In this document: positions 1-60,071 of the stretch, one piece after another
Layout of the letters: each line of letters opens with the position of its first letter
Numbering within the stretch: position 1 is the first letter of the stretch
DNA from: Defluviitaleaceae bacterium
Lineage (GTDB): Bacteria; Bacillota; Clostridia; Lachnospirales; WRAX01
Direction of reading: 5' to 3'
Length of the DNA stretch: 60,071 nt
NCBI GenBank assembly: GCA_009784615.1
Contig: WRBJ01000007.1
Span: 1-60,071 of the forward strand
Position numbers and translations under genes: made by a program
The notes under the pieces: model-generated
What the model was told of the DNA's origin: nothing
Seen by the model: only the letters and a program-made list of their open reading frames with translations
Database searches by the model: none

Positions 1-150
1 CTTTTGCTGGTGTGAGCGGAACTTAGATACTTTCAATTATATCACAAAAGTGGAGGAAAGTCATTATAAATGGAGCTTTGGAACCTTGGATTTGTTGGGG
101 TTTTGGAGTTTTGCAAGAGGTTAGATTTTATTCCAAAGGAGGAATATAAA

Positions 151-1161
151 ATGAAAAAAATCATAAGATTAACGTCATCTGTTTTGGTGATGATTATAGT
201 ATTCACAAGCATTCCCGTTGTAGCAATGCAAAATGAGCTAGGTATAGAAATATTGCATCAAGAGTTCACTGAATACGGCAGACTGTCGCTTGAAATTGCA
301 AGAATAGGTGACAGTTATTTCTATTTTAGTGATGACGGACATCAAATAACTGCTTTTGACTATAATTCAACAGGCGATAGAGTAAATTTTGCCATTAGAG
401 ATTTAACTTCAGATATGCTTTTGTATGATACAATGGTAGTAGATGATGTGTTTGGTGAAAATAACGAACGTAGAGTGCTTTCTGCATTTGATGTGTTTCA
501 AGAATTATCAATGCACCTAGACTATAATGCTGTTTTAGGAAACGAAGCCCGCATATCTGATTTCTTTGTGGAAACCTCCGATATATCACAACAATTTCAA
601 TTTCAACCATTTTCTGCTGGTAGAGTTCCTTTTATAAACAATCAGGTTAGGTCATTGGGATATAATCTTGATGGACTGCGCGACCTTGGTTCTTTACAGC
701 AAAATGGAATGAGAGGTCATTGCTGGCAAGAAAGAGCCGAAATTCAAATCATCAATATGGCTGCACTAAGAATAACCACAGTTATGACCCAATCAATAAT
801 TATGGGGTTATTCGGAATGGGTATAGGCGGCATCTTGGGTGCATTTGCTGGATTTTTTATACCAGTAATTATTGATGGAGTTTTGGAATATAGGGCTGCT
901 AGGAATTTTGAAGCTCCACGCTCGCTTGTTAATGTAAGGATATTTAGAACGGTTGCTGTAGATGGCGGCAATGGCACAATTACAAATTGGGCAGAACAAC
1001 AAACTCAATACGAGATTACATTCGGGATACATCCTTCAGGTGCTTACAACGGAGAAACTTTGGCTAGACGAAGCTGGCAATCGCAAAGCCGATACTGGGA
1101 TACCGCATTAAATATGATAAGACAAGGAATAAATAATTGGTTTAGTGGGTATCGTCCCTAG
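151..1161 (+). CDS. Secreted glycine-rich protein, function unknown
   Basis: I do not recognise this 336-residue protein. The ATG at 151 is preceded by a strong AAAGGAGG site, so a longer upstream reading is rejected. Residues 1-25 are a classic signal peptide (MKK, hydrophobic core, VVAMQ). The middle is soluble and acidic. Around residues 215-242 there is a long hydrophobic stretch with small-residue spacing (MGLFGMGIGGILGAFAGFF), resembling the glycine zippers of pore-forming or bacteriocin-like peptides. The tail is Arg/Trp/Gln-rich. A small membrane protein follows 16 bases downstream. A secreted toxin with a membrane immunity partner is possible but only inferred. Confidence 0.6.
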   Translation: MKKIIRLTSSVLVMIIVFTSIPVVAMQNELGIEILHQEFTEYGRLSLEIARIGDSYFYFSDDGHQITAFDYNSTGDRVNFAIRDLTSDMLLYDTMVVDDVFGENNERRVLSAFDVFQELSMHLDYNAVLGNEARISDFFVETSDISQQFQFQPFSAGRVPFINNQVRSLGYNLDGLRDLGSLQQNGMRGHCWQERAEIQIINMAALRITTVMTQSIIMGLFGMGIGGILGAFAGFFIPVIIDGVLEYRAARNFEAPRSLVNVRIFRTVAVDGGNGTITNWAEQQTQYEITFGIHPSGAYNGETLARRSWQSQSRYWDTALNMIRQGINNWFSGYRP

Positions 1162-1177
1162 ATATTTGAGGTAAGCG

Positions 1178-1438
1178 ATGAATTGGATAACTTTATTCGA
1201 CTTGCTGCCAGGAGCAATAATTATTACTATTTGGACAATACAAACATTAAAAGGCGAAAAAACTGGCGAAAAAAATTTATGGGATTTAAAGTTTATATAT
1301 GTAACTTTTGCACTTCTAGCTTTTTTAACAGTTGTAGTTATCGTTTTTCAGCCTGCTTGGATATGGGGACACATAATTAGGCTTATATTTCTTATCATAA
1401 TGGTGGCTGCTTACTTTGTGCTTAGGTTAAAAAAATGA
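1178..1438 (+). CDS. Small two- to three-helix membrane protein
   Basis: This 86-residue protein has hydrophobic segments near residues 7-20, 38-58 and 62-82 and a basic C-terminus (RLKK). The start has a GAGGT site six bases upstream. It lies 16 bases after the secreted glycine-rich protein and is probably co-transcribed with it. No family was recognised. By position it could protect the cell from the upstream product, but nothing in the sequence proves that. Confidence 0.5.
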   Translation: MNWITLFDLLPGAIIITIWTIQTLKGEKTGEKNLWDLKFIYVTFALLAFLTVVVIVFQPAWIWGHIIRLIFLIIMVAAYFVLRLKK

Positions 1439-1465
1439 AAATTCCTGTATTAAATAGTGATAGGC

Positions 1466-1496
1466 AACAGAGGGCGACTTAAAAACGTCCTCTGTT
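1466..1496 (+). terminator. Hairpin after the first two genes
   Basis: AACAGAGG (1466-1473) pairs with CCTCTGTT (1489-1496) across a 15-base loop. The following run of T is weak, so termination may be partial. Confidence 0.5.
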
Positions 1497-1530
1497 ATTC
1501 TAATTGCAAAAAAGAGGTGATTAATAAAGT

Positions 1531-2019
1531 ATGAAAAAGGATGGAAAAGAAAATGCTATCGCTTCCGAGTACATTGAGTTTCGCCTAAAGAAAAATATTA
1601 TATGGATAGTCCTACAAGGACTTTTGGCGATATTAGCACTAATATATTTTTTTGCAAACAATGGGTTTGCGGTCTTAAATGATACTACTTTATTTTTAAT
1701 CGACAATATAAATATTAACAACCAAGTTGTATCATATATTGCATATGGTTTGCAATTAACACTCGTGCTTTGCTGTGTTATGTACTTCTTTGGTTCGTTA
1801 ATTAATTATATTTTCAGCAAGTTTAAATTTATCTACTTTGTCATTTTGTCAGGAATGGGGATGGTTGTTATAACAATAGCTACATTGCCATTTAGTGGTG
1901 CAGGCCTATTCTCTCTCATAATGGATATGCCTATGCTCTATTTAGTTGTTCTATTAAGTTTTTTTTTGTCGGTTTTTATTTGTATGTTTATACGGCGTTT
2001 GTCTACCTGTTTCCCATAA
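1531..2019 (+). CDS. Four-helix membrane protein, unknown
   Basis: This 162-residue protein begins with a charged stretch (about residues 1-21) followed by four hydrophobic segments near 22-46, 66-92, 98-120 and 128-152. An AAGAGGTGA site precedes the ATG. The layout resembles small DUF-type membrane proteins that accompany XRE regulators, but no regulator lies next to it here. No function can be assigned. Confidence 0.55.
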   Translation: MKKDGKENAIASEYIEFRLKKNIIWIVLQGLLAILALIYFFANNGFAVLNDTTLFLIDNININNQVVSYIAYGLQLTLVLCCVMYFFGSLINYIFSKFKFIYFVILSGMGMVVITIATLPFSGAGLFSLIMDMPMLYLVVLLSFFLSVFICMFIRRLSTCFP

Positions 2020-2105
2020 AAGCGGTCATTTGTCCGTTCGTACTTTATGGTTAACCCAAAAACTGATATGATTGATTTGACCAATATTACGGCAGGGGTG
2101 TATAT

Positions 2106-2954
2106 ATGAATTGTAAAAAATGCAACAAACCAATATACCACGGGATAGAATTATGCTACAATTGCCGTACGGGCAAAGAAACCTCAAAAACAGATGAGAA
2201 ATCATCTGTTTTTGAGGTTGAACCCGAAGTTGAAGAAATCCAAATCACTTATGAGGATAGCTATATTGCAAAAATACATAAGGTCGGCGCAAGCAACCTT
2301 TTCCTTATTGCTATCATTTTGCAAACGCTAGTTTTTATTTTAAATCTATCTATACCTTTTGGATTTGTCGATTTTATATTTTTGGTAGTTAGCGTTTTAC
2401 CTGTCATTGCTTTTTGGGTTATTTATTTTTCATCAAAACAACAACAAGAACCTGATAAAATTTTAACTGCGCTACTGTTTATCAAAGTAACTGCTATTGC
2501 TAATATTGTTGTTTATGGTATGTTAGGGAGTGCGGGATTACTCCCTATTCTCGGAGGTATATTGTCAATAGATGATTGGTTGGTGTTTTTGGCGTTGGTT
2601 GCAACAATTTTGGTAGTCGCCTCAGCGATTATCTTCCATTACATACCTATGCTCCAAATTATTAAAAGTATTAACAATGGAATACGAAATAATGCTTCTT
2701 CAGCTTTAAAAGGCATAAAGTTTTTTACAATAACATCAATAATCGGAATTGTATTTTCAATTTCAATTGCCATTGCGCCAATTATAAATATTGGTTTTAC
2801 TGAAGGGTTAGGCATTGGTTTTAGTGAAATAATAACACTCTTTTCTACATCTCGCAACTTGGCTATAGAAATACTCGCAACCGTTACATCTTCCGGTTCA
2901 GTCATCATTTTGCTAATTATACTTAATCGACTAAATAAGTATCTTATAGGGTGA
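2106..2954 (+). CDS. Zinc-ribbon multipass membrane protein
   Basis: The 282-residue protein starts with a zinc ribbon formed by CKKC at residues 3-6 and CYNC at 17-20, followed by an acidic linker and at least six transmembrane segments from about residue 63 to the end. Such N-terminal zinc ribbons on membrane proteins are common in Firmicutes and usually uncharacterised. The ATG is preceded by GGCAGGGGTGTATAT, an adequate ribosome site. The gene ends just before a strong bidirectional terminator and closes the unknown-membrane-protein cluster. Confidence 0.6.
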   Translation: MNCKKCNKPIYHGIELCYNCRTGKETSKTDEKSSVFEVEPEVEEIQITYEDSYIAKIHKVGASNLFLIAIILQTLVFILNLSIPFGFVDFIFLVVSVLPVIAFWVIYFSSKQQQEPDKILTALLFIKVTAIANIVVYGMLGSAGLLPILGGILSIDDWLVFLALVATILVVASAIIFHYIPMLQIIKSINNGIRNNASSALKGIKFFTITSIIGIVFSISIAIAPIINIGFTEGLGIGFSEIITLFSTSRNLAIEILATVTSSGSVIILLIILNRLNKYLIG

Positions 2955-3000
2955 TTTAAGAATTTTCATCTGCGAACTTTCGCAACTAATATCAAACGCA

Positions 3001-3026
3001 AAAATCCCCTAACAAAGGGGATTTTT
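3001..3026. terminator. Bidirectional intrinsic terminator
   Basis: AAAATCCCCT and AGGGGATTTT form a nine- to ten-base stem around a short AACAA loop. It separates the convergent zinc-ribbon gene and the peptidyl-prolyl isomerase gene and has A and T tracts suited to both directions. Confidence 0.8.
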
Positions 3027-3041
3027 AATATACAAAAGTTT

Positions 3042-3524
3042 TCACTTAGATATTGTGATATTTTTAATTCTTTGCTCTGCTAATGGTCTGTCGCTGTGGT
3101 CGGTTTCAGTTTCTGCAATAGCGTCCACAACTTCCTGTCCGCTGATAATCTTACCAAATGCGGCATAAGACCCATCCAAATGCGGCGAATGTTTATGCAT
3201 AATAAAAAACTGACTGCCCGCCGAATTTGGGTCGTTGCTACGTGCCATAGACAACACTCCCGCTGTATGCTCTAGGTCGTTTTGCACACCATTTTTAGCA
3301 AATTCACCATTAATGCCATAACCCGGTCCGCCCATCCCCGTACCATCAGGACAACCGCCTTGTATCATAAAACCAGGGATTACACGATGAAAAATAAGCC
3401 CGTCATAAAACCCCTTTTCAACCAATTCAACAAAATTAGCAACCGTCTGTGGCGCAATTTCCGGATAAAGCTCTAGCGTCATAATACCGCCATTTTCCAT
3501 TTCAATAGTTACCTGTGGGTTCAT
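3042..3524 (-). CDS. Cyclophilin-type peptidyl-prolyl cis-trans isomerase
   Basis: This 160-residue single-domain cyclophilin catalyses proline cis-trans isomerisation during protein folding. It carries the family core: FHRVIPGFMIQGG, GSQFFI, HLDG and FGK. There is no signal peptide, so it should be cytoplasmic. I chose the ATG at 3524, which has GGAGGAATTAATA immediately upstream; the longer TTG start at 3539 would overlap that site. It lies 33 bases after the RNA methyltransferase gene and is probably transcribed with it. Confidence 0.92.
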   Translation of the reverse strand: MNPQVTIEMENGGIMTLELYPEIAPQTVANFVELVEKGFYDGLIFHRVIPGFMIQGGCPDGTGMGGPGYGINGEFAKNGVQNDLEHTAGVLSMARSNDPNSAGSQFFIMHKHSPHLDGSYAAFGKIISGQEVVDAIAETETDHSDRPLAEQRIKNITISK

Positions 3525-3557
3525 TATTAATTCCTCCAATAAATATTATTAATATTC

Positions 3558-4316
3558 TTAATAAACACGCTGACGCAAAACTTCATAAGCAATAATCGCA
3601 CCTGCAACAGACACGTTTAAAGACTCTGACATTGTCGGAATTTTAACTGTATTATCAACAATATCAAGCACAGCCTTCGACACGCCGTGATGTTCATTAC
3701 CAAGCACAAAAACCGCCGATTGCCGCAAATCCAAATTATATAAATTATTATCACCGTCAGCTTTTGTGGCGTAAACGGGGATATTTTTTGTGCGCAAAAC
3801 TCCCGCCGCTACAACCAAATCCATCACAACAAATGGCAAATGAAAAATACTGCCAGCCGAAGCCCTTATAACCTTAGGGCTATAAACATCCGTACAACGT
3901 GGTGAAAGTACAACACCGCTTACACCAAGCCCGTGGCAATTGCGCAAAATAGTACCAAGATTGCCAGGGTCATTAATATCATCAAGCATAAAAATTAACG
4001 GATTTTTAACACTAAGCATATCTTCTATGCTAAAATTACGTTGCCTAACAATCGCCATAATCCCCTGCGGTGCAATAACATCAGAAAGCCCCGCAAAAAC
4101 TCTGTCCGCAACAACAACGACAGAACTACTAATGTCCGAAGTTTTTGCATAACTTTCAGAAACAACAATTTGCCGCACATCCCAATTTTTCCCAATTTCT
4201 GCAACAAATTTCGCGCCCTCAGCCAAAAAAGCCTGCGACAAAACACGCCCCTTTTTGTCGTGTAAGGCACGAATCTCTTTAACTATGCGGTTTGTAGCGG
4301 ATGTGATAATTTCCAT
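3558..4316 (-). CDS. SpoU/TrmH-family RNA 2'-O-methyltransferase
   Basis: The 252-residue protein has a substrate-binding N-domain and a SPOUT knot. The family motifs are clear: NDPGNLGTILRNCHGLGVSGVV (motif 1), FVLGNEHHGVS (motif 2) and IPTMSESLNVSVAGAIIAYE (motif 3). The family transfers a methyl group from SAM to ribose 2'-OH in tRNA or 23S rRNA; which RNA is modified here cannot be read from sequence. The promoter places transcription start on or next to the ATG, so the message may be leaderless. The gene is divergent from padR. Confidence 0.9.
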   Translation of the reverse strand: MEIITSATNRIVKEIRALHDKKGRVLSQAFLAEGAKFVAEIGKNWDVRQIVVSESYAKTSDISSSVVVVADRVFAGLSDVIAPQGIMAIVRQRNFSIEDMLSVKNPLIFMLDDINDPGNLGTILRNCHGLGVSGVVLSPRCTDVYSPKVIRASAGSIFHLPFVVMDLVVAAGVLRTKNIPVYATKADGDNNLYNLDLRQSAVFVLGNEHHGVSKAVLDIVDNTVKIPTMSESLNVSVAGAIIAYEVLRQRVY

Positions 4317-4322
4317 TTAACG

Positions 4323-4351
4323 ATTATATCACAGCCTAAAAAAAATTTCAA
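4323..4351 (-). promoter_or_regulatory. Sigma-A promoter of the RNA methyltransferase gene
   Basis: Read on the minus strand this is TTGAAA (4351-4346), a 17-base spacer with eight T, then TATAAT (4328-4323). The predicted start falls at about 4316, the A of the ATG, and no ribosome site precedes that codon. Confidence 0.7.
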
Positions 4352-4369
4352 CTTTTTTCAAAAAACTAC

Positions 4370-4398
4370 TTGACACAACGTACTACATATGATAAAGT
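4370..4398 (+). promoter_or_regulatory. padR promoter with PadR-like operator
   Basis: TTGACA at 4370-4375 and TAAAGT at 4393-4398 are 17 bases apart. Between and across the -10 lies an imperfect palindrome at 4381-4399 (TACTnnATnnnATnnAGTA), placed where a PadR dimer would block polymerase. Autoregulation is inferred from this layout and from family habit. Confidence 0.6.
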
Positions 4399-4407
4399 AA
4401 TTACAAC

Positions 4408-4794
4408 GTGAAACGAAATACGCTAGGAGGTGGTCTTATTGGAAAAGCATTTATCAGCGCAGATGTAATACGTGGTTATGTTGACCTTATGATTTTAAGG
4501 GTCTTAATGGACGGCGATTCATATGGCTATGAAATCTCCAAAAAAATAACCGCAATATCCCAAGGTATGTACAGTATGAAAGAAACCACGCTATACTCTG
4601 CTTTTTCCCGCATAGAAAAATCAGGCGCAGTACAATCATACCCTGGCACGGTAACAGGCGGCAGAGAACGTATATATTACCGCCTAACCCCCACAGGTTA
4701 CGAAATTTACGCACAAAAATGCAAAGAATGGGCAATAACACAACCCCTAATCAATAAATTTATTATGGAGGAGTATAAAAATGGAAACAATTAG
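4408..4794 (+). CDS. PadR-family transcriptional regulator
   Basis: The winged-helix protein shows the PadR signature (SADVIRGYVDLMILRVLMDGDSYGYEI, then METTLYSAFSRIEK-like and GGRERIYYRLTPTG). Family members are dimeric repressors, often ligand-responsive and autoregulated. The start is uncertain. GTG at 4408 gives 128 residues but lies at the predicted transcription start without a ribosome site. A perfect AGGAGGTG at 4425-4432 is followed about seven bases later by in-frame ATT at 4438, giving 118 residues that begin near the conserved domain. The gene overlaps its membrane partner by 14 bases, a common PadR pairing. Confidence 0.85.
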   Translation: MKRNTLGGGLIGKAFISADVIRGYVDLMILRVLMDGDSYGYEISKKITAISQGMYSMKETTLYSAFSRIEKSGAVQSYPGTVTGGRERIYYRLTPTGYEIYAQKCKEWAITQPLINKFIMEEYKNGNN

Positions 4795-5758
4795 AAATTA
4801 TGTAGAAAATGTTTTTGCGGATTTTCCGCAAAACCCACGGGTTTTACAGCTAAAACGTGAAATGTTACAAGGTATGGAAGAAAAATATAACGAACTACGC
4901 CAATATGGCAAAAGTGAACACGAAGCTATAGCGGGCGTAATAGCAGATTTTGGCAGTATGGACGAAATAGCGCAAGAACTAGGGTTAAACACCGAAAAAA
5001 TTGACGACACCAATAGCATACGTCTAACTCAAAGCGAAGCGGAAGAATACTTGACGCAAAACCGCAAATCAGGTAGATGGATTGGCATAGGTGTATGGAT
5101 AATTTTGGCAGGTGTATCAGGACTTATTATGTTTGGTGGCGAAATTATCGCAATAGGTCCCGCAGTATTCTCTATCGGCGGCAATTTTAACGCATTATCT
5201 AGCATATTTTTATTTAGCGCAATCGCAATCGCCGTACCAATTTTCATAGTAAACGGTATGCGTCTTAATGCCTACGAAGATTATGCAAAGAAAAATATAA
5301 TACTAGATACAACCACCCGCAAAGAAATCGAAAATCAAAACAAACTATACAACTCACGTTTTGCAATTAAAATATCTGTCGGCGTTGGCTCAATTTTGGT
5401 CGGCGTTGCCATTGTTACCGCATTTGCCGCAATAGGCGGATATTATCAAGCCCCACCTGCTTTTTTGCTTTTTGCCATTGGTTTTGGCGTATTTAACTTT
5501 GTTACAGCAGGTATGACAAAAGGTTCTTATGACGTGATATTAAACCAAGGCGATTATGCACACAAAGCCGCCACTTTCAAAAGCGAAAAACTAATAGGCA
5601 CAATTTCAAGCATATATTGGCCTGTTGCAACTGCAATTTTCCTTGCGTGGGGCTTTTTAGGCAACGCTTGGCATATAAGTTGGGTAATCTGGCCAATAGC
5701 AGGCGTACTATTCGCCGCAGTAACAGGCATAGTCAACGCCATTACAAAAAATCAATAA
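4781..5758 (+). CDS. Permease-prefix-domain membrane protein, PadR partner
   Basis: The 325-residue protein begins with an amphipathic region of about 75 residues (YVENVFADFP...LKREMLQGMEEKY...HEAIAGVIADFGSMDEIAQEL) typical of the permease prefix domain / DUF1700-like proteins encoded beside PadR regulators. About six hydrophobic segments follow from residue 100. A strong GGAGGAGTATAAAA site sits inside the end of padR. Its expression is probably controlled by that regulator. The transported or sensed compound is unknown. Confidence 0.75.
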   Translation: METIRNYVENVFADFPQNPRVLQLKREMLQGMEEKYNELRQYGKSEHEAIAGVIADFGSMDEIAQELGLNTEKIDDTNSIRLTQSEAEEYLTQNRKSGRWIGIGVWIILAGVSGLIMFGGEIIAIGPAVFSIGGNFNALSSIFLFSAIAIAVPIFIVNGMRLNAYEDYAKKNIILDTTTRKEIENQNKLYNSRFAIKISVGVGSILVGVAIVTAFAAIGGYYQAPPAFLLFAIGFGVFNFVTAGMTKGSYDVILNQGDYAHKAATFKSEKLIGTISSIYWPVATAIFLAWGFLGNAWHISWVIWPIAGVLFAAVTGIVNAITKNQ

Positions 5759-5785
5759 ATGATAATTTAATTATTTGCAACCCCC

Positions 5786-5812
5786 ACAAGGGCGACCACC
5801 AGTCGCCCTTGT
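5786..5812. repeat. Intergenic palindrome (REP-like hairpin)
   Basis: ACAAGGGCGAC and GTCGCCCTTGT form a perfect 11-base stem with a CACCA loop. No long T tract follows, so it is a weak terminator candidate. A related palindrome (GGGCGAGC...GCTCGCCC) occurs at 14937-14955, which suggests a dispersed repeat family. Confidence 0.6.
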
Positions 5813-5842
5813 ATGCTTCTAAATACATTTTACCTAAATTTT

Positions 5843-5890
5843 TTCACAAACCCCTTCACAAACCCCTTCAAAAACCCTTTGACAAACCCT
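5843..5890 (+). repeat. Four 12-bp direct repeats at the RRNPP-regulator promoter
   Basis: Four contiguous 12-base units: TTCACAAACCCC (5843-5854), TTCACAAACCCC (5855-5866), TTCAAAAACCCT (5867-5878) and TTGACAAACCCT (5879-5890). The last unit contains the -35 box TTGACA of the following gene. The arrangement looks like an array of protein-binding sites; binding by the downstream regulator is inferred. Confidence 0.75.
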
Positions 5891-5907
5891 GCCACATATT
5901 GCATAAT
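5879..5907 (+). promoter_or_regulatory. Promoter of the RRNPP-like regulator
   Basis: TTGACA (5879-5884), a 17-base spacer and CATAAT (5902-5907). The -35 box lies within the fourth 12-bp repeat, so a protein bound to the array would contact or block polymerase. Confidence 0.7.
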
Positions 5908-5955
5908 AACAAATGATAACTTTATTATATGTGAATACGAGGTGATTTTTGCAAA

Positions 5956-7302
5956 ATGTACACTAATGATAACGAAAAATCCAACAACACCAACACACTA
6001 TCTATCGCCCAAAAAATAAAGCTATTAAGAAATGCAAATGGCATATATCAAGACGAAATGGCAGATATTACCCTTACAAGCCAAGCTAAAATATCAAGAA
6101 TAGAAAATGGCGAAGAATATTATAACGATGATGAAATAAGACTTATAAAAGAACATTTTAATATTGTTGGTATGCCTTTGACAGAGTTTGAACGTAACGC
6201 CTTTAGAGAAAGCCTTTACCATTGGCGTGATTTGCTTAGAAGCGGCAGATTAGACGAAGCTAAAATTAAACAAGATAAATTATCATCAGTTGTAAACTTA
6301 GAACCCTGCGACCCAGATTTGGCTTTGCTCTATTGTTTGTTCGAGGTTATTCATTTGCTTATTAACAAACAGCTTGATGTTGCCGAGGAAAATTTGGCTG
6401 TAATTTATGATAGATTAAATGATGAAAATATTGAACATCTTTATTACTACTATTGTAATAAGGGTTCGTTGTGTGCTATGCAACATAAATATGAAGATGC
6501 TTTAAAATCTTATACCAAGGCTCTTGAATTGAGAGAAAATCATAAAATCAATTCATTGGAAATTGAAGGATGGCTGTACTATAACTTAGCAATTTGTCAT
6601 TCTAAACTTGAACTTCCAATACGTGCCTTAGCATTTATTAATAAAATACCTAAAACGTATATAGACAGCAGAATAACAATTTATGGTCTAGGTATCAATA
6701 TTGAATTTGCTATTAATTGTACCGCAATTGGCGAATATAGAAGTGCCGAAAGAGTGTTAAACGATTGTCTTATAAGAGCAAAGGGTATAAACAATAGCCT
6801 TTTCGAGGGCTTATCATTACATAATCTTGGTATACTGTATGTGCGAGAAGAAAATTGGGATAAAGCTATAGAATGTCTTGACCAAGCGTTTGGTATTTTT
6901 AAAGATAACCCTGTTTATCGCCCTTGGGTTTTGTATTACAAAATCCGTTGCTTAATAGGAAAAAGAGAGTTTCTCGTGGCGGAAAAGGCGATTAAGAAAG
7001 CAAAGGCTATATATAACGAAAATGATGTAAGTTTCATTCTATTTGAAACGCTCATCCACATATTAAAAATAAGCAAACGCTTTTCCGTCTACAACAAAGC
7101 ATCAGTAGAGTATATACAAACTACGTCTGTAAAATATCTAATAGATAACTTTGACAGCATCGAAGCTGTAAACTGTTGCAAACTTCTTGTACGACATTGT
7201 ACAAGAACCAATAAAATGTTAAAAACCCTAGAAGCTAAGGCAATTATAAGTGATATTTACGAAAAGATGTTCATTAATAGAATGGATGGTGATATATTAT
7301 GA
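5956..7302 (+). CDS. RRNPP-like HTH-TPR regulator, predicted peptide receptor
   Basis: The 448-residue protein has an XRE-type helix-turn-helix at about residues 15-70 (IAQKIKLLRNANGIYQDEMADITLTSQAKISRIENG). The rest is an alpha-helical TPR array from about residue 90 to 440, with recognisable repeats such as YYYYCNKGSLCAMQHKYEDALKSYTKALEL and EGLSLHNLGILYVREENWDKAIECLDQAFGIF. HTH plus C-terminal TPRs is the plan of RRNPP receptors (Rgg, PlcR, NprR, PrgX), which bind re-imported signalling peptides; NprR is of similar length. The stop codon overlaps the ATG of a small exported peptide gene. The ATG at 5956 follows GAGGTGAT by about 10 bases. Quorum sensing is inferred from architecture and context. 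Confidence 0.8.
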   Translation: MYTNDNEKSNNTNTLSIAQKIKLLRNANGIYQDEMADITLTSQAKISRIENGEEYYNDDEIRLIKEHFNIVGMPLTEFERNAFRESLYHWRDLLRSGRLDEAKIKQDKLSSVVNLEPCDPDLALLYCLFEVIHLLINKQLDVAEENLAVIYDRLNDENIEHLYYYYCNKGSLCAMQHKYEDALKSYTKALELRENHKINSLEIEGWLYYNLAICHSKLELPIRALAFINKIPKTYIDSRITIYGLGINIEFAINCTAIGEYRSAERVLNDCLIRAKGINNSLFEGLSLHNLGILYVREENWDKAIECLDQAFGIFKDNPVYRPWVLYYKIRCLIGKREFLVAEKAIKKAKAIYNENDVSFILFETLIHILKISKRFSVYNKASVEYIQTTSVKYLIDNFDSIEAVNCCKLLVRHCTRTNKMLKTLEAKAIISDIYEKMFINRMDGDIL

Positions 7303-7421
7303 AAAAGAGATTAACTGCAATAATGTTGGTGTTGATTGCGTTATTTTCATTAAGCTCTGCCGTTTACGCAGAACCTGGTAGCGGCGGCGGGCACCCCCAA
7401 TACTACCAACCCGCATCATAA
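7299..7421 (+). CDS. Exported 40-residue propeptide, candidate signalling peptide
   Basis: This small gene starts with an ATGA overlap on the regulator stop codon and has GGTGAT five bases upstream inside the regulator gene. It encodes MKKRLTAIMLVLIALFSL, then SSAVYA, then the predicted mature part EPGSGGGHPQYYQPAS. Residues 1-24 form a textbook signal peptide with an A-x-A-like cleavage site (VYA|E). The mature 16 residues are Gly/Pro/Tyr-rich without Cys, unlike a lantibiotic. Propeptides encoded directly after the receptor gene are the hallmark of RRNPP systems. The exact processed signal, often five to ten C-terminal residues, cannot be predicted here. Confidence 0.75.
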   Translation: MKKRLTAIMLVLIALFSLSSAVYAEPGSGGGHPQYYQPAS

Positions 7422-7464
7422 TTCCACCACCTGCAATTGATAAATAAAGCATAAAAGCACAAAC

Positions 7465-8169
7465 CTAAAACCTTTTATGACGTGAGGCATTATGATATTT
7501 TTCAATAATATGATAATTATCTCCCATTGTGCTCGTCAATAAAAATTCGTCAATCTCCGTATAACTTATGCCCATATCAGCCTCATCAGTCTGCCCCTCA
7601 AAAAGGCTCGCCGACGGGGCTTTTTTGTATATCCTTTCATCAACTTCCAAATATTCTAAAAAAGCGTGTACCTCTGTCGCAGTAAGGTCAAAAATCGGGT
7701 TAAAATCGCTGGCACCATCACCCCATTTGGTAAAATACCCCATATAAATCTCACTGCGGTTGCTTGTCCCTGCCACAACCGACCCACGGTTGGCGGCAAT
7801 GGCATACAATGTTGCCATACGCAAACGTGGCGCAATATTAATATCCGCCTGTTGCGATAATTCCATACCAATCGCCGATACAAGCGAGCTTTTCGTGGGT
7901 GTCAAATCCACCTCTATATGCTTTATACCAAATTGTTCCGCAACCAAAATTGCGTCATCGCGGTCTTTTGTATAGTTTAAAGAAGACGAGCAAGGCATAA
8001 TAACACCCAAAGTATTGCGGTGTGCCATCCTGCACAAAATACCAACAAGCGCAGAATCTTTTCCGCCAGACGCACCAAAAACAATACCTTTTGCCCCAGC
8101 TTTTAATAAAAAATCCTGAATCTGCGTAACTCTCATAATGGTTTCCATTTCAAAATCTAAATCTATCAT
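7465..8169 (-). CDS. nadE: NAD synthetase (NH3-dependent type)
   Basis: This 234-residue enzyme adenylates and amidates nicotinate adenine dinucleotide to NAD. The ATP-pyrophosphatase P-loop SGGKDS lies at residues 34-39, with PRLRMATLYAIAANRGSVVAGTSNRSE, YFTKWGDGASDFNPIFDLTATEV and the C-terminal KAPSASLFEGQTDEADMG. There is no N-terminal glutaminase domain, so it uses ammonia. The ATG at 8169 overlaps the stop of the upstream small gene (ATGA) and has GAGGAA eight bases upstream. The next three codons of a longer TTG start were rejected. Confidence 0.93.
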   Translation of the reverse strand: MIDLDFEMETIMRVTQIQDFLLKAGAKGIVFGASGGKDSALVGILCRMAHRNTLGVIMPCSSSLNYTKDRDDAILVAEQFGIKHIEVDLTPTKSSLVSAIGMELSQQADINIAPRLRMATLYAIAANRGSVVAGTSNRSEIYMGYFTKWGDGASDFNPIFDLTATEVHAFLEYLEVDERIYKKAPSASLFEGQTDEADMGISYTEIDEFLLTSTMGDNYHIIEKYHNASRHKRF

Positions 8170-8384
8170 AAGCAATTCCTCACAAATCCATCAAAGTATA
8201 TATGGTTATTTTCATCTAAAAAATCAGCAAAAACCGCCTTTGCTTCCGCAAAATTCAAACCACTATCAACAGCACAGGCGGCAATACTAAGCGCAGAAGC
8301 CGCACAGCCCGCATCGTCCCCAAACCGTGCAAAAGTACGCCGTATCAAATCTTCATATTCCACAGTATATACAAAAATCTCCAT
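8166..8384 (-). CDS. Small acidic protein coupled to nadE
   Basis: A 72-residue protein of unknown function, mostly helical, with the sequence core DLIRRTFARFGDDAGCAASALSIAACAVDSGLNFAEAKAVFADFL. Its stop overlaps the nadE start by four bases, so translation is probably coupled. A GGGGCTAAGA site precedes the ATG. No family is recognised; the tight coupling argues that it is real. Confidence 0.55.
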   Translation of the reverse strand: MEIFVYTVEYEDLIRRTFARFGDDAGCAASALSIAACAVDSGLNFAEAKAVFADFLDENNHIYFDGFVRNCL

Positions 8385-8452
8385 TTCTTAGCCCCACATT
8401 CGTCATTATTTCAATATATGTAGAAGGCTAAATTGAGTTATTTTGTACCGCA

Positions 8453-8716
8453 TTATTTCCTGCGAAACAGTGAAAAAACACCGCCAATAACCGCGCCGAT
8501 AATAGCAATAGTCACGGCAATTACAATAACGACCAAAAAAATAGGAATAGCTACAACAAATACACCTAGCAGTAAAAGCACAACAAAAACAACCACCGCA
8601 ATAGCAATCAATATCGCCAAAGGAACAACAACAAGCACAAGCAATTTCAGCCTCAAAGGCAACCCTTTAAAACCTTCCTTTCCATCAACGACCACACCAT
8701 TAATCACAAATCGCAT
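8453..8716 (-). CDS. Small hydrophobic membrane protein
   Basis: The 87-residue protein has a short polar start (MRFVINGVVVDGKEGFKGLPLRLK) and then about 60 residues almost entirely of V, I, L, A and G, ending in FSLFRRK. It would form two or three membrane helices with a cytoplasmic basic tail. A GGGGGTGG site lies six bases upstream and the gene starts 11 bases after hslO, so it is likely in that operon. The low complexity makes homology calls unreliable. Confidence 0.55.
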   Translation of the reverse strand: MRFVINGVVVDGKEGFKGLPLRLKLLVLVVVPLAILIAIAVVVFVVLLLLGVFVVAIPIFLVVIVIAVTIAIIGAVIGGVFSLFRRK

Positions 8717-8727
8717 AAATCCACCCC

Positions 8728-9606
8728 CTAATTTGAATTTTCTAGGATTTTTTGTAAATCCCTAGCGTCAAAACTATACTTGCTCAAACAAAAATGACAC
8801 TCAATGTCCGCCTTTCCATCTTCGGTGAGCAGACTAGCAATCTCATCACGCCCCATAGCAACCAAAGCACCATAAGCTCGCTCTACACTACAATTACATC
8901 TAAAAGATATTTCAGACTTTTGCGTAATCTCATAGCCAAAAGGCGAAAGCAACAAATCCATAATATCCTCGGGCGTTTTACCGTCAGCCAAAATCTGTGA
9001 AATCGGCGGAAAACTAGCAATGTGTGCTTCAAGCTTATCTATAATATCGCCCCAATCACCAGGCAACAATTGCAAAAAGAACCCGCCAGCCGCCTTTACG
9101 CTATGGTTGCAATCCACCAAAACACCCAAAGATACAACGCTGGGCGTTTGCTCGCTTATAACATAATATGCTGCAATATCTTCCGCAATCTCCCCGGAAA
9201 CAAGCTCTACCGTGCCGATATAAGGCTCTTTCAACCCAACATCCTTCGACACGGTTAACTTACCCTTGCCAATACCGCCGCCAACATCCAGCTTGCCATC
9301 AGCACGATTAGCCACATCCGCTTGCGGGTAATGCACATAACCACGCACACGCCCCAAACCATCTGTTACAGCCAAAATACCACCAAGCACACCATCACCT
9401 TTAATACTTATGGTTGTATTATCATCATCATTGCCCGACATCAAACCCATTATAGCCGCCGCTGTCAAAGTCCGCCCCAATGCCGCCGTGGCAACAGGTG
9501 TTGTTTTGTGAATACTAGCCGCCTCATCAACCAACAAACGGCTACTAGCCACAAATGCCCGAATTTTGCCATCCGCCGCTGTCGCTCTTAAACAATAATC
9601 TTTCAT
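8728..9606 (-). CDS. hslO: Hsp33 redox-regulated chaperone
   Basis: The 292-residue protein matches Hsp33: an N-terminal substrate-binding domain (RAFVASSRLLVDEAASIHKTTPVATAALGRTLTAAAIMGLM) and a C-terminal redox switch with the zinc-binding cysteines CNC at 237-239 and CHFC at 270-273. Under oxidation these release zinc, the protein unfolds locally, dimerises and holds unfolding clients in the cytoplasm. The ATG has a GAGAGGA site. In an anaerobe this serves oxygen exposure. Confidence 0.95.
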   Translation of the reverse strand: MKDYCLRATAADGKIRAFVASSRLLVDEAASIHKTTPVATAALGRTLTAAAIMGLMSGNDDDNTTISIKGDGVLGGILAVTDGLGRVRGYVHYPQADVANRADGKLDVGGGIGKGKLTVSKDVGLKEPYIGTVELVSGEIAEDIAAYYVISEQTPSVVSLGVLVDCNHSVKAAGGFFLQLLPGDWGDIIDKLEAHIASFPPISQILADGKTPEDIMDLLLSPFGYEITQKSEISFRCNCSVERAYGALVAMGRDEIASLLTEDGKADIECHFCLSKYSFDARDLQKILENSN

Positions 9607-9647
9607 TATTCTAATCCTCTCATATCAAAATCAAGCATATTTTGTGT

Positions 9648-10043
9648 TTACCTCGCAATTTCTCTCCAATTCAAATCTCCGCGTTCAAGCGTCAAAAGTA
9701 AAGCCTCTGCTGTAGCAAGATTGGTCGCAAAAGGTATATTATGCGCATCACAAGCCTGCATAATTTCAATAACGCCGTATTCGTCACGATAAATATATTC
9801 TGGGTCACAAAGATAAATCGCAATATCAATATCATTATGCGCAATCTGCGTTGCCATTTGCTGTTCGCCACCAAGCCGACCTTCAAGATATTTTACCACT
9901 TTCAAACCCGTCGCCATTTCCACAGCACGCCCTGTTGTCCCTGTGGCAAAGATATTATGCTTGCTCAAAATATGTCGATACCCAATACACAAATTCTCCA
10001 TCAGCACTTTTTTACGACCGTGCGCCGCCAAAGCAATATTCAC
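9648..10043 (-). CDS. Methylglyoxal synthase-like protein with altered active site
   Basis: The 131-residue protein has the MGS fold signatures NIALAAHGRKK, ATGTTGRAVEMATGLKV and IPFATNLATAEALL. I chose GTG at 10043: it overlaps the rodA stop (GTGA), has GGGGGAG nine bases upstream and aligns with the usual start MxIALIAHD. MgsA turns dihydroxyacetone phosphate into methylglyoxal. By alignment from memory with E. coli MgsA, Asp71 (GGDQQ) is Glu here (GGEQQ), Asp91 is kept (CDP), and His98 and Asp101 (PHDPD) are replaced in RDEYG. So fold and position fit mgsA, but the catalytic activity is in doubt. Confidence 0.75.
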   Translation of the reverse strand: MNIALAAHGRKKVLMENLCIGYRHILSKHNIFATGTTGRAVEMATGLKVVKYLEGRLGGEQQMATQIAHNDIDIAIYLCDPEYIYRDEYGVIEIMQACDAHNIPFATNLATAEALLLTLERGDLNWREIAR

Positions 10044-11218
10044 TTTTTGCCGCTCCCCCAATCCTCAAACATAGAATATTCCCTCGTCATCCCCACATTA
10101 ATAACAAGCCCAATCATAGCCAAAAAAACCCAGGTAGAACTACCGCCGCTGGATATAAAGGGCAAATTTATCCCCGTATTAGGCAAAAACCACGTATTAA
10201 CACCAACGTGTACAAAAGTTTGAAAAGCAACCGCCGCCCCAACGCCAGCCGCAATAAGCCGACCCATAAGGTTTTGTGCTCTATGTGCTATCATAAAGCA
10301 ACGTATAACCACAGCAAATAAAAGCGCAAGAACAACTACCACACCCAAAAACCCAAATTCTGCCCCAATTATAGATAAAATAAAGTCATTAGAACTCTCA
10401 AAAACAGTGATAGTATTATTAAAAAGTCCACGACCAGTTAAAAGCCCACTGCGCAAAGCCGCCAAAGCCTGCTCGTTTTGCATAGTAGCATCCGTACCAA
10501 GCTCGGGATACCAAAGGCTGTAAATGCGTTGCAACTGCCAATCTCCAACCAACCTATCAAGTATAAGCGGTGTTTCGGCGTGCAATTCTATAAAGAAAAA
10601 CAATGCGGCAGGAACAAGTATAATAGACGTAAAAACAATATATTTCCAGCTAATGCCGCCAACAAACAACATCGCAACCATAATAAAAAGCGGCACAGTA
10701 GAAGCCGACCATGAAGGTTGTATAAAAATTAAAACAAAGGTAACCAATGTTGCACCAACAACCATCCCAACAACCCATAGCTTGTTGATTTGTTCACGAT
10801 ATTTATATATCAGCGTAGCAAGAAAAATCACCATAAAAACCTTGGCAAATTCTGACGGTTGTATTCCCAACATAGTTTCGCCAACCCTCACACCAAGCCA
10901 ACGTGAAACAGAGCTATATGTCTGCGGAATAATAAGCACCACAATCAGCAAAATAATATTAACACCATACAATGGCAAATAAAATTTACAAATAGTTTCA
11001 AAATTAACAAAAGCGGCAAGCAACATAATACCAATGCCCGTCAAAACAAAAACCAACTGGCTGATAAATGTAGCAGAAGCACCGCCGCCGCTACCCATTC
11101 CTGTATTAGATGCTACCACCAAAAGCCCAAAAGCCGACAAAACAACGACCAGCACAAAAAGCACAAGGTCGAAAGATTTCGGGTCGCGTTTAATGTTATT
11201 AATCAACGGCGTTTCCAT
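10040..11218 (-). CDS. rodA: RodA/FtsW/SpoVE-family peptidoglycan glycosyltransferase
   Basis: The 392-residue polytopic protein has about ten membrane segments and the SEDS-family marks GIQPSEFAKVF, GLLTGRGLF, SSNDFILSIIGAEFGFLG and the C-terminal LPNTGINLPFISSGGSS. SEDS proteins polymerise lipid II glycan strands with a cognate class B PBP; one lies five genes upstream in the same direction. The place after minE makes RodA (elongation) more likely than FtsW or SpoVE. The usual QPDxGT motif reads QPSWSA here, which is atypical. It overlaps minE by 16 bases. Confidence 0.88.
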   Translation of the reverse strand: METPLINNIKRDPKSFDLVLFVLVVVLSAFGLLVVASNTGMGSGGGASATFISQLVFVLTGIGIMLLAAFVNFETICKFYLPLYGVNIILLIVVLIIPQTYSSVSRWLGVRVGETMLGIQPSEFAKVFMVIFLATLIYKYREQINKLWVVGMVVGATLVTFVLIFIQPSWSASTVPLFIMVAMLFVGGISWKYIVFTSIILVPAALFFFIELHAETPLILDRLVGDWQLQRIYSLWYPELGTDATMQNEQALAALRSGLLTGRGLFNNTITVFESSNDFILSIIGAEFGFLGVVVVLALLFAVVIRCFMIAHRAQNLMGRLIAAGVGAAVAFQTFVHVGVNTWFLPNTGINLPFISSGGSSTWVFLAMIGLVINVGMTREYSMFEDWGSGKK

Positions 11219-11463
11219 CCTTTTATAGGAATATTTGCAACCAAAGACGGCGATTCTTCACCACAAGCAGGGTCGCCACCAATGCGTATATCAAGCTCAT
11301 CCTCGTCAATATCCACATACGAAGCAATAACCTTGATAATATCAGATTTCAACATCTCCAACATCTGCGGCGATGTGTTCATACGGTCTTGAAAAAGCAC
11401 CAATTGCAGGCGGTCTTTAGCAATCTGCCCAGATTTCTGTTTTTTAAACCCAAAAAATCCCAT
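11203..11463 (-). CDS. minE: Cell division topological factor MinE
   Basis: This 86-residue protein fits MinE length and pattern: an N-terminal membrane-targeting and anti-MinCD helix (MGFFGFKK...AKDRLQLVLFQDR) and a C-terminal topological domain (MLKSDIIKVIASYVDIDEDELDIRI). MinE stimulates MinD ATPase and drives pole-to-pole oscillation that keeps Z-rings at midcell. The ATG has AGGAGG upstream, 12 bases after minD. Confidence 0.95.
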   Translation of the reverse strand: MGFFGFKKQKSGQIAKDRLQLVLFQDRMNTSPQMLEMLKSDIIKVIASYVDIDEDELDIRIGGDPACGEESPSLVANIPIKGWKRR

Positions 11464-11475
11464 ATTGCTAACCTC

Positions 11476-12270
11476 CTAGCTCTTTTTAAAAATTTTTCTT
11501 ATTTTATCTATAAATTTTTCATCTGAAGTTATTTCAAGCATTGCCACATTTTCATCTACAATACGTGCGGCAACATTTCTAAAAGCCGCCCCTGCCTTAC
11601 TACCTGCTTCTGCCACAGCAACCTCGCCACGGTTGGTCGTTGTTACAATGCTTTCATCATCAGGCACAACACCCAAAACATCAATGGCAAGCACATCCGT
11701 AACATCCGACAACGTTAACATCTCGCCACGTTTAGTAAGCTCGGGACGAATACGGTTAAGCACAAGCCGTATATCCTTAATATTGGCGGCTTCCAAAAGC
11801 CCAACAATACGGTCAGCATCCCGCACGCTACTCACCTCTGGTGTAGCAACCACAATCGCCCTTTGCGCCGCCGCAATAGCGTTTTGAAAACCTTGTTCAA
11901 TCCCCGCAGGACAGTCAATAACGATATAGTCGTAATCATCAGCAAGCGACCCAACCAACTTTACCATCTGTTCAGGACTAACCGCTCCTTTATCCTTGGT
12001 TTGCGCCGCCGCAAGCAAATGCAAATTTTCATAACGCTTGTCCTTTATCAACGCCTGCTTAACACGGCAAACACCTTCCACAACCTGCACTAAATCATAT
12101 ACAATGCGGTTTTCCAACCCCATAACCACATCCAAATTTCGCAAACCAATATCAGCGTCAATCAAAACAACACTTTTTCCTGCCGCCGCCAAAGCAACCC
12201 CTATATTTGCAGTGGTCGTGGTTTTTCCAACCCCGCCTTTTCCACTGGTTACAACAATTATTTCCGCCAT
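11476..12270 (-). CDS. minD: Septum site-determining ATPase MinD
   Basis: The 264-residue P-loop ATPase has the deviant Walker A GKGGVGKTT at residues 10-18, ADIGLRNLDVVMGLENR and DCPAGIEQGF. The C-terminus (EKFIDKIRKIFKK) is the amphipathic membrane-targeting helix. MinD binds the membrane as an ATP dimer, recruits MinC and is released by MinE. It starts with GGAGGATAAT upstream and lies 12 bases after minC. Confidence 0.96.
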   Translation of the reverse strand: MAEIIVVTSGKGGVGKTTTTANIGVALAAAGKSVVLIDADIGLRNLDVVMGLENRIVYDLVQVVEGVCRVKQALIKDKRYENLHLLAAAQTKDKGAVSPEQMVKLVGSLADDYDYIVIDCPAGIEQGFQNAIAAAQRAIVVATPEVSSVRDADRIVGLLEAANIKDIRLVLNRIRPELTKRGEMLTLSDVTDVLAIDVLGVVPDDESIVTTTNRGEVAVAEAGSKAGAAFRNVAARIVDENVAMLEITSDEKFIDKIRKIFKKS

Positions 12271-12282
12271 ATTATCCTCCGC

Positions 12283-12924
12283 TTATGTACTAATAGTATC
12301 AACATATATCGCACCATCCTGTAAAAATGCATAGGATGGATTCTCTTTTATCACATCAGGAACACCTTCATAAAAATGTACCTCCGCACTAGCAATCTTC
12401 AAATGCGTTGGTTGGAACGAAAAAGCGCACACAATCGCCTTTTCATTACCTTCTGTGCCAGCGTGAGCAAAACCACGCATAGCTCCAAAAATCATAACGC
12501 TACCTGTAGCATAAATCTCTGCACCAGCATTAACATCACCCAAAATAACTACAGACCCATTATGTGTAATTATCTGTCCGCCGCGCAAATTACTTTTGCG
12601 ATACAATACCTCATCAGAGGATGACTTTTTCGCTGATTTCACAGATTTTTGCTCAATCTGCAACTCGCCCGTTTGGTCGTCTACATATGTAATATTAATG
12701 CCTGCCTCATCATCAAAAACCTCAATCAATTCGGCAATTTCATCCTCTGAAAGCACTTTGCCTTTAAAGGTAATAGATGTAGAAGCACCCGCAAAAAAAT
12801 TGCCCGCATCACGGATTTTTTGCCGCAAAACCTGCGAAATATGCGAAAAATCGGCACCTTCATCCAATATCACAATTATCCCAGTCTTGCCGCCTTTGAA
12901 AATAACTGCATTATCTTTTGTCAT
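12283..12924 (-). CDS. minC: Septum site-determining inhibitor MinC
   Basis: The 213-residue protein has an N-terminal FtsZ-interacting domain and, from about residue 110, the beta-helical MinC C-domain (LRGGQIITHNGSVVILGDVNAGAEIYATGSVMIFGAMRGFAHAG). MinC inhibits FtsZ assembly at the poles when recruited by MinD. Order PBP-minC-minD-minE-rodA fits clostridial shape clusters, although mreBCD is absent here. Confidence 0.93.
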   Translation of the reverse strand: MTKDNAVIFKGGKTGIIVILDEGADFSHISQVLRQKIRDAGNFFAGASTSITFKGKVLSEDEIAELIEVFDDEAGINITYVDDQTGELQIEQKSVKSAKKSSSDEVLYRKSNLRGGQIITHNGSVVILGDVNAGAEIYATGSVMIFGAMRGFAHAGTEGNEKAIVCAFSFQPTHLKIASAEVHFYEGVPDVIKENPSYAFLQDGAIYVDTIST

Positions 12925-12968
12925 AAATTTTCGCCTTTCTTATGTTTGAAAATATTATACAGCAAACA

Positions 12969-14363
12969 TTACTCAATAGCAAGCGCAAAAATTCGCCCCG
13001 CCAACTGCGTTGCCCTAGTACCGCCGCTCGTATTTTCCATAATTATCGCAAGCGCAATCTGCGGCTCGTCCGCAGGTGCAAAACCAATAAACCAAGAATG
13101 GTCAATGCCAGTTTCGTTCTGTGCAGTTCCTGTTTTTCCCGCCGTCTGCATATTTGCCACAGCCGCCAAGCTCGCCGTGCCAAAATTAACAGCATCTACC
13201 ATAGACTGTGCCAAAATCTCGGCATAATTAGCACGCATAACACGCCCATTATTTCCGTGGCGGAAATTTCTCACAACATTATCACTTACACCCGCTATAT
13301 GCGAAACCAAATGCGGTTGCGGCGCAACGCCGCCATTAGCAATAGCCGCCGCAAAAACCGCCATATTAAGAGGTGTCGCAGTGGTTCGTCCTTGTCCAAT
13401 AGCAGTTTCAATCAATTCAGACCGTTCTGGTTGCAAAGGTAACAAAAACTGCGGCATAGATACATTAAGCTCAAAATCCAGTATTTGGTTAAAAAAACCA
13501 GCACTTTCAGCGGCATTAATAATGTGTCTAGCAGGTATCATCTCTGCCAAATGCGCAAAATACCCGTTACAAGATAGTGCCATCGCTCTGCTAAAATCCA
13601 CATAACCGTGCGCAGTACCGCCAAAACACTGCAAGTTCTGCTCGCCAAAAATATGATGTCCCGTACAATGCATACTAAAATCAAGCAAATCCATATTATA
13701 TTCCATAGCCGCTAAAGCAGTAATTAATTTAAATGTAGAACCAGGCGGATAAAGTCCGCTCGTAGCCCGATTTAAAAGCGGTGCAGAGCCATCACCAATC
13801 AAGCCAGACCAATTTGCAACAACATCATTAGGGTCGAAAGAGGGAAGGGAAACCATAGCCAAAACCGCACCGGTACGTACATCCAACACAACCGCCGCAC
13901 CACGTCCATTAGCGGCAATGGTATCGTGCGCAAGCCGCTGAACATCCGCATCCAATGTACTATGTACAGAATTAGCCATCATCTCGTCACCAAAAAACAC
14001 ATTGCCCAACCGTTGCCATAACTCACGATTAAGGTTTTGAAGTGCAAAATTTTGCGTAAGTTCAAGCCCAGCACGACTAACGCCGCTATAACCTACACTA
14101 TGTGCAAAAATACTACCAAAAGGATACTCCCTAACATAACCACCATCATCTAATGCCACGGAACGAGCCAAAACCTGCCTATTGCGGTCGTAAATAGCAC
14201 CACGCCGCCCGTCCATTTCCATATTAACACGTGCATTAAATGGATTAGCAACAGTATCACGCCCGCCAACCGCCGCAAACCACACAAAATAGGCTCCCAT
14301 CGCCAAAAACAGCACAAACAAAAGCCAAAACATCCGTCCAATATTTTTTCTAAAATTCTCCAT
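12969..14363 (-). CDS. Class B penicillin-binding transpeptidase (PBP2-like)
   Basis: The 464-residue protein has an N-terminal anchor (about residues 8-27) and a transpeptidase domain with the three active-site motifs GSTFK (SxxK), ALSCNGYF (SxN) and AGKTGTAQ (KTG). It crosslinks peptidoglycan outside the membrane. It is short for a class B PBP because the N-terminal pedestal is reduced, resembling the PbpA/SpoVD-like forms of clostridia. The ATG at 14363 has AGGAG five bases upstream; the GTG at 14378 is less likely. It is a probable partner of the RodA encoded downstream. Confidence 0.9.
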   Translation of the reverse strand: MENFRKNIGRMFWLLFVLFLAMGAYFVWFAAVGGRDTVANPFNARVNMEMDGRRGAIYDRNRQVLARSVALDDGGYVREYPFGSIFAHSVGYSGVSRAGLELTQNFALQNLNRELWQRLGNVFFGDEMMANSVHSTLDADVQRLAHDTIAANGRGAAVVLDVRTGAVLAMVSLPSFDPNDVVANWSGLIGDGSAPLLNRATSGLYPPGSTFKLITALAAMEYNMDLLDFSMHCTGHHIFGEQNLQCFGGTAHGYVDFSRAMALSCNGYFAHLAEMIPARHIINAAESAGFFNQILDFELNVSMPQFLLPLQPERSELIETAIGQGRTTATPLNMAVFAAAIANGGVAPQPHLVSHIAGVSDNVVRNFRHGNNGRVMRANYAEILAQSMVDAVNFGTASLAAVANMQTAGKTGTAQNETGIDHSWFIGFAPADEPQIALAIIMENTSGGTRATQLAGRIFALAIE

Positions 14364-14371
14364 AATTGCTC

Positions 14372-14887
14372 CTACCACAAACGCTCAATTGCCTGTGTCG
14401 AATTAATCATAAAAAACAACGTACTTTCGTGGTTTTCAAACTCTGGCAATATATACAACATATACAGTAAAAACTCGTCACCAAGCCCAAACCCAGCACT
14501 ATGAACATCAATAATATCAACCACATCGCCAACATTAATCACAAAATTCTCATTACGTTGGCTATGCACATTCAAAACCTCGGCACTATATATCTTAAAC
14601 TCTCGATAATCACGCACATCTCTCGCTCTGTCAATATTACCAATGCCTAACACCTGCACACGCTGGCTCAAAACCCGAACCTCCACTACATAGTCCGCCG
14701 TGGCAAACATCTCGTCAACGCTACCAAATTCCGCAAAATCACCATTTGCCAACCTATCCATATTCCAATGCGCCCTAAAAGCATTCCAATCCCCGCCAAA
14801 AAACTCGCTACCATCACGTCTATCCACCAAAACACCAACAATTACAAACATAGTCGCCAAAATAGCCAAACCCAGAACAACCCTCAT
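14372..14887 (-). CDS. Membrane-anchored extracytoplasmic protein, unknown
   Basis: The 171-residue protein has an N-terminal membrane anchor or uncleaved signal (RVVLGLAILATMFVIVGVLV) and a soluble domain with a beta-rich core (ATADYVVEVRVLSQRVQVLG...VGDVVDIIDVHSAGFGLGDEFLLYMLY). The core recalls small OB-like extracytoplasmic domains, but I cannot name a family. It sits eight bases upstream of the PBP gene and may be a partner in wall synthesis, by position only. Confidence 0.6.
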   Translation of the reverse strand: MRVVLGLAILATMFVIVGVLVDRRDGSEFFGGDWNAFRAHWNMDRLANGDFAEFGSVDEMFATADYVVEVRVLSQRVQVLGIGNIDRARDVRDYREFKIYSAEVLNVHSQRNENFVINVGDVVDIIDVHSAGFGLGDEFLLYMLYILPEFENHESTLFFMINSTQAIERLW

Positions 14888-14936
14888 TTTTACTTCTCTG
14901 CTCAACCCAATCCCCCCAATATCGTAATAGTCGCAA

Positions 14937-14955
14937 GGGCGAGCAATGCTCGCCC
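14937..14955. repeat. Intergenic palindrome (REP-like)
   Basis: GGGCGAGC-AAT-GCTCGCCC is a perfect eight-base palindrome between alaS and the downstream gene. It is followed on the plus strand by GTCTTCC rather than T, so it does not look like a simple terminator, and it resembles the palindrome at 5786-5812. Confidence 0.5.
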
Positions 14956-14971
14956 GTCTTCCATATTAAAA

Positions 14972-17581
14972 CTACAACAAAACCACTCTTTTCGCCGCTT
15001 CCATAGCTTGCGGTAACATAGCCGCATCTTTTATGCCAGCCTGAGCCATATTCGGTCGCCCGCCACCGCCGCCACCAACCGCAGTAGCCGCCGCTTTAAC
15101 CATATTGCCGCAATGTACACCCGTTTTAACAGCACTATCAGTAGCTCTAGCAAGTACATTCGCCTTACCATCAGCCACCGCCGCAAGCAATAAAACCCCA
15201 TTGCCCTGCACTTTGCTAATTAAATCGTCGCTTAACGTACGAAGCCCATCCATATCAAGCCCATCAAGCGTAGCCGAATATAACGTAATTTCGCCAATAG
15301 CCTCGCCCTGCTTCAAAATATCGCCGCTAGCTGCTTGTGCGTCCTTCTGCTTCGCTCGCTCCAATTCCTTACGTTGTTCTTTATTTTCAACAACAAGTTG
15401 CTCAACACGTCCTAAAAGGTTGTGCACAGGTGTTTTAAGCAATTGTGCAATATCTGCTAATTTATCTTCATTTTGGCGATAATACGCCAGTGCATATTTG
15501 CCCGTAACGGCTTCAATACGCCTAACACCCGCCGCAATACCAGCTTCTGACACAATTTTAAACGAGCCAATAGACCCAACAGCATCCAAATGACACCCAC
15601 CACAAAACTCAGCCCAAACTCCGCCAATATCAACAACACGCACCACATCGCCATATTTTTCGCCAAACAGCGCAACCGCCCCACGCTTCTTCGCCTCATC
15701 TACAGGCATTTCCTCTATAGAAACAGGTAAATTAGCCCAAATAGCGGCATTTACCATATCTTCAATAGCACAAATTTCCTCGCTGGTAAGCGGCGCAAAA
15801 TGTGTAAAATCAAAACGCAAAGCCTCTGGCGATTTGCTTGCGCCCGCCTGTTGCACGTGTTCACCCAAAACCTTTCCAAGTGCAGAATGTAGTAGGTGAG
15901 TAGCAGTATGATTACGCACAATATCAGCACGACGCTCCTTGTCAATAGCAATTTTAGCCGCTTGCCCAACCTCAATCGTACCGCTAACAACCTTAGCAAT
16001 ATGTGCAAACTGCCCACCGGCAACCTTAACACAACCCACAATATCCGCCTTGCCCGTTGCAGTTTCAAGCACACCAAAATCTGCCTTTTGACCGCCGGCT
16101 TCTGCATAAACAGGCGTTTTATCCACAACAACAAGCGCTTCCTCGCCGCTGGTTATATGCAAAATTTTGGCATCATCCACAACAAACTTCGTATAACCCA
16201 CAAATTGCACAGGTTCTAGCTTTAGCTCTTCAAAAATTGTCGCTTCGTGTCCAACATAACCAGCATCTTCACGAGCCAACCTTGCACGTTCTTTTTGCGC
16301 CTGCATTTCTGCGTCAAACTCTGCCATATCAAGCGTCAAGCCTTCTTCTTCCAAAATTTCCTGTGTAAGCTCCACGGGAAAACCATATGTGTCATGCAAT
16401 TTAAATGCGTCAACCCCAGCAATAATGCCATTTGCCGCCTTTGCGTCCGCAATGCGCCCACGCAACAAATTCATACCGCCTTCAAGCGTTTCGTTAAAAC
16501 GCTCTTCTTCCTGTGTAATAAGACGCAAAATATAAGCGTTTTTTTCGCCAAGTGCAGGGTAGGCATACTTGCTATTATCAATAACAGTCTGCGCCAAATC
16601 TGCCAAAAATGGTCTGTTTATGCCAAGCGTACGTCCGTGTCTTGCCGCACGGCGAAGCAAACGGCGCAAAACATATTCTCTATCACCACCACCAGGAATA
16701 ATACCGTCAGACATCATAAAAACAACACTACGGATATGGTCGGTTACAATTCTTATTGATACATCGTGTTTAGCCGCAGGTTCAAAAGTACCAGTATATT
16801 TAACACCAGAAATGCCCGAAACCTTATCACGCACAGCTTTTATAGTATCCACATCAAAAATAGAATTTTCACCTTGCATTATCATAGCAATACGTTCCAA
16901 TCCCATTCCCGTGTCAATGCCTTTTTGTGCCAAATCCGCATAACTTCCGTCTTCTTGCTTATCAAACTGTATAAACACCAAATTCCAAAATTCTAAATAT
17001 CTATCTTCGCCAGCGGTTACGCTGGCTACAAAATCATCCTGCCCAAATTCCGCCCCGCGGTCAAAATAAATCTCACTACAAGGCCCACAAGGTCCCACGG
17101 TAAGCTCCCAAAAATTATCCTCGCCAAGCCTATAAATGCGCTCTTTTGCTACACCTACCTCTTTATGCCAAATATTCTCTGCGTCGTCGTCTTCCAAATG
17201 CACGGTAACATATAGCTTATCCACAGGCAATTCAAGCTGTTTTGTAACAAATTCCCAAGCCCAAAAAATACTCTCACGCTTAAAATAATCCGCAAAGGAA
17301 AAATTACCCAACATTTCAAAAAAAGTTCCGTGTCTTGCCGTCAAACCAACATTTTCAATATCGCCCGTGCGTATACATTTTTGACAGCTTGTAGCACGTT
17401 TAGCTGGCGGGGTAGTGGTTCCCATAAAATAAGGCTTCAACGGTGCCATCCCTGCATTTATCAATAAAAGCGACTTGTCCCCATCAGGCACAAGCGAAAA
17501 AGACGGTATACGCAAATGTTGTTGTTCCTCAAAAAAAGTCAAAAATTGCTCTCTAATCTCATTAACACCTAATTTTTTCAT
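14972..17581 (-). CDS. alaS: Alanyl-tRNA synthetase
   Basis: The 869-residue class II synthetase has the full domain set: catalytic core (RIPSFSLVPDGDKSLLLINAGMAPLKPYFMG; TARHGTFFEMLGNFSFADYFKRE), tRNA-binding domain, editing domain with zinc ligands HTATHLLH and CGGCH, and the C-terminal Gly-rich C-Ala domain (AVGGGGGGRP). It charges tRNA-Ala and hydrolyses mischarged Ser/Gly. The ATG at 17581 has GGAGG nine bases upstream and aligns with the usual start. No T-box leader is visible: the leader is only about 30 bases. Confidence 0.97.
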   Translation of the reverse strand: MKKLGVNEIREQFLTFFEEQQHLRIPSFSLVPDGDKSLLLINAGMAPLKPYFMGTTTPPAKRATSCQKCIRTGDIENVGLTARHGTFFEMLGNFSFADYFKRESIFWAWEFVTKQLELPVDKLYVTVHLEDDDAENIWHKEVGVAKERIYRLGEDNFWELTVGPCGPCSEIYFDRGAEFGQDDFVASVTAGEDRYLEFWNLVFIQFDKQEDGSYADLAQKGIDTGMGLERIAMIMQGENSIFDVDTIKAVRDKVSGISGVKYTGTFEPAAKHDVSIRIVTDHIRSVVFMMSDGIIPGGGDREYVLRRLLRRAARHGRTLGINRPFLADLAQTVIDNSKYAYPALGEKNAYILRLITQEEERFNETLEGGMNLLRGRIADAKAANGIIAGVDAFKLHDTYGFPVELTQEILEEEGLTLDMAEFDAEMQAQKERARLAREDAGYVGHEATIFEELKLEPVQFVGYTKFVVDDAKILHITSGEEALVVVDKTPVYAEAGGQKADFGVLETATGKADIVGCVKVAGGQFAHIAKVVSGTIEVGQAAKIAIDKERRADIVRNHTATHLLHSALGKVLGEHVQQAGASKSPEALRFDFTHFAPLTSEEICAIEDMVNAAIWANLPVSIEEMPVDEAKKRGAVALFGEKYGDVVRVVDIGGVWAEFCGGCHLDAVGSIGSFKIVSEAGIAAGVRRIEAVTGKYALAYYRQNEDKLADIAQLLKTPVHNLLGRVEQLVVENKEQRKELERAKQKDAQAASGDILKQGEAIGEITLYSATLDGLDMDGLRTLSDDLISKVQGNGVLLLAAVADGKANVLARATDSAVKTGVHCGNMVKAAATAVGGGGGGRPNMAQAGIKDAAMLPQAMEAAKRVVLL

Positions 17582-17617
17582 ATGTTCTATCCTCCAAATT
17601 ATCGCTCGTTCATACAT

Positions 17618-17646
17618 ATTATACCACAACTTTGACTAACATTCAA
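17618..17646 (-). promoter_or_regulatory. alaS promoter
   Basis: On the minus strand TTGAAT (17646-17641), a 17-base spacer and TATAAT (17623-17618). It likely drives alaS and the downstream wall and division genes. Confidence 0.65.
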
Positions 17647-17666
17647 TCTCATCTTTTCAAAAATTA

Positions 17667-17695
17667 TTGCTAATCTTAACACAGCGTGATATAAT
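17667..17695 (+). promoter_or_regulatory. purH promoter
   Basis: TTGCTA (17667-17672), a 17-base spacer and TATAAT (17690-17695). Transcription would start near 17702, only about 27 bases before the ATG, so there is no room for a purine riboswitch. Confidence 0.65.
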
Positions 17696-17728
17696 TGAAA
17701 AAACATCTAAATCTTAGGAGGGTAACAA

Positions 17729-19273
17729 ATGAAAAAGTACGCATTAATCAGTGTTTCGGATAAAACAGGCGTGGTGGATTTTGCCGCAGGTCTTACAAAA
17801 GCAGGTTTTACAATTTTATCAACAGGCGGCACGCATAAAGCTATAGCAGATGCAGGCATTGCGGTAACGGAAGTAAGCGAAGTTACAAAATTTCCAGAAT
17901 GTTTGGACGGGCGTTTAAAAACCCTTCATCCCGTTGTACATGGCGGCATTTTAGCACGCCGCGATATGCCAGAACATATGAATTTTTTAGCCGAATATGG
18001 CATTGATGTTATAGATTTAGTATGTATTAATTTATACCCCTTCAAAGAAACAGTGATGAAAACAGACGATTTGGCGACGATTATAGAAAATATAGACATA
18101 GGCGGCCCTGCTATGATACGCTCTGCCGCAAAAAATAACGCCTCTGTTGCAGTTGTCGTCGATAATGCCGACTTTGACGAAATTTTAAACCAATTACAAA
18201 ACGGTGGCATAACGAAAGATTGCCGCTTTAAACTAGCCGCAAAAGCCTACGCCCACACAGCCGCATATGACGCACTAATCGCAAGCTACCTTGGCAATGT
18301 GGCAGGTTTGCCAAAATTTCCAGAAAAATACACGATTACTTACGAAAAACAACAAGACCTGCGTTATGGCGAAAATCCGCACCAAGACGCTGTATTTTAC
18401 CGTGAAATCCTAGCACAACCATCCGATTTGGTAAATGCAAAACAAATCCACGGTAAAGAGCTGTCCTTCAACAACATAAACGACACTCACGGCGCAGTAG
18501 AGCTTTTGCGTGAATTTGCAGACGGCGACCCAACAATTGTAGCAATAAAACACGCAACACCTTGCGGAGCAGGAACAGCAAAAACCATATACGAAGCGTG
18601 GACAAAAGCCTTTAATGCTGACCCAACATCAATTTTTGGCGGCATAATCGCCGCAAATACCGAAATAGACGAAGCCACAGCAACAGAAATTGATAAAATT
18701 TTCGTAGAAATAGTAGTCGCCCCATCATATTCCGAAACAGCCCTAAAAATACTACAAGGAAAGAAAAATATAAGACTATTAGTTTTAGACGTAAAACAAC
18801 AAACTGCAGGTAAAGGCTTCAAAAAAGTATCTGGCGGACTATTAATACAAGACTCCGACAATAATCTAATAAACGAAATAGAAGTCGTTACAACCCGCAA
18901 ACCAACCGAAAAAGAAATGCAAGATATGCTTTTTGCTATGAAAATTGTAAAACATATCAAATCAAATGGCATAGCAATAGGCAAAGACGGGCAATCTATC
19001 GGGCTTGCTGGCGGGCAAACCAACCGTATTTGGGCAACCAAACAAGCAATAGACCACGCAAAAGAATTTTTAGGCGACACTGCTCTAAAAGGCGCAACCC
19101 TAGCTTCTGATGCATTCTTCCCCTTTGCAGATTGTGTAGAAGAAGCCCACAAAGCAGGCATAACTGCCATAATTCAACCCGGCGGCAGTCAAAATGACCA
19201 CTTATCAATAGAAAAATGCAACGAATACGGCATTGCAATGGTCTTTACAGGTATCCGCCACTTCCGTCATTAA
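17729..19273 (+). CDS. purH: Bifunctional AICAR transformylase/IMP cyclohydrolase
   Basis: The 514-residue protein has an N-terminal IMP cyclohydrolase domain of about 190 residues (ISVSDKTGVVDFAAGL, STGGTHKAI, TKFPECLDGRLKTLHPVVHGGIL) and a C-terminal AICAR transformylase domain (DLRYGENPHQDAVFY, AIKHATPCGAG). It catalyses the last two steps of de novo purine synthesis using 10-formyl-THF. The usual KHxNPCG motif reads KHATPCG here. The ATG follows TAGGAGGGTAACAA. No other pur genes are nearby; the two genes after it are unrelated housekeeping enzymes. Confidence 0.96.
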   Translation: MKKYALISVSDKTGVVDFAAGLTKAGFTILSTGGTHKAIADAGIAVTEVSEVTKFPECLDGRLKTLHPVVHGGILARRDMPEHMNFLAEYGIDVIDLVCINLYPFKETVMKTDDLATIIENIDIGGPAMIRSAAKNNASVAVVVDNADFDEILNQLQNGGITKDCRFKLAAKAYAHTAAYDALIASYLGNVAGLPKFPEKYTITYEKQQDLRYGENPHQDAVFYREILAQPSDLVNAKQIHGKELSFNNINDTHGAVELLREFADGDPTIVAIKHATPCGAGTAKTIYEAWTKAFNADPTSIFGGIIAANTEIDEATATEIDKIFVEIVVAPSYSETALKILQGKKNIRLLVLDVKQQTAGKGFKKVSGGLLIQDSDNNLINEIEVVTTRKPTEKEMQDMLFAMKIVKHIKSNGIAIGKDGQSIGLAGGQTNRIWATKQAIDHAKEFLGDTALKGATLASDAFFPFADCVEEAHKAGITAIIQPGGSQNDHLSIEKCNEYGIAMVFTGIRHFRH

Positions 19274-19284
19274 AAGGAGTTTAT

Positions 19285-19737
19285 ATGAGCAACTACGTCA
19301 AATACATTCGCAATATGGTTGGTAATAACCCTATAATCCTTGTTGGTTGTGGGGTTTTGGTATGCCGGGGAAGTAAAATTTTGCTACATCGTCGTGTGGA
19401 TAATGGTATGTGGGCGACTTTTGGCGGTTGTATGGAAATGGGCGAAACGTCAGAAGAAACGGCTCGCCGCGAACTTTTTGAAGAAACGGGATTAACAGCA
19501 GGTAAACTCGAATTTTTAGGCATTTTCAGTGGTTCAGATATGTTTTATACATACCCAAACGGCGACCAAGTGCATTGCGTTTGCATAGAATATATTTGCA
19601 CTGATTTTGCAGGCGAAATGTCGCCTCAAGCCGACGAAGTGTTGGAATTTCGCTGGTTTGATATAAATAAACTTCCGCCAAACATCAACCCAACCAACAA
19701 ACCAGCATTGGCGGCACTAAAGGAGAAAATATGTTAG
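19285..19737 (+). CDS. Nudix hydrolase
   Basis: The 150-residue protein has a complete Nudix box, GGCMEMGETSEETARRELFEETGL (about residues 52-75), which coordinates metal for hydrolysis of nucleoside diphosphate-X substrates. The ATG at 19285 has AAAGGAG upstream, 11 bases after purH, and its end overlaps rnz by seven bases. Substrate cannot be told; a MutT-like clean-up or NADH/ADP-sugar role is possible. Confidence 0.88.
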   Translation: MSNYVKYIRNMVGNNPIILVGCGVLVCRGSKILLHRRVDNGMWATFGGCMEMGETSEETARRELFEETGLTAGKLEFLGIFSGSDMFYTYPNGDQVHCVCIEYICTDFAGEMSPQADEVLEFRWFDINKLPPNINPTNKPALAALKEKIC

Positions 19738-20654
19738 ACATTGCCCTAGTGGGAAGCGGCGGAATGATGCCCCTGCCAAACAGATATTTATCAGCACTAT
19801 TATTGCGCTTTGAAGGCAAAATGGTGTTAATAGACTGCGGCGAAGGCACACAGGTAACCGTAAAACAAATGGGTTGGGGCTACAAAACCATAGACGCAAT
19901 CTGCCTAACCCATTTCCATGCAGACCACGTTACAGGCTTACCAGGTCTTTTGCTGTCTATAGGGCATAGCGGGCGTGAAGAACCTATTACAATCTACGGT
20001 CCCGCAGGTGTTGCACACGTCGTACGCTCGCTTTGCGTCGTTACCCCCGAAATTCCCTTTGCAATAAATTTTGTAGAAATTCCTCCGCAAGGTTTTGCAA
20101 GTATCAAAATTCCGCTAACAAACTTCATATTGTCAGCACATCCCGCTGTACACAACGCCCCTTGCTTCGCTTACCGCATAGATATAGAGCGCAAAGGTAA
20201 ATTCGACCTAGAAACCGCCAAAAAACTTGATATACCAGTGCATTTTTGGAACAAATTACAAAAAGGCAATACGATAGAGCACGAAAACAAAACCTACACG
20301 CCCAATATGGTTATGGGGGAAGCCCGCAAAGGCTTGTCTGTAAGCTATTGTACTGACAGCCGCCCACCAAAAGGTCTGCCAGATTTTATAAAAAATAGCG
20401 ACCTTTTCATTTGCGAAGGGCAATATGGCGACGAGGAAAAATTAGCAAAAGCCCGCAAAAATAAACATATGATTTTTGCCGAAGCAGCCAAATTAGCACA
20501 CGACGGCAATGTTGGCGAACTTTGGCTAACTCATTTCTCGCCATCATTACCAAACCCTAAAGAATACGCCAAAAATGCAAAAAAAATCTTCCCAAACACG
20601 ATAGTAGGCTACGACCGCCTAAACAAAACCATAACCTTCGAGGATGAAGAATAA
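19731..20654 (+). CDS. rnz: Ribonuclease Z, metallo-beta-lactamase fold
   Basis: The 307-residue protein has the RNase Z core: DCGEGTQVTVKQMGWGYKTIDAICLTHFHADHVTGLPGLLLSIG with the zinc motif HxHxDH, then AHPAVHNAPCFAYRI, YCTDSRPP and LTHFSP. It trims 3' trailers of tRNA precursors, which matters where CCA is not encoded, as in the tRNA at 33.7 kb. It starts inside the end of the Nudix gene, indicating coupling. The gene ends against a terminator shared with a convergent gene. Confidence 0.9.
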   Translation: MLDIALVGSGGMMPLPNRYLSALLLRFEGKMVLIDCGEGTQVTVKQMGWGYKTIDAICLTHFHADHVTGLPGLLLSIGHSGREEPITIYGPAGVAHVVRSLCVVTPEIPFAINFVEIPPQGFASIKIPLTNFILSAHPAVHNAPCFAYRIDIERKGKFDLETAKKLDIPVHFWNKLQKGNTIEHENKTYTPNMVMGEARKGLSVSYCTDSRPPKGLPDFIKNSDLFICEGQYGDEEKLAKARKNKHMIFAEAAKLAHDGNVGELWLTHFSPSLPNPKEYAKNAKKIFPNTIVGYDRLNKTITFEDEE

Positions 20655-20673
20655 CAATATTATCCAATAAATA

Positions 20674-20707
20674 AAAAACCGCCTAAATCTGACGGGCGGC
20701 TTTTTTA
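20674..20707. terminator. Terminator between rnz and the convergent surface-protein gene
   Basis: AAAAACCGCC and GGCGGCTTTTTT pair around an 11-base loop with a single bulged C. The minus-strand gene ends inside it (stop at 20683-20685). Confidence 0.7.
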
Positions 20708-21564
20708 TTTATCCTAATTATTACCAAAATTAATCCTGACAACAACAACCCGAGCGTAGAAACGGCAAGCCTAATAATACTAAAATCGTCCGACGTTTGC
20801 GGGTTAATCTGTGGCTCTATTTCGGTCGGAGATGGACTTTGCGGGCTTGGTGGTGCTTCATCACTTACATCAGAATTTTCATCATTCTCTATCGACTCAT
20901 TTCCATCCTCATCATCAGCTTCATCGTCGGAATTTTCAACCTCTGGTAAATCATCGCTAAAATCTTCCAACTCGTCAATTTCATCCGCATCATCCTGCAT
21001 TTCATCCATCAAGTCAAAAACTTCATCAGCAAACCCGACATCATCCTCCATCAAATCATCCGGCATAACAGGCAAAGGTGTAACGGGTAAACCATCATCA
21101 TCTTGCGCAAAACCAAGGCTCACCACCCCAACCGCATCACCACCGCCCAAAAACCCAATACCCATAGGCGCAACTTCTGTGCCAAGCCTATTTATGCCAC
21201 TACCACCAAAGATAGGAAAAGTCCTAAAACCGACGTCACCACGCCAAGCACCACGGCGGTTAAAGCTGAAATGCCATTGTATTATATTTTGTTCAACAAC
21301 AATAATTCCTTCACAATCACAATCGCAGTCAATATCACAATCAATGCCGCAATCTTCACAAATAAAATTATTGTAATCTCCATCATCTGTTTCTAAAAAA
21401 ACATAACGCACTTCAGTTTCCGTATCAACAATACGTTGCACAGCTGTTTGCGGCTCGTCGTTACTAAAAATAAAATAAGCCGCAACACTTAAACCCAGCA
21501 AATTGAGGGCTAAAATGGCGGCCATAATGGCTAATCTAATTATATTTTTCTCTCTGTTTGTCAT
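20683..21564 (-). CDS. Asp/Cys-rich surface protein with sortase-like anchor
   Basis: The 293-residue protein has an N-terminal membrane/signal segment (about residues 9-33), an extraordinary cluster CEDCGIDCDIDCDCDCEG near residue 69, a central domain, and an Asp/Glu-dense tract of about 75 residues. It ends with NPQTSDD, a hydrophobic segment (FSIIRLAVSTLGLLLSGLILVII) and RINKKAAR. NPxTS-hydrophobic-basic is the layout of a sortase sorting signal, so wall attachment is likely. The acidic and Cys/Asp tracts suggest metal (for example calcium) binding. No sortase gene is in the window. Function unknown. Confidence 0.65.
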   Translation of the reverse strand: MTNREKNIIRLAIMAAILALNLLGLSVAAYFIFSNDEPQTAVQRIVDTETEVRYVFLETDDGDYNNFICEDCGIDCDIDCDCDCEGIIVVEQNIIQWHFSFNRRGAWRGDVGFRTFPIFGGSGINRLGTEVAPMGIGFLGGGDAVGVVSLGFAQDDDGLPVTPLPVMPDDLMEDDVGFADEVFDLMDEMQDDADEIDELEDFSDDLPEVENSDDEADDEDGNESIENDENSDVSDEAPPSPQSPSPTEIEPQINPQTSDDFSIIRLAVSTLGLLLSGLILVIIRINKKAARQI

Positions 21565-21586
21565 AGGTCATCACCTACTTAGACTA

Positions 21587-21835
21587 TTAACTGCTAAAAA
21601 CTGTCAATTCCACGGACTTTGTCAATACATCGGTATAACTATACGAAACAGTGCGACCAGAACCCTGCCCAATATCATCAAGTAAAATGGTAAAAATGGC
21701 GGGATATGCACTTTGTATAGTACCAGAGCTAACCATCGACTTTTGACGACCTTTATTGGTTTCCAGCGTTACCCTCTGCCCTACGTGCTGAGCAATGCTA
21801 TTTCGTACCGATGTTACGTCATTGCGTGCATACAT
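21587..21835 (-). CDS. veg: Veg family protein
   Basis: The 82-residue protein matches Veg: VRNSIAQHVGQRVTLETNKGRQKSMVSSGTIQSAYPAIFTILLDD...RTVSYSYTDVLTKSVELTV. Veg in Bacillus subtilis is tied to biofilm gene regulation and spore outgrowth, and its promoter is one of the strongest vegetative promoters known. Here too a perfect sigma-A promoter precedes it. The ATG at 21835 has GGGGTG upstream; the longer reading to 21895 is rejected. Confidence 0.88.
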   Translation of the reverse strand: MYARNDVTSVRNSIAQHVGQRVTLETNKGRQKSMVSSGTIQSAYPAIFTILLDDIGQGSGRTVSYSYTDVLTKSVELTVFSS

Positions 21836-21915
21836 AACAACACCCCATTTCTCGGCATTACGCCGTAAACCATCACCGTTACATAACTTTAACATTTCTG
21901 AAATAATATAGTAAT

Positions 21916-21944
21916 ATTATAATATAAAATTCCCGCTATGTCAA
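21916..21944 (-). promoter_or_regulatory. veg promoter, perfect consensus
   Basis: On the minus strand TTGACA (21944-21939), a 17-base spacer and TATAAT (21921-21916). The -35 box is built into the loop and stem of the upstream spoIIR terminator hairpin. Confidence 0.85.
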
Positions 21945-21954
21945 GCGGGAATTT
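21927..21954. terminator. spoIIR terminator hairpin overlapping the veg promoter
   Basis: AAATTCCCGCT (21927-21937) and AGCGGGAATTT (21944-21954) form a perfect 11-base stem with a six-base loop. On the minus strand it ends in ATTTTATAT. Confidence 0.75.
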
Positions 21955-21965
21955 CCACAATATTT

Positions 21966-22559
21966 TTACCTTTTTTGCCAAAGTTCGGCAATCCTAAACC
22001 TAGGGCGCAACGTGACTTTTTCTGCATTTTCTGGAATCATTTCTGCCGCAGAAACATCCGTCAAACACATAGTGGGAAACATAATACACCACCAATTTTC
22101 GCCGCTTCCTTCTCCAATAACTATCTGCAAAGTCTCATAATTACTAGCGGGCAACATTATAGACCCATAAACCATATTTGGAAAAGGCACATTTTGTACC
22201 AATCTTGCCGTAACATTGTGTTGCAAACCCGCTTCATATACCAATCCCTGTGCCAATTCTTCAATCTGTGTTAAATTTTGAACAATAACCTCTCTGGCAT
22301 CATTTCGATTGTCAACACCGTCAAGCGCGACGCTTATATAAGACCAAATGCCGTCCCGCACAACTAATTTTAAATCTTGCTCTGGTTCAGAATTATCCGC
22401 CGCCAAAATATGCAGGCGTATAACACTTTCGCTCCAAACGGGCTCAGGCTCACCAGCTGCCGCAATTGTTGCAAATAACAACAAAGCTGCCAAGCCAATA
22501 ATCGTTGCTGCCAAAATATTCGCCACATTTTTATCTAGCCATTTAACTATTTTTTGCAT
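21966..22559 (-). CDS. spoIIR: Stage II sporulation protein R
   Basis: The 197-residue exported protein has a signal or anchor at about residues 12-36 and the SpoIIR signature SVIRLHILAADNSEPEQDLKLVVRDGIWSYI. In sporulation SpoIIR is made in the forespore under sigma-F and triggers SpoIIGA to process pro-sigma-E in the mother cell. The ATG at 22559 has GAGG upstream at better spacing than the ATG at 22565. A matching sigma-F promoter lies upstream. Confidence 0.93.
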   Translation of the reverse strand: MQKIVKWLDKNVANILAATIIGLAALLLFATIAAAGEPEPVWSESVIRLHILAADNSEPEQDLKLVVRDGIWSYISVALDGVDNRNDAREVIVQNLTQIEELAQGLVYEAGLQHNVTARLVQNVPFPNMVYGSIMLPASNYETLQIVIGEGSGENWWCIMFPTMCLTDVSAAEMIPENAEKVTLRPRFRIAELWQKR

Positions 22560-22590
22560 ACACATACCTCGCTAATAAAAGTTATGTGCA

Positions 22591-22620
22591 AATTATTACC
22601 AGTTTTTAGAATTTATATAC
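22591..22620 (-). promoter_or_regulatory. Sigma-F-type promoter of spoIIR
   Basis: On the minus strand GTATA (22620-22616), 15 bases, then GGTAATAATT (22600-22591). This matches the sigma-F consensus GYATA, about 15 bases, GGnnAnAnT in every fixed position, exactly upstream of a gene known to be sigma-F-dependent. Confidence 0.75.
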
Positions 22621-22660
22621 ATAGACTAAAAATTACAGCAATACAGCCCACTCGACATCA

Positions 22661-23737
22661 CTAATGCCTAATCTCCAAATCCACCTTAGTTACAAACCTA
22701 ATATGCGCAAAGGTCTTCTCCCAATCTCCCCCATATTTATCATACAATTTAGGATAATGCTTGCGCAAAATCTCCCTTAATTCCAACCCATCCGAAATAT
22801 AAACCTCTTGAAAAATCCGAAAAGTTTCCGTTATATCTCTTTCAATTTTACGTTGAAATTCTTCTACAACCTGCGGGTTGTTTTTGCCTGCTTCAAGTCC
22901 TGCAACCGCTTCAATCTTCGCATAGCACAATAATGTTCCGCTATACTCTACAAAACTAATTTTTGGCTTGCTTCTTTCGATTTTAATAGTGGCAGAATCC
23001 GACGTCAACTGCAATCCCACTGCATTTTCTCTCATCCAAAGATAACCCGCCATATCATCAGGTGTCAAGAACCCCGTCAATGCGTGGTTTTTAATAAGCG
23101 CAACACCGCCAATTTTTATCTCGTCATCCTTATCAATCGTTACTTTGGGGATAATGCTGGTACCGCTTAAACGAAAATCCGCCACAAGCGACTCTAAATC
23201 AGCCTTAACAACCAAAGCGGCGGTATTTGTATTACTTTTAGAATAAAACCCCGACAGATACATACCCAGCATTTGCTGTGTTTCAGGCTTTGCGTTCATA
23301 ATTTCGGCGGCGGTTTTATCGGTTGCCATTACAACCGTGCGTATATTTATATCGTTGTTTTTTGATAGTACATCAACCGTTTTGCTCAGCGCATCGGCGT
23401 TTTTCAGCAATTCTGCACCCAAAATTATCGCCTTTGTATGACCAAAATAAATACTGCGACTTATCGTAGCACCAACGGCACCCATTGCCGATGCGGGACA
23501 TTCACCCTCTGCATCCCGCAATACACGGGCATCTTCGCCGTCTTCAAAGCCTTCTGCGTCCAATATGCTCATAGTTACTTTATATGGCAATTCTTCGCCT
23601 TTGTCTACACCTATCGTAATAACAAAAGCACGATTTTCCATCTCTGTTCTGTCCCAACTAAATGCCAACAATGCTACAAATAGTAACGCAAGTGTCAAGA
23701 ACTTAACTATTAACGTCTTGTTTCGCAACCCTATCAC
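22661..23737 (-). CDS. Spore germination lipoprotein/receptor C subunit (Ger(x)C family)
   Basis: The 358-residue protein has an N-terminal membrane segment (about residues 11-26) and Ger(x)C features: TEMENRAFVITIGVDKG, ARVLRDAEGECPASAMGAVGATISRSIYFGHTKAIILG and the C-terminal EVYISDGLELREILRKHYPKLYDKY. C subunits of GerA-type germinant receptors are usually lipoproteins; no clear lipobox Cys is seen, so it may be held by its N-terminal helix. The GTG start overlaps gerB by 35 bases. Confidence 0.9.
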   Translation of the reverse strand: MIGLRNKTLIVKFLTLALLFVALLAFSWDRTEMENRAFVITIGVDKGEELPYKVTMSILDAEGFEDGEDARVLRDAEGECPASAMGAVGATISRSIYFGHTKAIILGAELLKNADALSKTVDVLSKNNDINIRTVVMATDKTAAEIMNAKPETQQMLGMYLSGFYSKSNTNTAALVVKADLESLVADFRLSGTSIIPKVTIDKDDEIKIGGVALIKNHALTGFLTPDDMAGYLWMRENAVGLQLTSDSATIKIERSKPKISFVEYSGTLLCYAKIEAVAGLEAGKNNPQVVEEFQRKIERDITETFRIFQEVYISDGLELREILRKHYPKLYDKYGGDWEKTFAHIRFVTKVDLEIRH

Positions 23738-24821
23738 GCCCCCTTCTTATAAGCTGTACGATAAAAATTAATACAGGAAGTCCAACCATAGTAGTAATGC
23801 CGAAGGTTTTGTTATATAAATTAAACCAACTGTAAACTTGGTCTATATTGTTTGGTATATTGGCGATTATAGCGATAATTGGCACACATAACAGTATATA
23901 GTGAATGTGCTTGCCTTTTTTTGCAACATCTTTTAATAACAGCGACGAAAAGAACAATGCCGCATTTATTATCGCATAAGCAGAAATTATCCAAAAGGTC
24001 ATTATTAGCGCACCTTGGCGGTCTATAATCGACCCCGGTAGGCTTATTGTGTCCATCATTTTAAGCACAGGCCAATTATGCGCTACCACATTTTGCGCAC
24101 CAAAACGGGCTATTGTTACAGCGGTAATAATCACCATAAAGCCGCCCATTACAGCAATTGTTCCAATTGCGGATTTTGCCACGCCTTTTTTGCGAGCTAG
24201 AAATGGACTGATTAAAAGCAAGGTTTCCATACCACCAAAGGAGAAAAATGCGTAATATCCTGCCTTGCCGATTTGTGAAGGGCTTGCGCTCATCATTGGT
24301 AAAAGATTGCTAAAATCAATTTCTCGGCTAGATATACCAAAAACAAATATTAATGGCAATAAAACTATGATTATAAGTAGCTCGGCAAGCCTTCCTCTAG
24401 CTTCGATACCCTTAGACGCACCATATGCCGCAAGGGCTAAAACAGCAATAAATATAACGATATATGGGGTTGTCGGCAACATTATTGATTGCGTAATTTC
24501 TGCAAAAAGGCGCAAATAAAATGCCGCAAGCAGTATAAAGCGGGCGGATAGCAAAAGGCAGAAAAAAGAAGCAAGAAACCTGCCAAACAGCCGTTTTGTA
24601 TAATCGTAAAATGTTTGACCTATATTAGCCTTAATAATAAATGTTATTAGAATTACTAATAACACGGCGGCGACAACCGCAATTATAACACCTATCCAAC
24701 CATCTTGTGCGGCGTGTTCTGCCGTGCGTCGTGGTAATGCCGTTACACCAAATCCAAATATTTCTAAAAACAGCAAAGCCTGCACTTGGCGCAAAGATAT
24801 TTTATTGTTTAATGCAAACAT
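23703..24821 (-). CDS. Spore germination permease, GerB subunit
   Basis: The 372-residue protein has about ten membrane segments and belongs to the amino-acid/polyamine/organocation-like GerB group (ISLRQVQALLFLEIFGFGVTALPRRTAEHAAQDGWIG; FFSFGGMETLLLISPF). GerB subunits bind the germinant within the A-B-C receptor of the spore inner membrane. It starts one base after gerA with GGAGGAATGAT upstream. Confidence 0.9.
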   Translation of the reverse strand: MFALNNKISLRQVQALLFLEIFGFGVTALPRRTAEHAAQDGWIGVIIAVVAAVLLVILITFIIKANIGQTFYDYTKRLFGRFLASFFCLLLSARFILLAAFYLRLFAEITQSIMLPTTPYIVIFIAVLALAAYGASKGIEARGRLAELLIIIVLLPLIFVFGISSREIDFSNLLPMMSASPSQIGKAGYYAFFSFGGMETLLLISPFLARKKGVAKSAIGTIAVMGGFMVIITAVTIARFGAQNVVAHNWPVLKMMDTISLPGSIIDRQGALIMTFWIISAYAIINAALFFSSLLLKDVAKKGKHIHYILLCVPIIAIIANIPNNIDQVYSWFNLYNKTFGITTMVGLPVLIFIVQLIRRGRDRVAKQDVNS

Positions 24822-24822
24822 A

Positions 24823-26343
24823 TCATTCCTCCTTATGCCAATTACCTAGATGATTAACCACTTGTCTGTCGCATTGTTCGGGATTGGCGTAAATTGGGCG
24901 TTTTTTCATAAATATAATCGGCGCACGGAATATGGTATCTTTAAAATCTGAAAATCCATTGATTTCGCCAGCTGCAAATGGGAAAAGATAGGGCAAGCCA
25001 AAACTTTTTAATGACGCAAGGTGTATTAAAATGATGATAAGAGCCATCCAAAAGCCTAGAATACCAAGCACAGCAGACAAGCCGATTATCAAAAATTTTG
25101 ACAAACGAAAGCCCGAAACAAGCGAATAATTAGGAATGGCAAACGACGCAATGCCCGTCAACGCTACGACTATAACGACAATGGGGCTTACAATGCCTGC
25201 TTGTACAGCGGCTTCGCCCACGATAATACCACCTATAATACCGATAGAGCTACCTATTGGGCGTGGCAAGCGAAGTCCTGCCTCTCGCAACAGCTCGAAG
25301 GCAAATTCCATCATCACAACCTCCATAACGGCGGGCAGTGGTATATTTTCTCTAGCCGCCGCCATTTTAAAGGCAAGCACGGTTGGTAACATATTTGGGT
25401 GGAAGGTGGTAATGGCGATATAAAGTCCCGGTAAAGCAAGGGCAAAAAACGCCGCCGCAAAGCGCAAAATGCGTACAAAAGACATAATTTCCCAACCTTG
25501 GGAATAATCCTCGCTGGCTTGAAAAAGCGAGTTCATTGTACAAGGCACAAGTATTGCCGTTGGCGAATTATCAACCAAAATCGCAATACGCCCCTCCAAA
25601 ATGCCGCTTGCCGCCTTGTCGGGTCTTTCTGTAATTTGGCATTGCGGAAAAGGCGAGGAAAAATCTTCCTCAATAAGTTCTTCCAGTGCGCCTGCATCTA
25701 AAATGCCGTCAATATCAATATTTGCAAGGCGTTTTTCCACTTCCTCCAATACAGCGGGGCGCACAACGTCATCAAGATAACACAGCGCAATATTGGTCTG
25801 TGTACGCCGCCCAACAATGCTTTGTTTAACCTTCAGTTTGGTATCCCGTACACGCTTGCGCAAAAGTGCCGTGTTAATGCGCATTACATCCGAAAATGCT
25901 TCGTTAGAGCCTTGCACGACAACCTCTATGCTTGCCTCGTTTACTCCACGATTGGGAAATCCTTTTGCAGACACAATTATTGCTGTGTCAGCACCATCTA
26001 CAAAAACCGCTACATCGCCTGTTAAAATCGCTTTTGCGGCGGCTTCTAAATCTTTTTCTTCCTTTAAATCTGCCGTTGTAAGACCGCCCTCTTTAAGCGT
26101 TTCTAGTAAACTAAGCGGCTCGTTAAAAAACTGCTCGGGCAGACGCTGTGCCGATGCCATTGTTTGCGTTAATATCCTATCTTCTATTAATTGCCTGTCT
26201 ACCAAGCCGTCAATATAAACGATATAGGCAAAGCGTTGCAAACTGGCTCCGATAGGGACTTTTCGGCGCACAATATCATTGCAGTTGTCGAAAATAGTGT
26301 CGAAATAATTTATATTATCATCCAACTTGTTATAAATTTTCAC
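24823..26343 (-). CDS. Spore germination receptor A subunit (GerA family)
   Basis: The 506-residue protein has a cytoplasmic N-domain and a five-helix C-region. Family marks are FDNCNDIVRRKVPIGA-like start, GDVAVFVDGADTAIIVSAKGFPNRGVNEA, QTNIALCYLDDVVRP, PFPQCQITERPDKAASGILEGRIAILVDNSPTAILVP and RPIGSSIGIIGGIIVGEAAVQAGIVSPI. GerA subunits oligomerise into germinant-gated channels. The GTG start has AGGAGCGATTTT upstream. The gene order A-B-C is canonical. I found no convincing sigma-G promoter. Confidence 0.92.
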   Translation of the reverse strand: MKIYNKLDDNINYFDTIFDNCNDIVRRKVPIGASLQRFAYIVYIDGLVDRQLIEDRILTQTMASAQRLPEQFFNEPLSLLETLKEGGLTTADLKEEKDLEAAAKAILTGDVAVFVDGADTAIIVSAKGFPNRGVNEASIEVVVQGSNEAFSDVMRINTALLRKRVRDTKLKVKQSIVGRRTQTNIALCYLDDVVRPAVLEEVEKRLANIDIDGILDAGALEELIEEDFSSPFPQCQITERPDKAASGILEGRIAILVDNSPTAILVPCTMNSLFQASEDYSQGWEIMSFVRILRFAAAFFALALPGLYIAITTFHPNMLPTVLAFKMAAARENIPLPAVMEVVMMEFAFELLREAGLRLPRPIGSSIGIIGGIIVGEAAVQAGIVSPIVVIVVALTGIASFAIPNYSLVSGFRLSKFLIIGLSAVLGILGFWMALIIILIHLASLKSFGLPYLFPFAAGEINGFSDFKDTIFRAPIIFMKKRPIYANPEQCDRQVVNHLGNWHKEE

Positions 26344-26449
26344 AAAATCGCTCCTAAATGGTTGATTTCTTTTTCAAACTATGTTAAACTATTATTAATC
26401 GAAAGATGGTAAAAAACACACGATAAATAAATTTGGGGGACGTTATTTT

Positions 26450-27793
26450 ATGGAAAACTTGAAAAAAACACGATGGATAAGGCTTGTAGCTTTGTTTGGG
26501 GCGATTGTTACGGTTGTCGTTATTGGTATTTTTATGTGGAATAGGCTCGCAGATAATGACCCGCCACGGGCTAATGTTACATTGCTTTTAAGGCAGGATT
26601 TGACAGAAACCGTGCCGCTTCGTGGTGCTGTGCAAAGCCAAAACAGCCGCAATGTGGCGGCAGTGCTTAATTTGCCGGTGCGTGAGGTTTTGGCAAATGT
26701 AGGTGATGAGGTTTACGAGGGGCAAGTGCTGGCTGTTTTAGACACAACCGATTTGGAACTTAACATTGCACAACAAAGGGCGGAAATATCAGCTTTTGAG
26801 CAGACCAGTACGCTGAATTTGGAAAACGCAAGGCAATTACATACCGATGCACAAAGCGCCCTTAATACGGGGCAAAATCCACAAATTATGGCGGCGCAGT
26901 CTGCTGTAAACAATGCGCTTTTGGCTGTAGAAAATGCAGTGCGTAACCGTGATAATGCGCTGGAAGCGCAAAATGCGCAAGATTTATTGGGTGATTTTGT
27001 AAATTTGGCACAGACTGTTGCAAATGCGCAAATGCAGGTTGATGTTGCCCACCAAAACCATCAAAGTGCGGTTATGGCTTTGGATGTGGCATTTATTGCC
27101 GCAGAAGCCGAAATTGCAAGGCTTTCGCAGGCTGTATTGCAAGCAGAAATTGCGATTGAAAATGATAGTAGGATGATAGCCCTAATGCGGTTGGAACGAC
27201 AGCTTGCAGAAAGCGAGATACGTGCACCTATTGACGGCACTATCACATTTGTGCGTGCTGATGTGGGCAATATTGCCGCTGGTGTAATGTTTGTAATAGA
27301 AGATACACAAAACCTTATGATAACCACAAGCATAAGGGAATATGATGCCGCAAGCGTTGCGGTTGGTATGCTGGTAGAAATACGCATTGATGCTGTAACA
27401 GATGCTATTTTTAATGGTTTTGTGTCGTTTATTGACCCGACGGCGACACGCTCTATGCAGGGAGATGTAGAATTTGGTGCGGAGATAGCTGTTACAAGCT
27501 ATACACCGCAATTGCGTATAGGGATGAATACACGCCTAAATGTGATTTTGCAAGAGAGCAGGGATACTTTTGCAGTGTCTTTTGATGCAGTTTGGCGAGA
27601 TGATAATGATGATTGGTATGTTTTTGTTGCAGAAGGCGAGGGAAGCACACGAACAGCCCGCCAAATGCCTGTAACAATAGGCATTAGCGGTGATTTTATG
27701 GTGGAAATTATAAGCGATGAACTGACAAGCGGTATGTTAATAATTAACAATGCGGCAAATGTTGTAGATGGTATGCAAATTTTGATAAACTAG
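26450..27793 (+). CDS. HlyD/MacA-type adaptor of an ABC exporter (YknX-like)
   Basis: The 447-residue protein has one N-terminal membrane helix (about residues 10-29), a biotinyl-lipoyl half-motif (VREVLANVGDEVYEGQVLAVLDTTDLE), a long coiled-coil hairpin (about residues 85-230) and the second half (IRAPIDGTITFVRADVGNIAAGV). In Gram-positive bacteria such adaptors join a MacB-type permease and ATPase, as in YknXYZ. The two partners follow directly. The exported substrate is unknown. Confidence 0.85.
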   Translation: MENLKKTRWIRLVALFGAIVTVVVIGIFMWNRLADNDPPRANVTLLLRQDLTETVPLRGAVQSQNSRNVAAVLNLPVREVLANVGDEVYEGQVLAVLDTTDLELNIAQQRAEISAFEQTSTLNLENARQLHTDAQSALNTGQNPQIMAAQSAVNNALLAVENAVRNRDNALEAQNAQDLLGDFVNLAQTVANAQMQVDVAHQNHQSAVMALDVAFIAAEAEIARLSQAVLQAEIAIENDSRMIALMRLERQLAESEIRAPIDGTITFVRADVGNIAAGVMFVIEDTQNLMITTSIREYDAASVAVGMLVEIRIDAVTDAIFNGFVSFIDPTATRSMQGDVEFGAEIAVTSYTPQLRIGMNTRLNVILQESRDTFAVSFDAVWRDDNDDWYVFVAEGEGSTRTARQMPVTIGISGDFMVEIISDELTSGMLIINNAANVVDGMQILIN

Positions 27794-27802
27794 AGGTGCA
27801 AA

Positions 27803-28525
27803 ATGCCCGTCATTAAAATGCAAAATATAAATAAAAAATTCTATATAGGCTTGCCCAACGAGCTACATATACTAAAGGATATTAGTTTTAGTGTAGATGA
27901 GGGCGAGTTTGTGTCTATTATTGGTCCGTCTGGTAGCGGAAAGTCTACTTTAATGAACCTAATTGGTGCGCTTGATGTGCCAACTACAGGTAGTTATGTG
28001 TTGGATGGGGTGGACGTTTCGACACTTAGCGACAACAAATTATCTGACATACGCAATCAAAAGATTGGGTTTATTTTCCAAACTTTTAATTTAATACCAC
28101 GCTCGACGGCATTGCGCAATGTCGAATTACCGATGCTTTACGGTGGTTTAACAGCCGCAGAACGCAACAAGCGGGCAAAAGAGCTTTTACAGATAGTGGA
28201 AATGAGCGACCGTGGCACGCACCGCCCAAGCGAGCTTTCGGGCGGGCAAAAGCAGCGTGTTGCTATAGCCCGTGCAATGGCAAACGACCCCGCTATATTG
28301 CTTGCGGACGAGCCGACAGGTGCGCTGGATTCCACCACGGGGCGGCTTGTTATGGATATTTTTCACAACTTACACAAAAAGCATAATAAGACGATAATAT
28401 TAATAACGCACAACCAAAACCTAGCCGCCGAAACCCAGCGAATAATAACCTTGCACGACGGCGAGATTATAAGCAACAAGCGCAATCAAAGCAAGAAACG
28501 ACAAAAATTAGTAAAAGGTGATTGA
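27803..28525 (+). CDS. MacB/LolD-type ABC transporter ATPase (YknY-like)
   Basis: The 240-residue ATPase has Walker [11 protein letters not shown]-loop [24 protein letters not shown], signature LSGGQKQR, Walker [14 protein letters not shown] and switch histidine ITHNQ. It energises the permease encoded one base downstream. The C-terminus is basic ([12 protein letters not shown]). Confidence 0.94.
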
Positions 28526-28526
28526 T

Positions 28527-29813
28527 ATGCATTTATGGGAAAATATACAATTGGCTTTGGAAGGGTTGCGGGCAAACAAAATGCGCTCGTTGCTTACTAT
28601 GCTTGGAATAATTATTGGTATTGGGGCTGTTATTGGTATTGTTACGGTGGGCGATAGTATGACGGCGGCTGTAACGGGCGAGATGGCGGGGCTTGGTGTG
28701 TCTAACATCACGGTGCGTGTTGACCCACGTGGTGGCGGCGGTACAATGGGGGCTATGACGGATGTTATGGGCGGCTCGCAGGCTATTCCGCAAGAGCACG
28801 ACCTTATTACAAACGAGATGATAGAGCGGTTTGTGGAATTTTATCCTAACGAAATTAGGGCGGTTGGGCTACAATCTCCCGCTGGTATTGGACAGGTTGA
28901 AAGCGGACGGTTGTCATCTAATATCAATTTGATGGGTGTTAATGCGGGTTACGGCATTACTGGCGGTGTAAATATGTTAGATGGTAGCTTTATTGGTGAT
29001 GGCGATGTGGCTTCAAGGCGTTTTGTGGCTGTTGTTAGCGATATAATGGTTGCTAATATCTTTCCCGATGGCACAAACCCGCTTAATCAAGAAATTAGGG
29101 TTGCTATTGGCAACCGCATTGAAACCTTTATAGTGATGGGTGTTTTTGAACATACGACATTGCTACCGCCTTTTGTTGGCGGTAATGCAGTAAATCCCAA
29201 TGCACGTACAAATTTATATATACCAATTTCAACGGCGAATTTTATCAGCGGAAATTCTAATGCACATCAAAATTTTACTGTTATGGTGCAACCCCACGTT
29301 AATGTGTCAGAATTTACAAGCACAACCACACGCTTTTTTAACAGTTTTTATAACGATAATCCCCGTTTTCGTGTTGGTGGATTGCCTATGGATAGGGTGT
29401 TGAGTATTACCGAAACCGTGATGGACACAATATCTATTGCAGTTGCTGTTATTGCGGGCATATCGCTTATTGTTGGCGGCGTTGGGGTTATGAATATAAT
29501 GTTGGTGTCGGTTACAGAGCGCACAAGGGAGATTGGCACACGCAAGGCTTTGGGTGCACGCAATAGCTCTATACGGGCGCAGTTTATTGTTGAAGCGGTA
29601 ATTATCTGCGCCATAGGCGGTATTTTGGGTGTTGGGCTTGGTTTTGGACTTGGCTATATTGGGTCTACGTTGTTAGGGCAACCGACAATGCCCACGGTAT
29701 TTATTATTGTAGTTGCTGTATTATTTTCGATGATTATAGGGTTATTTTTTGGATATTATCCTGCAAATAAAGCGGCAAAACTTGACCCTATAGAGGCATT
29801 GCGGTATGAATGA
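28527..29813 (+). CDS. MacB-type ABC transporter permease (YknZ-like)
   Basis: The 428-residue protein has one N-terminal helix (IQLALEGLRANKMRSLLTMLGIIIGIGAVIGI), a large extracytoplasmic MacB periplasmic-core domain, and three C-terminal helices with the FtsX-type motif VGVMNIMLVSVTERTREIGTRKALGA. Such mechanotransmission permeases drive export or extraction across the envelope. The ATG at 28527 follows AAAGGTGATTGAT; the GTG at 28518 is inside that site. Confidence 0.93.
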   Translation: MHLWENIQLALEGLRANKMRSLLTMLGIIIGIGAVIGIVTVGDSMTAAVTGEMAGLGVSNITVRVDPRGGGGTMGAMTDVMGGSQAIPQEHDLITNEMIERFVEFYPNEIRAVGLQSPAGIGQVESGRLSSNINLMGVNAGYGITGGVNMLDGSFIGDGDVASRRFVAVVSDIMVANIFPDGTNPLNQEIRVAIGNRIETFIVMGVFEHTTLLPPFVGGNAVNPNARTNLYIPISTANFISGNSNAHQNFTVMVQPHVNVSEFTSTTTRFFNSFYNDNPRFRVGGLPMDRVLSITETVMDTISIAVAVIAGISLIVGGVGVMNIMLVSVTERTREIGTRKALGARNSSIRAQFIVEAVIICAIGGILGVGLGFGLGYIGSTLLGQPTMPTVFIIVVAVLFSMIIGLFFGYYPANKAAKLDPIEALRYE

Positions 29814-29830
29814 GAAAGGATAATAATATT

Positions 29831-30463
29831 ATGTTGCGAAAATTTATATCTAAAAATCTAGCAAAACCCGATGGTTTTGTTGGAAAAATTGTTCTTAGGG
29901 TGTTAAACCGCCATAATAGATTGATGTATGATGAAGTTATTAGATTGCTTGATGTTGGACAGGGCGATGTAGTTTTAGAAGCCGGTTGCGGCAATGGTGT
30001 TGTTTTAAATACGCTGGCAAAACGTGCTGGCGATGCGAGCTTTGTGGGCATTGACATTTCGCAATCTGCGGTGGAGGCGGCTATTCGACAAAACAAGACA
30101 TTCGTTAAAAATGGCAGAATGAAGGTTGATTTGGGTGATGTTGCCAAATTAAGTTTTGCCGATGAATTGTTTACAAAGGTGTATACAATAAACACAGTAT
30201 ATTTTTGGGATGACCTTAATGCAACGATGCAAGAAATTTATCGCGTGTTGCGCCCGAATGGTGTGTTTATCAATACATTGTATACAAATGAAACGCTGAA
30301 AAAGTATTCATATACACAATATGGATATAAGTTTTTCAGTACACAAGAATTAGAGCAAGCGGGCAACAATGCAGGTTTTGCGGTCAAAGTCATCCCTATT
30401 ATGGATGGGGCGGCAAACTGTTTTATATATATGAAACAAGATTGCGGGTTGAACCTGCAATGA
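29831..30463 (+). CDS. Class I SAM-dependent methyltransferase
   Basis: The protein has motif I VVLEAGCGNGVVLNTLA and a post-I acidic residue in FVGIDISQSAVEAA, then VYTINTVYFWDDLNATMQEIYRVLRPNGVFINTLY typical of Methyltransf_11-type enzymes. The start could be ATG 29810, which overlaps the permease stop (ATGA, 217 residues), or ATG 29831 behind GAAAGGA (210 residues); I list the latter. Coupling to the exporter genes suggests a shared pathway, for example modification of the exported or resisted compound, which is inference. Confidence 0.82.
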   Translation: MLRKFISKNLAKPDGFVGKIVLRVLNRHNRLMYDEVIRLLDVGQGDVVLEAGCGNGVVLNTLAKRAGDASFVGIDISQSAVEAAIRQNKTFVKNGRMKVDLGDVAKLSFADELFTKVYTINTVYFWDDLNATMQEIYRVLRPNGVFINTLYTNETLKKYSYTQYGYKFFSTQELEQAGNNAGFAVKVIPIMDGAANCFIYMKQDCGLNLQ

Positions 30464-30483
30464 CATTACAAGGAGTGAACAAA

Positions 30484-31146
30484 ATGAAAGACGGAAGAAA
30501 AATTTCAACAGCAGTTATACGGCGTTTGCCTAGGTATTATCGTTATTTGGGCGATTTGTTAGACAAAGATATTACACGCATAAGCTCTAAAGATTTGTCG
30601 CAACGTATGGGTATTACCGCCAGCCAAATAAGACAGGATTTAAACCATTTTGGATGTTTTGGGCAACAGGGATATGGATATAATGTAGAGCTTTTGTATC
30701 AAGAAGTTAAGCATATATTGGGTCTTGACCGCAGTTATAATGTTATTTTGGTAGGTGCTGGCAATTTTGGGCAGGTGCTTATTAACAACCAAAATTTTGC
30801 AAAACGTGGCTTTGATTTTGTTGCGGCTTTTGACAATAACCCAGATGTTGTCGGTACGAATGTAGGCAATATAAAAGTGATGGATGTGGCAAAATTGACA
30901 GATTACATATCAAAAAACCGTGTGGATATTGCTGCTCTTACTTTGCCAAGCGGTGTCGTGCAGGATGTATCAAAAATTGTTGCTGACGCTGGTGTTAAGG
31001 GCATTTGGAACTTTTCGCACGACGACCTACGTTTGCCACACGATGTTATTGTTGAAAATGTACGTTTGACGGATAGCATTATGACATTATCTTACAAAAT
31101 TAGCGAAGATGAGATTTTGCGTCGTGCCGTGCGGGATGTTTGGTAG
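30484..31146 (+). CDS. rex: Redox-sensing transcriptional repressor Rex
   Basis: The 220-residue protein has the Rex winged helix (STAVIRRLPRYYRYLGDLL...ISSKDLSQRMGITASQIRQDLNHFG) and a Rossmann NAD(H) domain (VILVGAGNFGQVLI), then the domain-swapped C-terminal helix. Rex binds DNA at high NAD+/NADH and lets go when NADH rises, controlling fermentative and NADH-handling genes, plausibly including the Stn-like operon. No clear TTGTTAA-n4-TTAACAA site was spotted. The ATG at 30484 has AAGGAG upstream. Confidence 0.95.
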   Translation: MKDGRKISTAVIRRLPRYYRYLGDLLDKDITRISSKDLSQRMGITASQIRQDLNHFGCFGQQGYGYNVELLYQEVKHILGLDRSYNVILVGAGNFGQVLINNQNFAKRGFDFVAAFDNNPDVVGTNVGNIKVMDVAKLTDYISKNRVDIAALTLPSGVVQDVSKIVADAGVKGIWNFSHDDLRLPHDVIVENVRLTDSIMTLSYKISEDEILRRAVRDVW

Positions 31147-31239
31147 GATAAAAAAAGAAACGTAAAGCATTTTGCAGACATATTTTTCTTATGTGCGTAT
31201 ATTTACATATTACGATGACTGATAACATAGGAGAACGAA

Positions 31240-32070
31240 GTGGACTTTTCGATTTTAATAATGCCCATTTTAGGCGCAATAATTGGTTTTGGCACTAATG
31301 TGCTGGCTATTGTAATGCTTTTTCGCCCCCATCGTGCTGTTAAGATTGGGGGCTTTACGTTGCCTTTTACACCTGGGCTTATACCGAAACAACAGGCAGA
31401 GCTTGCCAAGGCGGTTGGCGAAACATTGGGCGAAAGCGTGCTAACGCCCGACGCATTAATGGCGGCGGCTACTAATGACGAAATAATTGACGGCATAACC
31501 TCCGCCGCAATAGGATTTGTGGTGGATTTTGCTGACCACGCACCGCATATAAAGCATTTTGCCGCACGGCATATACCAAATGCTCACATAATAACCCAAA
31601 ATATAATCGACCATCCAAAATGGGGCGAGTTTTTGCGCCAAACCACCACAAAAATAATTAAAGAAAACACCAAAGGCATCTTGGGTGTTTTTGTCAATCC
31701 CGACAAAATATATAATTCGCTAACTCAAAATTTAATAGATTTTTTGCAAAGCGAGGAAGGCCAAGCAACCCTTGCGCAAAATATTGATAAAATAATAGAC
31801 CAAGCCCCAAACCACCTGTTGGAACAAAACCTGCTAAAAACCGAAAACATACGACCGCTTATTGCCTTTTTAACACAAAAAGCCGCCGCTTTGTTAGTAA
31901 ACTCTATTAACATCCCAGCCATAATAGAAGAAAAAATAATCGCCCTAAGCCCTGCCGAGATGGAAAAACTATTGCTTACTGTAGTACGCAAACAATTAAA
32001 ATGGATAGCGGCATTGGGTGGTGTGCTTGGATTTATTATTGGGTTTATTCCTGCGTTAATGCAGATGTGA
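31240..32070 (+). CDS. DUF445 family membrane protein
   Basis: The 276-residue protein starts with the DUF445 signature [62 protein letters not shown], has a helical soluble middle and a C-terminal helix ([19 protein letters not shown]). The GTG start follows TAGGAGAACGAA. Homologues (YheB-like) are widespread but poorly characterised. It precedes the methylase gene by 12 bases. Confidence 0.85.
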
Positions 32071-32082
32071 GGTGAAATTATA

Positions 32083-32985
32083 ATGCTTACAGAAATGCAA
32101 CCCGCCAAACCTTTTGTGAAATGGGTTGGTGGAAAAGGGCAATTATTGAATGAGATTAGAAAAAAATATCCTGCCGATTTAGGTGGCAGAGTAAAAAAAT
32201 ACGCCGAACCCTTTGTTGGCGGCGGTGCAGTTTTGTTTGATATTTTGAACAATTATCAACTTGATGCAGTTTATATTGGTGATATAAATAAAGAATTAAT
32301 TAAAACATATCAAGTAATACGTGATAATGTTGATAGTTTGATTGATATTTTGGGTGAATTTCAGAAGGAATATAATTCGTCTTCAGAGGTTAAACGCAGG
32401 GAGATTTATTACAATAAACGCTCGTTATATAATATGCAAAAATCTGCAAGCGATGACGAGCGTGTTCGGCTTGCCGCTTTGTTTATTTTTTTAAATCGCA
32501 CTTGCTTTAACGGGCTTTATAGGGTAAATACAAAAGGCGATTTTAATGTGCCGCAAGGCAGGTATAGTAACCCTTGTATTTGTGATGAAAAAAACCTACT
32601 AGCAGTTTCTGAAAAATTGCGGGATGTACAAATTGTGTGTGGCGATTATTCTTTATCCGCAAATTTTATTGACGGTGATACCTTTGTTTATTTCGATCCT
32701 CCATATCGACCATTATCTACCACTGCAAACTTTACCACATATTCGCAAAATGGCTTTGGGGATGATGAGCAAATTAAATTGGCAGAATTTATTAATGATA
32801 TGAGCAACCGTGGAGCTTATGTTCTTGCAAGCAATTCTGACCCAAAAAACGCTGACGAAAATGACAATTTCTTTGATGAACTTTATTCCAGACATAAGAT
32901 TTTGCGGGTGGAAGCAAGCAGAGCAATAAATTCTGACAGTACAAAGCGAGGCAAAATTAAAGAATTATTAATTACAAATGTATAG
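32083..32985 (+). CDS. Dam-type (D12 class) DNA adenine methyltransferase
   Basis: The 300-residue enzyme methylates adenine N6. It shows motif X (KPFVKWVGGKGQLL, about residues 8-21), motif I (AEPFVGGGAVLFDIL) and motif IV (FVYFDPPYRPLSTTANF). Dam-family and DpnII-type enzymes modify GATC. It lies nine bases before a MutH/Sau3AI-like nuclease gene, forming a type II restriction-modification pair. One of the three GATC sites seen in the window lies in the codons for its DPPY motif. GATC specificity is supported by the strong GATC scarcity here, but is inferred. Confidence 0.9.
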   Translation: MLTEMQPAKPFVKWVGGKGQLLNEIRKKYPADLGGRVKKYAEPFVGGGAVLFDILNNYQLDAVYIGDINKELIKTYQVIRDNVDSLIDILGEFQKEYNSSSEVKRREIYYNKRSLYNMQKSASDDERVRLAALFIFLNRTCFNGLYRVNTKGDFNVPQGRYSNPCICDEKNLLAVSEKLRDVQIVCGDYSLSANFIDGDTFVYFDPPYRPLSTTANFTTYSQNGFGDDEQIKLAEFINDMSNRGAYVLASNSDPKNADENDNFFDELYSRHKILRVEASRAINSDSTKRGKIKELLITNV

Positions 32986-32994
32986 GGAGGAAAT

Positions 32995-33612
32995 ATGCAT
33001 AGAGAAGAAGCGTTGATTAAATTAAAACAAATTGAAGGGCAAGATTTACATTTGCTTGCCGAAAAATTTGGGATAACTGTTTTATCCGATAATGGGAAGG
33101 TAAATAAAGGGTGGGCGGGACACGTATGCGAAAGATTTTTGGGATTGCCTATTAATTCCGCACAAAGTCCAAATTTCGGATCGTGGGAATTAAAAAGCGT
33201 ACCTTTAAAACGTCTAAAAGGCGGTGAACTAACTTTTAAAGAAACTATGGCGGTTACTATGATAGACCCTTATCACGTTGCACGAACACCTTTTGAGGAA
33301 AGTCATCTTTTGGCAAAACTTAAAAAAGCCGTAATTGTTGCAAGAATTGTCGGTAAAAACTATAAAGAACCAACATTCGTTCATTCGGTAACTTCTATAG
33401 ATTTAAATGAAGAAATGTATGCGGCTATAGAAGCTGATTATAAGCTGGTTAAAGATTGCTTGCTTGATGGCGAACGAGGATTTTCGGCTCTAACAGGTCG
33501 GATGGGAGTTTATATACAACCCCGAACCAAAGGTAAAGGACACGGAAGCACGTCAAGAGCATTTTATGCAAGAAAGATATTTTTGGCAAATTACATAGAT
33601 TTAAGCGAATAA
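32995..33612 (+). CDS. MutH/Sau3AI-like restriction endonuclease
   Basis: The 205-residue protein aligns with the MutH fold: KGWAGHVCERFLG (like KGWVGMLLEWHLG of E. coli MutH, Glu46 here for Glu56), then SPNFGSWELKSVPL with Glu65 and Lys67 matching Glu77 and Lys79. The position of the metal-binding Asp70 is Asn60 here, with a slightly shorter spacing. The C-terminal RMGVYIQPRTKGKGHGSTSRAFYARKIFL matches the family end. MutH and Sau3AI cut at GATC. The neighbouring Dam-type methylase should protect host DNA. A MutH repair role is unlikely because of the pairing. Confidence 0.82.
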   Translation: MHREEALIKLKQIEGQDLHLLAEKFGITVLSDNGKVNKGWAGHVCERFLGLPINSAQSPNFGSWELKSVPLKRLKGGELTFKETMAVTMIDPYHVARTPFEESHLLAKLKKAVIVARIVGKNYKEPTFVHSVTSIDLNEEMYAAIEADYKLVKDCLLDGERGFSALTGRMGVYIQPRTKGKGHGSTSRAFYARKIFLANYIDLSE

Positions 33613-33716
33613 CCCCCATAAAAAGGTTTTGCGCCCGCATGAGGATACGGGCGCGAAAGGGGGTTGAAATAGATTAAGGGGGGTGTGTTCGCCGGTTTGC
33701 TTGCGCAGGGACCGGC
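33611..33716. other. GC-rich nested hairpins after the nuclease gene
   Basis: AACCCCC (33611-33617) pairs with GGGGGTT (33659-33665) around an inner hairpin GCGCCCG (33631-33637)/CGGGCGC (33648-33654). A separate GCCGGT/ACCGGC hairpin follows at 33691-33716, just 3' of the tRNA on the opposite strand. No T tract follows. They may be a processing or termination element for either strand; the GC content is far above the surroundings. Confidence 0.45.
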
Positions 33717-33718
33717 CT

Positions 33719-33802
33719 TGCAGTCGACAGGACTTGAACCTGCACGAGATAATTCTCACAAGATCCTTAGTCTTGCGCGTATACCACTTCCGCCACGACT
33801 GC
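33719..33802 (-). tRNA. tRNA-Leu, anticodon AAG
   Basis: The 84-base class II tRNA folds fully: acceptor GCAGTCG/CGACTGC, D-stem GCG/CGC, anticodon stem CAAGA/TCTTG with loop CTAAGGA (anticodon AAG), long variable arm GAGA/TCTC and T-loop TTCAAGT. No CCA is encoded. Bacterial leucine tRNAs rarely carry A34; reading CUU/CUC would need deamination to inosine by TadA. One of the few GATC tetramers in the window lies in the anticodon arm. Confidence 0.9.
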
Positions 33803-33821
33803 TTGTCCAACTTTTTAAATG

Positions 33822-33850
33822 ATTATACACCATAGTAAAAAATTTGTCAA
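33822..33850 (-). promoter_or_regulatory. tRNA-Leu promoter, perfect consensus
   Basis: On the minus strand TTGACA (33850-33845), 17 bases, TATAAT (33827-33822), ending 20 bases before the tRNA 5' end. Confidence 0.85.
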
Positions 33851-33926
33851 GAAAAATTTTTTATGTTTGAAATTTTGTAAAAGTGTGATATACTTATAAT
33901 GTAAAATGTTACGAGGAGGGAAAGTT

Positions 33927-35276
33927 ATGAAAAGATACGAAGATGAAAGTTTTGACGAGCAATTAAATGAATACGATGTTGTGTTGCAAGAGGATTTTTG
34001 GGAAGACGAGCGGTTGGATAAGGCGGATAAGCGCAAGGCGGGCGGGCGGTTGTTTTTAGCTGTTGCGGTTGTGCTTATTGTAACCTTTGTTGGTGCGCCT
34101 TTGTTGGGGGCTGGGCTTGGTTTTGGCTCGCAGATAGCCACAAACTATATGTTGCCAAGGCTTTTAGATGATTCTGCCGCACGTGAAGGTTTTGCTTTTG
34201 ATAATGTGCATACACCGCTTTCGCCGCTTGCTGTTCGCAATTTGGATGGTGACACCCCGCTTGTAGGGCGAAAAGATTATGTTGCGCTTGTAGAGGCTGT
34301 TAAGCCCAGCGTGGTAACGCTGTCGGTTGTTATGCCATCTGACGCTTCGGTGCGTGCAGGCGAAACCCGCTCTAGGGCAGGCACGGGGATATTGATGTAC
34401 GAAACAGCATCACGGTATTATATTGCTACAAATGCGCATGTTATCGCTGGTGGTGTAGAGGTTTATGCGTCTATAGAAGGCTCTGCGCCTATTGCTACCA
34501 TACCTATAGGACGTGATGATGCTGAAGATTTGGCGGTTATTGCCGTTGAAAAAGGCGAGGCAGTGCGTGCGGGCGTTACCAGTGTTACATTAGCACGTTT
34601 TGGAGATTCTCACGCCGCACAGGTTGGCGAAATTGTTGTTGCCATAGGCAATGCAATGGGCGAGGGGATAGCGGTTACAAACGGTATTGTCAGCGCAAAG
34701 GATGTAGAAATTTATGTTGATGGAATGTTTTTGGATGTTTTGCAGACCAACGCCGCTATAAACCGTGGTAATTCTGGCGGACCTTTGGTTAATGTTTTTG
34801 GTGAAGTAATAGGCATTAACACTGCAAAATTTAATGAACAAGTGGCGGAAGCAATGGGTTATGCAATACCATCAAATGTGGCGAAGCCTATTTTGGAACG
34901 CATTATGCACGAAGGACCAGAAGCACCACGCCCAAGGATTGGCATAAACGGCGACACGTGGACGGCAAGGGATGCACAGAATTTTGTAACAACACTAACC
35001 CGCCGAGGGCATAACCCGCAAACGCTTATGGTGCCACAGTCTGGCGCACTGGTTACACTTGTTGGTATGGGAGGTCCTGCGTATCAGGCGGGAATGCAAC
35101 GTAATGATATAATTGTCGCTGTTGGCGGCGTGACTATTGATAATTTTGATGACCTAATAAGCAATATGGGAACTCGCAGGGAAGGCGATATTGTGGTGTT
35201 TACTGTTATACGTGGCGGATTAGAGCGGATTGATATACCAATAACGCTTGGCGAGCCGATTATGCCGTCGTTTTAG
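33927..35276 (+). CDS. HtrA/DegP-like membrane-anchored serine protease
   Basis: The 449-residue protein has an acidic cytoplasmic N-tail of about 40 residues, one membrane helix (about 44-70), a trypsin-like domain and one PDZ domain (about 365-440). The catalytic triad is visible as NAHVI (His), DAEDLAVI (Asp) and RGNSGGPLVN (Ser). HtrA proteases degrade misfolded secreted proteins at the outer face of the membrane. The ATG at 33927 follows GAGGAGGGAAAGTT. It stands alone, ended by a strong terminator. Confidence 0.93.
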   Translation: MKRYEDESFDEQLNEYDVVLQEDFWEDERLDKADKRKAGGRLFLAVAVVLIVTFVGAPLLGAGLGFGSQIATNYMLPRLLDDSAAREGFAFDNVHTPLSPLAVRNLDGDTPLVGRKDYVALVEAVKPSVVTLSVVMPSDASVRAGETRSRAGTGILMYETASRYYIATNAHVIAGGVEVYASIEGSAPIATIPIGRDDAEDLAVIAVEKGEAVRAGVTSVTLARFGDSHAAQVGEIVVAIGNAMGEGIAVTNGIVSAKDVEIYVDGMFLDVLQTNAAINRGNSGGPLVNVFGEVIGINTAKFNEQVAEAMGYAIPSNVAKPILERIMHEGPEAPRPRIGINGDTWTARDAQNFVTTLTRRGHNPQTLMVPQSGALVTLVGMGGPAYQAGMQRNDIIVAVGGVTIDNFDDLISNMGTRREGDIVVFTVIRGGLERIDIPITLGEPIMPSF

Positions 35277-35305
35277 GTGTTTGCAGGCTTTGGATTTTAA
35301 GACAT

Positions 35306-35340
35306 AAAAAAGGCAATGACGATGTGTCATTGCCTTTTTT
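35306..35340. terminator. Bidirectional terminator between the HtrA-like gene and spoIIE
   Basis: AGGCAATGAC (35311-35320) pairs with GTCATTGCCT (35326-35335) around a five-base loop, flanked by A and T tracts on both sides. It can stop both convergent genes. Confidence 0.9.
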
Positions 35341-35344
35341 ATGC

Positions 35345-37690
35345 CTATTTTCGGTCTAGTATGCGCAGTACAAGTACGGTCATATCGTCTGTTATATGCC
35401 TGCCGTAGTTTCGTTTGCCTTTTTCTAGGATGTAGTCGGCGATGTCTTGTGGGTTGCGTATTGTTAGCTCCTCTAAAAGGTCTTGCAACCAGTCGTCTTG
35501 ACCGTCTTTAACGCTGTCTGCTACGCCGTCTGTAACCATTACAACTATGTCGCTGTGCGACAAATATCGTTCGCAGGTGTCTATTTCGACGGTGTCAAGT
35601 ATACCTACGGGCAATGTCCACGAGCCTATTTGCTCTACCTTGCCGTCCCGCAAAAGGTATGACGCCGACGCACCTATTTTCATAAATTCTGCAAGACCGT
35701 TGTTTAGGTCTATCATACAAATATCTAATGTTGAAAAAAATTCGTCTTGCGATTTTAACAGCAGTGCCGAATTAATTAATTTTATTGCGATGTCTTTTTT
35801 GAAGCCTTTTTCCATTAGTTCTTCCAAAAGCTCTATTGTGGCTTCGGAGCCGTCTTTTGCCCGCAAGCCGCTTCCCATACCATCTGAAAGTGCGGCAATA
35901 AGCCGTCCGTCACGCAATTGTATTAATGAAAAGCTATCGCCGCTGTCGTTGCTGTAATCTTTGCCTGTTTTAGCAACACCGCTGTGGATGTAAAATTTTT
36001 GCTTTTCGTAATATGATAAATGCACGGTACGCCCTGCGAAACGTTCGTTTGCAAGCTCCATTTGCCGTCCTATGGCGTGCGAAATTACCTCGGCGATATG
36101 TTTTGCGTATTTTGTTTGTCCTCTGCCGCCTTTGCGTGTTAGGCTTACTTCGTATTTGCCCAATGTGTTTTCTATTACTATCAAATTATCTACTTCTACA
36201 TTTTGTTTTGCAAACTCTCGTAAAATGCGGTTTTCTGCATCTTTTTGCACATTTAGTATTGCGTCTACTTCTATTGCGAATTCGTACATAACGCTGGAAA
36301 GACCTGCAAATTGTTGGTGTATGGTGCTTTTTGCTTCTATCACTTTTTGCTGCCATTCACGACCGACACGGTCTATTTCTAGCGATGCCCCTAAATGCCC
36401 CATAAAATCGGCGGGATAGACACATTCTGACGCAAAGCCTATTGGTGCGTCCTCCATATATAATTTGCCGCGTTTATCGGCTTTTTGTACAATCTCACTT
36501 ACATATCCCCAAGTGTTTTCGGCGTTTTTATCCCAGCATGCTGAAAACTTATGGCAACTTGCACATACATTTTTTTGTGCCGCCGAAATTAGCTTGTCCT
36601 CTTTAATTTCTTGTTGTGATTTATCTGAAATGCGTTGCTCGAAGGTTTTTGACAGCTTTTTATAACCGCCTGCTATGTCGTAAATGCGGTTAAGCACTTG
36701 TTCACGTATACGCTCTATATATTCTGTAGATGGGTTAAGTGCGGGGTTGACAGCGACGTGGATATTGGATAGGAAAGATTTTGGCAGGGCTATAAACACA
36801 GCCCCTGCAAGTGCTACCGACAAAGCCGCCGACCAGCCTACCAGCTCTAAATCGAAATATAATGCCGCAAAAAATGCTACAATAATAAAAGCCGCAAAAG
36901 ATTGCGGACGACCCATAGAGCGCACAGCACCAGCCGCAAAGCCTGCCACGCCAAGCAAGGCCGCCATAAAAATAAACTCGAAGCCCGTTATGTTTAGCAA
37001 AAAGCCTAGGAGCATACCGCAGGTGGCGGCAACTGTTGCGCCGCCGGATTGCGCCGCCAACAGCACTATAACAGCGACCGAAAAGTAGCGTAGTGAAAAC
37101 TGCCAAATATACACATCCGCTATGCCTACCATTATAATACCTGCCATTATCAGCACCGATATAATTTCTTCGTTGCTCATTGTGCCACGTTTTTTGTTTG
37201 GCATAATGCAAGCCATACCACGGGTTAGCACCAAAGCCAAGGCAAAAATTAGCCCGCCTTCCAGCACATTTATAAGCATAGTAAAAATGCCTTCGCTACG
37301 TATGATGATTAGCACAAAGCCCGATATTATTACGGCGACACCTGCCGTTAAAGCCTGCGAAAAGCTGGCTATATCACGGCTTGTTTTTGGTTTAAGGCTG
37401 ACTATTAGGTTTGCGGCGCATAAAATTACGATTGCCAATAAATACTTCATTGAAAAATCTGTACGAAATGTTGTGAAAATGCCTAGGGTTGCAAAAAGTG
37501 CGGCGAAGTAGAATTTTGCACCTTTGAATAAAAATGCAGAAATGTAGGCAAGCGCAAAGGGGCTTGCGGCATCAAAAACCAAGGCACGAGCCGCCGCAAA
37601 ACTACCTGCCACCAAAAAGACATCGGTTAGTAGCCGACGATTGATGTTCCATTTAAAAGTCGTTTCTTTTCTTCTTTCGTAAGCCTGCAT
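35345..37690 (-). CDS. spoIIE: Stage II sporulation protein E (PP2C phosphatase)
   Basis: The 781-residue protein has about ten N-terminal membrane helices (to about residue 310), a regulatory middle with cysteines (NVCASCHKFSACWDK) and a C-terminal PP2C domain (LIAALSDGMGSGLRAKDGSEATIELLEELMEKGF; VVMVTDGVADS). SpoIIE dephosphorylates SpoIIAA to release sigma-F in the forespore and interacts with FtsZ at the polar septum. The ATG follows GGTGATATT. Its promoter has the unusual wide spacing expected for Spo0A-activated spoIIE. Confidence 0.95.
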   Translation of the reverse strand: MQAYERRKETTFKWNINRRLLTDVFLVAGSFAAARALVFDAASPFALAYISAFLFKGAKFYFAALFATLGIFTTFRTDFSMKYLLAIVILCAANLIVSLKPKTSRDIASFSQALTAGVAVIISGFVLIIIRSEGIFTMLINVLEGGLIFALALVLTRGMACIMPNKKRGTMSNEEIISVLIMAGIIMVGIADVYIWQFSLRYFSVAVIVLLAAQSGGATVAATCGMLLGFLLNITGFEFIFMAALLGVAGFAAGAVRSMGRPQSFAAFIIVAFFAALYFDLELVGWSAALSVALAGAVFIALPKSFLSNIHVAVNPALNPSTEYIERIREQVLNRIYDIAGGYKKLSKTFEQRISDKSQQEIKEDKLISAAQKNVCASCHKFSACWDKNAENTWGYVSEIVQKADKRGKLYMEDAPIGFASECVYPADFMGHLGASLEIDRVGREWQQKVIEAKSTIHQQFAGLSSVMYEFAIEVDAILNVQKDAENRILREFAKQNVEVDNLIVIENTLGKYEVSLTRKGGRGQTKYAKHIAEVISHAIGRQMELANERFAGRTVHLSYYEKQKFYIHSGVAKTGKDYSNDSGDSFSLIQLRDGRLIAALSDGMGSGLRAKDGSEATIELLEELMEKGFKKDIAIKLINSALLLKSQDEFFSTLDICMIDLNNGLAEFMKIGASASYLLRDGKVEQIGSWTLPVGILDTVEIDTCERYLSHSDIVVMVTDGVADSVKDGQDDWLQDLLEELTIRNPQDIADYILEKGKRNYGRHITDDMTVLVLRILDRK

Positions 37691-37706
37691 AATATCACCA
37701 TTAATG

Positions 37707-37739
37707 ATTATATATGAGGTAGAAGGAAAAATTTGTCAA
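37707..37739 (-). promoter_or_regulatory. spoIIE promoter, 21-bp spacer, Spo0A-box-like -35
   Basis: On the minus strand TTGACA (37739-37734), 21 bases, TATAAT (37712-37707). The complementary strand over the -35 reads TTTGTCAAA, one base from the 0A-box core TGTCGAA. In Bacillus subtilis spoIIE also has a 21-bp spacer and needs Spo0A-P. Confidence 0.65.
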
Positions 37740-37806
37740 AACTTGAGCGGGTTGAAAATTTTTTTGAGCGGGTTTATTGTAGCCCCGTATACATATCAAG
37801 TAGTGT

Positions 37807-37880
37807 CTTGGCTGGATTGCTTCGGGCTTGGTGTGTGTTGGTTTATGTAGGCGGTAGCCCTCGCAATGACGGGTGGGATT
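37807..37880. repeat. Decayed intergenic inverted repeat
   Basis: ATTGC..GGGCT (about 37817-37829) faces AGCCC..GCAAT (about 37857-37868) across about 27 bases, ending CAATGACGGG. The TTGCTTCG...TCGCAATGACGG pattern recalls short dispersed intergenic repeats seen in many bacterial genomes. No coding sequence is convincing between 37691 and 37886. Confidence 0.35.
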
Positions 37881-37886
37881 GGATGG

Positions 37887-38234
37887 TTATTGTGGCGTTA
37901 TATCTTTATAAGGTAAGACTGAGCATATGATGAGGGTGGTATTGTCGGTGCAATATACGGATAGTCTGTCTTTTGGTTTCCAGCCCAAAGCATCCCTTAA
38001 TGTTTGGGGGAAGAACACCCTGCCTTTTTTTACTTTTGACATTATAATGTTTTGTGGTGATGCTTGTTGGCTGGCGTTTGGTTTTTGGTTTGTTTCTTTT
38101 TGCATAATGACGATATTGCCTATGGGTAAAAGGGTTACTGCATCGTCGGGCAGTAGCCGCAGATGTTTTCTAAATTGAAGGTGGATGGGTATACTGTGCA
38201 GGTCGTCGATTATTCTTATTTCGGCTTTGTACAT
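37887..38234 (-). CDS. Protein with two AbrB-like swapped-hairpin domains
   Basis: The 115-residue protein appears to repeat a beta-rich AbrB-type fold: residues 1-45 (AEIRIIDDLHSIPIHLQFRKHLRLLPDDAVTLLPIGNIVIMQK) and 66-107 (SKVKKGRVFFPQTLRDALGWKPKDRLSVYCTDNTTLIICSV), joined by a Gln/Asn/Ser linker. AbrB/SpoVT/MazE domains dimerise to bind DNA; two in one chain could form a self-contained unit. The ATG follows AGGGGTGTATTTTTT. It is divergent from the candidate small RNA, with about 50 bases between their starts and promoters. It may be a transition-state-type regulator. Confidence 0.65.
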   Translation of the reverse strand: MYKAEIRIIDDLHSIPIHLQFRKHLRLLPDDAVTLLPIGNIVIMQKETNQKPNASQQASPQNIIMSKVKKGRVFFPQTLRDALGWKPKDRLSVYCTDNTTLIICSVLPYKDITPQ

Positions 38235-38281
38235 AAAAAATACACCCCTTATGTCTTTTTGGTGTCAAGATGGAAATGTGC

Positions 38282-38310
38282 TTGACAAATAAGACCTGAG
38301 TGTGTATAAT
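38282..38310 (+). promoter_or_regulatory. Perfect sigma-A promoter before a candidate small RNA
   Basis: TTGACA (38282-38287), 17 bases, TATAAT (38305-38310). Predicted start is about 38317, immediately before a structured region and an intrinsic terminator. Confidence 0.85.
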
Positions 38311-38316
38311 ATCCTC

Positions 38317-38394
38317 AAGTCCTTCGGGGCGGTTTCGGGCTTGCTTGGGTGGCGTTATCGTGTGAAGGATTTAGCCGCCCAAGCAAGTTTTTTT
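38317..38394 (+). ncRNA. Candidate small structured RNA with pseudoknot and terminator
   Basis: Behind a perfect promoter lies an approximately 78-base transcript with no ORF. Its 3' half is a 14-base stem (38340-38353 with 38374-38387, one G-U) followed by seven T, an intrinsic terminator. The 20-base loop contains GAAGGATTT (38364-38372), which can form nine pairs with AAGTCCTTC at the very 5' end (38317-38325, one G-U), giving a pseudoknot. Short length, strong promoter and terminator argue for a discrete sRNA or a terminated leader. I cannot match it to a known family. Confidence 0.6.
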
Positions 38395-38437
38395 ATTTAT
38401 GAAAACGCCCTCTGTGGTATAGTATAAAATGTTTTGT

Positions 38438-38461
38438 GGGGTTTGTCAAGGGGTTTTTTGG
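38438..38461 (-). repeat. Two 12-bp units like those at the RRNPP promoter
   Basis: On the plus strand GGGGTTTGTCAA (38438-38449) and GGGGTTTTTTGG (38450-38461). The first is the reverse complement of TTGACAAACCCC, differing by one base from the unit at 5879-5890. It lies between the candidate sRNA and the Stn-like operon promoter. Confidence 0.4.
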
Positions 38462-38508
38462 TTTATTGTGGCAGATTGTATTTATTATATGTAAAGAACA
38501 ATTTGTGC

Positions 38509-38537
38509 TTGAAATTTTGTTTTGGTTGGGGTATAAT
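38509..38537 (+). promoter_or_regulatory. Promoter of the Stn-like operon
   Basis: TTGAAA (38509-38514), 17 bases, TATAAT (38532-38537), 38 bases before the first gene. Confidence 0.7.
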
Positions 38538-38574
38538 TCTAAAGATAGTATAAAAATTAACAGGAGGTTTTGTA

Positions 38575-39051
38575 ATGGACATAGATTTAAAGGCGTTGGA
38601 CGGCGTTTTTGCTGTAGCAGGGCGTGATGAGGGTGCGCTTATTGCGGTGTTGCAGGGGGCGCAGGATTTGTATGGATATTTGCCGATGGAGGTTTTGGAG
38701 CGTATTGCGGACGAGATGGGGCTGGCTGTGGCGAAGGTTTTAGGGGTTACGACGTTTTATGCTCAGTTTCGCACAAAGCCTGTTGGTAAAAATTTGATAC
38801 TATTATGCCAAGGGACGGCTTGCCACGTTAATGATTCTGCTATGGTTGAGGAGGTTATTAGCGAGCATTTGGGTATTGCAGAGGGTGATATTACTGATGA
38901 CGGGCTGTTTTCTTATAACAACGTGGCTTGTTTGGGGTGTTGCAGCCTTGCACCTGCTATGATGATTGGCGATAAGGTTTATGGAAATTTAGACAGAGAG
39001 AAAATTGAAAAGATTTTGGATGATATAAGGGAGGTTGCGTTGTGCGAATAG
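38575..39051 (+). CDS. NuoE/HydC-like thioredoxin-fold [2Fe-2S] subunit
   Basis: The 158-residue protein has the NuoE fold with cluster ligands CQGTAC (about residues 81-86) and CLGCC (about 120-124), and the N-terminal helical part (VLQGAQDLYGYLPMEVLERIADEMGLAVAKVLGVTTFYAQF). In bifurcating complexes it passes electrons to the NuoF-like flavoprotein, whose gene overlaps its end by ten bases. The set lacks a hydrogenase catalytic subunit, which points to the Stn transhydrogenase rather than HydABC. Confidence 0.9.
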   Translation: MDIDLKALDGVFAVAGRDEGALIAVLQGAQDLYGYLPMEVLERIADEMGLAVAKVLGVTTFYAQFRTKPVGKNLILLCQGTACHVNDSAMVEEVISEHLGIAEGDITDDGLFSYNNVACLGCCSLAPAMMIGDKVYGNLDREKIEKILDDIREVALCE

Positions 39052-40775
39052 TTGTTGGTCGTGGCAGTTGCGGTAATGCCGCAGGGGCTAGTGATGTTTT
39101 TGCGGCTTTTGTGGCGGCGGGTTTTGCGCCTGCTATTACGGGTTGCGTTGGTGCTTGTTATCTTGAGCCTATTGTGGATATTTATTATGATTCTGGTGCG
39201 AAAAAGCGTTTTGTTAGGGTGGATGAAAAGGGTACGGACGAGATTATAAAGCATTTAAAAGGCGAAGAAAACCACGTTGTTGATTATACTATAGGCGATA
39301 ATGACGCAAAAATTTTGTTGGAGCAAAAGCGTGTTGCGCTGGTTAACTGCGGTGTTATTAACCCCGAGGATATAAACGAGTACATAGCAAAAAATGGGTA
39401 TGAAGCGATTAAAGCGATAGTTGCGGGACGCACGCCAGAGGAAGTTATTGAGGAAGTGAAGGTTTCGGGGCTTGCTGGGCGTGGCGGGGCTGGTTTTCCT
39501 ACTTGGTTTAAATGGAATGCGGCACGGCAAAATGCGGCTGATAAAAAGTATATTATTTGTAATGCAGACGAAGGCGACCCTGGGGCTTTTATGGACAGGG
39601 CTATTATAGAAGGCGACCCGCACGCAATTATTGAGGGTATGATGATTGCGGGGTTTGCTATTGGTTCTGACGAAGGGATTGTGTATGTGCGTGCGGAGTA
39701 TCCGCTTGCCATCACACGTTTGGAAATTGCTTTGGAGCAAGCCCGTAGTGGCGGATATTTGGGCAAAAATTTGTTTGGGACGGATTGGTCTTTTGATATA
39801 CGTATAAAGGCTGGTGCGGGTGCTTTTGTTTGTGGTGAAGAAACGGCTTTGATAGCGTCTTTGGAAGGCGAGCGGGGTATGCCAAGGCTTAAACCGCCTT
39901 TTCCTGCACAAAAGGGGTATAAGGGCAAGCCTAGCAATATTAATAATGTAGAAACGCTGGCGAATGTGCCGTGGATATTGCGCAATGGCGGTTGTGCTTT
40001 TGCCGCTATGGGTACTGAAAATTCTAAGGGTACAAAGGTTTTTGCGCTGGCTGGAAAGATTAATAATGGCGGGTTGGTTGAAGTGCCTATGGGTGCTACG
40101 CTTAACGATGTTATTTTTGGGCTTGGCGGCGGTATTAAGGATGGTAAGGCTTTTAAGGCTGTGCAGATGGGCGGGCCGTCAGGTGGTTGTATACCTGCCG
40201 AGCTTGGCGATACTATAATAGATTATAAGAGCCTTGCTGAAACGGGTGCTATAATGGGCTCTGGCGGTATGGTTGTTATGGACGAGCATACCTGTATGGT
40301 TGGGCTTGCGAAGTTCTTTTTAGAATTTACTTGCAAGGAAAGTTGTGGGAAATGTACGCATTGCCGCATTGGCACAAAGCGTATGTTAGAGATTTTGGAA
40401 CGTATCACCAATGGCGAAGGGCGTGATGGTGATATTGAACTGCTTGAGGAGTTGTCGGGTGCTATAAAAGAAGGGTCGCTTTGTGCTTTGGGGCAGACTG
40501 CGCCAAACCCTGTTTTGACGACCCTTAAATATTTCCGCAACGAATATATCGACCATATCAAGCATAAAAAATGCACGGCTAAGTCTTGCCGTCCGCTTTT
40601 GACATTTAGTATTAAAGAGGATATGTGTACGGGCTGTAATTTATGTGGCAAGCATTGCCCGGTTAGCGGTATTAAAGGCGATTTGTGGCATGTGCATAGT
40701 GTGGAAAATTCGTCTTGTATTGCTTGCGGTAAATGTACACATTCTTGTCCTTTTGGGGCGATTGTTGTTGAATAA
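39042..40775 (+). CDS. NuoF/HydB-like FMN and Fe-S NADH-binding subunit
   Basis: The 577-residue protein has an N-terminal thioredoxin-like [2Fe-2S] domain (GRGSCGNAAGA, GCVGACYLEP), the NuoF NADH/FMN core (GLAGRGGAGFPTWFKW, CNADEGDPGAFMDR, AGAGAFVCGEETALIASLEGERGMPRLKPPFPAQKG), a [4Fe-4S] site (ESCGKCTHCRIG) and a C-terminal two-cluster ferredoxin (CTGCNLCGKHCPV, CIACGKCTHSCPFGA). This is the HydB/HndC/StnB plan. It handles NAD(H) and probably hosts flavin-based bifurcation. It starts with GTG. Confidence 0.93.
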   Translation: MRIVVGRGSCGNAAGASDVFAAFVAAGFAPAITGCVGACYLEPIVDIYYDSGAKKRFVRVDEKGTDEIIKHLKGEENHVVDYTIGDNDAKILLEQKRVALVNCGVINPEDINEYIAKNGYEAIKAIVAGRTPEEVIEEVKVSGLAGRGGAGFPTWFKWNAARQNAADKKYIICNADEGDPGAFMDRAIIEGDPHAIIEGMMIAGFAIGSDEGIVYVRAEYPLAITRLEIALEQARSGGYLGKNLFGTDWSFDIRIKAGAGAFVCGEETALIASLEGERGMPRLKPPFPAQKGYKGKPSNINNVETLANVPWILRNGGCAFAAMGTENSKGTKVFALAGKINNGGLVEVPMGATLNDVIFGLGGGIKDGKAFKAVQMGGPSGGCIPAELGDTIIDYKSLAETGAIMGSGGMVVMDEHTCMVGLAKFFLEFTCKESCGKCTHCRIGTKRMLEILERITNGEGRDGDIELLEELSGAIKEGSLCALGQTAPNPVLTTLKYFRNEYIDHIKHKKCTAKSCRPLLTFSIKEDMCTGCNLCGKHCPVSGIKGDLWHVHSVENSSCIACGKCTHSCPFGAIVVE

Positions 40776-40792
40776 GCTTTGGAGGATAACAA

Positions 40793-41830
40793 ATGAATAT
40801 ACCCGAAAGAATGAAACATTTTAATGTGCCGTCGGTAAGCTATACACGTTTTTATGGGCTTAATGTCTTTGTTAATGAGCAATTTGGCGTGCTTGAAAAA
40901 GGTGCGGATAGGGCGGCGGATGATAATGCTATTTTCCACGCTTGTTCTATTAGCAAGATGATAACTGCTTTATGCGTGTTGAAATTGGCACAGGATGGGC
41001 ATTTGGATTTATATAAAGATGTGAACGAATATCTTACCGAATGGAAAATTGCTGATAATGAATTTGTTGCCGAAAAGAAAGTTACATTGGCTAATTTATT
41101 GGCACATCAAGCGGGTTTTTGTGATTATGATGGCAGTTTTAGCCCATATAAAAAAGGTGATGCTGTGCCAAAAACCATTGATATTTTGCGGGGTGTAACA
41201 CCATATAATCCTGAAGAAGTGCGAGCTAAATATGTTCCTGAAACGGATTGCGAATATTCGGACGCTGGTTATTGTGTTATTAGCCAAGTGTTGCAGGATG
41301 TTTTTGGTGAAGATGTGCCGAAGATTGCAAAAAGGCTAATATTTGAGCCTTTGGGGTTGCAAAGGACTTTCTTTTGGGAGATTGGCAAAGAACCGCCCGA
41401 AGGTATTAATTTGGAAGATTGTGCCGCAGGACACGATAATGATGGTGAAGTCGTGGACGAAATAAGGGCGCAATACCCGAATATAGAAGGTGCGGGATTG
41501 TGGGCAACGCCGCACGAGATGGCGAAGATTGCGGTTGATTTGTTAAAGTCGTACCACGGCAATGGCGGTATTGTTTTAAACCAAGAAATGGCAAAATTGA
41601 TGCTAACACCATATGGATGTGTTAACGACATAGGTTTGGGCGTTTTTCTTGACAAAGATAAAAATGGCGAGCCTTATTTCTTTTCGCAGGGTTGGGGTAT
41701 TGGTATGCAGTGTAAATTGCGGGTTTATTATGATAAGCAGCAGGGTGTTGTGGTGATGACTAATTCGGAGCCAGGGATGGAGCAAGATGTGGCTTTGGTT
41801 GGCGAAATTATAGAGAGTGTTTTTGAGTGA
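40793..41830 (+). CDS. Beta-lactamase-family serine hydrolase
   Basis: The 345-residue protein lacks a signal peptide and has the SxxK nucleophile motif in HACSISKMITALCVLKLAQDG and a YSDAGY tyrosine motif, typical of class C beta-lactamase-like esterases and peptidases rather than true lactamases. A clear KTG/HTG third motif is missing; SQGWGIGM lies in that area. Spacing (17 and 11 bases) puts it in the same operon as the redox subunits, although no functional link is known. It may be an insertion between stnB-like and stnA-like genes. Confidence 0.8.
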   Translation: MNIPERMKHFNVPSVSYTRFYGLNVFVNEQFGVLEKGADRAADDNAIFHACSISKMITALCVLKLAQDGHLDLYKDVNEYLTEWKIADNEFVAEKKVTLANLLAHQAGFCDYDGSFSPYKKGDAVPKTIDILRGVTPYNPEEVRAKYVPETDCEYSDAGYCVISQVLQDVFGEDVPKIAKRLIFEPLGLQRTFFWEIGKEPPEGINLEDCAAGHDNDGEVVDEIRAQYPNIEGAGLWATPHEMAKIAVDLLKSYHGNGGIVLNQEMAKLMLTPYGCVNDIGLGVFLDKDKNGEPYFFSQGWGIGMQCKLRVYYDKQQGVVVMTNSEPGMEQDVALVGEIIESVFE

Positions 41831-41841
41831 AGGGAGCAGAT

Positions 41842-43872
41842 ATGGATAAAATTGTGCTACATATAAATGGTATAAAGGTGGAAGCGGCGGCGGGTTGCAC
41901 TATTTTAGAAGCGGCGCAGGCGGCTGGGGTGGATATTCCTAATTTATGCCATAGCGAGCTTTTAAAGAGTTATGCGTCTTGCGGTATTTGCGCTGTAGAG
42001 ATTGAAGGAAACCCACGTTTAATGCGTGCTTGCGCAATACAAGCGGCTGATGGTATGGTAATAAATACTAACAGCCCACGAGCTATTGCAAACCGCAAGG
42101 CGGCTTTAGATTTGATGTTAAGCGACCATCGTGGTGATTGTTTGCCGCCGTGCCAATTGGCTTGCCCTGCGCAAACCGCTTGTCAGCAGTATGTTAATGT
42201 TGCGGCAGAAGGTGATTTTGATGGGGCGATACGTATTATAAAGGATAAAATACCTGTGCCTGCAAGCATTGGGCGTGTTTGCCCACGTCCTTGCGAGGAC
42301 GCTTGCCGTAGACATATGGTGGACGAACCTATATCAATAGGCACGATAAAGGAATTTGTGGCGGATGCTGATATGGCAAATGGTACGGTTTATGTGCCGG
42401 CTGTTGGCGAGCCAACGGGTAAAAAGATTGCTATTGTAGGCGGCGGGCCCGGTGGGTTGTCTGCGGCGTATTTCTTACGCACAATGGGGCATAGTGCGGA
42501 AATTTTTGACGCAATGCCTGCTATGGGCGGGATGTTGCGTTATGGCATACCCGAATACCGATTGCCGCGCAATGTATTGGATAAAGAAATTGACGCAATT
42601 GCTGGTATGGGCGTAACAATGCACAATAATATCAAAATTGGTGTTGATAAAGATTTGGCTACGCTAAAAAACGATTTTGATGTGGTTGTTGTTGCGGTTG
42701 GTGCTTGGAAAGCCGCCGCTTTGGGCTGTGTTGGCGAAGATAGCGAAGGTGTTTTTGGTGGTATAGATTTTTTGCGTGATGTTTCTATTGGTAATGCGCC
42801 GAATTTTAGTGGCAAAAAGATTGCTGTAGTTGGCGGCGGTAATACGGCTATGGACGCGGCTAGAACGGCGGTTAGACTTGGTGCTGATGCTGTTTATAAT
42901 ATTTATCGTCGCACCCGTGAAGAAATGCCAGCGCAGGCTATTGAAATTGCCGAAGCTATTGAAGAAGGTGTGGATTTCCGCTATTTGGTTAATCCTGTTG
43001 AAATTATAGCGAAAGACGGCAAGGTTTCCGCACTTGATTTGCAGAAAATGGAGCTTGGCGAACCTGACGAGCAAGGTCGCCGCAGACCTGTTGCTGTAGC
43101 TGGTGCAAGGGAAATTTTGCCTGTTGATATAGTTATTGTTGCGATAGGTCAAAACGCTGCTTTGGCTGGGCTTGATGTGCTTGCGCAAAATAGATGGGGT
43201 AATATTGAAATTAACGGAAAGTTTCAAACAAATATCCCTGCTGTGTTTGCTATTGGTGATGTAGCCGCAAATGGTGCAGGTATTGCGATAGAAGCAATTG
43301 CAGATGCCGAAGCCGCCGCAAAAGAGATTGACGCATTTTTGCGTGGTACAAATGCTGTTGTGAAACATAAATTTTTGGTGCGTGAGGATAAACTTACGGC
43401 GGAAGATTTTGCGGATGTAGAGCGTGGTGTGCGTATGAAAATACCGCACCGTGATGGGGCTGTGCGTAATAAAGACTTTGCACCTGTGAATTTGCCGCTT
43501 ACAGAAGAAGCGGTGCAAGCGGATGCCGCAAGATGTTTAAAATGCGGTTGTGATGCCTTTGACAAATGTAAGTTGATAAAATATGCAAATATGCACGACG
43601 TTGCGCCTGATAAATTTGAGGACACGGCGATGCCGACTAATACGCAACCTATAAATTCGCATATTGTGCTAAATACAGATAAATGCATACTTTGCGGGCT
43701 TTGCGTGCGAATTTGTGAAGAAGTAGTGGGCGAAACGGCTTTGGGGTTGATGAACCGTGGTTTTGATGCGGCTGTGTCACTTGCGGTGCTTGCTCCGCCT
43801 GCGTCAGCCGATTGTGCTAATTGTGAAAAATGTCTTAAAAATTGTCCGACGGGGGCGTTGTCGGTTAAATAA
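41842..43872 (+). CDS. NfnB/GltD-like FAD oxidoreductase with [2Fe-2S] and ferredoxin domains (StnA-like)
   Basis: The 676-residue protein has an N-terminal [2Fe-2S] domain (CHSELLKSYASCGICAVEIEG...RAC), a GltD-type [4Fe-4S] region (CLPPCQLACPAQTACQQYV; GRVCPRPCEDACRR), FAD-binding IAIVGGGPGGLSAAYFLRTMGH, NADP-type IAVVGGGNTAMDAARTAVRLGA, and a C-terminal two-cluster ferredoxin (CILCGLCVRICEE, CANCEKCLKNCP). With the NuoE- and NuoF-like subunits this reproduces the Sporomusa-type Nfn transhydrogenase, which couples NADPH oxidation to NAD+ and ferredoxin. I chose ATG 41842 behind AGGGAG over GTG 41827. Formate dehydrogenase or hydrogenase catalytic domains are absent. Confidence 0.88.
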   Translation: MDKIVLHINGIKVEAAAGCTILEAAQAAGVDIPNLCHSELLKSYASCGICAVEIEGNPRLMRACAIQAADGMVINTNSPRAIANRKAALDLMLSDHRGDCLPPCQLACPAQTACQQYVNVAAEGDFDGAIRIIKDKIPVPASIGRVCPRPCEDACRRHMVDEPISIGTIKEFVADADMANGTVYVPAVGEPTGKKIAIVGGGPGGLSAAYFLRTMGHSAEIFDAMPAMGGMLRYGIPEYRLPRNVLDKEIDAIAGMGVTMHNNIKIGVDKDLATLKNDFDVVVVAVGAWKAAALGCVGEDSEGVFGGIDFLRDVSIGNAPNFSGKKIAVVGGGNTAMDAARTAVRLGADAVYNIYRRTREEMPAQAIEIAEAIEEGVDFRYLVNPVEIIAKDGKVSALDLQKMELGEPDEQGRRRPVAVAGAREILPVDIVIVAIGQNAALAGLDVLAQNRWGNIEINGKFQTNIPAVFAIGDVAANGAGIAIEAIADAEAAAKEIDAFLRGTNAVVKHKFLVREDKLTAEDFADVERGVRMKIPHRDGAVRNKDFAPVNLPLTEEAVQADAARCLKCGCDAFDKCKLIKYANMHDVAPDKFEDTAMPTNTQPINSHIVLNTDKCILCGLCVRICEEVVGETALGLMNRGFDAAVSLAVLAPPASADCANCEKCLKNCPTGALSVK

Positions 43873-43896
43873 CTTTAGAAAGATAGAGGTGTAAAT

Positions 43897-44370
43897 ATGA
43901 TTACCACAGAAAGATTGATTTTAAGGCGCTTTACGGCAGACGACACAGAGGAGTATGCCGATATTATGACAGACCCGAATGTATACCGTTATTTGGGTAC
44001 AGGTCAAGGTATGCCTAGGGAACAGATTGGGCGGTTTATTAACAATCTTAATATGACTTGGGGGCACGGTTTGGGTGTATATGCGGTTGTGGAGAAGGAA
44101 AGCGGCAAGCTGATAGGGCATTGTGGCGTGCGTGGTTTGCCTTGTGGTCGCAAAGAGATTTTGTATGCCTTTGGTGAGAACGCTTGGGGCAAAGGATATG
44201 CCACGGAAGCCGCTGAAGCGGTGCTTGCAGAGCATAGCGTACGTCCGCTGATTGCCGTGTCGTATCCGGAAAATCCAGCTTCTATCGGTGTTATTAAAAA
44301 ATTAGGTTTTAAGTACGTTGGGCAGGAGCAGATGTTTGGTAAGACGTTGGAGTCCTTTATATTAGAATAA
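43897..44370 (+). CDS. GNAT acetyltransferase (RimJ/RimL-like)
   Basis: The 157-residue protein has the GNAT pattern TTERLILRRFTADDTEEYADIMTDPNVYRYLG at the start, the acetyl-CoA loop WGKGYATEAAEAVL and NPASIGVIKKLGFKYVG. Substrate cannot be read: ribosomal-protein or small-molecule amines are usual. An AGAGGTGTAAAT site lies before the ATG. It follows the redox operon by 24 bases. Confidence 0.85.
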   Translation: MITTERLILRRFTADDTEEYADIMTDPNVYRYLGTGQGMPREQIGRFINNLNMTWGHGLGVYAVVEKESGKLIGHCGVRGLPCGRKEILYAFGENAWGKGYATEAAEAVLAEHSVRPLIAVSYPENPASIGVIKKLGFKYVGQEQMFGKTLESFILE

Positions 44371-44395
44371 TAGTTAAATTATGGGAGGCATTAAA

Positions 44396-44995
44396 ATGCA
44401 AAAGAAAGAAGTATTATTTTTATTATTAGACCATTGGGCTGAATGGGAAGCGGGTTATGCAACGGCTTGGGTTGGCTTTTGCGATGATTATGTTGTTAAA
44501 ACAATTAGTATTGACAAGAAATCAAAGGTTTCTATCGGTGGTATGAGGGCAGAAATAGATTATTCTATAGAAGAATATCAAAACCTTGATAATTTGGCGA
44601 TGGTGGTGTTGATTGGAAGCGGCTCTTGGAGAGATAACCGTTATGATGATATTGCCGATTTTGTAAGAAAGGCTAGGGGTGTTGACATTCCTGTTGCGGC
44701 TATTTGTGCGGCTACGACTTTCTTGGCAAAGCACGGTTTTCTTAATAATGTCAAACATACCAGCAATGGTTTAGAATTTTTTAAAGAAAGACTTAAAGAT
44801 GAAGAAGGTTATACAGGATGGGAGTATTTTACTTCCTTGCAAGCTGTAAATGATGGCGGTTTTATAACTGCAAATGATACAGCATCTTTAGAGTTTGCAC
44901 GTGAAATTTTGCTTACCTTAATAACAGATGCAGAAGGTCAAGAAGGAATAAACGGATGGTACGGAAGGTACAAGAATGGATTGTTTGAAAAATAG
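44396..44995 (+). CDS. DJ-1/PfpI-family protein
   Basis: The 199-residue protein has the class I glutamine amidotransferase-like fold. The nucleophile elbow is VAAICAATTFLAKHG (Cys about residue 102), and LVDHWAEWEAGY-like N-terminal and GSGSWRDN loops are typical of DJ-1/PfpI proteins, a group with deglycase, chaperone or peptidase claims. The ATG at 44396 has GGGAGG upstream. Function uncertain. Confidence 0.8.
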   Translation: MQKKEVLFLLLDHWAEWEAGYATAWVGFCDDYVVKTISIDKKSKVSIGGMRAEIDYSIEEYQNLDNLAMVVLIGSGSWRDNRYDDIADFVRKARGVDIPVAAICAATTFLAKHGFLNNVKHTSNGLEFFKERLKDEEGYTGWEYFTSLQAVNDGGFITANDTASLEFAREILLTLITDAEGQEGINGWYGRYKNGLFEK

Positions 44996-45006
44996 GGCGT
45001 GAAAGG

Positions 45007-45272
45007 ATGGAAGAATTTTTGTAATGTACAAATATCGCCGTTGTGGTATTGGAAATCGGGCATTTTATGAAGTTCTTGACACGCACAAAGGCAAATGGCA
45101 AGTGCTTTATCACCCAAACAATATAGCATCTGCCAGTTTTTGGGAAAGGGCAATTGACGAGCGTACCAATAGTAAATACGAACAGATAAAATCCCATACC
45201 CACGAGGATTATCGTTACGAAGATGGTTCGTTTGGTAATGTGATGTATTTTGAGAACAATCAACATATTTAA
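45007..45272 (+). pseudogene. Truncated, frameshifted GNAT acetyltransferase remnant
   Basis: An 82-residue open frame from 45024 begins directly at the acetyl-CoA loop (YKYRRCGIGNRAFYEV) and continues HKGKWQVLYHPNNIASASFWERAI, a typical GNAT C-terminal half. Upstream, ATGGAAGAA at 45007 followed by five T would read EEFFVMYKYRR if one T were added, the normal GNAT sequence. So the N-terminal half is missing and a one-base loss in the T tract breaks the rest. It lies just after the DJ-1-like gene and before a terminator. Confidence 0.65.
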
Positions 45273-45279
45273 AGCAAAA

Positions 45280-45308
45280 AATCTCTGCTTAACGGCGGAG
45301 GTTTTTTT
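45280..45308 (+). terminator. Intrinsic terminator after the GNAT remnant
   Basis: AATCTCTGC (45280-45288) pairs with GCGGAGGTT (45295-45303) with two G-U pairs, followed by a run of T to 45308. Confidence 0.7.
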
Positions 45309-45328
45309 CGTAAAAATGTTAAATATAC

Positions 45329-45357
45329 TTGACATTATGATTTATATATGTTACTAT
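45329..45357 (+). promoter_or_regulatory. Promoter of the XRE regulator/membrane protein pair
   Basis: TTGACA (45329-45334), 17 bases, TACTAT (45352-45357). Predicted start is near 45364, close to the GGAGGTG ribosome site, so the leader is very short. Confidence 0.65.
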
Positions 45358-45375
45358 TACTTTGGAGGTGATGCC

Positions 45376-45600
45376 GTGGAAAAGAATTTACGGATTAAAG
45401 CTGCAAGGGCGGCGAAGGATATGACGCAGAAGGATTTAGCGGATGAGGTTTGTGTTACGCGCCAAACGATAAATGCAATAGAAAAAGGTGATTATAACCC
45501 GTCTGTTAAGTTGTGCATCGCTATTTGTAGGGTGCTTGGGAAGACTTTGGATGAATTATTTTGGGAGGATGATAAAGATGAACGAAAAGAAAAACTATGA
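45376..45600 (+). CDS. XRE-family transcriptional regulator
   Basis: A 74-residue single-domain HTH protein (RIKAARAAKDMTQKDLADEVCVTRQTINAIEKGDYNPSVKLCIAICRVLGKTLDELFW). I chose GTG at 45376 behind GGAGGTG; the longer reading to 45250 would precede the promoter. It overlaps the following membrane protein by 23 bases, a common Firmicute pair in which the regulator probably controls its own operon. Confidence 0.85.
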   Translation: MEKNLRIKAARAAKDMTQKDLADEVCVTRQTINAIEKGDYNPSVKLCIAICRVLGKTLDELFWEDDKDERKEKL

Positions 45601-45985
45601 TGAAATGCAAAGTATGATACGAGGAAAAATTGGTAATCAAATGTTTTTTGTGGTGGTTTTTATAGTGTTGATTGACGGTTTGTTGCACGCAAGGGGTATT
45701 GTTTGGTGGGATTTTGATTATAGTGTTTGGGCTATCACCGTTTTTTGTACGGTTATTTATGTTGTGAGGGTAATTGTAGCAGGAGCGTATTTTCCGGCAA
45801 ATTTTAGCAGAGGAAACCCCATTGCCGCAATAATTGTTTCTGCGGTTATGCCGGTTGCTGCTTTACTGTTAATTCTTCAGCCTGTTTGGCTTGAAGGGTG
45901 GTTGTACAATATAACGTGGATGGCGATGGCGGGTTGTTTTATATATACTATGCGTAATATAATAATGAGGAAAATAAAAAAATAA
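45578..45985 (+). CDS. Membrane protein paired with the XRE regulator
   Basis: The 135-residue protein starts at ATG 45578 behind GGGAGG, inside the regulator gene. It has four hydrophobic segments (about residues 15-36, 45-68, 77-97 and 103-125) and a basic end (IIMRKIKK). Such small membrane proteins next to XRE regulators are frequent and uncharacterised; a sensor or anchor role for the regulator is possible. Confidence 0.65.
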   Translation: MNEKKNYDEMQSMIRGKIGNQMFFVVVFIVLIDGLLHARGIVWWDFDYSVWAITVFCTVIYVVRVIVAGAYFPANFSRGNPIAAIIVSAVMPVAALLLILQPVWLEGWLYNITWMAMAGCFIYTMRNIIMRKIKK

Positions 45986-45991
45986 GCAACA

Positions 45992-46020
45992 AAAAAGCCG
46001 CCGTAACAGGCGACTTTTTA
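45992..46020. terminator. Bidirectional terminator before trxA
   Basis: AAAAGCCGCC and GGCGACTTTT form a stem with one mismatch around a six-base loop. It separates the membrane protein gene from convergent trxA. Confidence 0.7.
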
Positions 46021-46338
46021 TTATAGCCAAGCGGCGATTTTATCTTCAATATCTTCTTTTGGAATAACGCCGACCATACGGTCTACCACTTCACCGTCTT
46101 TAAAGATTACCATTGTAGGAACGCCCCTGATGCCATATTTTACGGCAATTTCTTTTGCTTGGTCTACGTCCAGCTTAAAGACTTTTGCTTTGTCAACCAT
46201 TGCAATTGCGACTTCTTCTAAAATAGGCAAAATCATTTTGCAAGGTGCGCACCAAGTGGCGAAAAAGTCCACTAAAACAGGCATATCCGCCTGCAAAACC
46301 TCTTGTTCAAAATCTGTTTGACTAATTAATTTAAGCAT
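46021..46338 (-). CDS. trxA: Thioredoxin
   Basis: The 105-residue protein has the thioredoxin active site FFATWCAPCK (residues 25-34) and the cis-proline region GIRGVPTMVIFKDGE. WCAPC replaces the more common WCGPC, which is a frequent natural variant. It reduces cytoplasmic disulfides. The ATG at 46338 has GGAGGATAAAACA upstream; longer readings are rejected. A thioredoxin reductase gene is not in the window. Confidence 0.95.
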   Translation of the reverse strand: MLKLISQTDFEQEVLQADMPVLVDFFATWCAPCKMILPILEEVAIAMVDKAKVFKLDVDQAKEIAVKYGIRGVPTMVIFKDGEVVDRMVGVIPKEDIEDKIAAWL

Positions 46339-46492
46339 TGTTTTATCCTCCTGCCAAATCTTTACTATACTAGGCTGAAAAGATATTATAACACAAATAA
46401 GTTGTCCCGTAAATACCTTTTGTAAAATTTGCTTTTTTTTTAGGTTTGTGCTATGATAATTAATTATGTATGAAATTGCGGGGAGTGATGTG

Positions 46493-47587
46493 ATGATTTC
46501 GAGCCAAACTTTGCAAAATGTTTTGGATGGGTTAAAGGGGCTTGTTGGTCGTGATTTTAGTATTTTAGGGCGTGATGGAAAGGTGGTGGCTTCTACCCAA
46601 TCCAAACTTTTGCATACACGTATTTTTGCTGTGGAGGAATTTGTGCAATCTGTTGCTGTTACCCAGACCGTTAAGGGACAGCAATATTTTAAGGTTTTTG
46701 ATAATGGTGTGGCGGAATATGTGGTTAGCGTGCGTGGTGAAGATGAGGATGCATATGGTATTGGTAAATTAGTAGCCTTCCAAATAGAGGGTTTGATTGC
46801 GGCTTATAAAGAGCGTTTTAGCCGTGGTAATTTTATTAAAAATTTGTTGCTTGATAATTTGCTTTTAGTGGATGTTTATGCCCGTGCAAAAAAACTATCT
46901 ATCGAGCTATCTATGCGCCGTGTGGTGTATTTGATAGAGGTTGGTGGCGGAGATGAAAACGAAATGGCAGCAAAGATAAAAGAAAATTTTGTCGCAAAGG
47001 GTAAAGATTTTGTAGCAATATTGGACAGGACACATATCATATTGGTTAAAGAGCTAAGAAAATGGGAAGAAATAACAGAAATTGAAAATTACGCAAATAT
47101 TTTGGCAACAGAGCTGGCGAAAGACCTTGAAAATCCTCTACGCATAGGCATTGGAACCGTGGTGTACGAGTTGCCTTTTGTTTCACGCTCGTATAAAGAA
47201 GCAAAAATGGCATTGGAAGCAGGCGAGATTTTTGAATCCGACCAAAACGTGCTAAATTATGAAACGCTGGGGCTTTTACGTTTGATATACCAATTGCCAA
47301 GGTCGCTTTGTAAAATGTTTGTAACAGAGATTTTTGGGGATGTTACGGCGGATGATTTTGACGAAGAAGATTTAGCGGCTGTTGATAAATTTTTTGAAAA
47401 CAACCTTAATGTATCGGAAACGGCTCGCCAATTGTTTATACACAGAAACACGCTTGCGTATCGTTTGGACAAATTGCAAAAGATGACGGGGCTTGACCTT
47501 CGTAGCTTTGATGACGCTATAATTTTCAAATTAACGCTGATGGTCGGAAAATATTTAATTTATAAAGATAGCCATAATATCGCATAA
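46493..47587 (+). CDS. CdaR/PucR-like transcriptional regulator
   Basis: The 364-residue protein has an N-terminal sugar-diacid-recognition-like domain (SSQTLQNVLDGLKGLVGRDFSILGRDGKVVAST), a GGDEF-like middle (LRIGIGTVVYELPFVSRSYKEAKMALEAG) and the C-terminal PucR/CdaR helix-turn-helix (VDKFFENNLNVSETARQLFIHRNTLAYRLDKLQKMTGLDLRSFDDAIIFKLTLM). I chose ATG 46493 behind GGGGAGTG. The family activates catabolic genes, but no catabolic operon lies nearby, so its targets are unknown. Confidence 0.85.
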   Translation: MISSQTLQNVLDGLKGLVGRDFSILGRDGKVVASTQSKLLHTRIFAVEEFVQSVAVTQTVKGQQYFKVFDNGVAEYVVSVRGEDEDAYGIGKLVAFQIEGLIAAYKERFSRGNFIKNLLLDNLLLVDVYARAKKLSIELSMRRVVYLIEVGGGDENEMAAKIKENFVAKGKDFVAILDRTHIILVKELRKWEEITEIENYANILATELAKDLENPLRIGIGTVVYELPFVSRSYKEAKMALEAGEIFESDQNVLNYETLGLLRLIYQLPRSLCKMFVTEIFGDVTADDFDEEDLAAVDKFFENNLNVSETARQLFIHRNTLAYRLDKLQKMTGLDLRSFDDAIIFKLTLMVGKYLIYKDSHNIA

Positions 47588-47654
47588 AATCAACTTTCTT
47601 TCGGAAATATTAGAGCTTTTTTAAAGATTATTACAAAAAAATTAATTTTAGGGG

Positions 47655-47683
47655 TTGCACTTTTTGCGATGATAGTGTATAAT
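47655..47683 (+). promoter_or_regulatory. ftsEX operon promoter
   Basis: TTGCAC (47655-47660), 17 bases, TATAAT (47678-47683). The leader of about 120 bases carries a palindrome AATTGTTAC...GTAACAATT at 47753-47778, which could be a hairpin or an operator. Confidence 0.75.
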
Positions 47684-47808
47684 GTTAAAAATATGTGTCA
47701 GAAATGTTAAATTTTACAGCCAAATATTACGATATGTTACGAAATATTAATTAATTGTTACAGAGTTTTGTAACAATTGAGAGCAACACGAAAGGGGTAA
47801 TTCCCAAT

Positions 47809-48504
47809 ATGATTAAAATTATAAATGCCACAAAAATATACGATAACGGTGCAAGAGGCGTGCAGGATGTAACGCTAACCATTGACAAAGGCGAATTTGC
47901 TTTTATTGTAGGCTCATCTGGCAGTGGTAAATCTACCTTAATAAAAATTTTGTTACGTGAAATGGATTTAACCGAAGGCGAAATTTACATTAATGGTGAA
48001 GACATAACATATTATGGCAAAAAAGAAATTCCGTTTTTGCGACGCAAGATGGGTGTTGTTTTCCAAGATTTTAGGCTTTTGCCAACAAAAACTGTTTACG
48101 AAAATGTCGCTTTTGCAATGCAAATAACTGATGCTTCCAGCCGTGAAATTAGACGTAATGTGCCAATGGTACTTTCTATGGTTGGCTTGCAAAAAAAATC
48201 TAAGGCTTACCCTGACCAATTGTCGGGCGGCGAACAACAGCGTTGTGCATTGGCTCGTGCCATTGTCAACAACCCACCGATTCTTTTATGCGACGAGCCA
48301 ACGGGTAACCTTGACCCTGACACAGCTTGGGATATTATGAATTTATTAGACGAAATAAACAGCCGTGGCACAACGGTAGTAATGGCAACACACGCTTGGG
48401 ATTTGGTGGATGCTATGAAAAAACGCGTCATAGCTATGAAAAATGGCTTTGTGGTGCGAGATGTGGAAAAAGGCGGTTATAGCAATGAAAACTACTCCGA
48501 ATAA
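47809..48504 (+). CDS. ftsE: Cell division ABC-type ATPase FtsE
   Basis: The 231-residue ATPase has Walker A GSSGSGKST, Q-loop VVFQDFRLLPTKTVYENVAFAMQ, signature LSGGEQQR and Walker B ILLCDEPTGNLDP. The FRLLP sequence is typical of FtsE. With FtsX it forms a complex that switches on extracellular wall hydrolases, and a candidate hydrolase gene follows. ATG 47809 has AAAGGGGT upstream; a longer reading to 47755 lacks support. Confidence 0.95.
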   Translation: MIKIINATKIYDNGARGVQDVTLTIDKGEFAFIVGSSGSGKSTLIKILLREMDLTEGEIYINGEDITYYGKKEIPFLRRKMGVVFQDFRLLPTKTVYENVAFAMQITDASSREIRRNVPMVLSMVGLQKKSKAYPDQLSGGEQQRCALARAIVNNPPILLCDEPTGNLDPDTAWDIMNLLDEINSRGTTVVMATHAWDLVDAMKKRVIAMKNGFVVRDVEKGGYSNENYSE

Positions 48505-49438
48505 TAGAAAAGTTAAATCAAATAAAGCATCAACCCTAAAATTGCGCAATTTACGCTATTATCTATCACAAACCACAAAAAGCCTGTGGCGTAACAAGTT
48601 TATGACCATATCATCCATAATCACTGTGGCGGCTTGTATGATAATGGTTATTGCGTCCTTTGCCGCTACATCCAACCTAAATTTGTTTTTAGACCATTTG
48701 GAATCTACAGTGGGTATGACGGTGTTTTTGGACGAAGATTTATCCGAAGCAGGGCGTGATATAGTAGGGCAAACTATTATGGTTGTCGAAAATGTGCGTG
48801 ATATACGCATAATAACACCCGAAGAAGCTCTTGAAAATATGGAAAGACAATGGGGTATGAACATAGAGGCTTTGCAAGGCGATGCTAACCCGCTTCGGTG
48901 GTCGTATATGGTAGAATTATACGATTTAAGCCTGCAATCTCAGACAGTTGACGCGGTTTCATTAATATTTGGGGTTCATAGCATTGATGCTTCTGCGGAT
49001 ATTTCGGACACGCTGGTTTTTATCAATAATGTTGTGGCGATAGTTGGGCTTATAATTATAGCGGTATTGGGAATTTTATCTATCGTTATCATCACAAACA
49101 CAATTAAACTAACAGTGAATTCAAGGCGCAACGAAATTGTAATTATGAAATATGTGGGTGCAACAGACTGGTTTATACGTTGGCCCTTTATTATAGAAGG
49201 TGTACTTGTCGGTGTTTTGGGGGCTTTAATCCCTCTTGTTGCCGCTTGGTTTGCCTATGACAATTTAGTAGCATCATTAACAGGCGACACGGGTATTTTC
49301 GCCGCAATGCTACGAGGTTTACCTTTTAGAACTACTGCAGAAATCTTTCCGTTTGTCGCACCTATAATTATTCTTTTGGGTGCTGGCATTGGGGTATTGG
49401 GGTCTGCGTCATCTATGCGAAAACATCTTAACGTATAA
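48485..49438 (+). CDS. ftsX: Cell division protein FtsX
   Basis: The 317-residue protein has a basic N-tail, one helix (about residues 40-63), an extracellular domain (about 64-180) and three C-terminal helices with the FtsX core NTIKLTVNSRRNEIVIMKYVGATDWFIRWPFIIEG. It overlaps ftsE by 20 bases. FtsX relays ATP hydrolysis to the extracellular coiled-coil hydrolase encoded next. Confidence 0.94.
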   Translation: MKTTPNNRKVKSNKASTLKLRNLRYYLSQTTKSLWRNKFMTISSIITVAACMIMVIASFAATSNLNLFLDHLESTVGMTVFLDEDLSEAGRDIVGQTIMVVENVRDIRIITPEEALENMERQWGMNIEALQGDANPLRWSYMVELYDLSLQSQTVDAVSLIFGVHSIDASADISDTLVFINNVVAIVGLIIIAVLGILSIVIITNTIKLTVNSRRNEIVIMKYVGATDWFIRWPFIIEGVLVGVLGALIPLVAAWFAYDNLVASLTGDTGIFAAMLRGLPFRTTAEIFPFVAPIIILLGAGIGVLGSASSMRKHLNV

Positions 49439-49485
49439 TTTAGAAGTTAGAAATTAGGAATGAAAGCCGAGAGGAGTGTTTTGAA

Positions 49486-50700
49486 ATGAGTAATCGAAGC
49501 AAATGGATAAAAAATATTATAATGGGGGTTACCGTGGCAGGCATTGCAGTTGTTACTATTGTTTTAGGGATGGATGCCCAGGCTCGCTCTATAACAGATA
49601 TGAACCGCCAGCAACAGGAATTGCGGGACGAGCGTGCGGAACTTCGTGCACGCCTAGCGGAAGCGCAAGCAGAGCAACAAATCACCCGTGCGGAAATGTA
49701 TATGCTTGAAATTGACCTTTTTGAAGCGGAGCACGAATATCTTGCTGCTTTAGAAAATCTTGAACATTTTGAAAATTTGCTGGCGCAGACCGAGCAGGAA
49801 CTGGCAGAAGCTGAAGCCGCAAAGGAAGAGCGTCTTGAGGTTTTACGTAACCACATACGTTTTATGCACGAAAATAACAGAATGTCTTATGTAGAGCTTT
49901 TGCTTGCCAGCGAAAATTTATCCGAATTTGTAAACAACCGAGGTCATTTTCGCCGTATACTTGAACACGACCAATATATTATAGATACTTTAGCGGCTTT
50001 GGAAGCAGAGATTGCCGAAGCACGTGATGATATTGACAGACAGCGCAATGCGATTGAACTGCATACAATGGATTTGGCAATGGCTTTGGTAGAGCTTGAG
50101 GCTGTAATAGCACAACGTGAAGCACGTATGATGGAGCTTATGGCGGATGAAGCGCATTATGCCGCTCTTGGAAGCGATATGGATGACGCTATAGCGAGCG
50201 TTGTGCGTGACATAGCTTCTGCTCAAGCGGCAGAAAATCGACGTGTTGCAGAGCAACGTACCGCTGCGATGAATGCTACGGTACGTACTAATAACGAGAA
50301 CTCGGTTTTCCATTGGCCTTTGCGTCTTGCTCCTCATATAAATTCTGCATATGGCTGGCGTGACAGCCCAACACGACGTGGCACGAGAGAGTTCCACACA
50401 GGTGTCGATATGCGTGCACCTTTTAATACGGCAATTTTATCGGCAGATTATGGGGTTGTTACACACGCAGGCTGGCGCAATGGCTATGGTAATACGATTA
50501 TTATTGCTCACGCCGGCGGTCTTTCTACACTTTATGCCCATATTGCCAATGGTCGTATCCTTGTAAATGTTGGTGATTGGGTAGAAAGAGGGCAACATAT
50601 AGCCGGCGTTGGCTCTACAGGTCAATCTACTGGCAATCACTTGCATTTTGAAGTTTTGCGTAATGGTAACCACGTTGACCCTGTTCCATTTTTACAATAA
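49486..50700 (+). CDS. EnvC/PcsB-like coiled-coil M23 peptidoglycan endopeptidase
   Basis: The 404-residue protein has an N-terminal signal or anchor (about residues 10-30), a long coiled coil (about 35-265) and a LytM/M23 domain (about 285-404) with zinc ligands HTGVD and HLHFE. In other bacteria FtsEX activates such coiled-coil partners (EnvC, PcsB, CwlO). All ligands are present, so it is probably an active hydrolase (like CwlO/PcsB in use) rather than a degenerate activator. Its own terminator follows. Confidence 0.92.
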   Translation: MSNRSKWIKNIIMGVTVAGIAVVTIVLGMDAQARSITDMNRQQQELRDERAELRARLAEAQAEQQITRAEMYMLEIDLFEAEHEYLAALENLEHFENLLAQTEQELAEAEAAKEERLEVLRNHIRFMHENNRMSYVELLLASENLSEFVNNRGHFRRILEHDQYIIDTLAALEAEIAEARDDIDRQRNAIELHTMDLAMALVELEAVIAQREARMMELMADEAHYAALGSDMDDAIASVVRDIASAQAAENRRVAEQRTAAMNATVRTNNENSVFHWPLRLAPHINSAYGWRDSPTRRGTREFHTGVDMRAPFNTAILSADYGVVTHAGWRNGYGNTIIIAHAGGLSTLYAHIANGRILVNVGDWVERGQHIAGVGSTGQSTGNHLHFEVLRNGNHVDPVPFLQ

Positions 50701-50725
50701 TTGTAATGATAATAAAATAAAACCA

Positions 50726-50752
50726 GAAGCGAGCTTGTATGTTCGCTTTTTT
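50726..50752 (+). terminator. Terminator after the M23 peptidase gene
   Basis: AAGCGA and TCGCTT pair around an approximately ten-base loop, followed by T. It separates the ftsEX operon from the structured region and ctp. Confidence 0.7.
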
Positions 50753-50775
50753 GGTTGTTGGGATTATGTATCATT

Positions 50776-50882
50776 GCTAGAGCAACTTTAGCTTCTGTTG
50801 TTCCGCCGCAAGTTAAACACGGCGGGTTCCAGCGGTATGTTTAACGCAGTCGGGGGGACTACAGAAGGTTAAGTTGCTATAG
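50776..50882 (+). ncRNA. Candidate pseudoknotted structured RNA
   Basis: Between a terminator and the next promoter lies a region of nested pairing. P1: AGCAACTT (50781-50788) with AAGTTGCT (50871-50878), extended by three more pairs. P2: CTTCTGT (50792-50798) with ACAGAAG (50861-50867). P3: CCGCCG (50803-50808) with CGGCGG (50820-50825). P4: AGTC with GACT around five G (50848-50860). The P3 loop holds GTTAAACA (50812-50819), perfectly complementary to TGTTTAAC (50838-50845), an eight-pair pseudoknot. Strand is the likely but unproven plus strand. I cannot match it to a riboswitch or ribozyme I know. Confidence 0.6.
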
Positions 50883-50918
50883 GGTTGGTTGACGACGTGT
50901 AAAGAACATTTCTTTTTC

Positions 50919-50947
50919 TTGCAACGCTTGCACAAATGATGTATAAT
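50919..50947 (+). promoter_or_regulatory. ctp promoter
   Basis: TTGCAA (50919-50924), 17 bases, TATAAT (50942-50947). It lies downstream of the structured RNA, so ctp transcripts from here would not contain it. Confidence 0.75.
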
Positions 50948-51003
50948 GAAGTAAATTGGACAATAGACTTGTTTTATAGATAAAAATTAAGGAGAGTGGA
51001 TAT

Positions 51004-52224
51004 ATGAGCGGTAAGGCAAATTATATTTTAGGTATTGTATCGGGTTTGGCGTTGGCGGTGGTGTTTTGGGTGGCTTTTGCGACCTTTGCGCCAGATGCTC
51101 CAGCCGTGGGTAATACGCAAAATGCAGCGGTAGAGGGTTTGGACGCAACGGAAATTGGCAGAAAGCTATCGCATATAACACAAATAATCAACCAGCATTA
51201 TATTGGTGAATTTGATATTGAACACGCCATAGACCTTATGTTTTCAGGCTTTGTATATGGTGCAGGCGACCCATATACTTCATATATGTCTGTAGATGCT
51301 TTTACGGCGTTTAGAGAAACAACTGACGGCGAATTTGGAGGAATTGGTGTAAGCATTATGACAGATGTTTACGACAACCGAATTTTAGTTATTGCACCAT
51401 TTGAAGGCAGTCCTGCATTTAATGCTGGCATTTTACCGGGCGACAAAATTATCCGCGTTGACGGTACGGAGGTTTTTGGCGGCAATGGCGTAAATGACGC
51501 AATACGTATGATGCGTGGCGAGGAAGGTACAGAGGTTCTTGTTACAATTTTTAGAGAATCTGACGGTACCACATTTGATGTGCCGCTTGTACGCGAATTA
51601 ATTCAGACAGAGACCGTACGTGGACACGTAATAGACGATAACATTGGCTATTTGCGTATATCGCAATTTAATCATTTGACATATAATCAATTTGTAACGC
51701 ATTATAATCGTTTGATGGATGAAGGCATTAATGGGCTTATTCTTGACCTTCGCAATAATCCTGGCGGGCTGTTAAACGTCGTGGCAGATATTGCCGATAT
51801 TATTATACCCGAAGGCATCATTACGTTTACCGAATATGCCGATGGAAGCAGAGAATATTTGCGTTCTGGTCCGGGTCAAATTGAAATTCCTTTGGTGGTG
51901 CTAGTCAATGGCAATTCGGCATCGGCATCCGAAATTTTGGCGGGTGCTGTGCGTGATACAGGTGTTGGACAGTTGTTGGGCACAACCACATTTGGTAAGG
52001 GTTTGGTGCAAAGTATTTTCTCGTTAAACGACGGTTCGGCATTGCGTGTTACTGTTGCCCGATATTTTACCCCTGCGGGAATATCAATAAACGGCGAAGG
52101 CATCGAACCAGAGCATTATGTAGAAATGTCGATAGAGCTAACAAACAATTTAGTAATTTTAGCCCAAGAGGCCGACATACAATTGCAAGAAGCAATTAAA
52201 TTAATGCTTCAAATGGTTGAATAA
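51004..52224 (+). CDS. S41-family C-terminal processing peptidase
   Basis: The 406-residue protein has an N-terminal membrane segment (about residues 7-27), a PDZ domain (about 95-180) and an S41 protease domain with the catalytic Ser and Lys in VNGNSASASEILAGAVRD and TTFGKGLVQS. CtpA/CtpB proteases trim exported proteins; CtpB in Bacillus cleaves the SpoIVFA regulator in sporulation. The ftsE-ftsX-M23-ctp order recurs in Firmicutes. Confidence 0.93.
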   Translation: MSGKANYILGIVSGLALAVVFWVAFATFAPDAPAVGNTQNAAVEGLDATEIGRKLSHITQIINQHYIGEFDIEHAIDLMFSGFVYGAGDPYTSYMSVDAFTAFRETTDGEFGGIGVSIMTDVYDNRILVIAPFEGSPAFNAGILPGDKIIRVDGTEVFGGNGVNDAIRMMRGEEGTEVLVTIFRESDGTTFDVPLVRELIQTETVRGHVIDDNIGYLRISQFNHLTYNQFVTHYNRLMDEGINGLILDLRNNPGGLLNVVADIADIIIPEGIITFTEYADGSREYLRSGPGQIEIPLVVLVNGNSASASEILAGAVRDTGVGQLLGTTTFGKGLVQSIFSLNDGSALRVTVARYFTPAGISINGEGIEPEHYVEMSIELTNNLVILAQEADIQLQEAIKLMLQMVE

Positions 52225-52228
52225 AGTT

Positions 52229-52278
52229 TAGCATATAAAAAGAAGGTGAGTATTTACTCACCTTCTTTTTATATGCTA
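52229..52278. terminator. Terminator with a 24-bp perfect inverted repeat
   Basis: Positions 52229-52252 are the exact reverse complement of 52255-52278 with a two-base centre, and the stem includes GAAGGTGAGTA and A/T tracts. It ends ctp and convergent phoU, whose last codons lie inside it. Confidence 0.9.
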
Positions 52279-52946
52279 GCTTTTTTTTGTTTTGCGGCAT
52301 CACGCTTGTTTTGTCCTGTGATGGAATATACCGTCCATTCGGCTATATTTTCGGCGTGGTCGCCTATACGTTCGTAATATTTGCCTATCATAAGCCAATC
52401 AAGGGCTTGGCGGCCATTATTTGCATCTGCAATCATCAGCTCGTACAAATCGTCTTTTATGGACACAAAAAGCGCATCAACCTCATCATCACGTTTGATA
52501 ACGGATTTTGCAAGGGCTTTGTCCTTAGTAACGAAAGCGTCAATGCTTCCTTTGACCATTTCGATTGCGGCTTCGCTCATTTTTTTAATTTGGTCTAGGT
52601 TTTTGATATATGGCTCGTTTGCGATATGCATACATATTGTGGCAATATCGCTGGCGTGGTCACCTATACGCTCCATATCTGTTATCATCTTCAGTGCAGA
52701 GCTTATAAAACGAAAGTCGCTTGCAACGGGGTGTTGTTGTATCATTAGTTTAAAGCACAATGCCTCAATATCTTTTTCTTTTTGGTTTACTTCTTTTTCG
52801 AGCTCTAGCACTTGTTCGGCTTTTTCTATATCTTTGTTAATCAGTGCTTCGGTTGCAAGCAAAATTGCTTCTTGCACTGTGTTGCCTATGTCTATCAAGC
52901 TATTATTTAAACGCTCCATTTGAGTATCCAGTCTGCTTCTGGGCAT
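52269..52946 (-). CDS. phoU: Phosphate transport regulator PhoU
   Basis: The 225-residue helical protein has two PhoU repeats with the metal-binding ExxxD-type motifs (DMERIGDHASDIATIC, KYYERIGDHAENIAEW). PhoU restrains Pst uptake and signals to PhoR-type kinases. No phoR or phoB is in the window. It follows pstB by 11 bases. Confidence 0.95.
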   Translation of the reverse strand: MPRSRLDTQMERLNNSLIDIGNTVQEAILLATEALINKDIEKAEQVLELEKEVNQKEKDIEALCFKLMIQQHPVASDFRFISSALKMITDMERIGDHASDIATICMHIANEPYIKNLDQIKKMSEAAIEMVKGSIDAFVTKDKALAKSVIKRDDEVDALFVSIKDDLYELMIADANNGRQALDWLMIGKYYERIGDHAENIAEWTVYSITGQNKRDAAKQKKASI

Positions 52947-52957
52947 TTTTTTACCTC

Positions 52958-53710
52958 CTATCCAAACCTGCCTGTGATATAATCTTCGGTGCGGGTATCT
53001 CTTGGTGTCGAAAACATTGTGGATGTTTTGGAATGTTCCACAAGCTCGCCCATTAAGAAAAACGCTGTGTCGTCGCTTATACGTGCCGCTTGTTGCATAT
53101 TATGCGTAACGATTATAATACTATAGTTATCTTTTATTTCCAATAATAATTCTTCGATTTTTGCAGTGGAGATTGGGTCAAGGGCTGATGTTGGTTCGTC
53201 CAGCAACAACACCTCGGGGTCAACTGCAAGCGCACGGGCAATGCAAAGACGCTGTTGTTGACCGCCAGATAAGCCCAATGCCGATTTTTTAAGCCTATCT
53301 TTTGTTTCTTCCCAAATGGCGGCGTTGCGCAGGCTTTTTTCTACAATATCGTCCAAATCTGATTTTTTGCGTATGCCGTGGGTTTTTGGACCAAAAGCCA
53401 CATTGTCGTAAATAGACATAGGGAAGGGGTTGGGTTTTTGAAAAACCATACCAACACGGCGGCGCAAGTCGTTTAAATCCACGCCACGCTCGTAAATATT
53501 TTGCCCGTCAAGCAAAACCTCGCCGGTTATTTTGCAACCTTCTATTATGTCGTTCATGCGGTTTAGCGTGCGCAAAAATGTAGATTTGCCGCAACCAGAC
53601 GGACCAATAAAGGCAACAATGCGTTTTTCTGCAATTTCTATAGCGACGCTTTTTAGGGCTTGTTCGCCGTCATAATACAAATTTAAATTATTTACCAAAA
53701 ATTTGCTCAT
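52958..53710 (-). CDS. pstB: Phosphate ABC transporter ATPase PstB
   Basis: The 250-residue ATPase has Walker [10 protein letters not shown], the PstB-specific [28 protein letters not shown], signature LSGGQQQR and Walker [16 protein letters not shown]. It drives high-affinity phosphate import through the fused permease encoded just upstream. Confidence 0.97.
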
Positions 53711-53716
53711 CTATCA

Positions 53717-55576
53717 TCACCCCTTCTGTATACGTTTTGCAATAAAAGCTGAAACCAAGTTTAGCGTTAGCACAATTAGCAATAGCACGACTGCTGTTGC
53801 ATATGCTTCGGGTATATTATGCCCTTCGCCCGATAACACCCACATATGCACCGATAATGTACGTGTAGAATCGAAGAATGAGCTTGCCACACGAGCCACT
53901 GTGCCTGCTGTGAATATTAACGCCGCTGTTTCGCCTACAATACGTCCTGTGGCAAGTATAACACCTGCCAAAATACCAGGCATAGCAGACGGCAATACAA
54001 CCTTAAACACCGAGCGCAATTTGCCGCTGCCAAGGGCAAAAGCACCTTCACGATAACCATCTGGTACGGATTTTAACGCTTCTTCTGTAGTTCGGATAAC
54101 AAGCGGCAAAATCATTATCGTAAGCGTTAAAGAGCCTGCGATAAGCGAGTATCCCGTGCCCAAAACCCCAAGGAAGAATATAAAACCAAAAAGACCGTAA
54201 ACAATGGATGGTATGCCGGCAAGCATTTCTGTTGCAGAGCGGACAAGTTTAACCACACGGCTACCACGTTTTGTATATTCTACCAAATATATGCTGGTAA
54301 AAACGCCTATAGGGACAGCAAAAAGCAGTGTTAAAATAACCATAAACAGCGTGTTAATAATAGCAGGCATCATTGATACATTATCACTGTTAGACTGCCA
54401 TTCAAATAATGAAGGTGTAAGGTGCTGTATACCGTTTGATAAAATATGGAAAATGACAAACAGCAATGCCGAAAGAGTTATTGCGGCAAATGCCCAAGTG
54501 GCACTAAAGCGCAATTTGTCTACAACCTTGCTAATATTGCGGCGCACAGCAGGTTTAAACTTAAATGTATCTAAAAATTTGTATATTTCATTTATAAATT
54601 TTTGCACAAAGCCGACTTTCGATAAGCGAACGCCAAGGGATGCTTTGGAAGAACTGCGTTTGCGGTTAATAAAGTTAAATAATAAATTAATTATTAGTAT
54701 AAAGAATATAAGCACAACACCCGTTGCAATTAAAGAATCACGGTGCAAACCTTCGGCATAGCTCATTTCTGCGGCTATATTAGCTGTTAAGGTTCTTGCA
54801 CCACGAAATATACCATCAATCCAAAGCGGAGAAACAGGCATACGTGGTTGGTTGCCAACGACCGCAATAACAGCCATTGTTTCGCCAATGGCACGCCCAA
54901 CGCCAAGGATGATAGAGGCAAATATACCCGATTTTGCCGCAGGCACAATTACCTTAAAAACCGCACGTGATTTGCTTGCGCCAAGTGCTAATGCGCCTTC
55001 GTAATAATGCCTTGGTGTGGCTTTTATCGAAGATTCTGAAATAGCAATTATTGTCGGCAATATCATTATACCTAAAAGAATGGATGCCGTCAATATAGAT
55101 AACCCCGAGCCGCCATCGGTAAGCGAAAGCGACACAGAGCGTATAATAGGCACCAAAACCATTAAGCCAAAAAAGCCGTAAACAACCGACGGTATGCCCG
55201 CCAAAAGGTTGATGGCAGGCTTTAAGAACTTATACAGCCATTTTGGACACATATATGACAAAAACACGGCAGTAAATATGCCTATTGGCACGCCGATTAA
55301 AACCGCACCTGTTGTTGTATAAATAGACCCAATAATAAATGGCAAAATACCAAATTCTGGCGGGTTATTGCCTGGTTGCCAAGTGTCGCCTGTTAAAAAG
55401 TTTAAAAACCCTATTTCTGCCATAGCGGGAAAACCGTTAATTAGCAGAAATAGAGCAATTAATAACAAGGCAACAATGGATACAAAGGCACACGCCAAAA
55501 ACACAATGCCCATAAATGACTCCATAAAACGTCTGCGGGCAAAACCTGTTTTGGTTTTAGAACCTAAATTGTCCAT
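53717..55576 (-). CDS. Fused phosphate permease PstC-PstA
   Basis: The 619-residue protein joins two permease subunits normally made as separate proteins. Residues 1 to about 305 are PstC-like (NLLAGIPSVVYGFFGLMVLVPIIRS; EGALALGASKSRAVFKVIVPAAKSGI), followed by a basic linker (NRKRSSSKASLGVRLSK) and, from about 345, a PstA-like half (EMLAGIPSIVYGLFGFIFFLGVLG; REGAFALGSGKLRSVFKVVLPSAMPGI). Each half has the EAA-type loop that contacts PstB. One base change would not explain the join because the linker is intact and in frame. Confidence 0.93.
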   Translation of the reverse strand: MDNLGSKTKTGFARRRFMESFMGIVFLACAFVSIVALLLIALFLLINGFPAMAEIGFLNFLTGDTWQPGNNPPEFGILPFIIGSIYTTTGAVLIGVPIGIFTAVFLSYMCPKWLYKFLKPAINLLAGIPSVVYGFFGLMVLVPIIRSVSLSLTDGGSGLSILTASILLGIMILPTIIAISESSIKATPRHYYEGALALGASKSRAVFKVIVPAAKSGIFASIILGVGRAIGETMAVIAVVGNQPRMPVSPLWIDGIFRGARTLTANIAAEMSYAEGLHRDSLIATGVVLIFFILIINLLFNFINRKRSSSKASLGVRLSKVGFVQKFINEIYKFLDTFKFKPAVRRNISKVVDKLRFSATWAFAAITLSALLFVIFHILSNGIQHLTPSLFEWQSNSDNVSMMPAIINTLFMVILTLLFAVPIGVFTSIYLVEYTKRGSRVVKLVRSATEMLAGIPSIVYGLFGFIFFLGVLGTGYSLIAGSLTLTIMILPLVIRTTEEALKSVPDGYREGAFALGSGKLRSVFKVVLPSAMPGILAGVILATGRIVGETAALIFTAGTVARVASSFFDSTRTLSVHMWVLSGEGHNIPEAYATAVVLLLIVLTLNLVSAFIAKRIQKG

Positions 55577-55592
55577 TATATTTTACCTCACT

Positions 55593-56471
55593 TTAGTTTA
55601 TGACACCAGACCATCTTGTTTCGTTACCTAAGAAGATTTCACGCACTGTTTCGATGCTAATATCTGTTATAGGGTTGTTAGGATGAACAATAATAGCCAA
55701 TCCGTCAAAAGCGATAGCGATTGCATTTACATCCACAAGCTCTGTAGCTGTAAGTTCGCGGGATGACATACCAATTGGCACAGAGCCATCACGGGCTTGG
55801 TTAATGCCTGCGGTAGAGCCTTGTGATTGAATATCTACATTAATACCAGTTAAAGCCGTGAACGCTTCAGCCAAGCGGGTCATAATGGGCGCAACGGATG
55901 TAGAGCCAGATACCTCGATAGTGCCAGTTAGGTTTGTGCCAGCAAACGCAGGGGCATTTTCCACAGAGGCAATATAGCTACCAGACACAATTTCTTGACC
56001 TTCTGCAGAAAGTATAAAATCTACAAATGTTTGAGAAAGTGGGTCGAGGTTATCCTGCACAGCGACATAAAATGGGCGGAATAATGTGTATGTATTGTTG
56101 ACGATATTAGCCTCGTTAGCTACAATGCCGTTTACATCCAAAGCACGCACAGTGTTATTTAACGAACCCATAGATACATAGCCTATTGCATATTCGTTGC
56201 CAGCAACTGTTGTAAGCACTAAAGATGTACCATTGGCTACATATGCATCAACACTTATTGCATCATTGCCGTTGTCTGTTACATCTGCAATTTCAACAAA
56301 TGCGCTACGTGTGCCGCTGCTGGCTTCACGGGTTACTACAATTATTTCCCGATTGGTGTTAAAGTTTGAATTTGAAGCATCATTCGTGTTGTCGTCGTTG
56401 TTGCCGCTACAAGCAGTCAAGGCAACTGTTGCACCTAAAATAACCATTACCGCTGTTAAAAATTTTTTCAT
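55593..56471 (-). CDS. Phosphate-binding lipoprotein PstS, permuted order
   Basis: The 292-residue lipoprotein has a signal with lipobox LTACSG (Cys about residue 21). The two halves are in reversed order compared with classic PstS: residues about 42-165 (REIIVVTREASSGTRSAFVEIA ... DFILSAEGQEIVSGSYI) usually come last, and about 180-292 (GTIEVSGSTSVAPIMTRLAEAF ... RELTATELVDVNAIAIAFDGLAIIVHPNNPITDI...) usually come first. It ends WSGVIN where the classic protein would cross to the other half. Gene order pstS-pstCA-pstB-phoU supports phosphate binding. Confidence 0.88.
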   Translation of the reverse strand: MKKFLTAVMVILGATVALTACSGNNDDNTNDASNSNFNTNREIIVVTREASSGTRSAFVEIADVTDNGNDAISVDAYVANGTSLVLTTVAGNEYAIGYVSMGSLNNTVRALDVNGIVANEANIVNNTYTLFRPFYVAVQDNLDPLSQTFVDFILSAEGQEIVSGSYIASVENAPAFAGTNLTGTIEVSGSTSVAPIMTRLAEAFTALTGINVDIQSQGSTAGINQARDGSVPIGMSSRELTATELVDVNAIAIAFDGLAIIVHPNNPITDISIETVREIFLGNETRWSGVIN

Positions 56472-56640
56472 TAATTGCTTCCTCCTCTTAATTTTGGGAA
56501 AAATTTAATTTTATTTTTGTGTCGACGCTAACAAGATAACACGTCATAATCTGTTTGTAAAACCTTTTTATATAACGATGGTTTTTGTGCATATGTTACA
56601 ACAACATTTTGTCAAATTGCAGTAAATACCATAAATTTTC

Positions 56641-56678
56641 TGTGAAATATTTATGCAAAATTAGCAAATAGCTGTAAA
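56641..56678 (-). promoter_or_regulatory. Possible Pho-box-like direct repeats upstream of pstS
   Basis: On the minus strand TTTACA, TTTGCT, TTTGCA and TTTCAC recur at about nine- to twelve-base intervals, like PhoP-box arrays (TTAACA-type repeats). AT-rich sequence can mimic this, and the distance to pstS (about 170 bases) is long. Confidence 0.3.
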
Positions 56679-56764
56679 ACGTATACATATAACGCAATTA
56701 CGCACAATATTTACACAGTATATTTGTGCAACATTACTAAAAAATGACTTTGCAAAAATTTTTC

Positions 56765-56793
56765 TTGCTTTTGTCTTTAAGGTGTGATATAAT
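56765..56793 (+). promoter_or_regulatory. secG promoter
   Basis: TTGCTT (56765-56770), 17 bases, TATAAT (56788-56793). The remainder of the 360-base intergenic region is AT-rich with no convincing gene. Confidence 0.75.
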
Positions 56794-56834
56794 GCTGTGG
56801 TTGGATTATTATTACTATTAAAGGAGAAATGAAG

Positions 56835-57086
56835 ATGGACATACTATATATAGTATTAACGGTGGTTTTAATTTTGGCTTGCATATGTATGATAACGGCT
56901 ATATTGCTACAAAAAAAGCGCGATGGCGGTTTTAGTGCATCTGCAATGACAGGGCAGTCTAACGAAGAAAAATCTCACTTCGACAAAACAAAAAGCCGCA
57001 CATTTGAAGGCAAATTAGAACGCTGGACAAAAATACTTGCCACTGTTTTTATGCTTTTATCCCTAGCTATTAGTCTTGTGGCATAA
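56835..57086 (+). CDS. secG: Preprotein translocase subunit SecG
   Basis: The 83-residue protein has the SecG plan: two membrane helices (about residues 2-24 and 60-80) joined by a loop with LLQKKRDGGFSASAMTG. It assists SecYE/SecA in protein export. ATG 56835 has AAGGAG eight bases upstream; ATG 56829 lies too close to that site. Confidence 0.9.
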   Translation: MDILYIVLTVVLILACICMITAILLQKKRDGGFSASAMTGQSNEEKSHFDKTKSRTFEGKLERWTKILATVFMLLSLAISLVA

Positions 57087-57120
57087 TTGCACCACGAAAT
57101 GATTATAATAAAAATAACAC

Positions 57121-57150
57121 GGCGTGGCTTGTGCTACGCCTTTTTATTTT
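57121..57150 (+). terminator. secG terminator
   Basis: GGCGTGGC (57121-57128) pairs with GCTACGCC (57133-57140) with one G-U, followed by TTTTTATTTT. Confidence 0.8.
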
Positions 57151-57172
57151 AAATAAATGGGATGGTGCTGCA

Positions 57173-57766
57173 ATGGAAAGAGATATTATTAAATTAGCCG
57201 TTATCGCAATATGTTTTTTAATTGCGGCAGTCAATAAAAAATTTGCTTTGAGCAAATGGGACCACATCCTTTTAGTGTTGGCAATGTTTGCAACTGTAGC
57301 GGCAGATTATTTTTTGCTTATCACCCGCCAATACGAAATAGGCGTTGCGGTTTTTTGCTTTGCTCATATCTTTTACATTTTGCGCTTTGGCGGCAAAAAG
57401 GCTTGGCGGTTGTTGCCTGTTGCGGTACCATTGCCTGTCATACTTTTCTTTGTAGTGGGTAATGCCTTGATAACTGTAGCAGCCGTATACCTTTCGCTTT
57501 TTGTGCTTTCGTACTCTACAATGCTTTATGCCATACGCCGCAAAAAATATCCTGCGCCAAACAATATATTAATTTTTGCAGGTATGACGCTTTTTATTAT
57601 TTGTGATATTTTTGTTGTAATCTTTCAAGCGGGAATAAACGGAATTTACAACAATATTGCTATTGATACTTTCGCAGAACACGCCATTTGGCTTTTTTAT
57701 ACCCCAGCACAAATTTGCCTAGCGATGTCTGCAAGGAAATTTGACAATAAGGAAAGTTTTGCTTAA
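57173..57766 (+). CDS. Lysoplasmalogenase-like (YhhN family) membrane protein
   Basis: The 197-residue protein has about seven membrane helices and YhhN/TMEM86 features (TVAADYFLLI, GVAVFCFAHIFYILRF, AGMTLFIICDIFVVIF, LFYTPAQICLAMS). Characterised members hydrolyse lysoplasmalogen vinyl ethers; many anaerobic clostridia make plasmalogens, so the role fits, but other lipids are possible. The ribosome site before ATG 57173 is weak, and the gene follows the secG terminator. Confidence 0.75.
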   Translation: MERDIIKLAVIAICFLIAAVNKKFALSKWDHILLVLAMFATVAADYFLLITRQYEIGVAVFCFAHIFYILRFGGKKAWRLLPVAVPLPVILFFVVGNALITVAAVYLSLFVLSYSTMLYAIRRKKYPAPNNILIFAGMTLFIICDIFVVIFQAGINGIYNNIAIDTFAEHAIWLFYTPAQICLAMSARKFDNKESFA

Positions 57767-57771
57767 ACAAA

Positions 57772-57806
57772 AAAAGACGGCTAACTGCCGCCTAGCTGTT
57801 TTTTTC
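57772..57806. terminator. Bidirectional terminator
   Basis: ACGGCTA (57777-57783) pairs with TAGCTGT (57793-57799) around nine bases, with A and T tracts on either side. It lies between two convergent genes. Confidence 0.65.
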
Positions 57807-58023
57807 AAGTACGCAAAGATTTTTGCTTGTTTTGCAACATCAATAATGCTTTGCCTGCCCGTGTTTCACGGGTTTTTTCTTGTTTGCCACCGCCAACCCA
57901 ATCACAATATCCACGTTTATAACCATCTGTTAAGCTCTCAAAAAAATCCTTCGCCTCGGCGTCTGTGTTCATCACATTTATAAGCTCAATAGGTACGACG
58001 ATTTCGCCCTTGCTTCTCTCCAT
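57805..58023 (-). CDS. YdeI/OmpD-associated-like small protein
   Basis: A 72-residue protein with the C-terminal YdeI-type core PIELINVMNTDAEAKDFFESLTDGYKRGYCDWVGGGKQEKTRETRAGKALLMLQ. Full-length family members are longer, so this is a minimal version; the start is supported by GAGGTGGATTT. Members have been tied to antimicrobial-peptide tolerance and general stress, without a proven mechanism. Confidence 0.7.
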   Translation of the reverse strand: MERSKGEIVVPIELINVMNTDAEAKDFFESLTDGYKRGYCDWVGGGKQEKTRETRAGKALLMLQNKQKSLRT

Positions 58024-58115
58024 AAATCCACCTCATCATTAGTATTTTTGTCATTATATCATACTTTTCACCAAAAAGAAATCTTTTTTCGAGCAAGCTC
58101 GAAAAAACCATTTCA

Positions 58116-59681
58116 CTACGCTTTGCTTCGTTTCGTTGATGATGCAAACATTTGCTTAACTTCGTTTATATTTATTATTTTTAAAAGAATTACAGCAATT
58201 GCATACAAGCCCATCAATAATATAAGTGATAAAATAACGGCAGGTATCCCTTCTAATATATTTGCGACTACGTTGTTATGAAAGAAATTAACAAACAAGC
58301 CTGCGGCAAAAGCCGCCAAAGCAGGTTTTACAAGCCAACGCATTAAATCGGGATGCACTGCGGTTTTTTTGCGAATACGCAGAATATCAAAGAATGTAAC
58401 GATTATAAGCGATATAAACCAACCGACCAAAAACGCCCAAACACCATACATAGGCACAAAAAACCATACGAAGGCAATGTTTATACCAGAAGCCAAAAGA
58501 CTGTTGCGGAAGATAAAGATTTGCTCGCCAAGACCATTTAATAGCCCATTTAGTGTGATGTTTAGATACCAAAATGGGCACATTAGCCCAAGCACCAATA
58601 AAATCATACCTAAATCTTGATTATATACAATTTGCCCGATTTCGTGAGGAAAAACAACAAATATTAGTCCGGCACCAAATGCCACAATAGATGTAAAAAC
58701 GATAGATTTTGATATGGTAGAATTAACCCGACCCGTTTGCCCTAAAGCCATAGATTCTGCAATAGACGGAACCAAAGATACAGACAAAGCTACTAAAATG
58801 GCGGATGGAAAGAATATTAGCGGCATAGCCATACCTGTTATACTACCAAAAGCCGCCATTGCTTCGTCTGCCGCCATACCAAAAGCCTGCAAGCGGTTGG
58901 GTATCATTACATTTTCTACTGTAGACAAAAATGATGACGAAATGCGGTTAAGCGTAAGAGGTGTCGCCATAGCGACGATTGCAAACAATGCCTGCTTATT
59001 AACCATTGTAGAGGCGAAAAACCGCCGCCCATTGCCTGTTTTTCGTTCGTTCATTTTATAAGCAACGGCAACATAACCAAACGACAAAGCCTCGCCCGCA
59101 ACAATGCCAATAACCGCCATCATAGCCGCATATTCAAGCCCACGGGGTATAAACGCCGCCGCTAACAACAATATAACGCCCATACGTGCAAGCTGTTCTA
59201 TAATCTGGCTTGCCGCTGGTACAATAGTTTTTTGCAAGCCCAAAAAATAACCCCGCAAACAAGACCCCAACGCCATAAAAACAAATGACAGCGACAATAT
59301 GCGCAAAGAAGGCACAATGCGAGCTTCGTTTAAAATACTAACACCAACAAGCTCTGCACCAAAATACATAACAATGGTAGTTAGCACAGAAAGCCCAGCC
59401 GTTAAAAGCAAGGAAATCCGCAACAACCGCCGCACATTACCTTGCTCATTTTTTGCGTGCTCTGCCGCAACCAAACGTGATAATGTCGTGGTAATGCCAG
59501 AGCAAGTAATGGCCCAAGCAAGCGAATATATAGGCATTATAAGCTGATAAAGCCCCATACCCTCTGCCCCAATTGCGCCCGCCATAAAAATGCGGTAAGC
59601 AAAGCCGATAAGCCGTGTAATTATATTAGCCAAAGTAAGGGTCAACGCCCCGGTTATTAATGTTTTGCGAGAAAGAGCCAC
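58116..59681 (-). CDS. spoVB: Stage V sporulation protein B-like flippase
   Basis: The 521-residue protein has about 14 membrane helices and belongs to the MATE/MVF polysaccharide-exporter superfamily. The start SRKTLITGALTLTLANIITRLIGFAYRIFMAGAIGAEGMGLYQLIMPIYSLAWAITCSGI is typical of SpoVB, which is needed for spore cortex formation and may flip lipid-linked precursors. I chose GTG 59681 behind GGGGG, which gives the usual N-terminus; ATG 59711 or 59717 without a site are alternatives. The paralogue YtgP/MurJ-type is a lesser possibility. Confidence 0.87.
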   Translation of the reverse strand: MALSRKTLITGALTLTLANIITRLIGFAYRIFMAGAIGAEGMGLYQLIMPIYSLAWAITCSGITTTLSRLVAAEHAKNEQGNVRRLLRISLLLTAGLSVLTTIVMYFGAELVGVSILNEARIVPSLRILSLSFVFMALGSCLRGYFLGLQKTIVPAASQIIEQLARMGVILLLAAAFIPRGLEYAAMMAVIGIVAGEALSFGYVAVAYKMNERKTGNGRRFFASTMVNKQALFAIVAMATPLTLNRISSSFLSTVENVMIPNRLQAFGMAADEAMAAFGSITGMAMPLIFFPSAILVALSVSLVPSIAESMALGQTGRVNSTISKSIVFTSIVAFGAGLIFVVFPHEIGQIVYNQDLGMILLVLGLMCPFWYLNITLNGLLNGLGEQIFIFRNSLLASGINIAFVWFFVPMYGVWAFLVGWFISLIIVTFFDILRIRKKTAVHPDLMRWLVKPALAAFAAGLFVNFFHNNVVANILEGIPAVILSLILLMGLYAIAVILLKIININEVKQMFASSTKRSKA

Positions 59682-59839
59682 CAAAAAGCCCCCTATTAAA
59701 AGTGTAAGCATATCCAATTATATTGGGGTAAATCTAAATTTATGACAAGCTAAGACTTATATTTGAATTTAGCGAATAGATAAAATTTAACGAATATTAA
59801 TATTTATGAAAAATTTTTTTTATTTTAGCAAAAAATTGT

Positions 59840-59868
59840 TTGACATATAAAAAATTTTGGTATATAAT
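59840..59868 (+). promoter_or_regulatory. Perfect sigma-A promoter reading into the tandem repeats
   Basis: TTGACA (59840-59845), 17 bases, TATAAT (59863-59868). A GGAGGTG site follows at about 59901. Confidence 0.85.
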
Positions 59869-59891
59869 GACTATATAGCCTACATATAACA

Positions 59892-60071
59892 ATGCGTTTT
59901 GGAGGTGATGAAACAGTAAAACAAGCGCAAACTTTAAATAAGTTTGCAAAAATTCCATTCCCTGCAGGAGAAAATTCCATTCCCTGCAGGAGAAAATTCC
60001 ATTCCCTGCAGGAGAAAATTCCATTCCCTGCAGGAGAAAATTCCATTCCCTGCAGGAGAAAATTCCATTCC
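59892..60071 (+). other. Open frame through the tandem repeats, incomplete
   Basis: ATG at 59892 opens a frame (MRFGGDETVKQAQTLNKFAK...) that continues through the 22-bp repeats to the window edge; three repeat units would give a 22-residue periodic sequence containing KIPFPAGENSIP and CRRKFHSLQE. It has no ribosome site upstream. The GGAGGTG inside it is followed by ATG AAA CAG TAA only. It may be non-coding. Confidence 0.25.
59949..60071 (+). repeat. 22-bp tandem repeat array, runs off the window
   Basis: Five exact units start at 59949, 59971, 59993, 60015 and 60037, and a sixth is cut at 60071. The unit contains AATTCCATTC and the palindrome CCTGCAGG. There are no spacers, so it is not a CRISPR array. 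A hairpin GCAAACTT/AAGTTTGC lies just before the first unit. Confidence 0.9.

Follow-up and report, generated by a model that had tools for sequence, protein, structure and literature searches.

Does a regulator gene that runs straight into a very short open reading frame (ORF) encode, together with that ORF, a peptide-signalling module, and why should its peptide resemble no other? The question is raised by a locus in the 60,071-nucleotide stretch of DNA from a Defluviitaleaceae bacterium that is analysed here (the window). A sequence-only reading of this DNA had proposed an RRNPP-type receptor paired with its own propeptide. The regulator gene (5956–7302, + strand) starts with ATG and encodes 448 amino acids, and its stop codon shares the four bases ATGA (7299–7302) with the start of a 40-residue ORF (7299–7421, +), as that reading had described. 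Also borne out, by hydropathy, is the signal peptide assigned to the small ORF: MKKRLTAIMLVLIALFSLSSAVYA is of the Sec type, begins with MKKR, ends in V-Y-A and has a best 10-residue Kyte–Doolittle mean of 3.3 in its hydrophobic core.

The surrounding genes offer no obvious partner for the pair. Upstream lie genes for a PadR regulator and a 325-residue membrane protein (4408–5758), and an NAD synthase gene follows 3′ of the pair on the opposite strand. The PadR and membrane protein genes are joined by a start/stop overlap, a common PadR pairing, and the membrane protein has a weak HAAS match.

The regulator resembles NprR and Rap receptors

In Pfam searches the regulator matched TPR_1 (E = 3e-15) and TPR_12 (E = 6e-15), while its N-terminal HTH appeared weakly as HTH_19 (7e-4) and HTH_3 (3e-3), both under the cut-off; the HTH-TPR assignment made from the letters is upheld. 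An AlphaFold2 model (pLDDT 85) places the HTH at residues ∼17–70 and nine TPR-type helix pairs at residues 77–440. A profile built from an alignment of 26 regulators best matched NprR across the whole TPR domain (5dbk, E = 6e-36; 4gpk, E = 3e-35; span 80–421), followed by Rap3T and RapF/H/J. NprR was also the top Foldseek match of the model (E = 1e-8). VIA-align gave Z scores of 30–33 to peptide-bound Rap and NprR, with 29.9 for NprR across residues 78–436, and the first TPR proteins outside RRNPP scored about 23. As modelled, the receptor is NprR/Rap-like: its predicted superhelix, whose groove had been singled out for checking, matches that of peptide-bound NprR and Rap. The window receptor looks intact.

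Propeptide genes accompany the regulator family

The window genome encodes four further paralogues of the receptor at 40–46% identity, giving five modules in all. Behind three of the four lie small ORFs of the exported type, in tandem duplicate at two of these loci, and the fourth is without one. Related genomes contain dozens of homologues, and there a receptor may be followed by one to four such ORFs. In a receptor tree built without Qsr, PlcR or NprR sequences, the window receptor and the paralogue L010 are sisters (support 96/91). One fixed hydropathy rule (not SignalP), which requires the ORF to start between −70 and +30 nt of the preceding stop, finds an exported-type ORF behind 35 of 49 homologous regulators; applied to 112 other genes of the window genome, it finds none. 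This count is the outcome of the search for co-conserved receptor/propeptide pairs that the sequence-only reading had called for. The 46 other propeptides have a common layout of MKKR-type start, hydrophobic stretch, cut site and tail, and many of the tails carry a core rich in Pro and Ile that approximates P-x-I-x-P-[TS]-x-I-x-[IL]-P. The tandem propeptide unit of L012 and L013 carries a copy of the receptor's last codons; the duplication therefore took the receptor 3′ end along.

Receptor and peptide also diverge together. TPR distance correlated with mature-peptide distance (Mantel r = 0.40, 0/2000 permutations) and did so in a partial test on HTH distance (r = 0.29, 0/2000); the HTH–peptide correlation corrected for TPR was weaker (r = 0.19, 60/2000), and common descent contributes to all three values.

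These data bear on a quite different view of the locus, in which the larger gene encodes an ordinary TPR protein, a regulator or phosphatase that binds no peptide, and the small ORF encodes a secreted peptide unrelated to it, such as a bacteriocin. TPR domains do have many binding partners, Rap proteins target other proteins, and the small ORF weakly matches an antimicrobial Pfam family (E = 0.07). Given the 3′ coupling, the co-divergence of TPR domain and peptide, an NprR/Rap fold with peptide-bound structures as the best matches, and tandem propeptide copies as in known RRNPP systems (PMC9765709), we nevertheless consider this view very unlikely. The Pfam match was dismissed as noise, and with it the small ORF as an antimicrobial peptide.

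Strong receptor matches occurred in 9 of 16 genomes of the same family and in 20 of 392 genomes sampled from the order; within a class-wide sample of 391 genomes, the window's own genome was the only one with a strong match. The nearest named relatives are ‘Defluviitaleaceae’ MAGs that stem from a survey of higher-termite guts, where Lab288 stands for Labiotermes labralis and Emb289 for Embiratermes neotenicus (PMC7024585). A viral origin of the receptor was rejected, since a scan based on the receptor alignment, with a single short pattern that distant relatives could escape, found no relative among 2.9 million viral contigs. The window genome encodes two sets of oligopeptide importer genes: an Opp-type operon (C31), with one binding protein, two permeases and two ATPases, and another set (C1). 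Receptor/propeptide pairs that recur across relatives, the NprR/Rap-like fold and the importer genes together give good support to the RRNPP/NprR-type architecture proposed for the locus. The modules are a new multi-copy, NprR-like subfamily of RRNPP, a known type of system.

The window propeptide departs from the family frame at a C5 run

The signal peptide of the small ORF is in the family frame and the tail after it is not. Conservation of the ORF's frame, on which the pairing had been made to depend, thus holds for the signal-peptide half, and the mature half is conserved only in the −1 frame. The point of departure is a run of five cytosines (C5; 7394–7398, +). The tail as read, EPGSGGGHPQYYQPAS, fits the family layout at its first residues only. 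In the −1 frame the DNA from the C5 run encodes PPILPTRIIIPPPAIDK and a stop, the conserved pheromone tail being PILPTRIIIPPPAIDK followed by TAA (7397–7447, +); the tail of the sister paralogue L010 is PPILPTRIIIPPPSLTE, and the core PPILPTRIIIPPP is common to both. The −1 tail scored 76 and 66 against two paralogous peptides, the best score being reached by 0 of 500 shuffles. The tail as read scored 33 against family peptides and was equalled by 81 of 500 shuffles. Across a 36-nt core compared with L010, codon differences number five synonymous and no nonsynonymous in the −1 frame, and no synonymous and six nonsynonymous in the frame as read. Because the −1 tail matches the sister and the core differences are synonymous in that frame alone, the window copy is most likely a frameshifted pro-pheromone gene whose −1 frame still preserves the ancestral tail.

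The 16-residue, Gly/Pro/Tyr-rich mature peptide of the sequence-only reading was therefore read correctly from the letters, but its last residues lie outside the family frame. That it resembles no known peptide is true of the tail as read, most likely because this is a frameshift product; the −1 tail does match the paralogues.

Could the propeptide instead be intact, with EPGSGGGHPQYYQPAS or its end a real, newly evolved pheromone? In favour of this, the reading frame is uninterrupted and has both a good signal peptide and a stop codon, pheromones diverge fast, and the tail keeps the Gly/Pro-rich start of its relatives (GGPGS, DPGG). The shuffling result, in which only the −1 tail stands out, and the replacement of a residue by every one of the six core differences in the frame as read make this very unlikely.

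A mutation of recent date, an error in the assembly or phase switching may account for the shift. All core differences in the −1 frame being synonymous, it is either very recent or absent from the organism. Most long genes of the window appear intact, so that a generally error-ridden assembly is unlikely and a single indel error possible; in the latter case the propeptide gene would be normal. Deliberate switching, through a phase-variable C5 run or a −1 ribosomal slip at CCC, would yield both the altered and the conserved peptide. The shift sits exactly in the homopolymer, the −1 tail looks to be under purifying selection, and the CCC codon could re-pair with CCC after a −1 step. However, C5 is short for phase variation, a canonical slippery heptamer is not present, and 0 of the 46 other propeptides compiled needs a shift, and we regard the production of both peptides as unlikely. 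It is likewise doubtful that C5 is a real switch, by DNA or ribosome slippage, with which a cell or subpopulation silences or alters its own pheromone and keeps the receptor. Such a switch would create a signal-blind or eavesdropping state in a genome that holds the sister's operator and peptide core.

Promoter and candidate operator are shared with the sister module

A sigma-A-type promoter (TTGACA-17-CATAAT; 5879–5907, +; 11/12 matches) precedes the receptor gene and is conserved in L010. An 80-bp promoter/operator block (5876–5955, +) is identical to that of L010 at 73/80 positions (91%), whereas alignable coding DNA of the two loci is only 67–69% identical and the DNA 5′ of the block is unrelated. 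The −10 box and transcription start are covered by an imperfect 41-bp palindrome, CACATATTGCATAATAACAAATGATAACTTTATTATATGTG (5893–5933), which is a candidate operator. A pattern search of the window's own genome located the full palindrome at two sites only, those of the window receptor and the sister paralogue; a third, shorter match lies inside murA and was rejected as an operator copy. Because the block is 91% identical and the palindrome lies over the −10 box, the DNA suggests that the receptor autoregulates and has an operator in common with its sister.

A tandem repeat of the 12-bp unit TTCACAAACCCC (3.9 copies; 5843–5889; Tandem Repeats Finder) lies 5′ of the promoter and reaches into the −35 box. 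It is included in the span given to the module by the sequence-only reading, which began at 5843. Alignment of the upstream regions showed that this repeat is not present at L010.

Some receptors outlast their signal genes

Loss of the signal with retention of the receptor is recurrent in the family. At L017 the signal peptide runs directly into a stop codon, beyond which a plausible tail can be read, and the L083 propeptide is decayed. L011 has no propeptide, and its receptor now terminates in CGECREAVKKTLS, being joined to the tail of an AbrB-type gene (2700–2865). The L011 gene shares 31 identical nt near its end with the 3′ terminus of the AbrB gene in the L012 module, so that the propeptide would most simply have been lost through a deletion fusing the receptor to the AbrB gene end. 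Seven further regulators from a single region of the tree (L018, L029, L031, L036, L076, L077 and L079) are without a propeptide, and five of them form a fully supported clade from several genomes of two families. Taken with the single losses, they indicate that the cognate neighbour gene is dispensable for some members. This NprR-like group could possibly consist of eavesdroppers or of sensors of something else.

The window receptor may itself be an orphan sensor that has a dead signal gene of its own and responds to the peptide of the sister module. Such a role would fit the identical PPILPTRIIIPPP core and 91% identical operator of L010, as well as the signal losses at L017, L083 and L011. 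Against it, the two receptors are only 46% identical, the shift could be an assembly error, and a very recent loss is indistinguishable from polymorphism; we hold this role to be a tentative possibility with somewhat less than an even chance. Recurrent signal loss or frameshift with the receptor retained makes the ‘eavesdropper’ idea (PMC9765709) testable within one genome that has two receptors with a common operator and core.

An AbrB-like third gene follows the propeptides

Many modules carry, directly 3′ of the propeptides, a gene for a 75–95-residue AbrB/MazE-type protein (PF04014) with a CxxC...CxxC tail. All 11 best AbrB-like matches, from five genomes of the family, sit right after propeptides. 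The window genome has three intact CxxC-tailed copies, each after one of three receptor modules. The eight best matches in relatives (E ≤ 6e-15) lie on the same strand and at most ∼1.7 kb 3′ of a receptor gene; weaker matches in relatives resemble generic AbrB. One such gene occupies 8441–8719 of L100, others lie 3′ of the receptors in L098 and L099, and the gene follows propeptides also at L014, L017, L023, L025, L030, L033 and L035. As AbrB-like genes next to phage RRNPP pairs have already been reported (PMC10075063), the third gene described here is an extension of that finding. Its recurrence makes it a concrete candidate output of the modules.

At the window module the AbrB-like CxxC gene was not found, and recent loss was rejected, as a remnant was not seen downstream. 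The sole AbrB-type match in the window (37887–38234, −) is far from the receptor module. It is a two-domain AbrB-like ORF of 115 residues, with a 5′ promoter, CCCCTTGACAAACCCC, that resembles the receptor promoter, and a G+C-rich inverted repeat also lies 5′ of it. A dispersed repeat, GTCATTGCGAGGGCTACC...GAAGCAATCCAGCC, occurs at 37780–37890 of the window and 5′ of the receptor in L013.

All three AbrB copies of the window genome are preceded by TGTCGAA boxes (four in 750 bp, ∼0.14 expected), which have the Spo0A-box sequence known in Bacillus; such sites stand 5′ of the AbrB genes in L010, L012, L013 and L023. Spo0A was found in 18 of 21 genomes searched, genus mate included. A Spo0A gene was not found in the window genome's incomplete assembly, and a Spo0A phosphorelay role for this genome was dropped on that account.

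A model for the module

Very probably, the locus encodes RRNPP-type quorum sensing and belongs to an NprR-like subfamily that has multiplied in uncultured Lachnospirales, with the window propeptide frameshifted at C5. Sec would export the propeptide, signal peptidase would cleave it near A-x-A, and trimming of its C-terminal half outside the cell would yield a Pro/Ile-rich peptide. An Opp-type ABC transporter would bring this peptide back into the cell, where it would occupy the TPR groove of the regulator and alter the regulator's grip on the 41-bp palindrome, the operator that overlies the regulator's own promoter. The small AbrB-like gene after the propeptides would likely be part of the output in many sister modules. 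The window copy as assembled would produce the wrong tail, and its receptor might eavesdrop on the sister's near-identical peptide; alternatively, the frameshift may stem from misassembly or act as a reversible switch.

Comparison with known systems

RRNPP signalling is best known from Bacillus, Streptococcus and a few Clostridium; the present modules extend it to uncultured Lachnospirales, with several receptors per genome, tandem propeptides and a recognisable peptide core. RRNPP systems are defined by a receptor of 250–500 residues with TPR repeats and usually an HTH, an adjacent propeptide of 10–100 residues with an export signal and a spacing of −60 to 400 bp, a mature pheromone in the C-terminal part of the propeptide, and an oligopeptide permease that re-imports it (PMC10075063). 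The window receptor has 448 residues, TPR repeats and HTH helices in the model, and its 40-residue propeptide has a 4-bp overlap, a basic start and a hydrophobic core. The conserved core is present in many relatives' propeptides and, in the −1 frame, in the window copy. Two oligopeptide ABC importer operons are encoded in the genome, and import of the window peptide is predicted.

NprR joins an HTH to a 3-helix bundle/nine-TPR core that is common with Rap (PMC9765709), and the helix list of our model and its Z of 29.9 to NprR agree with this core fold. NprR-NprX of the Bacillus cereus group is like the window pair in its HTH and nine TPR-type repeats, in being the best natural profile and Foldseek match, and in a propeptide gene immediately 3′ on the same strand. 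In contrast, NprR and the window receptor are about 16% identical in the fold alignment, and the window family belongs to Clostridia rather than Bacilli, has several paralogues per genome and includes an AbrB-like gene in many modules. The NprX peptide has the sequence SKPDIVG. The family core P-x-I-x-P-[TS]-x-I-x-[IL]-P differs from it, and the modules are therefore filed as NprR-like, not as NprR. PlcR-PapR, to which the sequence-only reading had also likened the pair, has a short five-TPR receptor; the nine pairs of the window receptor argue against this type, and PlcR is absent from the listed fold matches.

Rap-Phr systems, including the tandem-pheromone pairs Rap3T-Phr3T and Rap105-Phr105 (PMC11343458), have the same TPR fold (Z ∼33), an exported propeptide and duplication of the signal. 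Unlike Rap, receptors of the window family have a DNA-binding HTH, and whole propeptide genes are duplicated in tandem, up to four. Phage RRNPP pairs beside AbrB, Spo0E or Rap genes (PMC10075063) are similar in that a candidate pair adjoins an AbrB-like gene. In the present family, however, the AbrB-like protein is CxxC...CxxC-tailed and its gene follows the propeptides, the modules belong to one bacterial family, and the short-pattern scan matched the receptor to no viral contig.

Qsr-Qsp of Clostridium acetobutylicum (PMC7376267) and QssR-QssP of C. saccharoperbutylacetonicum (PMC7206700) are likewise clostridial HTH-TPR paralogues, with a short precursor per operon (Qsp, 39–50 residues) and an active peptide near its C-terminus. 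Compared by description, Qsp precursors have Leu, Pro and Trp near the end (QspB7, AEPTWGW), in contrast to the Ile/Pro core of the family described here.
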